Shown: piece by piece, positions 1 to 36,086 of the stretch
How the letters are laid out: each line of letters begins with the position of its first letter
Position numbering within the stretch: position 1 is the first letter of the stretch
DNA from: a virus
Reading direction: 5' to 3' (one strand)
Length of the DNA: 36,086 nucleotides
IMG/VR virus record: IMGVR_UViG_3300048033_000965
Span: 1 to 36,086 of that record
Position numbers and translations under genes: made by a program
The notes under the pieces: model-generated
Databases searched by the model: none
What the model was told of the DNA's origin: nothing
What the model saw: only the letters and a program-made list of their open reading frames with translations

Positions 1-105
1 GTTGCCTGAAGAATCTTTTGAATATAAAGTTTGGTTTGTTAAGTCTACCGCAAGTTCACCCTGAACTAAGTCGCCTGCTGCGGGAGCACCTGATCCATTC
101 TTTGT
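1..105. repeat. Terminal direct repeat, left copy (105 bp)
   Basis: Bases 1-105 are identical to 35963-36067. Beyond base 105 the two copies diverge but still encode nearly the same peptide (ATTIVT versus ATTIIT). The repeat lies entirely inside tail-fibre N-terminal coding sequence. Confidence 0.95.
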
Positions 106-123
106 AACGATAGTAGTAGCCAT
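1..123 (-). CDS. Tail fibre N-terminus, partial (runs off the left edge)
   Basis: The reading frame starts with ATG at 123 and stays open to the window edge, giving 41 codons that begin MATTIVTKNGSGAP. The start overlaps the stop of the HNH gene as TAATG, so translation is probably coupled. Residues 7-41 are encoded by DNA identical to that for the N-terminus of the large tail-fibre gene at the right end of the window. This is therefore either the true beginning of that same gene in a circular genome or the N-terminal module of a second fibre gene. A conserved N-terminal segment followed by variable repeats is usual for fibres, because the N-terminus docks to the tail. Function is assigned only through the match to the right-hand gene. 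Confidence 0.75.
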   Translation of the reverse strand, partial: MATTIVTKNGSGAPAAGDLVQGELAVDLTNQTLYSKDSSGN

Positions 124-560
124 TAAGGACTCCTGAGACTGTTAGATTTACTTAGATTATCCTTAGCTGTGATAACCTGAAGATTCCAAGGAACGTGCAA
201 CCCGCAAACATCTTTACCCTTGAGAGGAACAATATGGTCAACGTGGTGTACTACTCCTGTTACCTCTGTTCGCAAATCCCTGAGACTATATATTTCTTCT
301 ATGAAGAACTCATGATCTTCTGTGAGCCACCTAGGTTTAGCCTGCTTAACGCCTTTAGCTCTTAAGTGACCTTTGGTAATGTAGTACTGTTTGTTGTTCT
401 GATAATACTTACGCTGCTTTGCATTAATTGTTTCACTGCGTTCTTTGCGCTTCTCGTTAATACAAAACTTACATTGTCCAAACAACCCGTCTTTGTTTCG
501 GGCTTGCTTATAAAACTCTGTGTGATTCTTTGTTTCTTTACATGTGCTGCAAGTCTTCAT
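123..560 (-). CDS. HNH homing-type endonuclease
   Basis: The 145-residue product starts with a zinc-ribbon-like CSTCKETK at residues 4-11, paired with CKFC about 27 residues later. It ends with an HNH-type core: HHVDHIVPLKGK, then the histidine and asparagine of GLHVPWNLQV and N-rich NLSKSN. HNH enzymes cut DNA with a single metal ion; free-standing phage copies are usually selfish homing genes, and some assist packaging. The ATG at 560 is preferred over a GTG at 572 because GGGAGG lies a few bases before it. The gene sits between the coat gene and the fibre gene and ends in a TAATG overlap with the latter, a typical homing insertion site between late genes. Confidence 0.85.
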   Translation of the reverse strand: MKTCSTCKETKNHTEFYKQARNKDGLFGQCKFCINEKRKERSETINAKQRKYYQNNKQYYITKGHLRAKGVKQAKPRWLTEDHEFFIEEIYSLRDLRTEVTGVVHHVDHIVPLKGKDVCGLHVPWNLQVITAKDNLSKSNSLRSP

Positions 561-624
561 AAATCCTCCCACAAGGATAAAATGAGGGTACTAACTGTGT
601 GGGCAGCTTTCCCCTCGGAACTAC

Positions 625-1578
625 TTAGGCGTCAGAGACAGCCAAGATCAAACCCGCTTCTGGACGATATGTTTCGATACCATACAGAGTGTCTGCGGTG
701 TACAGGGTGCTTAAATATTCCTGTTTGTATTGAGTCTGCGAACGTACACTCATTTGCTCTGCGTGAACAATGGCGTCTTTGTGGAAGAATACACATCCAC
801 GTACACCAGTAGTCAGCGTAGGAGCGTTAGATGATACGTAAATGTCAACACCGTAGAGGTTACCGATGAGGCCAGATTCAACACCACGGCCACCTACGAA
901 GTCACTAGATACGTAACGGTCGATTCCCATGATGTCCTTTCTGGCTGCCGGAGGGATCACAAGACAACGGTTATCCATAGGCACATTAGCATCATCTAAG
1001 ATTTTAATGGCTGTACGGAAGCCTTCGTCGTTGAACGCACCGGGAGTACCAGTACCGAACAGTGCTAGACCAGCAGCATCTACGAACTCATAGCTGTTAG
1101 AGTTAGTCCAGTCAGAAGCAGTCGATGGAGCAACTACTCGGGTTCCATCTCCGAAACCTGTAGCACAGTTCATTAGGTCAGTGTCAACTTGGACAGCTAG
1201 TTGGTAACCAGCGTCTTCAGTGTAGAACTGACGTAGGCTCGTGAGGGCCTGAACTTCTACAATATCTTCGATGAATCGTGAGTACTCAAAGTGACGATCA
1301 ACTGCAATTGTCAGCTCACCTTCTACGTTTGCTTGGATGTTAACAGCCGTGTCAGCAACCTTAGCGGAAGCAGCACCACGGATGGGCTTAGGTACGTGGA
1401 TTAAGTCGCCCTTCTTACCTGTCATTGACATCTTCTTAACGAGAGGTGACATCTTCAGGTTCTTCTGGTATGCTGCGATTACTTCGTCGCTCCAGATTTC
1501 AGGGATGAATGTTGCTGCGGCTGTCTTATTGACAATGGAGCCACCGCCTACTGTACCGGGATAAGTTTGAGTCGCCAT
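625..1578 (-). CDS. Major capsid protein
   Basis: The 317-residue protein begins MATQTYPGTVGGGSIVNKTA and continues with FIPEIWSDEVIAAYQKNLKMSPLV, the typical opening of coat proteins of small marine podoviruses with the HK97-like fold. It lies directly downstream of the scaffold gene, has a strong AAGGAG site before the ATG, and is followed by a 64-nt gap before the HNH gene. It should form the icosahedral shell by assembling around the scaffold. The assignment rests on the N-terminal family resemblance, the length and the portal-scaffold-coat order. No cleavable N-terminal delta domain is evident. Confidence 0.85.
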   Translation of the reverse strand: MATQTYPGTVGGGSIVNKTAAATFIPEIWSDEVIAAYQKNLKMSPLVKKMSMTGKKGDLIHVPKPIRGAASAKVADTAVNIQANVEGELTIAVDRHFEYSRFIEDIVEVQALTSLRQFYTEDAGYQLAVQVDTDLMNCATGFGDGTRVVAPSTASDWTNSNSYEFVDAAGLALFGTGTPGAFNDEGFRTAIKILDDANVPMDNRCLVIPPAARKDIMGIDRYVSSDFVGGRGVESGLIGNLYGVDIYVSSNAPTLTTGVRGCVFFHKDAIVHAEQMSVRSQTQYKQEYLSTLYTADTLYGIETYRPEAGLILAVSDA

Positions 1579-1600
1579 AATAAATCTCCTTTAGATTAGG

Positions 1601-2404
1601 CTACTTGACCCTCCCGTCTGCATACGCTTGAAAGATTTCCTCTGACAAAGCTGCGTAACGGTCGGGATCAGTCTTCATAAGTTTAATAATATCAGCACGA
1701 CGATATTGCTTCTTACGTTGAGTTTGGCCTGTTCCTCGGGCGTTACCTGTACTCGCAGACTTAACCTGTTGCTTACGTGCTTGCTTCTCAACTGCTACTG
1801 TCTGTTGTGCTACAGAAGCTCTCTCCTTCCAGAGAGACAAGAGTTCATCAGCGGCGTCGTAATCATAAGCCTGATCTGCTTGTACAAACAATTGAGTCCT
1901 AATCTTAGATCCTTTAATCCACTCAGCAAAGTTGACATCTTTAAGGATAGTCTCCATCTCTGGATGCTTCTTAGAGAGTTCAGCCAAGGCGGTCTCTTTA
2001 CGATACCTCTGAGTGACTTGATTAGCTTCTTGGATCTTAGGGTGGTTATCAATTGCCCTATTAACTGCGGCCTGTGGATCAACAAAGAAGTCAGTATCAT
2101 CTTCTTCTTGCTGTTGTACAGGTGCTTGTTGCTGTGTGAGTTGTGTCTGGATGTGGTCGTCAACAACCTTACGTAGTTCACCAACTTCAGAGCTTTGTTT
2201 ACCTAGGAGCTTCTCAGCCTCTTGGTGCATCTGAACAACCTCTTGCAAGGACTTGTTCTGATACTTCTCTGGTAAGCTAGGCTCCTCTTGGGCTACCTCC
2301 TCTTCAGGAGACTCAAGGGGATCCTCTGGTGCTTCTAGTGTATCTACGTTACTATCGTTAACTTCTTCTTCCGAACGCTCATCTATGAGTTGTGCTCTTG
2401 ACAT
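1601..2404 (-). CDS. Capsid assembly scaffolding protein
   Basis: The 267-residue protein has a very acidic N-terminal third (runs such as RSEEEVND, EDPLESPEEEVAQEE), a Gln-rich middle and a basic C-terminal part (RKKQYRRADIIKLMKTDPDRYAALSEEIFQAYADGRVK). Predicted helix content is high and there is no cysteine. This charge layout and the place immediately before the coat gene are typical of podovirus scaffolds, whose basic C-terminus contacts coat protein before the scaffold leaves or is degraded. GGAGAAG about 8 nt before the ATG supports the start. Confidence 0.8.
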   Translation of the reverse strand: MSRAQLIDERSEEEVNDSNVDTLEAPEDPLESPEEEVAQEEPSLPEKYQNKSLQEVVQMHQEAEKLLGKQSSEVGELRKVVDDHIQTQLTQQQAPVQQQEEDDTDFFVDPQAAVNRAIDNHPKIQEANQVTQRYRKETALAELSKKHPEMETILKDVNFAEWIKGSKIRTQLFVQADQAYDYDAADELLSLWKERASVAQQTVAVEKQARKQQVKSASTGNARGTGQTQRKKQYRRADIIKLMKTDPDRYAALSEEIFQAYADGRVK

Positions 2405-2435
2405 TATGAACTTCTCCGCCTAACGGTTGTGGAGT

Positions 2436-2651
2436 TTATTTACGCTCTGCTTGCTCATGTTCTCGTACCCACTTCATGTGTCTACCGGGGAAATCCCCAG
2501 AGGCACCGTCAAGTACGCATGGTGTTGCAGAAGCGACCCTTGTAGCGTTAGCGCCACAACCGCACCTACTGGTTGTAACACCGTCCTCTACAAATTCTTC
2601 AAAGTAATGACCCTCAGTACACTTAAAGTCGTATACCTTAATCATCTTCAT
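2436..2651 (-). CDS. Small zinc-ribbon protein (FmdB-like)
   Basis: 71 residues. The opening MIKVYDFKCTEGHYFEEFV followed by a SRCGCGANATRV patch places two Cys/His pairs as in FmdB-type zinc ribbons, which are frequent among small phage proteins of unknown role. The frame starts MKMIKVYDF; a start at the third residue (ATG at 2645) would match family members equally well. The 5' end overlaps the stop of the preceding gene out of frame. It lies between the late promoter at 2921-2949 and the scaffold gene, so it is expressed with head genes. Whether it enters the virion is unknown. Confidence 0.65.
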   Translation of the reverse strand: MKMIKVYDFKCTEGHYFEEFVEDGVTTSRCGCGANATRVASATPCVLDGASGDFPGRHMKWVREHEQAERK

Positions 2652-2883
2652 TGGATTCTTTGGCTTCCTCGTAAGCCTGCTCTACCGAGGATTCTAAGTT
2701 TATTAGGTGGGCTATGACATTTAATTGTCCCTTCCTAAAATACATATCGTTAGTATCTTTGGTTGCCTCTACGGAGTTAATCACGTTACCATTTGATCCA
2801 AACTCTCCCGTGAGTTGCTTCCAACCCTCGGTGTTAAAGAGGTCAAAGTATACATTGAAGTATCTCTCTAGTTCAGGTTTCAT
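2638..2883 (-). CDS. Conserved small acidic protein, unknown function
   Basis: 81 residues, first gene after the leftward promoter at 2921-2949. It starts MKPELERYFNVYFDLFNTEGWKQL and ends with an acidic, probably helical tail (EEAKESNEDD). There is no signal peptide, membrane segment or metal motif. Similar short proteins occur before the scaffold gene in other marine podoviruses, suggesting a head-assembly role, but this is contextual. AGGATG just before the ATG is the likely ribosome site. Confidence 0.6.
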   Translation of the reverse strand: MKPELERYFNVYFDLFNTEGWKQLTGEFGSNGNVINSVEATKDTNDMYFRKGQLNVIAHLINLESSVEQAYEEAKESNEDD

Positions 2884-2920
2884 ATCATCCTAGCTTCTTT
2901 GTGTGTTTATCTTACGTTAT

Positions 2921-2949
2921 ATTATAACATATTCTGAGGTAAATGTCAA
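2921..2949 (-). promoter_or_regulatory. Leftward promoter upstream of head genes
   Basis: On the minus strand TTGACA (2949-2944) and TATAAT (2926-2921) are separated by exactly 17 bp, a perfect sigma70 consensus. AAAGAAAACAC lies directly upstream, preceded by the box GGTAAATAATACC (2973-2961). It should give a second, internal late transcript for scaffold and coat. Confidence 0.85.
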
Positions 2950-2960
2950 GTGTTTTCTTT

Positions 2961-2973
2961 GGTATTATTTACC
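2961..2973 (-). promoter_or_regulatory. Operator-like box of the 2921-2949 promoter
   Basis: Minus-strand GGTAAATAATACC, imperfectly palindromic, starts 11 bp upstream of the -35. It overlaps the last codons and stop of the small basic gene at 2965-3072. The same box at the same distance precedes the 8056-8084 promoter. Confidence 0.6.
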
Positions 2974-3072
2974 TTTCTTACCTTTGGAGCAGCTACAGCC
3001 CCCTTTGGCCTTCTTTGCTGCTGCTTTGCCAGCTTTAGTGTACGGGTATTTCTTACCTTTAACTGTAGGCAT
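2965..3072 (-). CDS. Small Lys/Ala-rich basic protein
   Basis: 35 residues starting MPTVKGKKYPYTKAGKAAAK and ending in a CSC motif plus KGKKGK. The ATG at 3072 overlaps the TGA of the upstream gene (TGATG); an in-frame ATG at 3078 is an alternative. Very basic peptides opening with this Lys-Tyr-Pro-Tyr motif recur in marine phage head modules and may bind packaged DNA or the capsid interior; that role is inferred. The stop codon lies within the operator box of the next promoter. Confidence 0.65.
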   Translation of the reverse strand: MPTVKGKKYPYTKAGKAAAKKAKGGCSCSKGKKGK

Positions 3073-3338
3073 CACCATTTCTCCTTATTAGCCCAATATG
3101 CCGCAGACATCTTACCTTTGGCTATATTCTTTGCGTGTCGTGCCTTGAAGGACTTCTGACGAGCCGTAGGCTTCTTATCACCTGAGACTCCCTGCTGTCC
3201 AAACCTAATAGTCTTAACCTTGTCGCCTTCCTTGGCTACAACTACGTGAGACTTAGTAGGGTGGCTAGGTGTCCTCTTAGGCTTGTTGTAGCCTGAGACA
3301 CCAGCTCGTGTCAATCGTGGGTCTTTCTCTTTAGCCAT
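3072..3338 (-). CDS. Conserved basic phage protein, unknown function
   Basis: 88 residues, strongly basic, starting MAKEKDPRLTRAGVSGYNKP and containing a central KSHVVVAKEGDKVKTIRFGQ, then a Lys/Arg-rich tail ending AAYWANKEKW. This set of motifs is common in phages next to portal and scaffold genes and I know no assigned function. High charge suggests nucleic acid contact or a virion location. GGAG precedes the ATG, and the end overlaps the next start as TGATG. Confidence 0.7.
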   Translation of the reverse strand: MAKEKDPRLTRAGVSGYNKPKRTPSHPTKSHVVVAKEGDKVKTIRFGQQGVSGDKKPTARQKSFKARHAKNIAKGKMSAAYWANKEKW

Positions 3339-3340
3339 GC

Positions 3341-3538
3341 TTAAGTCTCCTTAGAAGCCTTCCTAGAGGCTCTGGGGGCCTTCTGAGGGGCCTTGGGGGC
3401 TTTGAGGAGGAGTTCCGACATTTGGCCCTCTAGGACCTCTAGGCGCTCCTCTGTTTTCCCTAGGCGGTTGAACTGACCTTTGAACGCCTCGTTCACTTGG
3501 TTGATTAGGTTCTTGAGGTCTTGTTGTGTCATTAGCAT
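3341..3538 (-). CDS. Short coiled-coil protein overprinted on the portal C-terminus
   Basis: 65 residues: MLMTQQDLKNLINQVNEAFK, then a heptad-like segment (RLGKTEERLEVLEGQMSELL) and a Lys/Ala/Pro tail. It overlaps the portal gene by 176 nt in a different frame and stops 2 nt before the next start. Coiled-coil proteins of this type follow portal genes in related phages. The portal frame in the overlap is Pro/Gln/Gly/Arg-rich and looks unstructured, which suggests that this frame carries the constrained sequence. ATG at 3532 is an alternative start. Confidence 0.65.
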   Translation of the reverse strand: MLMTQQDLKNLINQVNEAFKGQFNRLGKTEERLEVLEGQMSELLLKAPKAPQKAPRASRKASKET

Positions 3539-5474
3539 TACGTTGGTTTCCTTGGTTATTAACTTGCTTCTCTTTTAGGGCTACTTCAGCAACCTTGAGT
3601 CTACGTTCAAACTCCTTGTCATCTTGGTCACCAGCTTGGAGGTTTCTAGTGATAGCCTCAATCTTCTTAATCTCAACCTCTTGAGGCTCAAGCTGTGCTT
3701 CAACAGTGTACTTCTGTGCTCTCGCTTGTGACTCAGCAGCTTGTGCAGCTAAGGCGGCTGTCTGAGACTCTTGGAAGGCTAACTGAGCCTGTTGTGTAGC
3801 CTGTGCTGCCTGTTGAGCCTGTGGGTTAGGCTGCTGGGCTTGCTGCATAGAGGCTATGAGTTCTTCCCTGTTACTCAGGTTCATGTTATCTATGATGCTC
3901 TGGATTAACACAGGGTATATCGGGCTATCCTGCTTCATAGTCTGTAAGAGTTGTACAAGCTGTGTAACCTCATACTCCCTAGCAATGATACCTAAGGTTG
4001 AGGTAGCGTTGAACTTATAGTCATTTACAGGGTAGTTCTCAGGGTCAAACTGCATGTACCTATGTGCAGCCTTAGTGACAAAGGGGATCAAGAAGGACTG
4101 TTGGAAGTTAATTAAGGTGCGCTTATGACGTTTAATAATAGCGCCAAGAGACATAGAGATACCAGCGGCAGTAGCTTCACCATTAACAGCACCAGAGAGT
4201 CCTGCTGAATCAACTGCTCCAGTAGCTTGTTGTACCATCTGTTGCAAGGAGGATGCTTGGGCGAACGTGATCTGACCCACTTGACCAAAGTTGAACGGCT
4301 GTAAGACTTCACGGGGATCTCCATTGGTTAATATAGTCTTGCCGGGGCGTATCTCAGGCTTGGCCCCTCGTGGGAACTTAGTGGCATCAATGGCTAACAT
4401 AGGATGTATCGTGAGAGCCAAAGCGTCTATTCTAGCCCGTAGCTCAGTATCCAAAGCCTTTTGGCTATTGTAGCCCTTCTCACACACACCACGACCCCAG
4501 AACATAGAGGGTACTACGTCCCATGGGAACGCTACTACAGGCCTATCTTGCATCATGTAGGGGTTAGCCTCAGCCTTTAGGAGGACACCTCCGTTGGCTA
4601 CGACTACGATAGCCTCTACGTAACTACCAGAGTCATCAGAGGAGCCTAGGTTTTCTGCCTCGTTCTCATCATCCATGGCCTCATCTAAGAGTTGCTTAGG
4701 GACTAATCCGTAGTACTTCGTTAGGCGCACCTTGTCATCACTGTATACAGAGATTTCATGGTCAGGCTCTAAGTCTGTGTCTGTGGACGCTGTGCCTACA
4801 TAGGTGTCCCTGTAGACCCCTTGCTCCTGTAGTTGCTCCACTAAGTGTGGGCTTACAAACTCATCAATGGCTACACCCATAGCATCCTCAATGGATGTGG
4901 CTACAGGGTCAATAAGGAAGTTCTGAGGCATCACAGGCTTTAACTTAACGACTACCCTATCTGTAATGTTGACACCTACAGCCTGTAGTTGACCATCCAT
5001 CATAGGCTGAGAAGCCGGGGCCATCTCTTTGATTTCCTCTAAGACTATCTCACCCACCCCGGTTCCAAAGACTGCTGCGTTGATTAAGCACTCAGCGACA
5101 GCCTTACGTACCTTAGTGTTCTCAAAGTCTTCAGTTAACTTGTTCCTTAGGTACTGTATGTCCTGAGAATCCTTGTCTCCATAGTTATCTTGGATGTCAA
5201 AGAACTTACCACGACCAAAGGTGGCTTCCTCCATCTCAGCAACATTAGACTCCACGGCTTGCTGGAGAGCCGGGCTGATTATGCGTGAGCGCTCTGATTG
5301 CTTCTGCTGATCCTCTGCTGCCCAGATACCCCTCCAGAGTCTATAGTACTCATCAAATTTCTCAGCATAGTTACTTTCGTAGTTATCTCGCCAGTCCTCT
5401 GCTTTAGTCATCACCCAGTCTTCTAGGGACTCATCTATCATCAGAGGATCTGGGCTATATAGGGTGTCTTTCAT
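3363..5474 (-). CDS. Portal protein (head-tail connector), T7-like
   Basis: The 703-residue protein is larger than the T7 connector (gp8, about 536 residues) but shows the T7/HTVC-type portal layout. An N-terminal helical region (MTKAEDWRDNYESNYAEKFDEYYRLW is its core) is followed by the clip and crown region with PVVAFPWDVVPSMFWGRGVCE around the middle, and by a Gln/Ala-rich helical stretch (about 545-610). The dodecameric portal occupies one capsid vertex, docks terminase and carries the tail. It follows TerL by 2 nt and precedes scaffold and coat. The last roughly 60 residues are Pro/Gly/Arg/Gln-rich and overlap another gene out of frame, so that extension is probably dispensable. Confidence 0.88.
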   Translation of the reverse strand: MKDTLYSPDPLMIDESLEDWVMTKAEDWRDNYESNYAEKFDEYYRLWRGIWAAEDQQKQSERSRIISPALQQAVESNVAEMEEATFGRGKFFDIQDNYGDKDSQDIQYLRNKLTEDFENTKVRKAVAECLINAAVFGTGVGEIVLEEIKEMAPASQPMMDGQLQAVGVNITDRVVVKLKPVMPQNFLIDPVATSIEDAMGVAIDEFVSPHLVEQLQEQGVYRDTYVGTASTDTDLEPDHEISVYSDDKVRLTKYYGLVPKQLLDEAMDDENEAENLGSSDDSGSYVEAIVVVANGGVLLKAEANPYMMQDRPVVAFPWDVVPSMFWGRGVCEKGYNSQKALDTELRARIDALALTIHPMLAIDATKFPRGAKPEIRPGKTILTNGDPREVLQPFNFGQVGQITFAQASSLQQMVQQATGAVDSAGLSGAVNGEATAAGISMSLGAIIKRHKRTLINFQQSFLIPFVTKAAHRYMQFDPENYPVNDYKFNATSTLGIIAREYEVTQLVQLLQTMKQDSPIYPVLIQSIIDNMNLSNREELIASMQQAQQPNPQAQQAAQATQQAQLAFQESQTAALAAQAAESQARAQKYTVEAQLEPQEVEIKKIEAITRNLQAGDQDDKEFERRLKVAEVALKEKQVNNQGNQRNANDTTRPQEPNQPSERGVQRSVQPPRENRGAPRGPRGPNVGTPPQSPQGPSEGPQSL

Positions 5475-5476
5475 AA

Positions 5477-6733
5477 TTAGTATCCCGCTACAATATCTAA
5501 GATTTCAAGCTCATCTTCTATGAACTCATGGATCCCATAAGGGATGGTCGCTAATTGATCTATGTAAGCCAAAGAATCCACTAAGTCATCATGCGTTAGT
5601 GGATCAGGGAACTGGAAGAGTTGATCTAGAAACCTAGCGTTCCACTCCCCTTTGTTCAAGCTTATTACACCGTTCTCAAAGCGCCCTTGCAACGCCCACA
5701 TAATACGGTCTGTCTTCTTCTTATTACCGTGGGTTAACTCTTCTACCCTAAAGTACTTCCCGTGCTTCCTCTGGAGATCCATAAGAGGACTCATTACCGC
5801 TTGCTTTGCTATACCCCTCTCGATACCCACTGAGATAGGTTGGTAATCCCGGACTGCTTGGAATATCTTCATCGCTGTTTCATCTAACGTCCAACGTCCA
5901 TAGATAATGTTATCAATGTGCCAGTCTCCGTTGTCACCAACTTTGACTACGGAGATTGCTGTCTCATCTAACTTAGAACTCTTCGTCCTCTTCTTACCTA
6001 CTTCCTCAAAACCTGCGAGGTCAATGGCTATGTAGTAGTCCCCTGCTTCCGGGGCCTCTCCGTAGTGTACCCAGTCCTCCTTAAACATCTCTGAGCCAAC
6101 TGCCTCAAAGGACGCCATGAACTCCTGACGAAAGGCGTAAGAAGACATTGATTTCTTGGCGATGTTAATTTCATCAGGGTCGAGTAGTGGGTTATCGTAG
6201 CTTGTGAAGTGCCAGCCTGAGTATGTCTCATCATCACCTATCTCCGCATACTTATAGAGTTCATAGAAGTGATTACGTCCCATAGGTGTCCCTATGAACA
6301 TCGCGTGTCCCTTCTGGTCTGCCAACGCTGGACGTAAGACCTGCTCCCATACGTCAGGCTTCATATCTGCGTACTCATCCATCACTAGAAACTTCAAGGA
6401 GACACCACGCATAGTCTCTGGCCTATCGGCTCCCTTAAGCGTAATCGTGGCTCCATTGACTAACTTAAGCTGCAAGTTGTTAATGTGGGAACCTGTGATT
6501 ACATCGTGACCTAACTCTAGGAGCGTTTGCCACATGATGTCCCTAGCTTGTCCCTGCGTAGGGGCTACATAGAATACATGGCCCCTGTCTGACTGTAGGG
6601 CATTAATGATGAGCATCCATGCAGCTAACCTAGACTTCCCTGTTCTTCGGCCAGCAGCGACAACCTTAAAGCGCGTAGGATCCTCGAATACTTTGGTTTG
6701 CCATGGGAGTAACTCTACGTTAAGATCAGTCAC
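5477..6733 (-). CDS. terL: Terminase large subunit
   Basis: 418 residues. The ATPase domain has Walker A AAGRRTGKS (26-34), Walker B FLVMDE (115-120) and a coupling-type IGTPMGRNHFYEL. The nuclease domain has the RNase H-like IAIDLAG aspartate near 238, the glutamate of VGIERG and the late acidic HDDLVDSLAYID. TerL pumps DNA into the prohead through the portal and cuts concatemers. The start is GTG at 6733, immediately preceded by two tandem CCTAAGGAG sequences, the upstream one correctly spaced. Short compared with T7 gp19, it lacks a long C-terminal extension. It is followed directly by the portal. Confidence 0.93.
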   Translation of the reverse strand: MTDLNVELLPWQTKVFEDPTRFKVVAAGRRTGKSRLAAWMLIINALQSDRGHVFYVAPTQGQARDIMWQTLLELGHDVITGSHINNLQLKLVNGATITLKGADRPETMRGVSLKFLVMDEYADMKPDVWEQVLRPALADQKGHAMFIGTPMGRNHFYELYKYAEIGDDETYSGWHFTSYDNPLLDPDEINIAKKSMSSYAFRQEFMASFEAVGSEMFKEDWVHYGEAPEAGDYYIAIDLAGFEEVGKKRTKSSKLDETAISVVKVGDNGDWHIDNIIYGRWTLDETAMKIFQAVRDYQPISVGIERGIAKQAVMSPLMDLQRKHGKYFRVEELTHGNKKKTDRIMWALQGRFENGVISLNKGEWNARFLDQLFQFPDPLTHDDLVDSLAYIDQLATIPYGIHEFIEDELEILDIVAGY

Positions 6734-6759
6734 TCCTTAGGCTCCTTAGGTGGCTTATG

Positions 6760-7029
6760 TTAGTCATCTATGTCTTCTATCTCTTCTTCCGTTAGTTCCC
6801 TCTCAGGAAGCCCTAGGCCTTCTACGGAGCTATAGAACTCCTTTAGATCCTTGAACTTATAGAGGACCGCTGGTACTGCCCTACGTCCTGTGATCTTCTC
6901 TACAAAGTCCCACCCTTGCTTACCCGGTGGTATCTGAACATAATCATACTCCATGTTTATCGCTGTGAGCTTCTTACGTACTGCCTTGCATCCGTGGCAC
7001 CAGTCGGCACCTATGACAACAAAAGACAT
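6760..7029 (-). CDS. Glutaredoxin/thioredoxin-like protein
   Basis: 89 residues with the redox motif CHGC (residues 12-15, in ADWCHGCKAVRKKL), the cis-proline segment RAVPAVLYK and an acidic C-terminal tail. This matches the small thioredoxin-fold proteins that phages use to reduce ribonucleotide reductase or thiols. Unusually it lies in the late packaging operon just before TerL rather than next to the RNR gene. The late operon also encodes a protein with about 85 cysteines, so a role in virion disulfide formation or reshuffling is possible. AAGGAAAC before the ATG is the likely ribosome site. Confidence 0.8.
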   Translation of the reverse strand: MSFVVIGADWCHGCKAVRKKLTAINMEYDYVQIPPGKQGWDFVEKITGRRAVPAVLYKFKDLKEFYSSVEGLGLPERELTEEEIEDIDD

Positions 7030-7039
7030 CTAAGTTTCC

Positions 7040-7405
7040 TTATGTTGCGTTAGAGTTGTTGAAGTTACTAAACGTGAAGGGTGAATACACAAGATCCAAA
7101 GTTACTATAACTTCTACGTTACCCGCTGATCCTGTGGTTGCTCTAATAGTCTCCCCCGGTGGTATCACTATTACACCGTTGCCCGAAGGAGGGAAGAAGA
7201 TATAATCCTTAGAATCTACAGACTTCTCTAAGAAGATGTAAGCATCCGGGTCTGGGTTTTTATCTATGAATATACTAACGTCATTGGTGGAGTTCTCTAG
7301 GTTAGATACAAAGAGCATGTTCCAATGGCCTATGTAACCCTGAGGTATCTCTAGTATCTCTGTAACATCAGTCGTCGTTAAGTTTACATTCTTCGTGTAG
7401 AGCAT
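7040..7405 (-). CDS. Beta-rich small protein, possible virion decoration
   Basis: 121 residues with alternating hydrophobic and polar residues, e.g. VTEILEIPQGYIGHWNMLFV, then a proline-glycine-rich turn (PPSGNGVIVIPPGETI) and a final strand-like VIVTLDLVY. There is no signal peptide or cysteine. Proteins opening with this threonine-rich, IPxGYxxHW-type segment occur next to packaging genes in other marine podoviruses and resemble decoration or head-fibre domains; the role is inferred. AAGGAG lies about 9 nt before the ATG. It lies 10 nt upstream of the glutaredoxin gene. Confidence 0.6.
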   Translation of the reverse strand: MLYTKNVNLTTTDVTEILEIPQGYIGHWNMLFVSNLENSTNDVSIFIDKNPDPDAYIFLEKSVDSKDYIFFPPSGNGVIVIPPGETIRATTGSAGNVEVIVTLDLVYSPFTFSNFNNSNAT

Positions 7406-7406
7406 C

Positions 7407-7829
7407 TTAAGATTCTCCTTCGGTTGTCCATTGGCCTTCTAAGGCTTCTGAAGAGCCTAAGGGTGCTTCGGATACCTCTGTAGACCCCACTCCTGTGATG
7501 TTTATCTGTATGGCACTCCTACCTGCATCCTTGATTACATCCTTCTCAAAGGCCGCTGTAGGGGCAATCCGGTCTAAAATAAGCTTCCATGCTGCCGACT
7601 GTGCCTTATGATTGTCGTCCAATGCTGCATCAAAGATAGCCTCTAGTACCTTCTTTGACTTAGGACTAGCTAACATCCTAGCCTTATATTGGTTTATGAT
7701 CGCAGCATCACCGGGTGGTCTACCTACCTTACCCCTATTACCTACCTTCTTAAGCTCCGTAGAAGCCTTTGTAGGCCTCCCACGCTTCTTAGGTGCAACT
7801 TTAGTTGTATCTGGTTCTTCTGTAGACAT
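7407..7829 (-). CDS. Putative terminase small subunit (AT-hook-like N-terminus)
   Basis: 140 residues, first gene of the leftward late unit. The N-terminal third carries two AT-hook-like elements (PKKRGRPTK and KVGRPPGD), suggesting minor-groove DNA contact. The middle is helical (KSKKVLEAIFDAALDDNHKAQSAAWKLILDRIAP), and the C-terminus is acidic and Gly/Ser-rich. Position upstream of TerL and DNA-binding character suit TerS, which recognises the packaging site, but the sequence is not a clear family match. A transcriptional role is a fair alternative given its place next to the control region. Confidence 0.55.
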   Translation of the reverse strand: MSTEEPDTTKVAPKKRGRPTKASTELKKVGNRGKVGRPPGDAAIINQYKARMLASPKSKKVLEAIFDAALDDNHKAQSAAWKLILDRIAPTAAFEKDVIKDAGRSAIQINITGVGSTEVSEAPLGSSEALEGQWTTEGES

Positions 7830-8055
7830 AAGTTATCCTCTGTAGGCTTATGTTGTCTTATGTTTTACCTGAGTCCCCTATAATCTAAGTACCCTTTGGA
7901 TTCCCTAGTCCCTTAAGGGGTAAACCTTAGAGGGGATCTTGGTAAACCTATTTAGTTATACCTTAATTTATCAATCAATGTATTCATCAAAGGATAACTA
8001 AGGGGTAACTTAAGTGGCGCGATCGTATCTAAGGCTTTGCTTAAATTATACTATT

Positions 8056-8084
8056 ATTATACCATATTTCAGAGCAAATGTCAA
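8056..8084 (-). promoter_or_regulatory. Main leftward late promoter
   Basis: Minus strand TTGACA (8084-8079), 17-bp spacer, TATAAT (8061-8056): a perfect sigma70 consensus. AAAGAAATACC lies directly upstream, then the GTGATTATTACC box. It drives the small-terminase candidate and downstream packaging and head genes. Confidence 0.88.
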
Positions 8085-8095
8085 GGTATTTCTTT

Positions 8096-8107
8096 GGTAA
8101 TAATCAC
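8096..8107 (-). promoter_or_regulatory. Operator-like box of the main late promoter
   Basis: Minus strand GTGATTATTACC, 11 bp upstream of the -35, the same distance as the GGTAAATAATACC box at 2961-2973. Confidence 0.55.
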
Positions 8108-8344
8108 ACTACTAAGGATTCTTAGGCCACCTTAGGGTTCTTTGGTGCCTTAGGTAGTTCCCTTTTAGAACCTAGGGTGCCTTAAGGTGCACTTTTGGTA
8201 AACTTTAGGTATACCAAGGGTTTACATTAGGTAACATTACACCTAGTTTTCCTTATTTTACCCTATTTTGTGCCTAGGAAGGTACAACTATAGTAACCAA
8301 GACGCAACCCCGGCCCCCCGGCCTTGAACAGCCTCGGGATCACG

Positions 8345-8373
8345 ATGGTACCACGGCTAACCCGAGATGTCAA
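8345..8373 (-). promoter_or_regulatory. Second leftward promoter inside an inverted repeat
   Basis: Minus strand TTGACA (8373-8368), 17 bp, TACCAT (8350-8345). CTCGGG (8333-8338) and CCCGAG (8361-8366) arms bracket the -10, and the -35 lies 24 bp from that of the first rightward promoter, back to back. The -10 matches 4 of 6 bases. Confidence 0.5.
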
Positions 8374-8384
8374 GAGAAAACATT

Positions 8385-8426
8385 GGTACTATTCACGTTG
8401 ACATTGCAGCCTACTTGTGCTAGCCA
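8385..8426 (+). promoter_or_regulatory. Early promoter array, unit 1
   Basis: Box GGTACTATTCACG (8385-8397) abuts TTGACA (8398-8403); a 17-bp spacer ends in TGC before TAGCCA (8421-8426). The -10 is poor but has the extended TGn. Confidence 0.65.
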
Positions 8427-8476
8427 TAGGAGCCAAGGGGTAACACAAGGCGCAACATAAGTCAACCAAAGGTTGT

Positions 8477-8518
8477 GGTATTATTTACGTTGACAGGTGG
8501 AGCTATTCGTGTTAGCCA
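8477..8518 (+). promoter_or_regulatory. Early promoter array, unit 2
   Basis: Box GGTATTATTTACG (8477-8489), TTGACA (8490-8495), 17 bp ending in TGT, then TAGCCA (8513-8518). The -35 lies 92 bp after that of unit 1. Confidence 0.65.
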
Positions 8519-8569
8519 ATGTAACCTTAGGGTTACACGAGGGGCACCCAAGGTGCAACCTAAAGTTGT

Positions 8570-8609
8570 GGTAATATTCACGTTGACATAAGTGGACATG
8601 TGTGAGCCA
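8570..8609 (+). promoter_or_regulatory. Early promoter array, unit 3
   Basis: Box GGTAATATTCACG (8570-8582), TTGACA (8583-8588), then TGTG-AGCCA in place of TGTGnTAGCCA (-10 like sequence ends at 8609, spacer two bases shorter). The -35 lies 93 bp after that of unit 2. Confidence 0.6.
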
Positions 8610-8657
8610 AAGTAGGAGCCTCTGAGGGGTACTATAGACACCTTAGGTTGTCAAGTG

Positions 8658-8686
8658 TTGACACAGGGTGACCAATGGTGTACCGA
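8658..8686 (+). promoter_or_regulatory. Early promoter array, weak additional copy
   Basis: TTGACA (8658-8663), 17 bp, TACCGA (8681-8686). No GGTA box precedes it; the -35 is perfect but the -10 is weak. Confidence 0.3.
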
Positions 8687-8757
8687 CGTTGTGCCTTTAT
8701 ACACACGCGCACACGCGAATAGCACACCTGAGGAGCCTGTGTCAACTAAAGGAGTTT

Positions 8758-8809
8758 GGTAATATTAACATTACAAAGGGGTTGCATCTTAGGCTAGCTC
8801 AGGTATAAT
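8758..8809 (+). promoter_or_regulatory. Proximal early promoter with upstream box
   Basis: Box GGTAATATTAACA (8758-8770), then TTGCAT (8782-8787), 16 bp and a perfect TATAAT (8804-8809). The nearest promoter to the first early gene, whose ATG is at 8846. Confidence 0.7.
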
Positions 8810-8845
8810 GGTTACATCAACTAAGGAATACAAAGGAAACAAGGT

Positions 8846-9022
8846 ATGACACACAAAGCAACCAAGGTCAACCAAGGCGAGTATCATTACAGAGGGTTCT
8901 TTATAGAGCAACGTGAGACGCGTGAGTGGTTCGTAGGCGACGCGAGGGACTACATAGCCCACGACGTCACAGACACACTGAGAGAAGCAAAAGAGTTAGT
9001 GGATTACTACCTAAGTAAATAA
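8846..9022 (+). CDS. First early gene, small hypothetical protein
   Basis: 58 residues: MTHKATKVNQGEYHYRGFFI, then a charged, aromatic stretch (ETREWFVGDARDYIAHDV) and a helical C-terminus (LREAKELVDYYLSK). It lies directly downstream of the early promoters, with AAGGAAACAAGG before the ATG. Its position as the first expressed gene, plus size, suggest a host-takeover or regulatory peptide, but no family is recognised. It is followed by a UUCG-loop hairpin. Confidence 0.7.
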   Translation: MTHKATKVNQGEYHYRGFFIEQRETREWFVGDARDYIAHDVTDTLREAKELVDYYLSK

Positions 9023-9033
9023 AACACTTGACA

Positions 9034-9060
9034 GCCTAGGTACCTTCGGGTACCTTAGGC
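9034..9060 (+). terminator. UUCG-tetraloop hairpin after the first early gene
   Basis: AGGTACC (9038-9044), TTCG, GGTACCT (9049-9055): a perfect 7-bp stem closed by the very stable C(UUCG)G loop, extendable by GCCT/AGGC (9034-9037 with 9057-9060) around one bulged base. No U-tract follows, so it may be a processing site or mRNA stabiliser rather than a terminator. TTGACA (9028-9033) directly precedes it. Confidence 0.55.
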
Positions 9061-9092
9061 CACCTAAGACAACCTAAGTAGGAACCTAAGTT

Positions 9093-9746
9093 ATGCTAAA
9101 GTTATCCAAAGCTTCTAAGATGCCGTGTCGGTCGTGGTCACTACAGGCCCTAGATACATGTCCAGCCTCCAGAGACGCCTCAGGTGACCTTGTGGACGCT
9201 TGTAAGGGATGTTACGCAACCTCAGGTAACTATAGATTCCCTAACGTTAAGGCGCCTAGGGTGCACAATAGGGAAGATTGGAAGCGTGACACTTGGGTGG
9301 CTGATATGGTCCAAGAGTTAGACAACGATAGATACTTTAGGTGGTTTGACAGTGGCGACATTTATGATGTACGTTTGGCGCGTAAGATACTAGAGGTATG
9401 CGAAGCTACGCCATGGGTTAAGCATTGGATACCCACTAGGATGCACAAGTTCCCTAAGTTCACCTTAGTACTCCAGAGGCTACAGAGCTTACCTAACGTG
9501 GTCCTAAGGCTATCGTCTGACAGTATCATAGGTGAGACCATCGAAGGTCCTACCACTAGCACGATTGCAACCTTAGAAGACGCACCAAAGGGGTCGTTTG
9601 TTTGCGAGGCTTACACTAGGGGCGGTAAGTGTGACAAGTGTCGCGCATGTTGGGACAAAGGTATTTCAGTGGTAACATATATAGGCCATGGTAAGTCAAT
9701 GGTTAAGAATCAAAACAACTTAATAAAAACACTTGACGTAGCCTAA
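9093..9746 (+). CDS. GP88-like conserved phage protein (Cys-rich)
   Basis: 217 residues resembling the phage family called gene product 88. The opening has LSKASKMPCRSWSLQA, then an N-terminal Cys cluster (C at TCPAS, ACKGCYATSGNYRF) and a C-terminal cluster (GGKCDKCRACWDKG). Between them lie DSGDIYD and a HWIPTRMHKFPKF-type region. Cys clusters with a CxxCYA signature hint at a metal or iron-sulfur site, but the biochemical role of the family is not known to me. Start ATG 9093; no strong ribosome site, only CCTAAGT as in neighbouring genes. The stop lies in the loop of a short hairpin. Confidence 0.65.
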   Translation: MLKLSKASKMPCRSWSLQALDTCPASRDASGDLVDACKGCYATSGNYRFPNVKAPRVHNREDWKRDTWVADMVQELDNDRYFRWFDSGDIYDVRLARKILEVCEATPWVKHWIPTRMHKFPKFTLVLQRLQSLPNVVLRLSSDSIIGETIEGPTTSTIATLEDAPKGSFVCEAYTRGGKCDKCRACWDKGISVVTYIGHGKSMVKNQNNLIKTLDVA

Positions 9747-9762
9747 GGGCTACTGATAGTAT
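9733..9762 (+). promoter_or_regulatory. Possible promoter with embedded hairpin
   Basis: TTGACG (9733-9738), 18 bp, TAGTAT (9757-9762). The AAAACACTTGAC context is shared with 9022-9032 and with the 2921-2949 late promoter. The hairpin GTAGCC-TAAG-GGCTAC (9738-9753) fills the spacer and contains the stop of the upstream gene. Initiation would fall at the left arm of the 111-nt inverted-repeat element. Confidence 0.35.
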
Positions 9763-9869
9763 ACTTAAGAATGTCTAGGGTCAGTTTGTAGTTTAAACGC
9801 GAGGCGCGCGAGCTTAGGTACTGAGGCCTTCCGGAGGGTTTAAGTAGCTCTAGACATTCTTAAGTATAC
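9759..9869. repeat. 111-nt structured element bounded by a perfect 20-bp inverted repeat
   Basis: GTATACTTAAGAATGTCTAG (9759-9778) is the exact reverse complement of 9850-9869, extended inwards by a G.U and a G-C pair (9779-9780 with 9848-9849). The 67-nt interior has the palindrome GTTTAAAC, a CGCGAGGCGCG hairpin and a CCT-TCCGG-AGG hairpin. It contains no reading frame of note, does not fold as a tRNA, and lacks a U-tract. It could be a small structured RNA, an RNase III substrate or a recombination/replication site. Confidence 0.85.
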
Positions 9870-9901
9870 AAACGTTACAAGTAGCCTAAGGGGCCTAAGT
9901 G

Positions 9902-10003
9902 ATGAATACAATTAGTGAAATAATTACATTTGTATCTAAACAGGATGACATGACACAGGATTCTGTTATACTACGCTGGCATTTAAAGCTAGTAACAATT
10001 TAA
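9902..10003 (+). CDS. Small hypothetical protein (33 aa)
   Basis: 33 codons: MNTISEIITFVSKQDDMTQD, then SVILRWHLKLVTI. It follows the 111-nt element by 32 nt, and AAGGGGCCTAAG precedes the ATG. A short amphipathic peptide without a membrane segment. It is flanked by genes with the same CCTAAGT-type leader, which supports it, but the length leaves doubt. Confidence 0.45.
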   Translation: MNTISEIITFVSKQDDMTQDSVILRWHLKLVTI

Positions 10004-10025
10004 GACAACTAAGGACACCTAAGTT

Positions 10026-10265
10026 ATGTTGACTAAAAGATATATTACGGAAGATGAAATGACACAGTGCGTTGAGGGCGTCATGCCTACGCTAGAGTTT
10101 ACCCATAAAACTCATCGCGAGCTAACTAGATTAGCATTAGAATGGTTCGCGGACGATCTAGGGGTTATAGCTAACATTTCAGCGTGTAGGGTTGTAGCCT
10201 CAAGGTGTCTAGCGGGTTGGGAAGGTACAAAAATTAAAACATTTAAAGAAGCCCAAGGGGCCTAA
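10026..10265 (+). CDS. Small hypothetical early protein
   Basis: 79 residues with a mostly helical pattern: MLTKRYITEDEMTQCVEGVM, then THKTHRELTRLALEWFADDLG and two cysteines in ISACRVVASRCLAGWEG. No known motif. The CCTAAGTT leader and the 3-nt gap to the next gene place it in the early operon. Confidence 0.65.
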   Translation: MLTKRYITEDEMTQCVEGVMPTLEFTHKTHRELTRLALEWFADDLGVIANISACRVVASRCLAGWEGTKIKTFKEAQGA

Positions 10266-10268
10266 GTT

Positions 10269-10640
10269 ATGAAAGTATTTGTCTATTGGAATTTACATAG
10301 GAAACTATGGTCTATCAAAGCCCTAGAGGGGCCACAGAAGGGCCTAGTGATAGATAGAGCAGACTTTGTACACTTACAAGGGGTAACACCTAAAGTGTCT
10401 CAGAAGGGTAGAGAGAGGGTCTTAAGAGAGCGTAAGAAGAATGTTCACGCGGGCCTTACGGGTACCCTGTTACCTGAGGGGTCACCTATGCCGCGCCCAT
10501 GTTCTAATGATGACATGATAACTTACAACCCTTACAAAGGCCCTACGTTTACGTATAAGCAAACAGGGAGTGAATACGTAGGCTCTACGGATGCCGTATT
10601 ATTAGCTTGTGTGGATCATCCGGAGGTTTTTGTATGTTAA
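10269..10640 (+). CDS. Conserved phage protein with KKNVHA motif
   Basis: 123 residues. The opening KVFVYWNLHRKLWSIKALEG and the central GRERVLRERKKNVHAGLTGT belong to a family widely seen in early regions of T7-like and marine phages, always of unknown function. The C-terminal part (ITYNPYKGPTFTYKQTGSEY, ending in VFVC) is beta-rich. The basic helix RERKKNVHA suggests nucleic acid or protein contact. Its end overlaps the next small gene. Confidence 0.75.
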   Translation: MKVFVYWNLHRKLWSIKALEGPQKGLVIDRADFVHLQGVTPKVSQKGRERVLRERKKNVHAGLTGTLLPEGSPMPRPCSNDDMITYNPYKGPTFTYKQTGSEYVGSTDAVLLACVDHPEVFVC

Positions 10641-10720
10641 CGCTTGACACTACCATATGGGTTCTGGTATTCTCAGGCCTATTACTAACAATGCTACCTT
10701 GGAGCACTAAAGATGACTAA
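10634..10720 (+). CDS. Small single-pass membrane peptide (28 aa)
   Basis: 28 residues: MLTLDTTIWVLVFSGLLLTM, then LPWSTKDD. One hydrophobic segment covers residues 7-22. The start lies inside the stop region of the upstream gene and the end overlaps the next ATG (ATGACTAA), an arrangement seen throughout this early operon. It could perturb the host membrane or anchor a replication complex; no family recognised. Confidence 0.55.
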   Translation: MLTLDTTIWVLVFSGLLLTMLPWSTKDD

Positions 10721-10919
10721 AACAACTTATGCGGTACAATGGTTTGATGGGGACAAGTGGCGCACCACCTATGGTTACCGAGGTGACACGTTAACACAGG
10801 GACTATCTGAGCTAGGTTTACATATTGCCCGATGTCCTGAGGTGGAATCTAGGCTAGTAGTACTAGAGACCACCACGGTTATACAAAAGATACTCCTAAC
10901 AGCACCTAGCGAGGCTTAA
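10713..10919 (+). CDS. Small early protein, paralogue of the 11942-12172 product
   Basis: 68 residues. The pattern YAVQWFDGDKWRTTYGYRG, then a helical segment and SRLVVLETTT, matches the order in the 76-residue product at 11942 (YGLQW, W-T, SRVVRLETTT). The two are probably diverged copies of a small alpha/beta domain of unknown role. The ATG overlaps the stop of the membrane peptide. Confidence 0.7.
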   Translation: MTKTTYAVQWFDGDKWRTTYGYRGDTLTQGLSELGLHIARCPEVESRLVVLETTTVIQKILLTAPSEA

Positions 10920-10922
10920 GGT

Positions 10923-11093
10923 ATGCAAAAGATAATCGGTAATTATTACGCTGAATATGACTATGACACTAGACTATGGTCTATCCTTAAGCAAACCGAG
11001 GGTAAACGTAAGGGGCCTTATACGCCCATTAGATACCCAACATTGGTTAAACTGTGGTTCCCTCGCTGGGTATCCTCTAAGCTACTTAAGTAA
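10923..11093 (+). CDS. Small basic hypothetical protein (56 aa)
   Basis: 56 residues starting MQKIIGNYYAEYDYDTRLWS and ending PRWVSSKLLK; aromatic-rich and basic. ATG lies 3 nt after the previous stop, following AAGGT. Another frame across the same DNA (from 10957) is longer but its N-terminal half lacks a ribosome site and protein-like composition, so this frame is preferred. Confidence 0.6.
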   Translation: MQKIIGNYYAEYDYDTRLWSILKQTEGKRKGPYTPIRYPTLVKLWFPRWVSSKLLK

Positions 11094-11193
11094 CCTAAGA
11101 GGTACCCTAGGACCACTAAGGTACCTAAAAGCTCGCACAGAGGCTTACAGAGCCTCTCAAGGCCACCTAAGGCCACCATTGGAGACTAAAGGT

Positions 11194-11346
11194 ATGTATA
11201 CAGTATTAACTTGGATTATTATGGTGTTACTATCACCGGTATTATTACCACTAGCAATAATCATAGGTATACTGTATGATCCTACTGACACGATGCCTAT
11301 GCCTAACAGCGAAGGTAAATATAAAGATACAACTAAGGACGACTAA
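11194..11346 (+). CDS. Small membrane protein (50 aa)
   Basis: 50 residues: a strongly hydrophobic N-terminal half (VLTWIIMVLLSPVLLPLAII) and a soluble tail DPTDTMPMPNSEGKYKDTTK. GGAGACTAAAGGT before the ATG is the same leader used by later genes. A single-pass early membrane protein; a holin cannot be excluded but early placement argues against it. The 100 nt upstream hold the GAGGCT-TACAG-AGCCTC hairpin and CCTAAGG repeats. Confidence 0.7.
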   Translation: MYTVLTWIIMVLLSPVLLPLAIIIGILYDPTDTMPMPNSEGKYKDTTKDD

Positions 11347-11379
11347 GGCCACCTAAGGCCGCCTAAGGAGACTAAAGAT

Positions 11380-11568
11380 ATGAAATGTAAAGCTTGCGAC
11401 GTACTACTAGAAGATTATGAGACTGTCAAGAAGGATAACTCAGGGGATTACTTTGACCTCTGCTCCTACTGCCTAAGTGTGTCAATAGGCACCCTAGAGG
11501 ATGACTGTGGTAATATTACCGCTGAAATACCCTATGATGAGAACAAAATCTATGATATACTAACCTAA
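11380..11568 (+). CDS. Small zinc-finger protein
   Basis: 62 residues with CKAC at residues 3-6 and CSYC at 28-31, the spacing of a small zinc ribbon, then an acidic C-terminus (LEDDCGNITAEIPYDENK). Similar MKCKACD proteins are frequent in early regions of T7-like phages; function unknown. The leader is three tandem CCTAAGG repeats, the last giving AAGGAG. Confidence 0.75.
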   Translation: MKCKACDVLLEDYETVKKDNSGDYFDLCSYCLSVSIGTLEDDCGNITAEIPYDENKIYDILT

Positions 11569-11580
11569 GTAATACTAAGG

Positions 11581-11640
11581 ACACCTAAGAATCCAAAGGA
11601 TTCTAAGTATCCTAAGTATCCAAAGGATTCTAAGTATTCT
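11581..11640. repeat. Tandem and inverted repeats in a 134-nt gap
   Basis: AGAATCC-AAA-GGATTCT (11588-11604) is a perfect 7-bp hairpin. CCAAAGGATTCTAAGTAT (from 11593) recurs, in the form with TATT after AAG, from 11620, so the segment is a local duplication. No gene; possibly an attenuator before the 11703 gene. Confidence 0.65.
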
Positions 11641-11702
11641 ATGTTTTACTAATTTATTATATAACTAAGGTTACTACTTAAGTAGCCTAAGGAGAACTAA
11701 AG

Positions 11703-11945
11703 ATGGACTATCTAGCTAAGGTTACTATTGAGGGTGTCGTATACGAGGCACATGTGGACGTCAGAGAGTATGATGGTGAGCTTGAGGCGGATCTGAATAC
11801 ATCCCTAATATACATTAATGACAAAGTACACCTTGCTTCGGACGTGCCCTACGGAGTACTTGACGAGCTACTAGAGGAAGCTTACGATATGTACCGTATG
11901 GATGACGGAGCAGACGCAGCGTATGACGCAATGAGGGACGCATGA
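11703..11945 (+). CDS. Small acidic hypothetical protein
   Basis: 80 residues, strongly acidic: MDYLAKVTIEGVVYEAHVDV, then DGELEADLNTSLIYINDKVH and a helical acidic tail (LDELLEEAYDMYRMDDGADA). The N-terminal half is beta-like. Acidic early proteins often act as DNA mimics or inhibitors of host enzymes, but nothing specific supports that here. CTAAGGAGAACTAAAG precedes the ATG; the stop overlaps the next start. Confidence 0.7.
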   Translation: MDYLAKVTIEGVVYEAHVDVREYDGELEADLNTSLIYINDKVHLASDVPYGVLDELLEEAYDMYRMDDGADAAYDAMRDA

Positions 11946-12172
11946 TGAAACTTAAAGGCGTCAAGGTTCAGTACGGTTTGCAGTGGTGCCACGCTCAAGA
12001 CACCAGTGAACACCGTTGGATTACCCCCAGTGAGCGCTATACTAAGGCTGAGGCTATGGCGGCGCTAGAGCTACATCAAGACGAGTACCCACACCTAGTA
12101 AGCAGGGTCGTGCGTCTCGAGACAACCACAACGGCAATACCTGTTAAGGAGAGCGAACAATGTACTGGGTAG
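11942..12172 (+). CDS. Small early protein, paralogue of the 10713-10919 product
   Basis: 76 residues: YGLQWCHAQDTSEHRWITPS, then a helical middle and SRVVRLETTTTAIPVKESEQ. It shares the QW, W-T and SR-V-LETTT features with the 68-residue product at 10713. Its ATG overlaps the preceding stop (ATGATG), and its end overlaps the next gene by 13 nt. Confidence 0.7.
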   Translation: MMKLKGVKVQYGLQWCHAQDTSEHRWITPSERYTKAEAMAALELHQDEYPHLVSRVVRLETTTTAIPVKESEQCTG

Positions 12173-12309
12173 TAATGTTTGACCGAGACGGAGGGGAGCT
12201 AGATCCAGAAGGCCCCTATGACTGCCAGAGTGACGCGCAGAGCCACGGGGAGTTTATGCTTGACAATCGCTGGGTCACCTACGAAATACAACTAGAGGAC
12301 GACGTATGA
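12160..12309 (+). CDS. Small acidic hypothetical protein (49 aa)
   Basis: 49 residues: MYWVVMFDRDGGELDPEGPY, then QSHGEFMLDNRWVTYEIQLE and a DDV end. GGAGAG lies close upstream inside the previous gene, and the ATG of the next gene overlaps its stop (ATGA). Overlaps at both ends fit the tight early operon. Unknown function. Confidence 0.6.
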   Translation: MYWVVMFDRDGGELDPEGPYDCQSDAQSHGEFMLDNRWVTYEIQLEDDV

Positions 12310-12512
12310 ATCAACTAGAGACATACCATAAGCTGCGGGACATGCAACGTAAGATTAAACACCTTAGGGATCTAAACACCATGGGTTCAACTGAGGACCC
12401 TGTTTCACGCGCTGTCAGTTTAGCCTATGATAACGCGTATGGCATGGTTGACAAGATAGCTAATAAGCTGTACCGTGAGGGTATAACTCAGGAGGATCCA
12501 GAGGATGGATAA
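12306..12512 (+). CDS. Small helical hypothetical protein
   Basis: 68 residues, almost entirely helical and charged (LETYHKLRDMQRKIKHLRDL, then SRAVSLAYDNAYGMVDKIAN), no cysteine. It may be a short coiled coil. The start overlaps the upstream stop as ATGA; the 3' end overlaps the next ATG. Confidence 0.65.
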   Translation: MNQLETYHKLRDMQRKIKHLRDLNTMGSTEDPVSRAVSLAYDNAYGMVDKIANKLYREGITQEDPEDG

Positions 12513-12639
12513 CAAGGGAACAATGGTAGCAGCAATGATACTTTGCCCACCTTTAGTATTACTCGTGCTCTCTATCGTTGCTTATACGTCGATTAAGAGC
12601 GCCATAAGCCCCACTAATGACATATACGACGAGGCCTAA
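12505..12639 (+). CDS. Small membrane protein (44 aa)
   Basis: 44 residues with one hydrophobic segment (MVAAMILCPPLVLLVLSIVA) followed by a short polar tail. GGAGGATCCAGAGG precedes the ATG. One of five predicted single-pass peptides in the early unit. Confidence 0.6.
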   Translation: MDNKGTMVAAMILCPPLVLLVLSIVAYTSIKSAISPTNDIYDEA

Positions 12640-12640
12640 G

Positions 12641-12730
12641 GTGACAGACTTTGAACTAGCAGTGACTACGGTGGTAGTCTTAGTATTCCTAGGAGTTCTA
12701 ACGCATGTATTTAGTGAAGACAAAGAGTAA
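12641..12730 (+). CDS. Tiny membrane peptide (29 aa, GTG start)
   Basis: 29 residues: MTDFELAVTTVVVLVFLGVL, then THVFSEDKE. The start is GTG, 1 nt after the previous stop, with CCTAAG close upstream. Hydrophobic core at residues 6-22. Accepted because of its spacing and clean membrane profile, but very short. Confidence 0.5.
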   Translation: MTDFELAVTTVVVLVFLGVLTHVFSEDKE

Positions 12731-12736
12731 TAACGT

Positions 12737-12783
12737 GGTAATAATACCAAGGAGGTGGACAAACAGAGAAACTGTGTTATAAT
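12737..12783 (+). promoter_or_regulatory. Promoter of the DNA replication genes
   Basis: Box GGTAATAATACC (12737-12748), then TGGACA (12756-12761), 16 bp and TATAAT (12778-12783). It gives the SSB, helicase and polymerase genes their own transcript with a roughly 75-nt leader. Confidence 0.75.
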
Positions 12784-12790
12784 ATTAGTA

Positions 12791-12830
12791 TAGACTACAA
12801 AGTCTAAACCACCACCATAGGACCCTATGG
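12791..12830 (+). promoter_or_regulatory. Two hairpins in the SSB leader
   Basis: TAGACT-ACAA-AGTCTA (12791-12806) and CCATAG-GACC-CTATGG (12815-12830) are perfect 6-bp stems at the 5' end of the expected transcript. They may protect the mRNA end or respond to SSB binding. Confidence 0.55.
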
Positions 12831-12862
12831 ATGGTAAATCAAAGTAGATAAGGAAATTTAGT

Positions 12863-13240
12863 ATGGCTCAAGTAATCGAAGGTATTGTAAACTTCTCTAA
12901 CCTAACCCAGCATGATGTATACATGGGTCAGACCACGGGTAAGTACACCATGACGATCACCATGGCAGAGGATGACGCAGAATCCCTATCATCCCGAGGT
13001 GTGAAGATCAAGGACTATGAGGGGGCAAAGCAACGTAAGTTTTCCTCTAAGTTTGATGTTAAGGTAGTCGATGCTGAGGGTAATCCGTTTAACGGCGAGG
13101 TACCGTATAACTCTAAGGTGCGCCTTAAGTACAAGGTAGGACCAGCTCATCCAGTGCACGGCTTAAGTACCTACCTAGAGGCCGTGAAGGTCCTAGAGGT
13201 CGCTGAGATGGACTCAGAGGATGACAATGGGGACTTCTAA
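12863..13240 (+). CDS. ssb: Single-stranded DNA-binding protein (T7 gp2.5-like)
   Basis: 125 residues. A beta-barrel type core (FSNLTQHDVYMGQTTGKYTM and the strands around KVRLKYKVGP) is followed by a highly acidic C-terminus, EMDSEDDNGDF, ending in phenylalanine. That acidic-Phe tail is the hallmark of gp2.5-type SSBs, where it contacts the polymerase and helicase. It coats single-stranded DNA at the fork. It is smaller than T7 gp2.5 (232 residues). The gene has its own promoter and overlaps the start of the primase-helicase by 20 nt. Confidence 0.82.
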   Translation: MAQVIEGIVNFSNLTQHDVYMGQTTGKYTMTITMAEDDAESLSSRGVKIKDYEGAKQRKFSSKFDVKVVDAEGNPFNGEVPYNSKVRLKYKVGPAHPVHGLSTYLEAVKVLEVAEMDSEDDNGDF

Positions 13241-14846
13241 GTTCCTTCACCATGGGAGTTGCCCCTCCTGTGGTTCTAGTGATGCCCTCGCCGTCTATGC
13301 GGACGGTGGGGAGCATTGCTTCTCATGTGGCTACCACACCAAAGGTTCAAATGGAGATACACAAGTGACTGAAGTAGCACCAAAAGCAGTAGCCTCAGTT
13401 AAAATGGATGGTGTAGTAGCCGCCATAGGTAACCGTAAGCTATCTAAGGAGACCAGTCAACGATACCAAGTGACGGTTACTTACGATGCTAACGGGGCCA
13501 TTGAGAAGCATTACTACCCTTACTATAACCCCGAGACGGGTGAACTGGTGGCGTCAAAGGTACGCACCGTGTCCCCCAAGGAGTTCTACGCTACTGGTAG
13601 CATTAAGGGTACAGGCTTGTTCGGGCAGCAGGCGTGTCGTGGGCGTGGTAAGTTTATCACGATCACTGAAGGTGAGCTAGACGCCATGAGCGTCTCTGAG
13701 ATGTTTGACAACAAGTATGATGTAGTGAGCCTTAAGTCTGCTAGCAACGCTGAGGGAGACGTTAAGGAGGCCCTAGAGTGGCTTGAGGGGTACGATCAGG
13801 TTGTCCTATGCTTAGATCAAGATAAGGCAGGTAAAGCAGCCCTAGAGAAGATTAAGGACCTCTTTAGTCCTAATAAGCTGAGGGTGTGTGAGCTTCCTAT
13901 GAAGGATGCCTCGGACATGCTACAGGCTAACCAGATACGTGAGTTTATACGTTGCTGGTGGGATGCTAAGGTCTACAGGCCCGATGGGATTGTCTCAGGT
14001 CAGGACACATGGGAGGCGTTGGTAAACAAAAGGAACGTTAAGAGTGTCCCGTATCCTTGGGAGGGATTAAATGACATTACGAGAGGACACAGAGCGTACG
14101 AGCTTGTCACTATCACCAGCGGCTCTGGCATGGGAAAGTCTCAGTTCATACGAGAGCTTGAGTATGATCTCTTACGCAGAACTGAATCCAACATTGGTGT
14201 ACTTGCACTCGAAGAAGATGTCGCACGTACATCGTTGGGAATCATGTCGGTGGCAGCGAACAGGCCTCTACACTTGGAAGAAGACACACCTATTGATGAG
14301 CTTAGACCCTTCTGGGAAGCAACGATGGGTACAGGACGCTACTATCTATTTGACCACTGGGGGTCAACGTCAGCCGATAATCTACTCTCGCGAGTCAGGT
14401 ATATGGCGAAGGCCTTGGATTGCAGATACGTCATCCTCGACCACCTATCCATCGTTGTTTCTTCTCAGGAGAACGGAGATGAACGGAAGGCCATTGATGA
14501 GATAATGACCCGCCTAAGATCCTTGGTGGCTGAGACTGGGATAACCCTGTTCCTAGTGTCACACCTCCGTAGGACCTCAGGCACAGCCCATGAGGATGGT
14601 GGCAAGATTAGCCTACAGGATCTCAGGGGTAGTCAGAGTATCGCTCAGTTATCAGATATGGTCATAGGGATGGAAAGGGATCAGCAGAATGAGGACCCAG
14701 AGATCCGCAATACTACCAGTGTTAGAGTACTGAAGAACCGCTATAGTGGGCAGACTGGCCCCGCATGTTGGCTACAGTACGACCTAGACACCGGACGTAT
14801 GGCAGAGGTTCCTAAGCCTACAGCAGGAGATGAGGTAGAGTTTTGA
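13221..14846 (+). CDS. Primase-helicase (T7 gp4-like)
   Basis: 541 residues. The N-terminal zinc ribbon has CPSC (14-17) and CFSC (33-36) and would recognise primer sites. A TOPRIM primase core includes EGELDAMS (about 150) and LDQDKAG (about 188-194). The RecA-like helicase domain has Walker A GSGMGKS (291-297), Walker B VILDHLS (about 394-400), the SHLRRTSG segment and an arginine-finger-type NRYSGQTG. It unwinds the fork and makes RNA primers. Length is close to T7 gp4 (566). ATG at 13221 or 13227 both fit; either overlaps the SSB end. Confidence 0.93.
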   Translation: MTMGTSKFLHHGSCPSCGSSDALAVYADGGEHCFSCGYHTKGSNGDTQVTEVAPKAVASVKMDGVVAAIGNRKLSKETSQRYQVTVTYDANGAIEKHYYPYYNPETGELVASKVRTVSPKEFYATGSIKGTGLFGQQACRGRGKFITITEGELDAMSVSEMFDNKYDVVSLKSASNAEGDVKEALEWLEGYDQVVLCLDQDKAGKAALEKIKDLFSPNKLRVCELPMKDASDMLQANQIREFIRCWWDAKVYRPDGIVSGQDTWEALVNKRNVKSVPYPWEGLNDITRGHRAYELVTITSGSGMGKSQFIRELEYDLLRRTESNIGVLALEEDVARTSLGIMSVAANRPLHLEEDTPIDELRPFWEATMGTGRYYLFDHWGSTSADNLLSRVRYMAKALDCRYVILDHLSIVVSSQENGDERKAIDEIMTRLRSLVAETGITLFLVSHLRRTSGTAHEDGGKISLQDLRGSQSIAQLSDMVIGMERDQQNEDPEIRNTTSVRVLKNRYSGQTGPACWLQYDLDTGRMAEVPKPTAGDEVEF

Positions 14847-16492
14847 GCAACTATGTCTACATGGATATTGAGACTGATGGGTTAGACCCTAGTGTTATCT
14901 GGGTAGCCTGTTGTAGACACAACGGAGTGACGGAGGTCATTTGTAATGAAGAAGATTTTAAGGCGTATGTATCATCTAAAGGTGATGCTTCTTACGTATT
15001 CCACAATGGAGTTGGTTTCGATGTTCGCGTGGTGGATACTCTTTGGCACACTACTCTTAGGCGGTCTAGGATCATTGACACCTTGGTTCTCTCAAGGTTA
15101 GCAGACCCTAGCAGATCCGGTGGTCACTCCCTTAGGAACTGGGGTAACATCTTAGGTTTCCCTAAGGGTGACCATAGTGACTGGAGTCAACTCTCAGAGG
15201 AGATGATTACCTACTGTATGCAGGACGTAGAGGTAACTCAGGCTGTACATGAGAGGCTACTCAAGGATCTAGAGGGGTTCTCTCAGGAGTCTCAGGACCT
15301 AGAGCATCAGGTCGCATGGTGCACTGTGGAGCAGGAGCGCAATGGGTGGCTAGTGGACCAGAGGAAGTGCTATGACCTCTTAGGGATCTTTAAGGAGCGT
15401 ATGAATGTCATACAAGATGAACTACAAGAGACTTTCCCCCCTATCATTGAGCAGAGGATTTCAGAGAAGACGGGGAAGCAGCTCAAAGATAAAGTCACGG
15501 TATTCAACGTTGGCTCCAGAGACCAAATTGCTACCAGACTTGCTACTAAGGGTGCAGTCTGGAAGGAGGTCACTCCGACGGGAAAGCCTATGGTTGACGA
15601 GAGAACCCTCAAGGAGAACTCACATGTACCCGAGGCGGCACAAGTTCTGGAGTACCTACTTCTCCAAAAGAGGTACGCCCAAGTTAAGAGTTGGCTAGAG
15701 CATACACAGGAGGACGGTAGGGTACACGGTAGGGTCATAAGTAACGGTGCTATCACTGGACGTATGACACACCAGAATCCTAACATGGCTCAGGTACCCT
15801 CTAGTAACTCAGTGTATGGTGAGGAGTGTAGGAGTTGTTGGATGGTTCCAGAGGGTAAATCCTTGGTTGGCTTCGATGCCTCTGGTCTTGAGTTACGTAT
15901 GTTAGCACACTACATGAATGATGAGGAGTTCACCAATGTCCTACTTAAAGAAGATATTCACACCAGAAATCAAATGGCAGCAGGGCTTGACACGAGACCT
16001 CAAGCAAAGACTTTTATCTATGCCTTCCTTTACGGGGCAGGAGACGCCAAAATCGGAAGTATCGTCGGAGGATCTTCAGGAGACGGTAGAAAACTTAAGC
16101 AAAGGTTTCTACGAAATACACCTTCTCTTGAAAGTCTACGAGAACGAGTTGGAAACGCTGCTAGCCGTGGTCACCTCCGAGGACTCGACGGCAGAAAGCT
16201 TTGGGTTAGGTCAGAACACGCAGCACTAAACACACTCCTTCAGGCCGCTGGCGCCATAGTTATGAAGAAAGCCTTAGTAATCTTAGATGACTATGCCCAG
16301 CAATGGAACCTTAACTATAAATTTGTGGGGAACATACATGACGAAGTACAAACCGAGGTTGCCACCAAAGAAGCCCAAAAGTTCGGCTGGCTGGCTGTGG
16401 AATGCCTCAAAGCAGCAGGAATCCACTACAGCCTCAGATGCCCCCTCGACGGAGAATACAAGGTCGGACAAACGTGGGCGGAAACTCATTGA
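14843..16492 (+). CDS. polA: DNA polymerase, family A
   Basis: 549 residues, compact compared with T7 gp5 (704). The proofreading domain opens with exo motif DIETDGLD (8-15). Polymerase motif A is FDASGLELR (about 344), motif B is RPQAKTFIYAFLYGAG (about 383-398) and motif C is the HDEV near 500. No obvious extra loop like the T7 thioredoxin-binding domain was found. The frame begins with TTG overlapping the upstream stop (TTGA); the first ATG in frame would remove the first strand of the exonuclease fold, so TTG is preferred. Codon choice shifts visibly at about 15935. Confidence 0.92.
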   Translation: MSNYVYMDIETDGLDPSVIWVACCRHNGVTEVICNEEDFKAYVSSKGDASYVFHNGVGFDVRVVDTLWHTTLRRSRIIDTLVLSRLADPSRSGGHSLRNWGNILGFPKGDHSDWSQLSEEMITYCMQDVEVTQAVHERLLKDLEGFSQESQDLEHQVAWCTVEQERNGWLVDQRKCYDLLGIFKERMNVIQDELQETFPPIIEQRISEKTGKQLKDKVTVFNVGSRDQIATRLATKGAVWKEVTPTGKPMVDERTLKENSHVPEAAQVLEYLLLQKRYAQVKSWLEHTQEDGRVHGRVISNGAITGRMTHQNPNMAQVPSSNSVYGEECRSCWMVPEGKSLVGFDASGLELRMLAHYMNDEEFTNVLLKEDIHTRNQMAAGLDTRPQAKTFIYAFLYGAGDAKIGSIVGGSSGDGRKLKQRFLRNTPSLESLRERVGNAASRGHLRGLDGRKLWVRSEHAALNTLLQAAGAIVMKKALVILDDYAQQWNLNYKFVGNIHDEVQTEVATKEAQKFGWLAVECLKAAGIHYSLRCPLDGEYKVGQTWAETH

Positions 16493-16512
16493 GCAAAAGT
16501 TGAAAGAAAGTG

Positions 16513-16541
16513 TTGACTCAGAGAGTAAATTCTGATATAAT
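16513..16541 (+). promoter_or_regulatory. Promoter of the nuclease/RNR gene block
   Basis: TTGACT (16513-16518), 17 bp, TATAAT (16536-16541), followed by CCTAAGGAG and the ATG at 16567. GAAAGAAAGTG upstream matches the AAAGAAA element of the two late promoters, but no GGTA box precedes it. Confidence 0.8.
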
Positions 16542-16566
16542 TATAGTATAACCTAAGGAGAAACAA

Positions 16567-17049
16567 ATGGCAACAGAGGAAGACAAAGAACGCAAGAGAA
16601 TCAGTAATGCCTTAAGTAATCCTAAGCATAACCCTAAGAACAACCCTAAGAGAATGTATGTTAACGGTAAGTATGTACCAAAGAGTCACCCGCTGTACAA
16701 AGCTGGTAACTATAGTAGCTTTGAAGACGCTGCGTTTAGTAGCCTTGAGAAGTACCAGAGTAGCACAGAGGGTCAGGTGTACATCATCACTAACCCATGC
16801 TTCCCTGAGTGGGTCAAGGTAGGTATGGCTGTAGACGCAGAGGATCGCCTCAGGGGCTACCAAACGTCTTCACCCTTCCGAGACTACGAGTTGTTCTACA
16901 GTTGGTCAGTGAACGATAGACGCACAGCAGAGACAGAGGCACACAGTATCCTCAAGGAGTGGACAGCAGGTAAGAAGAACGAGTGGTTCAAATGCTCCCC
17001 TGCTTTCGCTAGAGTCATGTTAGATAGTACCATGGAGAACTATCAATGA
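16567..17049 (+). CDS. GIY-YIG-type nuclease (T5orf172/MUG113-like)
   Basis: 160 residues. After a basic, asparagine-rich N-terminus (about 1-60), the segment GQVYIITNPCFPEWVKVGMA matches the GIY-YIG fold as found in the T5orf172 group. AEDRLRGYQTSSPFRDYELF supplies the conserved arginine, and ETEAHSILKEW the glutamate-containing helix. Free-standing GIY-YIG proteins in phages may be homing enzymes or act in DNA processing. It is the first gene after its own promoter and its stop overlaps the exonuclease ATG. Confidence 0.8.
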   Translation: MATEEDKERKRISNALSNPKHNPKNNPKRMYVNGKYVPKSHPLYKAGNYSSFEDAAFSSLEKYQSSTEGQVYIITNPCFPEWVKVGMAVDAEDRLRGYQTSSPFRDYELFYSWSVNDRRTAETEAHSILKEWTAGKKNEWFKCSPAFARVMLDSTMENYQ

Positions 17050-17915
17050 AAACCGTAGATACACTAGTCGATGACATATACGCTCTCATGATCTCTAAAG
17101 AGGTACCAGAGGGTGTCTCCCTAGAGGCTGAGATAGACAGGTTTGGGGTACACTGTAAGGATCTCATGCGCACCTTGTTTACTAGAGAGCGTGATGATCG
17201 TAAGTTACGCATGTCCAACATAGGGCGCCCTGATCGCTTCCTCTGGAACGCTGTGAATAATCCACAGGAGCAAGAGGAGTTCACAGGTAACACCTACGTT
17301 AAGTTTATGTACGGACACCTGATCGAAGAGATGCTGATATTTCTCACTAGACTCTCAGGCCATGAGGTGACAGATGAGCAAAAGAAGTGTGAAGTCGCGG
17401 GTATCAAAGGTTCTATGGACTGCAAGATTGACGGCATTGTCACAGACGTTAAGAGTACTTCGTCGTTTGCCTTTAAGAAGTTTAAGAACGGAAACCTTGC
17501 TTACGATGATCCTTTTGGATATGTGGCTCAAATCAAGGGTTACGCACACTCAGAAGGGGAAACAAAGTTCGGGTGGCTAGCCATGGATAAACAGAATGGT
17601 CACCTTACGTACCTCATGTATGACTCATTAGACAAGGACCACTTTTGTTACGACAAAGTATCCTTCGACATAGAGGAGCACATAGAACGTGTAAAAAAGT
17701 TAGTGGAGCATCCTACACCTCCCAACGTCTGCTACCAGCCTATCGCAGATGGAAAGAGTGGCAACCAGAAACTCGCCGTAGGGTGCTCATACTGCTCATA
17801 CAAAGCAACTTGCTGGCCTTCTCTAAGAGCCTTCAAGTATTCTTCAGGTCCACGTTATTTGGTAGAGGTACACAATGAGCCGAAGGTCGAAGAAATCAGC
17901 CTCAAGCAATTTTAG
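17046..17915 (+). CDS. PD-(D/E)XK exonuclease, Cas4/RecB-like
   Basis: 289 residues. The catalytic centre is GSMDCKIDGIVTDVKSTSSF (D and DVK), followed by the Gln-containing GYVAQIKGYAH helix. The C-terminal CSYCSYKATCW with an upstream cysteine (VCYQP) resembles the 4Fe-4S clasp of Cas4/AddB nucleases. In T7-like phages a 5'-3' exonuclease (gp6 role) degrades host DNA and assists recombination; this gene occupies that place between polymerase and endonuclease I. Start overlaps the GIY-YIG stop. Confidence 0.85.
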   Translation: MKTVDTLVDDIYALMISKEVPEGVSLEAEIDRFGVHCKDLMRTLFTRERDDRKLRMSNIGRPDRFLWNAVNNPQEQEEFTGNTYVKFMYGHLIEEMLIFLTRLSGHEVTDEQKKCEVAGIKGSMDCKIDGIVTDVKSTSSFAFKKFKNGNLAYDDPFGYVAQIKGYAHSEGETKFGWLAMDKQNGHLTYLMYDSLDKDHFCYDKVSFDIEEHIERVKKLVEHPTPPNVCYQPIADGKSGNQKLAVGCSYCSYKATCWPSLRAFKYSSGPRYLVEVHNEPKVEEISLKQF

Positions 17916-18264
17916 ATCAGAGTTTGAGAGCATCGTCGATACAGCATTACACTATGAGGGTTTTGAATATGAAACAGAGAAAGTACAGTATAACATTCCT
18001 AGGGTATACACTCCAGATTTCGTCCACGCTTCAGGAGTCTTGGTGGAGTGCAAAGGCTTCTTTAGGGAAGGAGACACGCAGAAGTACAAAAGTATTGTCA
18101 ACTGCTTACCAGACCACCGTGAGTTAGTCTTCGTACTAATGAAACCTAATCAGAAAGTCAGGAAGGGTACTAAGCTTACAATGGCTGAGTGGTGTGAGAA
18201 ACACGGAATCAAGTGGTACTCACTGGATACCCTAGAGGAGCTAGTCAGCTATGTTAACTCTTGA
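17875..18264 (+). CDS. Endonuclease I, Holliday-junction resolvase (T7 gp3-like)
   Basis: 129 residues. The motif set FRSEFESIVDTAL, YTPDFV, VECKGFF and DTQKYKSIV matches the endonuclease I family (E, D, ExK active site). It resolves branched DNA and cooperates with the exonuclease in host DNA breakdown. Length is near T7 gp3 (149). The ATG lies 41 nt inside the end of the exonuclease gene, so the two are translationally linked. Confidence 0.88.
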   Translation: MSRRSKKSASSNFRSEFESIVDTALHYEGFEYETEKVQYNIPRVYTPDFVHASGVLVECKGFFREGDTQKYKSIVNCLPDHRELVFVLMKPNQKVRKGTKLTMAEWCEKHGIKWYSLDTLEELVSYVNS

Positions 18265-18424
18265 AGAAACTAAGGAACGCATCTTGAAAACCTATGACCC
18301 TGACGACTTACTAGAGGCACTACAGATAAACTCAGAGGAAATACTAGAGCGCTTTGAAGATAAACTAATCAACCGACTAGAGAAGTTCTGGGAAACTGTA
18401 GTAGAGGAGGAGACCGAAGAATGA
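18251..18424 (+). CDS. Small acidic helical protein (57 aa)
   Basis: 57 residues: MLTLEETKERILKTYDPDDL, then LEALQINSEEILERFEDKLI and an acidic end. Short proteins with this LTLEETKERxLxxYDPDDL pattern occur in replication regions of marine podoviruses; function unknown. It overlaps genes on both sides (14 nt upstream, ATGA downstream). Confidence 0.7.
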   Translation: MLTLEETKERILKTYDPDDLLEALQINSEEILERFEDKLINRLEKFWETVVEEETEE

Positions 18425-18867
18425 CTACTAAGAGTAAACGTAACCAACCCTACGACGATGAGCCTGAGTACACCTTCGGTAAGTTCAAGCCAACCACAGA
18501 AGCCCCTAAGGGGGTGCCTGAGGATGGCCAGTGGTGGCGCACTAGCTCTCTAGATGATGCAACACCAGACGAGTGGGATAGGGCTGCTCAGGCAGCTTAC
18601 GGGGAGCCTCAGGTGGGTAAGCTGTTTCACCCCTCTGATGCGTCCTGTCCTGTAGAGAATCCAGATCATTATAACACAGGAGCCATTGAGGCCATTGAAG
18701 CTATCAGGGCATCCATGCCACCTGAGCAGTTCTTTGGCTACCTCAAGGGTAACGTAATGAAGTACCTCTGGCGCTACGACTACAAAGAGAAACCTGTAGA
18801 GGATCTACGTAAGGCTGACTGGTACTTAAATAGATTGATTGACGTATTGATAGAGGATAACCAATGA
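18421..18867 (+). CDS. DUF3310 family protein
   Basis: 148 residues. The C-terminal half has the DUF3310 pattern NPDHYNTGAIEAIEAI, then FFGYLKGNVMKYLWRY and DLRKADWYLNRLI, usually annotated as nucleotide kinase-like or SaV-like, with no firm activity. The N-terminal half is Pro/Asp/Trp-rich and probably flexible. It stands between nucleases and RNR, matching its usual company in nucleotide-metabolism regions. Confidence 0.85.
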   Translation: MTTKSKRNQPYDDEPEYTFGKFKPTTEAPKGVPEDGQWWRTSSLDDATPDEWDRAAQAAYGEPQVGKLFHPSDASCPVENPDHYNTGAIEAIEAIRASMPPEQFFGYLKGNVMKYLWRYDYKEKPVEDLRKADWYLNRLIDVLIEDNQ

Positions 18868-18959
18868 ACAAATATGAGAAGGAACAAGCAATATACTACG
18901 GAGTACTCATCGTGCTCCTCGTGTTTAACGTAACGTGGCTAATGTCGGAGTTCTTATGA
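18864..18959 (+). CDS. Small membrane peptide (31 aa)
   Basis: 31 residues: MNKYEKEQAIYYGVLIVLLV, then FNVTWLMSEFL. One hydrophobic segment (12-27). ATGA overlaps at both ends tie it to the DUF3310 gene and the next gene. Confidence 0.6.
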   Translation: MNKYEKEQAIYYGVLIVLLVFNVTWLMSEFL

Positions 18960-19213
18960 AAGTAGTCCAAGGAGAGTTCGGGAAGTCTAAGGAGGCCATG
19001 CGCGCTTCCGACTTGTTTCAATCGTTAGCTGACGCAGTGGACGAGATGGAAGAAGAAGGTATAGATGTTAAGACAGCCATTGTTATCTTTAGTGATGACA
19101 AGGTAATGCAAGTTGTAAGCAATGATGGTTACCCAGATTCAACACACATGCTACTACAGATGGGTGCACAATCAATCATGTTAGAAACCTTAGGTTTAGG
19201 AGGAGAAGAATAG
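18956..19213 (+). CDS. Small conserved-looking protein upstream of RNR
   Basis: 85 residues: MKVVQGEFGKSKEAMRASDL, then a helical acidic middle (VDEMEEEGIDVKTAIVIFSD) and HMLLQMGAQSIMLETLG. Start chosen at ATG 18956 because it overlaps the preceding stop (ATGA); a GTG at 18935 would add seven residues. It ends 0 nt before the RNR ATG, suggesting coupled expression. Function unknown. Confidence 0.7.
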   Translation: MKVVQGEFGKSKEAMRASDLFQSLADAVDEMEEEGIDVKTAIVIFSDDKVMQVVSNDGYPDSTHMLLQMGAQSIMLETLGLGGEE

Positions 19214-21079
19214 ATGGACGCATATATGCAGTATATCCATAAAAGCCGGTACGCACGTTACATACCAGAGAAGCAACGTCGTGAGACGTGGGAAGAAACA
19301 GTGGGTCGCTACGTAGACTACTGGGGTGACAAGCTACCCGAGAAGGACGCTAAGGAAGCTCGGAAGGCCATTGAGAACCTAGAGGTAATGCCTTCTATGA
19401 GGGCCTTAATGACCGCTGGGGAGGCTTTAGATCGTGACAACGTTGCAGGGTTCAACTGTAGTTACATGCCTATAGATCATCCTAAGGCCTTTGATGAACT
19501 TATGTATGTTCTCATGTGTGGCACAGGAGCAGGATTCAGTGTTGAACGACAGTATATTCACAAGTTACCAGAAGTGGCAGAGGACTTCCATGGAACCGAC
19601 AGTATCATACACGTTTCAGACTCAAAAATTGGCTGGGCCAAGGCGTACAGGGAACTCATCGCTATGCTCTATAGTGGTCAAGTTCCAAAGTGGGACGTAT
19701 CTGGAGTACGACCTTCGGGTGCACCCCTCAAAACATTCGGAGGTAGAGCTTCTGGGCCAGAGCCTCTTGAGGATTTGTTCAGGTTCACCGTTGAGGTCTT
19801 TCGCGCCTCTGCTGGACGTAGGCTCAGTTCTGTCGAATGCCACGATTTATGCTGTAAGATTGCACAGATCGTCGTCGTGGGAGGGGTCCGAAGAAGTGCC
19901 CTTATCGGTCTCAGTAACCTTACAGACGACAGAATCCGACGAGCCAAGTCAGGACAGTGGTGGGTAGATAATCCCCAGCGTGGCCTAGCTAACAACTCAG
20001 CGTGTTATACAGAGAAGCCTGACTTCGAGGCCTTCCTTAATGAGTGGACAAGTTTATATGAGTCAAGGTCAGGTGAACGAGGTATGTTCTCTAGGGTCGC
20101 AAGTCAAAAGCAAGCTGCAAAGAACGAGCGACGAGATGCTACCTATGATTTTGGAACTAATCCGTGTTCAGAAATCATCCTCAGACCTTACCAGTTCTGC
20201 AATTTATCAGAAGTTGTTGTCAGGCCAGCCGATACACTATCAGACCTCAAACGAAAGGTACGTGTTGCAACTATCCTTGGGACTCTTCAGGCTACGCTAA
20301 CTAACTTTAGGTACCTACGTAAGATATGGGAGACTAACACTAAAGAGGAAGCCCTCTTAGGTGTATCTTTAACAGGCATCATGGACCACCCAGTGTTGTC
20401 AGGGAGGGAAGACAGTGACAAACTTAAGAAGTGGCTTAAGGCGTTACGCGAGGAAGCTGTGGCTACTAACAAAGCTCATGCTGACAGACTTGGCATTAAT
20501 GCTTCTACTGCTATTACTGCTGTTAAGCCCAGTGGTACTGTTAGTCAGCTTGTGGACTCTGCTTCGGGCATTCACCCGCGATTCTCACGACACTACATAA
20601 GGCGTGTCCGAGGATCCGCAGATGACCCCCTGTGTGCTATCCTAGAGGCCGCAGGAGTCCCTGTGGAGGACGATGTGATGTCACCCAATACGAAGGTATT
20701 TAGTTTCCCTATGGAGGCTCCTGAGTGCGCTGTGTTGGCCTCAGAGATGGGTGCCATGGAGCAGCTAGAGTTGTGGGAGATATATCAGGACTACTGGTGT
20801 GAGCATAAGCCTTCGATGACTTGCTACTACCGTGACTCTGAGTTCCTTGAGGTAGGACAATGGTTGTACAATAAGTTTGATAAGATCAGCGGCATCTCGT
20901 TCTTACCTTACTCAGACCATAACTACCAACAGGCCCCTTACGAGGCCATTGATTCCAAGGAGTACCAAAGGTTGTCCAAAGGGTTCCCTAAGGACTTCAG
21001 TTGGGACATAGAGGAGGCTAGTGATATGACTGAAGGTAGTCAAACATTAGCCTGCGTTGGGAACAACTGCGAAATCTAG
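19214..21079 (+). CDS. nrdJ: Adenosylcobalamin-dependent (class II) ribonucleotide reductase
   Basis: 621 residues, monomeric RTPR-like. The first redox cysteine is in FNCSYMPIDHPKAFDELMYV (C82), followed by the MCGTGAGFSVER nucleotide-site segment. The radical active site is the NPCSEIIL motif (Cys, Glu) and the FCNLSEVV cysteine. The C-terminus ends LACVGNNCEI, carrying the swinging-arm cysteine pair. It makes deoxynucleotides without oxygen but requires vitamin B12, so the host must supply cobalamin. It is last in the early unit and followed by a terminator. Codon choice differs between the central core and the ends. Confidence 0.93.
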   Translation: MDAYMQYIHKSRYARYIPEKQRRETWEETVGRYVDYWGDKLPEKDAKEARKAIENLEVMPSMRALMTAGEALDRDNVAGFNCSYMPIDHPKAFDELMYVLMCGTGAGFSVERQYIHKLPEVAEDFHGTDSIIHVSDSKIGWAKAYRELIAMLYSGQVPKWDVSGVRPSGAPLKTFGGRASGPEPLEDLFRFTVEVFRASAGRRLSSVECHDLCCKIAQIVVVGGVRRSALIGLSNLTDDRIRRAKSGQWWVDNPQRGLANNSACYTEKPDFEAFLNEWTSLYESRSGERGMFSRVASQKQAAKNERRDATYDFGTNPCSEIILRPYQFCNLSEVVVRPADTLSDLKRKVRVATILGTLQATLTNFRYLRKIWETNTKEEALLGVSLTGIMDHPVLSGREDSDKLKKWLKALREEAVATNKAHADRLGINASTAITAVKPSGTVSQLVDSASGIHPRFSRHYIRRVRGSADDPLCAILEAAGVPVEDDVMSPNTKVFSFPMEAPECAVLASEMGAMEQLELWEIYQDYWCEHKPSMTCYYRDSEFLEVGQWLYNKFDKISGISFLPYSDHNYQQAPYEAIDSKEYQRLSKGFPKDFSWDIEEASDMTEGSQTLACVGNNCEI

Positions 21080-21087
21080 AGTAAACC

Positions 21088-21110
21088 AAGGGGGCCTTAG
21101 GGTCCCCTTT
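21088..21110 (+). terminator. Terminator between converging early and late units
   Basis: AAGGGGGCC (21088-21096), loop TTAG, GGTCCCCTT (21101-21109): 9-bp stem with one G.U, followed by TTTCTTC. It lies 9 nt after the RNR stop and overlaps the last codons of the opposing late gene. Confidence 0.8.
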
Positions 21111-22764
21111 CTTCATCCCCTACTAGTGCGTTACCTGTTAACATGCCTGCACCTGCGTTTACTCTTCTTTCAGCATTCAAAGCAGCCGCAGAGGGTTTAG
21201 CATCTGCTATTGCTTGTAGACTATCCCTCACAGGCACCTTGTTTTGAGGTTGCACAGGGCTAATCTTCTTAGCTGTACCCTTTAGATCAAAGTGCATTGG
21301 AGGGGTAACAGACAGTGAACGATTAGGCAAACTTTCTGATACTACACGACCTGCTACAGGTATCTTCTCAAGGAAGTTGTGCTCATCTGATACAACACCC
21401 ATTACTTTACCGTTAGGGGTAACCTTAGCTAAATAGTTGACACCACCTTCGGTTACAGCGTTGCCTACGAAGGAGCCAGTGACCCACATACCGTTCTTCT
21501 GTGCCTTCTCAAATGTGTCGCTTTGTGCCGTAAGTTGCCACTTAGGAGTATCACCCTTCTTAAGCTTCTTGTTAATTTCAGCGTTAGCTTTCGACATTGC
21601 GTTAAGTCTATTCCAAAGTTCTTTCTCTGTTAGATTACCATTCTCAAACAAAGGTTTCAAAGAAGATACCACTCCACTTTTATTCTGGAAGTCAAAGTGG
21701 TGTTGTCCAGAAACCATATCCCCAGCACCAGCATTCTTAATGCGTATATGAGAACCTTCAGAGGCACCTAATGGTTTACCGTCAGGACCGTCCCAAATGT
21801 TCCTAACATGGTTGTCTATAATGTTTAGGTCACTATCGGATACATTAGTAGTCTTCCTAGAATCAGTATACTTCCCTTTGAGCTTATTATCTTTAATTAA
21901 AGAAGTATAGGAACCTTTTGTAGCAGGTACAGGTTCCGTAAGATAACTACGGTTCTCTATATCCTTAGTGGCCTGAGCCTTATTTCCTACTCTTCCCGCC
22001 TGATCTGGTATTAATGAGCTAGAGGCCTGTGATTGTGCTACAGCCTTGGCGTCATCCCTAGCTGTTAATTTACTTAAAGCTTCTCTAGCCTTGTCTTGAG
22101 TGGTTTGATTGATTCCTTGTTCTCTGTATAACGCTCTTTGAGAAGGCATGAGAGTTTGGAGCATACCCCTTCCAGCGCTTTCCGTAGCCCATTCACCAAA
22201 GGACAAAGCCTTCTCCATCATATTAGCTACGTCTTGTGGCTTCCCCGCCTGAGCTACGATAGGACCAACCTTAGGTACTCGACTTAACTTGTCTTTCTGG
22301 TCAAATATAAACTCTGTCGCTGGCCCTACTTCGGCCTTGCCTGAGGCTGCATAATGATTAGGTATATAATTAGGAGCAGAACTCAATGTGTTGCCCTTGA
22401 GACTATTGGCTCCTGAGAGTGCTCTAGCGCCTTTAACACCGTTAGTAAACAAACCCCCACCTATTAGGTTAATAGGATCAGCTACAATGTCTAGAAATGT
22501 ATTACCAGCGGCGTAGAGAGGCACTGGCAAACCCTCTGGAGAAAACCATTCGCTCTTGTCGCCACTAATGGATTCCTTTAGATATTCCCTAGGAGCATTC
22601 ATAGCAGTATCTACGGCTCCGCTGACGACTTCCCTAGTTTTATCTACGTTTTCTGCTCTTCTTTGCCTTACGTTTTCTTGCTGCTTCTCTCGCATTACAT
22701 AATAATCAGAGGGTTTTTGCGAAGCACCGTAGTTCCTAAAAAACTTAGTTGCCCAGTTATCCAT
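21097..22764 (-). CDS. Putative internal virion protein
   Basis: 555 residues, last gene of the late unit. The N-terminus is charged and helical (REKQQENVRQRRAENVDKTR). A hydrophobic Gly-rich stretch follows (FLDIVADPINLIGGGLF). The C-terminal half has a KIKNAGAGDMVSGQHHFDF segment and a mixed alpha/beta region. No lysozyme or transglycosylase motif was found. The position after tail genes and next to two other helical proteins suggests an ejected core protein, as T7 gp14-gp16. Its start overlaps the upstream gene by 8 nt. Function is by context. Confidence 0.5.
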   Translation of the reverse strand: MDNWATKFFRNYGASQKPSDYYVMREKQQENVRQRRAENVDKTREVVSGAVDTAMNAPREYLKESISGDKSEWFSPEGLPVPLYAAGNTFLDIVADPINLIGGGLFTNGVKGARALSGANSLKGNTLSSAPNYIPNHYAASGKAEVGPATEFIFDQKDKLSRVPKVGPIVAQAGKPQDVANMMEKALSFGEWATESAGRGMLQTLMPSQRALYREQGINQTTQDKAREALSKLTARDDAKAVAQSQASSSLIPDQAGRVGNKAQATKDIENRSYLTEPVPATKGSYTSLIKDNKLKGKYTDSRKTTNVSDSDLNIIDNHVRNIWDGPDGKPLGASEGSHIRIKNAGAGDMVSGQHHFDFQNKSGVVSSLKPLFENGNLTEKELWNRLNAMSKANAEINKKLKKGDTPKWQLTAQSDTFEKAQKNGMWVTGSFVGNAVTEGGVNYLAKVTPNGKVMGVVSDEHNFLEKIPVAGRVVSESLPNRSLSVTPPMHFDLKGTAKKISPVQPQNKVPVRDSLQAIADAKPSAAALNAERRVNAGAGMLTGNALVGDEERGP

Positions 22765-24487
22765 TAGAGGCTTCCTTCTCTTCTGCCTTCATCTCTTCAT
22801 CAATTTCCTTAAAGGCTGCGTTAAGGTACGTGTAGACTGCCCGGCTGTCAGTGATTAACGCTTGCTTCTTAATAGGATCTGTAGTATCCTTAATCTTCTT
22901 AGCAATCTCTGACAACATATCTCTCTTAATGTAAGCCAGCTTTGCTCTCCCCTTGGCTGGCAGAGGCCTCTTAAGTTGATTCTTAATGATGAAGTAAGGG
23001 GAAAGTACAGCAGTTCCTCCTAATACATAGGCAGCGTTGCTTGCTACAGCTAACGCAGAACCTCCTAGGAACTTCTCAATGCCTAACTCCTGCATAAACC
23101 TACCAACAGTAGAGTTAGCCTCTTTAGCGGCCTTAGTGCCTAAGGATCCTATGGTGGGTATCAGCTTTGACATCTGAGTAAACAAACCTTGTGCCTCTGG
23201 GACTACACCATATATTGTCTCATTGACTGCGTTACGTACAGCCATAGAAGCTAGGTTGCCTGTGTTAAGCTTAGTACCGTCTACGTTGTAACCCATCCTC
23301 TTAAGGCGATCATCAAACATAGCCCTAGCCACCCTGAGACCCTGAAGAGTACCCCCTTGCTCATCCAAGATGGATAGAAACTCTTTGAACAACTTTGCTG
23401 TCTCAGCTTCGGCTGCTTTGTTAGACATTAACTTAGGGTTACTCTCTACCATCTTATCAAACTGCGCCCTAGTGTTAGCCCTAAGGTTAGTATCTATCTG
23501 AGGCCAGTTAATCTTCTTCTCGTTCCTCGCGAGTAACTTCATAAGGTTATCTTCTAAACCTTGGTAGTACGTCTGCAACTTATTGTAGTTCTGCTGTAAT
23601 GTCTGATTACCAGATACTCCAGCTTTCTTAGCTGCGTCTACAAGATCTAGTTGGTCTGCTGTCGCAAGTTGCTCTTGAACCCCTAAGGGGCCTTGCGGGT
23701 CAGTCGTTAGTTCTACTTGCTCTGGAGTCTTCTTATCTTGCTCAAAGAGTATCTTATATATGTCAGCGTCGTCTCCTGCTAAGGGTTTAACCTCATTACG
23801 TAGGCCCACACGTTCCATCTTCATAGGCTTGTAGTCAGGGATAGCCTTAGCTGAGAACTTAGCGAAACCTACGTCTAATACGGCTGTCAGGTTAGCAGCC
23901 TCGTTAGGGTTAGATTCCTTAAATGATTCCCAAGCCTCCACACCCTGCCCAGCAGCATTTAGAGCCAGTTGACCACCTTGAGTTTTCATAAGATCTTGAA
24001 AGGCCTTCAAGGAGTCTTTCCTGAACCCCTCTGGGAGCCACCCTACGCCCTTCTCAGCGCCATAGAGGACCATCTCTGATGCACCATCAAAGATCATAGA
24101 GAGTGGCGTAGTAGCTGTCTGAAGCAGCACAGAGGCAAGGTTAGTATTCTGCCTGTATTGCTCCTGAAGTGCCGCAGGGTCACTTAAGGCTTGCCCAAGC
24201 TGCTCATTGCCGTTACCACCGTAAGTACTAGCCATTCTAGAGAACACTTGAGACTGCTTCTGTATTGCCCTCTCATAAGGCTCTGCAAAGACTCTCTGGA
24301 AGAATGATACATCCTCATTCTCTACATCAGCGTTGTCTGTGGATACCGTAGCTGTTTCCCATGCTCTATCAAAAGCAGAGTTAGGGTCTACGTTTAACTC
24401 CTTCTCCTGCTCAGGGGTCACCAAAGGATCCCCTGTAGCTGGAGTGGCGAAGGCTCTATCAAAGGCGTCCATAGATTCGTTAGACAT
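22757..24487 (-). CDS. Putative internal virion protein
   Basis: 576 residues, largely helical, with a duplicated N-terminal motif (AFDRAFATPATGD and AFDRAWETATVST) and a basic C-terminal helix region (YIKRDMLSEIAKKIKDTTD) ending acidic (DEEMKAEEKEASNG). A hydrophobic stretch at about 475-505 (SALAVASNAAYVLGGTAVLS) could insert in a membrane during DNA ejection. Start overlaps the upstream stop as TAATG. No enzyme motif recognised. Confidence 0.5.
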   Translation of the reverse strand: MSNESMDAFDRAFATPATGDPLVTPEQEKELNVDPNSAFDRAWETATVSTDNADVENEDVSFFQRVFAEPYERAIQKQSQVFSRMASTYGGNGNEQLGQALSDPAALQEQYRQNTNLASVLLQTATTPLSMIFDGASEMVLYGAEKGVGWLPEGFRKDSLKAFQDLMKTQGGQLALNAAGQGVEAWESFKESNPNEAANLTAVLDVGFAKFSAKAIPDYKPMKMERVGLRNEVKPLAGDDADIYKILFEQDKKTPEQVELTTDPQGPLGVQEQLATADQLDLVDAAKKAGVSGNQTLQQNYNKLQTYYQGLEDNLMKLLARNEKKINWPQIDTNLRANTRAQFDKMVESNPKLMSNKAAEAETAKLFKEFLSILDEQGGTLQGLRVARAMFDDRLKRMGYNVDGTKLNTGNLASMAVRNAVNETIYGVVPEAQGLFTQMSKLIPTIGSLGTKAAKEANSTVGRFMQELGIEKFLGGSALAVASNAAYVLGGTAVLSPYFIIKNQLKRPLPAKGRAKLAYIKRDMLSEIAKKIKDTTDPIKKQALITDSRAVYTYLNAAFKEIDEEMKAEEKEASNG

Positions 24488-25842
24488 TAAGAGGCCCTCA
24501 TTTGAACAAACTCACCATTAATGAGTTCATATCTAGATCCTTGAGGACCGTCAGGAGCATAGAATACTTTACCTGTCTCAGGGTCTTGGGCATAGCCTCT
24601 AGCTTTGTACGTAGGGCTGTTCCATTCTACTGTATCCCTAGGAGGAGCACCTGACGCTACCTTCCTGATGTTGATAAGGTGGTTTTTAATGTTGTTTAAG
24701 GCCTTTGCTTGCGCTTCTGCTGACATACCTACTTTCAGCGTATCTACTGTAGACTGTAACGACAGAAATTCTATGTTGGATATTTGACCTAAGCCTGTTC
24801 CAGAGGCTCCATACTTAGCAGCTTCTTCTTTCATAGCGTTAATCTGGTCAAAACCTAAGTTAGCCTTAAGGCTTACTATTTCAGCATCACGGTCATAAGC
24901 ATCTCTTCCATAGACATTGGACAAAACACCACCAACAAGGCCTGTATCCCAACCAGAGGCACTATCAATTAAACCTTGCGCTCGGTTCTCTTGGAAAACT
25001 AACTTATCAATAAGCTGTACTTGGCCTTCTTGGTTCTCAGGCGTGTCCGGCTTGATGGTTTGTATTACGTCCCCTGTGTTTCCATCAAACATTACGACAG
25101 AACCATCGTCCATCTTCTGAGACTTGACGTTTCTACTCTCAGGCTTCTTAGGTTCCGCAAACTCCTTCTTAACTTGTTCTTCTCTAACCTTCTTAATTAC
25201 ATCTTCGTTACCTTCCATTATAGCTTTCTTAATAGCAGGGTTGTTTACTGAGTCTGCCAAGGTTTGACGACCTTGAGTAACCCGCTGACCTTTAGCTTGT
25301 GACTCAGCGTATGAATCCATAGATTTCTGAGGATCCCTGCGTTGGGCGCCGGGAACTACATCAGTCAATCCTCCTTGCTTAGTCTGTAGCTCATCAGCCC
25401 TTTGCTCTAGCTTCTCAGCACGAGCAGTCATAGTAGGATCACCCTGAGCTAACTGACGTATCTTAGCTGCTTGCTGCCTTAGCCTCTGTGGACTCTCATC
25501 ACCCACAGCAGCAGTCTCAGCTTGACCTACCTGAGCCTGAGTAGTCTTAGCTTGTCTATCTACAGCAGCCTTAGCAGCATCAGAGAACACCTTGGCTATG
25601 TCGTTCTTACCCATGGTGGTATAACGAGCAGCCTCAGCGTTCAAAGCAGCAGGGTTATCTTTGTTGGCCGCAAGGAAGTCTTGGACCTCCTTTTGGAGGC
25701 CTTCGTTCTTCTTACGAGCAATTAGGTTGTCCACAGGTTTCATTAAGTCTTGCCCTAAACCCGCGAAAGCACCCCCTAGCATATTGCCTTGTCTTTGACC
25801 AGCCTCTGTTAACATGCCGCCTAAGTTTGGATAATTAGCCAT
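24487..25842 (-). CDS. Putative virion structural protein, helical
   Basis: 451 residues. N-terminus MANYPNLGGMLTEAGQRQGN, Gly-rich, then long Ala/Gln/Glu helices (SDAAKAAVDRQAKTTQAQVG; RLRQQAAKIRQLAQGDPTMT) that look like coiled coil. The last 60 residues are globular (SPTYKARGYAQDPETGKVFY). It belongs to the same set of large helical proteins following the tail genes; a role in the internal core is likely. GGAGAAATAAAC before ATG supports the start. Confidence 0.5.
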   Translation of the reverse strand: MANYPNLGGMLTEAGQRQGNMLGGAFAGLGQDLMKPVDNLIARKKNEGLQKEVQDFLAANKDNPAALNAEAARYTTMGKNDIAKVFSDAAKAAVDRQAKTTQAQVGQAETAAVGDESPQRLRQQAAKIRQLAQGDPTMTARAEKLEQRADELQTKQGGLTDVVPGAQRRDPQKSMDSYAESQAKGQRVTQGRQTLADSVNNPAIKKAIMEGNEDVIKKVREEQVKKEFAEPKKPESRNVKSQKMDDGSVVMFDGNTGDVIQTIKPDTPENQEGQVQLIDKLVFQENRAQGLIDSASGWDTGLVGGVLSNVYGRDAYDRDAEIVSLKANLGFDQINAMKEEAAKYGASGTGLGQISNIEFLSLQSTVDTLKVGMSAEAQAKALNNIKNHLINIRKVASGAPPRDTVEWNSPTYKARGYAQDPETGKVFYAPDGPQGSRYELINGEFVQMRAS

Positions 25843-25857
25843 GTTTATTTCTCCTTA

Positions 25858-26664
25858 TTAGTTAAAGATCCAGTCAAAGATGCTACTACTAGCAGATCCC
25901 AAAGCACCCGTGGCTCCGCTAAATAGGCCTGAGTATAGATCAGCAAGTCCTGTCCTAGATCCCATCTCTGACTGTAGGTTAGCTAACTGAGCCTCTAAGT
26001 TGTACTCGCCCTGCTGCCTACGAGCTACATCAGCCATGCTAGCGTTAGCTGATCCTGCATTCGAGGCAGTCATCAGTTGAGCCAGAGGTGCGTAACCCTG
26101 CTCTTGGAACATACCACCTAGTTCGGCCTGCTGCATCTGCTCTTGCTGCGCTTGAGTCATAGCTCCTAACATTGCTTCATTCTTGGCTCTTTCTCTAGCC
26201 ATTTGAAACTCAAACTGCTCAGGGTTACCCACCCTAGAAGTAGAGAGGCCTCCTCTGCCTTGAGCAAACAAACGCTCCTCCATGGCTAAACGAGCGTCTT
26301 CTTCTCCGGGCATCTGAGCAGCCCTCATCCTATTATAGATGTCTGTCTCTCTACCTGCGGTGTCCTGCATGGCATTACCGTAGAATCCTGTGGCACCCCC
26401 TAAGAGTTGATTCTGTAGCGCCTGTTGGTTAACACCGAGGTTAAACTGGGTGCCTCCGTCCGCATCAGTAGTAATGTTACCTAAGTTTCCTGAGGTTACT
26501 GTGTAAGGCTGAAAACTTATGTTCTGAGGTGCTGTTATCGTAGGAATATTTGAAGAGTACTTATTGTTCTCATCGTAAGACCCATATAAGTTCCGTATCT
26601 GCGAAGGTAACGCACTGTAGAACTCGTCGGCTGTACCTCCTAATATGTCTGCTAAAAAACCCAT
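25858..26664 (-). CDS. Virion-associated protein, possible internal core
   Basis: 268 residues. The opening MGFLADILGGTADEFYSALP and the Met/Gln-rich middle (EAMLGAMTQAQQEQMQQAEL) with a Gly/Ser/Ala-rich end (LFSGATGALGSASSSIFDWI) resemble T7 gp14-like small ejection proteins in composition. A FAQGRGGLSTS segment with Arg-Gly-Gly is notable. It lies between the repeat protein and the large helical proteins. Assignment is by size and context. Confidence 0.5.
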   Translation of the reverse strand: MGFLADILGGTADEFYSALPSQIRNLYGSYDENNKYSSNIPTITAPQNISFQPYTVTSGNLGNITTDADGGTQFNLGVNQQALQNQLLGGATGFYGNAMQDTAGRETDIYNRMRAAQMPGEEDARLAMEERLFAQGRGGLSTSRVGNPEQFEFQMARERAKNEAMLGAMTQAQQEQMQQAELGGMFQEQGYAPLAQLMTASNAGSANASMADVARRQQGEYNLEAQLANLQSEMGSRTGLADLYSGLFSGATGALGSASSSIFDWIFN

Positions 26665-27113
26665 TAGTACGTACCTCCATTAATTGTATCAGCCGTTAGT
26701 AACCCAGTGACCTCTAAGGTGCCACCTAAGGTGGTATTCCCTGTGACACCTAAGGTGCCTCCTACCGTTGTGTCTCCAGTGACACCTAAGGTGCTACTCA
26801 AGGTAGTAGCCCCAGTGACATCTAAGGTGCTACTTAAGTCTACTCCACCTGTGACACCTAAGGTGCTACTCAAGTCTACCCCACCTGTGACATCTAAGGT
26901 GCCACCTAAGGCGGTGTCTCCTGTGACATTCAGGTCATCTAAGGTTACAGTACCCGAGAATATAGGGTTAGCTGAGTTAGCCTTAGAAGCTATGGAGCTT
27001 GCTAGGTCATTAAACTCCGTAGAAAACTCAGCACCTCTGATTGTCTTAGCTGGATCACCAGAAGGTAAAGAATCCTTAGCAGCAAAGTTTGTTGTTGGTG
27101 TATAGTTGCTCAT
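26664..27113 (-). CDS. Repeat protein with VTG/TLGGTL motif, fibre-like
   Basis: 149 residues. The first 55 residues are non-repetitive (MSNYTPTTNFAAKDSLPSGD, then RGAEFSTEFNDLASSIASKA). The rest is about six copies of a 12-residue unit of the type LGVTGNTTLGGT. Such repeats form beta-helical fibres in phage tails, and the tail-fibre gene at the right end has a related LDVTGTTTL unit. The protein is short for a fibre. TAATG coupling links it to the next gene and ATG overlap to the nozzle gene. Confidence 0.6.
   Translation of the reverse strand: MSNYTPTTNFAAKDSLPSGDPAKTIRGAEFSTEFNDLASSIASKANSANPIFSGTVTLDDLNVTGDTALGGTLDVTGGVDLSSTLGVTGGVDLSSTLDVTGATTLSSTLGVTGDTTVGGTLGVTGNTTLGGTLEVTGLLTADTINGGTY
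26707..26950. repeat. 36-bp tandem repeats inside the repeat-protein gene
   Basis: Units beginning GTGAC at 26707, 26743, 26779, 26815, 26851 and 26887 are exactly 36 bp apart, with a partial seventh at 26923. On the plus strand the unit core is GTGACACCTAAGGTGCTACT. The period is a multiple of three, so copy number can change without frameshift. Confidence 0.9.
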
Positions 27114-28699
27114 AATATTTTACCTTTTAGTGCTAACACGTTTATCTCCTGCAAAGACAGAGGGAATCCATTAATGTCTGACTCTAAACCAATAGTTATA
27201 ATTGTACCGTCACCTGTAGTGTTCACAGGTCTTCTAGTGACTACCTCACCACCTGTGTACTCCGCTAGTCCAGCAAGAGGCGCTCCTGTTGGAGACTCAG
27301 GATTAGAAAACTCAGCTAGTCCAGCTATAGGGTTACCTGAGGCATCCACAGGATTTGAGAAGAAGTAAGGAGTCTGGTTACCTACAGTAAAACTAGCAGT
27401 CTTATAGTTAGTGTTGAAATCATACGCCCACTTAATAAACACAGTGGCACTATTCGCGCCTACCAAAGTTGGCCTAAGCTTCTTAAGGATCTTAAGTTGC
27501 GAGGGGTCACCAAAGGTTAGTCCCGGACTGTAGTAACGGAAGCGATAAGAAGCCCCTGCATCAGAGTACCCCTTGTACTCCCCTATGCCTCTTCTAGACC
27601 CTAGGTATATAATACCATCATTGTCTCTACAGAAGGCTGAGAAGGTCATTGAGGGCCACCTAGTAACCCTGTAAGCCCCGTTCTCTAAGGCACCCTTTAG
27701 GTCAAAGCAGTAAACAACGTTTTGTCCGGGGAATCCTATGAGGTAGAAAGAGTTCTCCGGGCTATACACAGAAACCGTAGGGCCTGTTCTAACACTATTA
27801 GTCTCTATGAACTCTGTCTTAATATTTAAACTTAAGTCACCTATCGGCATGGACTTCTCTTGTACAGTCCTCTGGAAACTCTTTAGTCCTGATGAGGCTA
27901 AGAAGATAACATCGGTGCCTGTGTACTGCACAGAGTTACGACAGACGCACCCAACACCTGAGATGGTATCCTGAATAGCCATACTAGCTGGAGACTCAGC
28001 GCCCCCGAAGACTATAATGCTGTGTTCACCAAAGATGATTAAGAATCCATTGTGGGCAGCTAAGGCCCTAATTTGGTCAAAACCATCAGGCCATGCCTTA
28101 GAAATCTCTAGGGAACCTGAGGAGCCTTGAGTAAACGATGTGCCTATGAGGAGGTCAGAGAAGTATATTGTCTGTGAATCCCCTGAGTTATCAACTAACC
28201 AGAGTCTACCGTAGGCCGCTAAGGCTTCATTACAGTAATACCTAAAGTCTGTGGTTTGTCCTGTGTAGTCACCAAAGGTCTGGAGTCCACCAGCGTCAGT
28301 GTAGATAAGAGGCTCTTGTCCCTTCTGTACAAAGTAACAGGCATCATTAAAGTTGACCATCTTCCAGTCATTACCACCCACGGTATAACCTACGGGAGTG
28401 ATGTCAACTAGAGTTTCAGTACCAGAGAATATCTTAAGGTTGCCTACACTGAATACCTCAGAGTTACCTTCGTCATCAAAGAAGTAGTGTACCTGATGTA
28501 TGTAGTCCCCGTCGAGGACCGTAGAATCTAAGGTGATTATGTCGTTACCCTTGCGCGATGCAATACGCCCTCGCTTGTCGATGACAGCATTATCAGCTAT
28601 CTCAGCAAACGAGGGGTCCTGAGCTAACGGAGAATCCTCAGTGTTGATACCCATGAACGCAGGAGCAACTAGGTTTATACTTTGTAAGGGCTGGGCCAT
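27110..28699 (-). CDS. Tail tubular protein B-like (nozzle candidate)
   Basis: 529 residues, beta-rich throughout. The N-terminus (SINLVAPAFMGINTEDSPLA, then NAVIDKRGRIASRKGNDI) is typical of large tail proteins in small marine podoviruses, annotated as tail tubular protein B. Repeated aromatic/Gly blade-like segments suggest a propeller. T7 gp12 is longer (794 residues). It is coded directly after the adaptor candidate, the same order as T7 gp11-gp12. It has an AGGAG site before the ATG. A second related segment ends in repeated AGLAEFSNPES / AGLAEYTGGEV. Confidence 0.65.
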   Translation of the reverse strand: MAQPLQSINLVAPAFMGINTEDSPLAQDPSFAEIADNAVIDKRGRIASRKGNDIITLDSTVLDGDYIHQVHYFFDDEGNSEVFSVGNLKIFSGTETLVDITPVGYTVGGNDWKMVNFNDACYFVQKGQEPLIYTDAGGLQTFGDYTGQTTDFRYYCNEALAAYGRLWLVDNSGDSQTIYFSDLLIGTSFTQGSSGSLEISKAWPDGFDQIRALAAHNGFLIIFGEHSIIVFGGAESPASMAIQDTISGVGCVCRNSVQYTGTDVIFLASSGLKSFQRTVQEKSMPIGDLSLNIKTEFIETNSVRTGPTVSVYSPENSFYLIGFPGQNVVYCFDLKGALENGAYRVTRWPSMTFSAFCRDNDGIIYLGSRRGIGEYKGYSDAGASYRFRYYSPGLTFGDPSQLKILKKLRPTLVGANSATVFIKWAYDFNTNYKTASFTVGNQTPYFFSNPVDASGNPIAGLAEFSNPESPTGAPLAGLAEYTGGEVVTRRPVNTTGDGTIITIGLESDINGFPLSLQEINVLALKGKIL

Positions 28700-28709
28700 A
28701 CGTTAGCTC

Positions 28710-29357
28710 CTAGGGGGTATACCAGTCGGTTGCATAAGGGTGCTTCTGTGCGTCCAGAGAGATAGCGTCAGAGAGATACTGATTAGCTATACCAAAGTAC
28801 TCAGGAGCCGCTGTACCGCCTGTCTCGCCTCGCTCACGGGCTGCTAGGGCTACCGCGAGGTGTAACACAGGCTCCGCAGGGATCTTTAGGGGATCTGAGT
28901 CGTTCACAAGATCCTTGTTTCTTAAGAAGCAATTGAAAGTTAGGTTATACGCCTTGTCTGGAATAGGGTATAAGTCTACTTGAGAGTCTCCATTGGCGTC
29001 AAGGCCATTATAGGTGTAGAACTGCGGCGTCCCAGTAACGGGAGTTTCATTGAGAAACTGTTGGTGAAACCACTGAGAAGGACGATAAGTGATAAAGAAA
29101 CCAGAAGTGTCGTTAGTAATATCCATTGTCTTAATGTCATCTTGACTACCCAGAAGCGCATAGTTATACTGAGCATCCTGAGTTGTGACAGAGATGGTAG
29201 TCTTGAGTCCAGACCAGTCCCAAGACTTCTCAACGATCTTCTTAGCGTCATTAACAAAGTCACCTATCATCTTACTGTAAGTTTCTTGGGATACAGAGGA
29301 TACCTCTTCTTCCCGTAGTCGGCGTAGAACACCGTTTACCAATTGTAAATATGTCAT
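28710..29357 (-). CDS. Tail adaptor (tail tubular protein A-like)
   Basis: 215 residues from ATG 29357: MTYLQLVNGVLRRLREEEVS, then FVNDAKKIVEKSWDWSGLKT and a beta segment, with a C-terminal helix around LAVALAARERGETGG. This matches the T7 gp11/P22 gp4-type adaptors that join portal to tail. ATG 29357 is preferred over a GTG at 29384, because it starts 1 nt after the stop of the giant upstream gene and matches the family N-terminus. Confidence 0.8.
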   Translation of the reverse strand: MTYLQLVNGVLRRLREEEVSSVSQETYSKMIGDFVNDAKKIVEKSWDWSGLKTTISVTTQDAQYNYALLGSQDDIKTMDITNDTSGFFITYRPSQWFHQQFLNETPVTGTPQFYTYNGLDANGDSQVDLYPIPDKAYNLTFNCFLRNKDLVNDSDPLKIPAEPVLHLAVALAARERGETGGTAAPEYFGIANQYLSDAISLDAQKHPYATDWYTP

Positions 29358-29358
29358 A

Positions 29359-32300
29359 TTATCGGTTACCTGTAAATAAGCCACTTAAGTAGTCGGTTAT
29401 AGGGAACTGCATTCTATCTAGAAGCTCAGGGTCACCAGAGATTCCAAACTCAAAGGGATCCCTCTCTCCTTGGCCTCCTGAGCCACCACCACCGCCACCT
29501 TCAGGAGGAGGAGGGGGAGTACCTATGCACTCTTCAGGGTTAGCTGCGGCGTACTCAGCACACGTACAGTCAACGCAGTCAGGTCCTGAGGTACACTCTA
29601 TTGGGTTCTCTGCTGCGTACACAGGGTCATCACAAGGGTTATCTACACCACACCCTAGGTCAGCATCAGGTAAACCACCGTCAGCACACTCAGAACACAG
29701 TGGGTAGTCTATAGCACCGTTTTCACACTCAGGTTCTACAACAGGGCCAAAGACACAAGGGCCTTCCTCATTAAAGTTGGTAGCTGTGTCATCTAAGCAA
29801 GTAGTTACAGTTGTTTCACCACAGGCTGCGTCACTAATCCCTATGTTGGCATTATCAGGACAAGGCTGCTCACATCCAGCACCTTTACCAAAGTCTGCCT
29901 CTCCGTTCTCACACCCATCTGGGCCTCCAATTTCTGGACAACCGCCGGGAGAATCCTTAAGTGTTACTCCATCAGGGCAGTAGTCTTCTGGGCAGTTTCC
30001 ACGAGCATCTCTAGGAGCACCATCGACACACTCATTAGGATCTACAGTAGTAGGCTCACCACAGGCTTCCGGAGAGGACACAGACTGACCGGCTTTTGGT
30101 GTGTTATCTGCACAAACGTGGCAACCTTCAGAGCTTACAGCCTCTAACCCATCGTCACACACGCCTGTGTAGCCACATTCTTGATCTTGTGGTACATAAA
30201 CCCCACTACCACAGTTTTTGTAACCACAGTCTCTAAAGTTGTCTCTTGTTATCTCCCCAGAGCAATCCAGACACTTACCATCAACGAGGCTAGTAGTTTG
30301 TCCGTTGTCCTCGCAAGTCTCAGGTACACACCCTTCTGCACCTTCTTTGTAATCTGCTAAACAGGGACCACAGGTGTAAGCATCTACCTGCTTTCTGTTA
30401 GCATCAGCACAGTTTACCGCAGGAGGCTCTTCGTCGCACTCTGCTTCTGTGAATGCTAGAGTGTTATCCCAACACGGAAACTGAGGGGGTAAACAAAGGG
30501 TTTCTCCGCCTTCTCCCGGTTGAAGTCTATAACCGTCTTTACATCCTTCAGCACAGCTACCGTCTTCATTTGTGTTTCTGTTAGGATCTGTACACTCTAT
30601 TACAGAAGCTATACATTCTACACCGTCTTTGACATAAGGAGATTCACTGCCTTCTGGACATTTATCGTAACCACACTCGTCGTAATTACTGTCATCAATG
30701 GTTGCACAAGGGTTCTCGCCTTGTACATACGTAGTCGTAGTTGCAACACACTGAGTACCATCGTCTTCATAAGTTGTCGTGGGGTCTGGTAGAGGATCAC
30801 CAAAGGGTATTGTCTCAGTTAAGCTAACTTGAGATGTAGCAGTCTCCGCGTTACATTCTACTACTTCAGGAGGAGCGACACACTCATTGCCTTCAAGGTT
30901 GAAGTCAGGAAGACACCCTCCGCACTCATAAGGCGTATCTTGTACCTTATTCTGAGCTGCACAGTCTACCTCAAGAGGCTCTTCAGAGCACTTGGATAAA
31001 TCATTGACTATCTGACCATCCCAACATTCAAGCTGAGGCTCCTCAGGACACTCTGCTTCCGTAGCTGCTGTACTATCGTCCCAGCACTTCACAGGGGCTA
31101 CACACTCACCGTTGGCTCCTATAGGATTCCACGTAGAGTTTTTACACCCGCCACATTCACTAGGCTTCTGTGCTGAAGGATCACCAGATACATGTGTTTT
31201 ACCTAAGGCTTCACAGTCTTGTACAGTAGGGCCGGGATTTACCCAGTCAGGAACACAGCCGCCTTCGGAGTCGTAAGTTCCTGCCTTACCGTCTTCAGTA
31301 GTACAGGGGTCTCCGGGGACGAAATCGGGTGGTGGATCTTCACACTCCCTAGTTTCTTCGTTCCTAACTTGATTGCCCGGACAAGGTGGCTCAAAACCTT
31401 CCTCTTCGCACTTTCCATTTATGAGTTCATAACCATCCGCGCAACCACCACAGGAACTATCTCTGCCTGTGCCTGTGCTAGGCCTGTATACTTTGTTTTG
31501 CTCATTGCATTCTTCTTCTGTAGGACCACCATCAGTCCACTCTGTACAAGTACCGTCTTCGTCTATGTGTGTAGGTAAGCAATCACCACAGGAGCTATCG
31601 GTCTCTGTAGCGGCATCTCCGGGTACGTGTAGACGCCCTTCGGCTGCGCACTCTTCCTCGGTCTCTCCTTCGTCAGTCCAAGGTGGCTTACATTCCTCAG
31701 TACCAGCAGCATATCGGTCGTCGTACTCACAAACATCTACACAACCTTGACCAAAATCCTTCTGTGTTGTATCTAAACACTCACCACAAGTTCCATCGCT
31801 CTTGAGAGCCTTGTTTTGTCCAGCGCAGTCATTAGGGTCAGGGTCTACACATGTACCATTAGGCCCCGTGGGAGTAAAGTTGGGGTCTTCACAGGTTCCA
31901 CACTCGCTTGCCGAGACTACAAAGCCACCTGTTTTACCAAACTGGGCGCTACAGTCTACTAAGGCTCCTTCGTTTAGGGCGTCCTCACAAAAGTCTTTGT
32001 TGGCCTCTTTAAACGTAGGGTCTAAACAATCACCCGCATATAGGAAAGGGTCTATAGCGCTCGTGGCATCCTTAACTTGACCTAAGATATACCCACCTAA
32101 GATATTACCTATCCAGTCGTTAAGTATACCAGAGAGGCCCCCAATGGTCTTAGGGTCTACGCCAGCCTGTAGATCACCCCAGACCTCTTGTACCTTCTCT
32201 ACAGCCTTATCTATGACGTTCTCTAGCCAACCTGAGGGGTCTTCTAGGAAGTCCTCAAAGCTCTCACCTATGTCTTCACCCTTCTGAATAATATCGTATA

Positions 32301-33144
32301 CAGAAGTACTTATATCTACCATTCCCGGAGGCAGTGGTAGGTCTAATCCCGGTATTCCAAATATTCCTACGTCAACACACTTAGTCCAACTAGGGACTCC
32401 TCGGCCACCTTCCGTGGTTGTATTACCTGTCCAGCTTTCGCACTCCTCTATAGCAGAACCTAATACAGTAGAGCTTAAGACACCTTTAATTAAATCTGAA
32501 GCGCTTTCTAGATCAGTAGGTATAGACCCTTTGATCGTTTCTATCATGTCCACAACACCGTCAACAACATCTCTGTCAACTTGTTGTTCTTCAGCTATCT
32601 CACTTAAAAGATCATCTAATGTTTGCGGAGGCTCAGGACCCGGATCTATAGGATCTACAGGGCCTACAGTCTGCTCTTCTAACCACTCGTCAAACTGTTC
32701 GTCTGACCACATACCGTCTTTAGTAGTGGGCTCACCAGAGGCTTTCCACTTGTCGTAGAAACGCTGCATAGCTGCATCACGACAGCCATTCTCTTCGCAG
32801 TACGCAATGTTGTACTCTCTGTTCTTATGCCACCTGTACTGAAACTCTGTATCAGGGTTAGAGTTAATTATACCTGCGTAGAGTCCGTTAGGGTCGCCAC
32901 CGTTGGCTTCTATTATTCGATCTAGAGTAGGACCATCTATAATACCGCTAGCAAACAGGTAGTTTACAATGTATCCGGGACGAAGATCAACGCTTGTTAG
33001 GTTACCCTCGCCACCATAGTAGGGGCCGTTAATGTCTGCGTAGAGCCTACCTAGGAATCTGGCCCAGTCATCAGTAGTAGCAAAGTCGTCTTGACTTACC
33101 ACATCTCCGGGAAAGGGGTTACCAGTAGTACCGTATGCAGTCAT
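29359..33144 (-). CDS. Giant cysteine-rich modular virion protein
   Basis: 1261 residues. The first 160 or so are globular (WARFLGRLYADINGPYYGG and EYNIAYCEENGCRDAAM), followed by an acidic Pro linker and helices to about 370. Residues 370-1205 are Cys-rich: about 79 of the roughly 86 cysteines (counted by eye). The commonest module has four cysteines, with the pattern C..QNK, (E/S)CGGC and G.C, in about seven copies. A second module, CWD(D/G/N) with a second Cys after nine residues, occurs three times. The C-terminus has a poly-Pro/poly-Gly hinge and FEFGISGDPELLDRMQFPIT. No signal peptide. It lies between secreted proteins and the tail adaptor; likely a tail or receptor-binding structure. 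No family recognised. Confidence 0.75.
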   Translation of the reverse strand: MTAYGTTGNPFPGDVVSQDDFATTDDWARFLGRLYADINGPYYGGEGNLTSVDLRPGYIVNYLFASGIIDGPTLDRIIEANGGDPNGLYAGIINSNPDTEFQYRWHKNREYNIAYCEENGCRDAAMQRFYDKWKASGEPTTKDGMWSDEQFDEWLEEQTVGPVDPIDPGPEPPQTLDDLLSEIAEEQQVDRDVVDGVVDMIETIKGSIPTDLESASDLIKGVLSSTVLGSAIEECESWTGNTTTEGGRGVPSWTKCVDVGIFGIPGLDLPLPPGMVDISTSVYDIIQKGEDIGESFEDFLEDPSGWLENVIDKAVEKVQEVWGDLQAGVDPKTIGGLSGILNDWIGNILGGYILGQVKDATSAIDPFLYAGDCLDPTFKEANKDFCEDALNEGALVDCSAQFGKTGGFVVSASECGTCEDPNFTPTGPNGTCVDPDPNDCAGQNKALKSDGTCGECLDTTQKDFGQGCVDVCEYDDRYAAGTEECKPPWTDEGETEEECAAEGRLHVPGDAATETDSSCGDCLPTHIDEDGTCTEWTDGGPTEEECNEQNKVYRPSTGTGRDSSCGGCADGYELINGKCEEEGFEPPCPGNQVRNEETRECEDPPPDFVPGDPCTTEDGKAGTYDSEGGCVPDWVNPGPTVQDCEALGKTHVSGDPSAQKPSECGGCKNSTWNPIGANGECVAPVKCWDDSTAATEAECPEEPQLECWDGQIVNDLSKCSEEPLEVDCAAQNKVQDTPYECGGCLPDFNLEGNECVAPPEVVECNAETATSQVSLTETIPFGDPLPDPTTTYEDDGTQCVATTTTYVQGENPCATIDDSNYDECGYDKCPEGSESPYVKDGVECIASVIECTDPNRNTNEDGSCAEGCKDGYRLQPGEGGETLCLPPQFPCWDNTLAFTEAECDEEPPAVNCADANRKQVDAYTCGPCLADYKEGAEGCVPETCEDNGQTTSLVDGKCLDCSGEITRDNFRDCGYKNCGSGVYVPQDQECGYTGVCDDGLEAVSSEGCHVCADNTPKAGQSVSSPEACGEPTTVDPNECVDGAPRDARGNCPEDYCPDGVTLKDSPGGCPEIGGPDGCENGEADFGKGAGCEQPCPDNANIGISDAACGETTVTTCLDDTATNFNEEGPCVFGPVVEPECENGAIDYPLCSECADGGLPDADLGCGVDNPCDDPVYAAENPIECTSGPDCVDCTCAEYAAANPEECIGTPPPPPEGGGGGGSGGQGERDPFEFGISGDPELLDRMQFPITDYLSGLFTGNR

Positions 33145-33198
33145 CGGTTATTCCCCAGAGAAACTATAGACACATTGTAGACCTTAATACCCAAGACT

Positions 33199-33525
33199 CT
33201 AACAGCCACTACCGCCAAAGGTGAACCCATCACAGGCTTCTTCTTCTGTCTCCTCTGTCACTACCTCTTCTACTACACAAGAACCACTGCTTCCACCAAA
33301 GGTTAAGCCTGACTGTGGACACACCTCAGTAATCTCCACCAAAGGTGTCAAAGGTCGAATGTCAAAGCCACCCTCGTTGAACCGTGTGAACGTCCATACA
33401 GTCCCATCGTCCACGTACACCTTGGAGCCTACGGGCAACTCTATGACTCTACCGTCATCTAAGTAAATCTCAGCAGCCGTAGCAGAGAAGGTGAGTAGGG
33501 CGAGTAGTAGAACAAATACATTCAT
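33199..33525 (-). CDS. Secreted protein with C-terminal Cys repeats
   Basis: 108 residues. A signal peptide is clear (MNVFVLLLALLTFSATAA, cleavage near 18), then EIYLDDGRVIELPVGSKVYV, a strand-rich domain found in exported proteins of marine podoviruses. The C-terminus repeats GLTFGGSSGSC and GFTFGGSGC around a very acidic linker. The ATG overlaps the stop of the lipoprotein gene (ATGA), suggesting that both act at the envelope, for lysis or exclusion. Neither is a clear spanin. Confidence 0.7.
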   Translation of the reverse strand: MNVFVLLLALLTFSATAAEIYLDDGRVIELPVGSKVYVDDGTVWTFTRFNEGGFDIRPLTPLVEITEVCPQSGLTFGGSSGSCVVEEVVTEETEEEACDGFTFGGSGC

Positions 33526-33662
33526 TTCTTGATTTCCTTTGTGTGAGTTTCAGTTTCAACTTCAGTGTGAGCACAGAAGCCCAAGCACACCGTAGATTTC
33601 TCTCGTAGTGTGCCTGAGCATCCACAGAGTAACACGAGTGCTAGGGCTACTAAGGTCTTCAT
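33522..33662 (-). CDS. Small lipoprotein (46 aa)
   Basis: 46 residues: MKTLVALALVLLCGCSGTLR, then EKSTVCLGFCAHTEVETETH and a basic end. The hydrophobic n/h region followed by LCGC is a signal peptidase II lipobox with Cys15 as the lipidated residue, leaving a 32-residue mature part. Size is close to o-spanin (Rz1-type) lipoproteins, but the mature part is not proline-rich. Start overlaps the upstream stop as TAATG; stop overlaps the next start as ATGA. Confidence 0.7.
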   Translation of the reverse strand: MKTLVALALVLLCGCSGTLREKSTVCLGFCAHTEVETETHTKEIKK

Positions 33663-34045
33663 TAGACCTCCATAGTAGCTGTTTCAGGAGCAGCCCAAGG
33701 CAACCCAGTACCCCGAGTAGGGTTAACCTTCTCAGCAACCTGAGCGTTCACAGCAGCTTCTATGGTGTCCTTCTCAGACTTAGGGACATTGCCTTCCTCG
33801 TCTACATCCATAGTTACTGCACCCATGTCTGCTAAGAGCCAGTCGATAGCCTGCTGCTCTGTAATGGATTCCCAGTCAACAGCAGCTCTAGTGTCATCAG
33901 TGGACACAGCCTGCGTACCATAGGAGCCACCAGTGTTACCGTCAGCGTCAACACCGTTACAGCGCCAGTGCAGCGTAGTTGCAACCTTCTTACCGTTGAC
34001 TATGTTGTAATCAATAGCACCAATTGTCCATGTAATCGTTGTCAT
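33662..34045 (-). CDS. DUF7936-like fibre-associated protein
   Basis: 127 residues with the arrangement of a family seen after tail-fibre genes of marine phages: TITWTIGAIDYNIVNGKKVA, TLHWRCNGVDADGNTGGSYG, then a helix (SITEQQAIDWLLADMG) and GLPWAAPE at the end. Possible fibre tip or assembly partner; no activity known. It lies 3 nt after the fibre stop. Confidence 0.65.
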   Translation of the reverse strand: MTTITWTIGAIDYNIVNGKKVATTLHWRCNGVDADGNTGGSYGTQAVSTDDTRAAVDWESITEQQAIDWLLADMGAVTMDVDEEGNVPKSEKDTIEAAVNAQVAEKVNPTRGTGLPWAAPETATMEV

Positions 34046-34048
34046 TCT

Positions 34049-36085
34049 TTAGTCCTCTAATGGTGTTGGCATGTTGTCAATTTGATCTTGGAACTGATCT
34101 ATGATGTCATCTACAGCAGTCTTAAGCTTCTCCCTGAGTTCTTCTACAGTAGAGTCAGGATCAGCCGTAGCAGCCCTTAGCTTCATAAAGGCTCGGATGA
34201 TCTGTAGAGAGTCAACTACAGGTGCACCGTCTTGGATTATCTCATCAGCCTTGAGTGGCCCTGAGTACGTAGCGCCACCTAGGAAGAATCCCTCTCCTCT
34301 GGCGTTAATAGAGGCGACTAAACTTCCGGCACCGTTATACCACCTATGTACGTCTGTGGAAGTAGCTGCGTCAGCATACTGATACACAATGCCTGTATTG
34401 TAAGCTTGCCAACCGTGGTCTGTGGCTGCTGCACTCACAGAGGTTCTACCAACCAGAAAGTTACCCGAGGAGTCGACACGCATGGCCTCGGAACCACTAG
34501 CGCCAAAGCTCAAGAAGTCACCCGTTGCCGCCCAAACACGGAGACTATCGGAGCGTCCTTGAACATAGCCCTGTGAAGTCGTCCCATCACTGGCGTAGAA
34601 CCCTATCGTTGCGTTGCCATCTGAACCACGGCCTTTAATCAGGACAGCCTGAGCACCACTATCTGCTTGTATCGTAAGAGGAGCAGTAGGAGCATCCGTA
34701 CCAATGCCAACGTTTTGGGTTTCTCTATCAATGGTGAGAGCATCATAGTAGCCCCCAGCGTATTGAACCCCGAGGGCGACTCCTGTGTTGGCACCTAACC
34801 CCGTATCGGTGAATCCAAAGTATCCTGCTGCCGCTGTAGGCGAAGAAGGATGGCTAATACGCACAAGCCTTTCGTCGTCGCCTGAAGCCTTCACATCGAT
34901 TTTATCTACTGGTGCAGACGTACCGATTCCCACGTTTCCTGAGGAGTCGATACGCATGCGCTCAGTGTTGTCTGTTCCGAATGCCGTATAGCTGTTTTCT
35001 TTATTCCACAACTGAACAGCACCAGAAGTGTACTGGCTGATATGAAAACCATCTCCTGTAGTCGTACCTGACGTTGCGTTAGTTAGCTGAAGGTGGGTAG
35101 TATCTGCTGTAGTCCCGCCTATTGTTAGGTTTCTGGCAGGAGCAGTTGAGTCAATGCCCACGTTTCCTGAGGAGTCGATACGCATGGCTTCTGAAGTTGC
35201 ATTGCTGATAGTTAAGTCACCGCCGCTGGTACCAATAGACCCTACAGTTAGGCCATCCTTGCGGAAGGTAGAGACAACACCGTCTGAGCCTTTCCTGTTT
35301 AGAAACTGTACGCCAGAGGATTCAGCGCTACAAGCAAAGAGCTCACCTGCATTGGACAGGGACAAACCCGGTGTGCTTGTGGTGTTAATGTTATTGTAGA
35401 TGCTGCCTGTGTGACCAACTAGTACGTTTCTGTCTTGGTCAATGCTGAGAGAGGGTGTGCCTTGCTTAGAAATGTTAAACGTTGCGGCGTTTCGCACATC
35501 CAGAGTAGCAGTGCTTGAACTACCACTAAAGTCAAGGTTAATCAGTTGGCTTCCAGCACCTCTGAATCGTGCGCTAGTGTCGCTACCCTTCACTTCAAGC
35601 ATGGCGGCGGGGGCATCTGTGCCAATACCAACATTCTCACTAGCATCAATCGTGATAGCCGTGGACGTAGCGTTGTCGTCGATGCCGGGGGAAGTAAAGC
35701 TACCCGTAACGTCAAGATCTACTACGTCTACGTCTGCTAGGGTGGTTGTACCTGTGACATCTAAGGTTGTTACATCGGCGTCAGGAAGGGTAGCTGTACC
35801 AGTAACATCAATGTTGCCACTAAAGTCTACATCTGTATCGGTAACAGTAATCTGAGTTGACGTAGCATTATCGTCGATGCCGGGGGACGTAAAGCTGTCT
35901 GTGGCAACCAAATCAGTAAAGGTACCGGGAGAACCACCACCGGTGTCACCTACTTTGAAGACGTTGCCTGAAGAATCTTTTGAATATAAAGTTTGGTTTG
36001 TTAAGTCTACCGCAAGTTCACCCTGAACTAAGTCGCCTGCTGCGGGAGCACCTGATCCATTCTTTGTGATAATCGTTGTCGCTGA
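34049..36085 (-). CDS. Tail fibre / receptor-binding protein (5' end at window edge)
   Basis: At least 678 codons; the frame is open to the right edge, where it reads SATTIITKNGSGAP. The N-terminal 40 residues match the partial gene at 1-123. The next segment has paired SFTSPGIDDNATST copies and LDVTGTTTL units. The body repeats MRIDSSGNVGIGT(S/D)AP at least five times, a beta-helix fibre pattern. The C-terminal 60 residues are helical (TVEELREKLKTAVDDIIDQF). I saw no clear intramolecular chaperone triad. An internal ATG at 35911 is not the true start. It should bind the host receptor. Confidence 0.85.
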   Translation of the reverse strand, partial: SATTIITKNGSGAPAAGDLVQGELAVDLTNQTLYSKDSSGNVFKVGDTGGGSPGTFTDLVATDSFTSPGIDDNATSTQITVTDTDVDFSGNIDVTGTATLPDADVTTLDVTGTTTLADVDVVDLDVTGSFTSPGIDDNATSTAITIDASENVGIGTDAPAAMLEVKGSDTSARFRGAGSQLINLDFSGSSSTATLDVRNAATFNISKQGTPSLSIDQDRNVLVGHTGSIYNNINTTSTPGLSLSNAGELFACSAESSGVQFLNRKGSDGVVSTFRKDGLTVGSIGTSGGDLTISNATSEAMRIDSSGNVGIDSTAPARNLTIGGTTADTTHLQLTNATSGTTTGDGFHISQYTSGAVQLWNKENSYTAFGTDNTERMRIDSSGNVGIGTSAPVDKIDVKASGDDERLVRISHPSSPTAAAGYFGFTDTGLGANTGVALGVQYAGGYYDALTIDRETQNVGIGTDAPTAPLTIQADSGAQAVLIKGRGSDGNATIGFYASDGTTSQGYVQGRSDSLRVWAATGDFLSFGASGSEAMRVDSSGNFLVGRTSVSAAATDHGWQAYNTGIVYQYADAATSTDVHRWYNGAGSLVASINARGEGFFLGGATYSGPLKADEIIQDGAPVVDSLQIIRAFMKLRAATADPDSTVEELREKLKTAVDDIIDQFQDQIDNMPTPLED
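35963..36067. repeat. Terminal direct repeat, right copy (105 bp)
   Basis: Identical to 1-105. The following 18 bases differ from the left copy at nine positions, yet after the first codon still encode ATTI(I/V). Confidence 0.95.
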
Positions 36086-36086
36086 C

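Follow-up and report, generated by a model that had tools for sequence, protein, structure and literature searches.

An undescribed family of cysteine-rich modular proteins encoded beside the SU10-type adaptor gene in uncultured phages

The window analyzed in this study is a stretch of viral DNA of 36,086 nucleotides (IMG/VR record IMGVR_UViG_3300048033_000965, positions 1 to 36,086). Its gene at 29359..33144 on the minus strand encodes a protein of 1261 amino acids with 86 cysteines, which belongs to a genuine and previously undescribed family of modular proteins. The gene occupies a hypervariable slot, that is, the position immediately 5' of the gene for an SU10-type adaptor and abutting its start, where the ends are kept and the central material and length are swapped between related viruses. 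We consider it fairly probable (roughly 0.6) that the slot protein is an elongated appendage of the virion, with disulfides forming inside its modules after release.

The gene is a single intact open reading frame running from 33144 to 29359 with an ATG start. A recount agrees with the preliminary description of this DNA in the reading frame, the length of the product, the number of cysteines (86 exactly, or 6.8%, against about 86), and the seven four-Cys and three CWD modules; the minus strand, which that description did not give, is added here. The four-Cys modules, C-x(n)-C[GEP]xC-x(n)-C, are found at residues 398, 440, 499, 546, 644, 728, and 912, and the CWD units at residues 687, 707, and 891. 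There are eleven CxxC pairs, and 82 of the 86 cysteines are located past residue 370. No DNA-level tandem repeats were found in the window copy of the gene, and the modules are diverged protein repeats. Across the 14 further structural proteins of the window that were counted, cysteine makes up 18 of 5370 residues (0.34%), and a content of 86 in 1261 is thus not a chance outcome (binomial log10 P about -79). The protein is acidic, with 255 Asp/Glu versus 64 Lys/Arg, and has five histidines. It contains neither a signal peptide-like nor a membrane segment (maximum 19-residue hydropathy 1.03), in agreement with the earlier claim about the signal peptide.

The order of genes on the minus strand is tail fiber, DUF7936 protein, small signal-peptide-like protein, Cys-rich gene, adaptor, nozzle-like protein, and further structural genes. 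The location in a tail module proposed earlier is thus seen in the position among structural genes, with the fiber on one side and the adaptor and nozzle on the other. The separate tail-fiber gene (34049..36085, minus strand; phrog_18345, E = 3e-19) has an N-terminus crossing the contig end. Next come the DUF7936 protein, a conserved flank of the slot (33662..34045, minus strand; PF25590, E = 1.6e-19), and a 108-aa protein with a signal-peptide-like N-terminus, four cysteines, two TFGG motifs, and a weak DUF6719 match (33199..33525, minus strand). TFGG motifs are also seen in many of the low-Cys slot proteins encoded at other loci (such as L017-L045; here and below, L-numbers denote loci, L002-L009 being close relatives from IMG/VR and L010-L012 distant ones with EPEPEP linkers) and are absent from the window slot protein. 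In some relatives, the place of the TFGG protein is taken by a small holin-like membrane gene directly before the slot gene (L003, 1689-2087, PF11351; L010, 8538-8882; L011, 1616-1963; and L035). On the other side, the conserved ATG of the adaptor gene (28710..29357, minus strand; Pfam PF24175, E = 8.9e-15) begins at 29357, one base past the stop of the Cys-rich gene, as read at the junction with the ends aligned; a candidate 26-bp overlap of the two genes was therefore rejected. The nozzle-like tail protein (27110..28699, minus strand) provides further context, and beyond it lie candidate ejection-type proteins, assigned by position only (21097-26664).

The window also encodes ribonucleotide reductase, TerL, portal, and coat, and the nearest cultured relatives of its T7-like replication genes are those of pelagiphages and roseophages. 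A glutaredoxin-like gene (PF00462, WCHGC; 6760-7029, minus strand) is found among the late genes just upstream of the terminase gene and may perhaps serve the ribonucleotide reductase. The same 105 bases stand at both ends of the contig, at the fiber N-terminus (window positions 1-105 and 35963-36067, the last 19 bases being different), so that the record probably represents an almost entire genome of about 36 kb that is circularly permuted.

The slot was surveyed with the adaptor as the start: about 90 further loci were fetched, from at least 566 adaptor relatives among the matches listed, and the gene just upstream was read. The 70 full-length slot genes, the window included, are distributed bimodally into 35 encoding low-Cys proteins (0-4 cysteines) and 35 encoding Cys-rich proteins (18-100); one fragment with nine cysteines (L092) is counted among the low-Cys slot proteins. 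Low-Cys occupants contain collagen repeats (Pfam Collagen, PF01391) in L016, L030, and L031, acidic AEQAEKD repeats in L024, L026, and L027, and EEVEEQ repeats in L018-L025, and those of the collagen type match phage tail-fiber families (PHROGs 6320, 5073, and 1806). The slot protein of L028 contains a DUF4214 domain (residues 482-528). Hydrophobic segments rich in Ala and Gly (hydropathy up to 1.8) are present in the low-Cys proteins of L030, L036, L044, and other loci, and could be a membrane-active region in some occupants. The small flanking genes are nearly identical upstream of both kinds of occupants, the 108-aa TFGG protein included.

Judged from their sequences, several low-Cys and Cys-rich occupants are homologous by parts, sharing the N-terminal domain, the W-motif, the mid-domain, or the C-terminal anchor. 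The N-terminal domain of the window protein (residues 1-97; 32854..33144, minus strand) is one of several exchangeable types, and the same type is found in the acidic-repeat protein of L026 (E = 2.7e-5 in round 1; no hits to shuffled decoys). The W-motif region (residues 95-160, YDKWxxSGEPTTKDGM; 32665..32862, minus strand), modeled by AF2 with pLDDT of about 70-79, is common to the collagen-type L030 (E = 1.4e-16 in round 1) and the acidic-type L026, L027, and L101. The mid-domain with IPGLDLPLPPG (residues 165-400; 31945..32652, minus strand) is predicted by AF2 to be helical at low confidence, and also occurs in low-Cys slot proteins, with L087 found in the first round of the search and 13 low-Cys proteins in the second. 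It runs into the Cys-module array (residues 371-1200; 29545..32034, minus strand), where the seven four-Cys modules and three two-Cys CWD units are accompanied by other two-Cys units and by one CLDDTATNFNEEGPC unit (residues ~1116-1130), which may resemble the CxDxxAxNYxxxAxxDDGSC repeats found in proteins that marine bacteria secrete. The array is followed by a Pro/Gly-rich hinge, IGTPPPPPEGGGGGGSGGQGERD (residues ~1207-1229; 29458..29526, minus strand), and by the C-terminal anchor of 33 residues, GISGDPELLDRMQFPITDYLSGLFTG (29362..29460, minus strand). The FPITDY anchor, which the window protein carries, is present in 34 Cys-rich slot proteins and in the Cys-free L087, with no hits to decoys. 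An anchor search gave 87 matches with the Gly tract included and 35 without it, and only the latter figure is used. In round 1, 12 Cys-rich proteins and 16 of the low-Cys kind were found to have another class of anchor, GISY..DYMAELD, again with no hits to shuffled decoys. The preliminary description recognized a modular Cys-rich protein in the structural module, but missed the shared N-terminal, mid, and C-terminal parts, the low-Cys slot mates, and the many relatives with 18-100 cysteines.

Those relatives lie on contigs of this virus group in IMG/VR. No significant match for the window protein was found in Pfam, NCBIfam, PHROGs, or the PDB sequences, and none in bacterial and archaeal genome contigs. 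Likewise, tblastn searches with the whole protein, both its halves, and the distant relative L011 found no homologue among 50,697 phage records, and thus no cultured member of the Cys-rich family among them; the earlier impression of no recognizable family is borne out. Profile searches with the modules gave no significant match to a characterized family: there was no Pfam match to TNFR/EGF families for the window protein or the module set, the best PDB profile being EDAR (E = 4.1), and zinc-binding profiles yielded a single BCL-11A-like CCHC row (E = 0.47) in one of 13 members. For a GxY collagen run, the window protein had no Pfam Collagen match and none to the collagen-like tail-fiber families. 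Finally, no description of a Cys-rich modular phage tail protein was found in the open literature (subscription papers lay outside the scope).

Structure prediction also points to small modules. For residues 395-640, AF2 produced small beta-hairpins with a mean pLDDT of 80, many blocks above 90, and a pTM of 0.40, a value to be expected if well-formed modules are oriented freely relative to each other, like beads on a string. Residues 1-420 (pLDDT 50) were left out of the fold search. Foldseek found no significant match for this flexible multi-module model (best E 0.11, query TM 0.14-0.18 in the top rows), and the top, non-significant rows were mostly of the TNFR/EGF type (RANK, TNFR1, Pfs25, and NELL2 EGF). 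The TNFR/EGF likeness is one of design; it is no argument for common descent, and we claim no homology.

We suggest the following scheme. The Cys-rich gene would encode an appendage of a podovirus-like virion, attached near the adaptor, in which the C-terminal anchor leads through the hinge into an extended rod comprising some 40 small disulfide-bonded loops, followed towards the N-terminus by the helical mid-domain and the exchangeable N-terminal domain. Lacking a signal peptide, the chain would be synthesized in the reduced state in the cytoplasm of the host and be flexible during assembly. After lysis, in oxygenated water, the cysteines of each module would pair with one another, and what was a floppy acidic chain would become a stalk resistant to proteases and shear; in related phages the equivalent stalk would be made from collagen triplets, acidic or other repeats. 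The distal N-terminal domain may touch the host; the label of receptor-binding given to the protein earlier went beyond the evidence.

Alternatively, the slot protein could be carried in the particle, leave with the genome, and oxidize in the next host's periplasm, an oxidizing compartment, the helical mid-domain acting on the envelope. The low-confidence helical prediction for this domain agrees with such a role, and so do the hydrophobic Ala/Gly-rich segments of several slot members, which to that extent count against an appendage. Still, the window protein itself has no membrane segment, candidate ejection-type proteins are already encoded beyond the nozzle gene, collagen and EPEP or coiled repeats are materials of rods, and a chain with dozens of loops would not pass easily through a narrow tail channel. 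We therefore regard ejection as unlikely.

The probable state of the cysteines is indicated by their number and conservation. In all 35 full-length Cys-rich slot proteins, the cysteine count (from 18 to 100) is even. After removal of sequences sharing half or more of their 5-mers, the number is even in 27 of 27 (against 9-17 of 27 for other residues), with p = 7e-9 if the proteins were independent, an optimistic value because the pattern was noticed before testing and the sequences are related. Random in-frame deletions of 20-60 amino acids from the window protein keep the parity in only 55% of cases. Among the flanking genes, the cysteine number is even in 15 of 19 nozzle proteins and odd in 27 of 31 adaptors; this skew presumably reflects shared ancestry, and these genes thus show that parity is not trivially even without being independent controls. 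An excess of even cysteine numbers is an established sign of disulfide use (PMC3177088). Cysteine is also the most conserved residue, with an identity of 0.89 in distant relatives versus 0.37 for other residues. Compared with L002, 71 of 81 aligned cysteines are kept, 19 of these with a changed codon (dN/dS about 0.42 for this pair). Finally, L003 and L004 share 4.2 kb without a mismatch and differ by one Pro codon and by a block of 120 bp corresponding to two CWD units, the loss of which removes four cysteines, so that the parity stays even. Cysteine counts in gap blocks of pairwise alignments are noisy and were kept out of the evidence. Taken together, the even and conserved cysteines would fit a disulfide-bonded extracellular protein.

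Cysteine modules could instead hold zinc or iron-sulfur sites and remain reduced in the cytoplasm. The eleven CxxC pairs and seven four-Cys modules would suit metal sites, and a four-Cys unit likewise keeps the parity even. However, the number of two-Cys CWD units varies between the otherwise identical L003 and L004 genes, the Cys region has only four histidines and two-Cys units without histidine make poor metal sites, the zinc-family matches are limited to the one row mentioned, and the top Foldseek rows, though not significant, are extracellular disulfide domains. The preliminary description preferred oxidation on release to metal binding, and in this it was right: oxidation is favored because the parity is strictly even, two-Cys units come and go, and histidine is nearly absent. 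Metal binding is less likely than disulfides, and we rate it as quite improbable. It is similarly doubtful that the protein is a non-virion factor set free by lysis (as a matrix, a decoy, or a factor at the host surface) and placed in the structural operon only for timing: the missing signal peptide and the 3TM holin-like gene just upstream in L003-L006 and L035 (PF11351 in L003), by which lysis genes adjoin the slot gene, would agree with this, but the constant end sequences, the tight abutment with the adaptor gene, and the tail-fiber matches of the collagen-type occupants would not.

Two further observations weigh against an extended appendage. The separate fiber gene means that the Cys-rich protein is not needed as the only fiber. 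The cultured marine phages HMO-2011 and CRP-738 have no slot gene, their coat gene being an immediate or near-immediate neighbor of the adaptor or its equivalent, and thus the slot gene appears to have been added in the uncultured group.

More tentatively, the slot may be a "choice of material" cassette, widespread in an uncultured podovirus group, in which constant ends enclose a disulfide, collagen, or acidic stalk, the disulfide type being redox-triggered, flexible in the cell and hardening at lysis. Strings of disulfide modules are usually associated with extracellular proteins of animals; the extended appendage, if real, would be the clearest known case of a tailed-phage appendage strung from dozens of such modules, and strict cysteine parity would be a computed sign of phage particles relying on oxidation after lysis. 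One slot with constant ends, interchangeable rod materials, and changes of unit number between otherwise identical genes makes a tractable evolutionary system, and the many related contigs with adaptor relatives make the question testable at scale.

Among known systems, SU10 has an adaptor of the same Pfam family that carries long tail fibers (PMC9509320). The window gene adjoins a PF24175 adaptor, near which a long appendage would be expected to dock, as in SU10-like phages (Kuravirus). No sequence similarity to their fibers was found, a rod of Cys modules would replace the conventional fiber, and the SU10 fiber docks by its N-terminus whereas the constant end here looks C-terminal, which counts against an appendage. 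Some low-Cys slot mates are members of the collagen-like phage tail-fiber families (PF01391 and the PHROGs above), unlike the window protein, which has no collagen repeats or family match. Agrobacterium phage Milano has a dense disulfide network despite the reducing cytoplasm, and its particle withstands heat and sonication as long as it is not reduced (PMC10491603). Many disulfides may likewise harden a virion made in a reducing cytoplasm here; in Milano the bonds are inter-chain and extend across neck, collar, capsid, and tail, whereas the window cysteines are in one protein and are predicted to pair within modules. Finally, like TNFR/EGF-type modules, the window protein is predicted to consist of small Cys-paired beta loops strung together.
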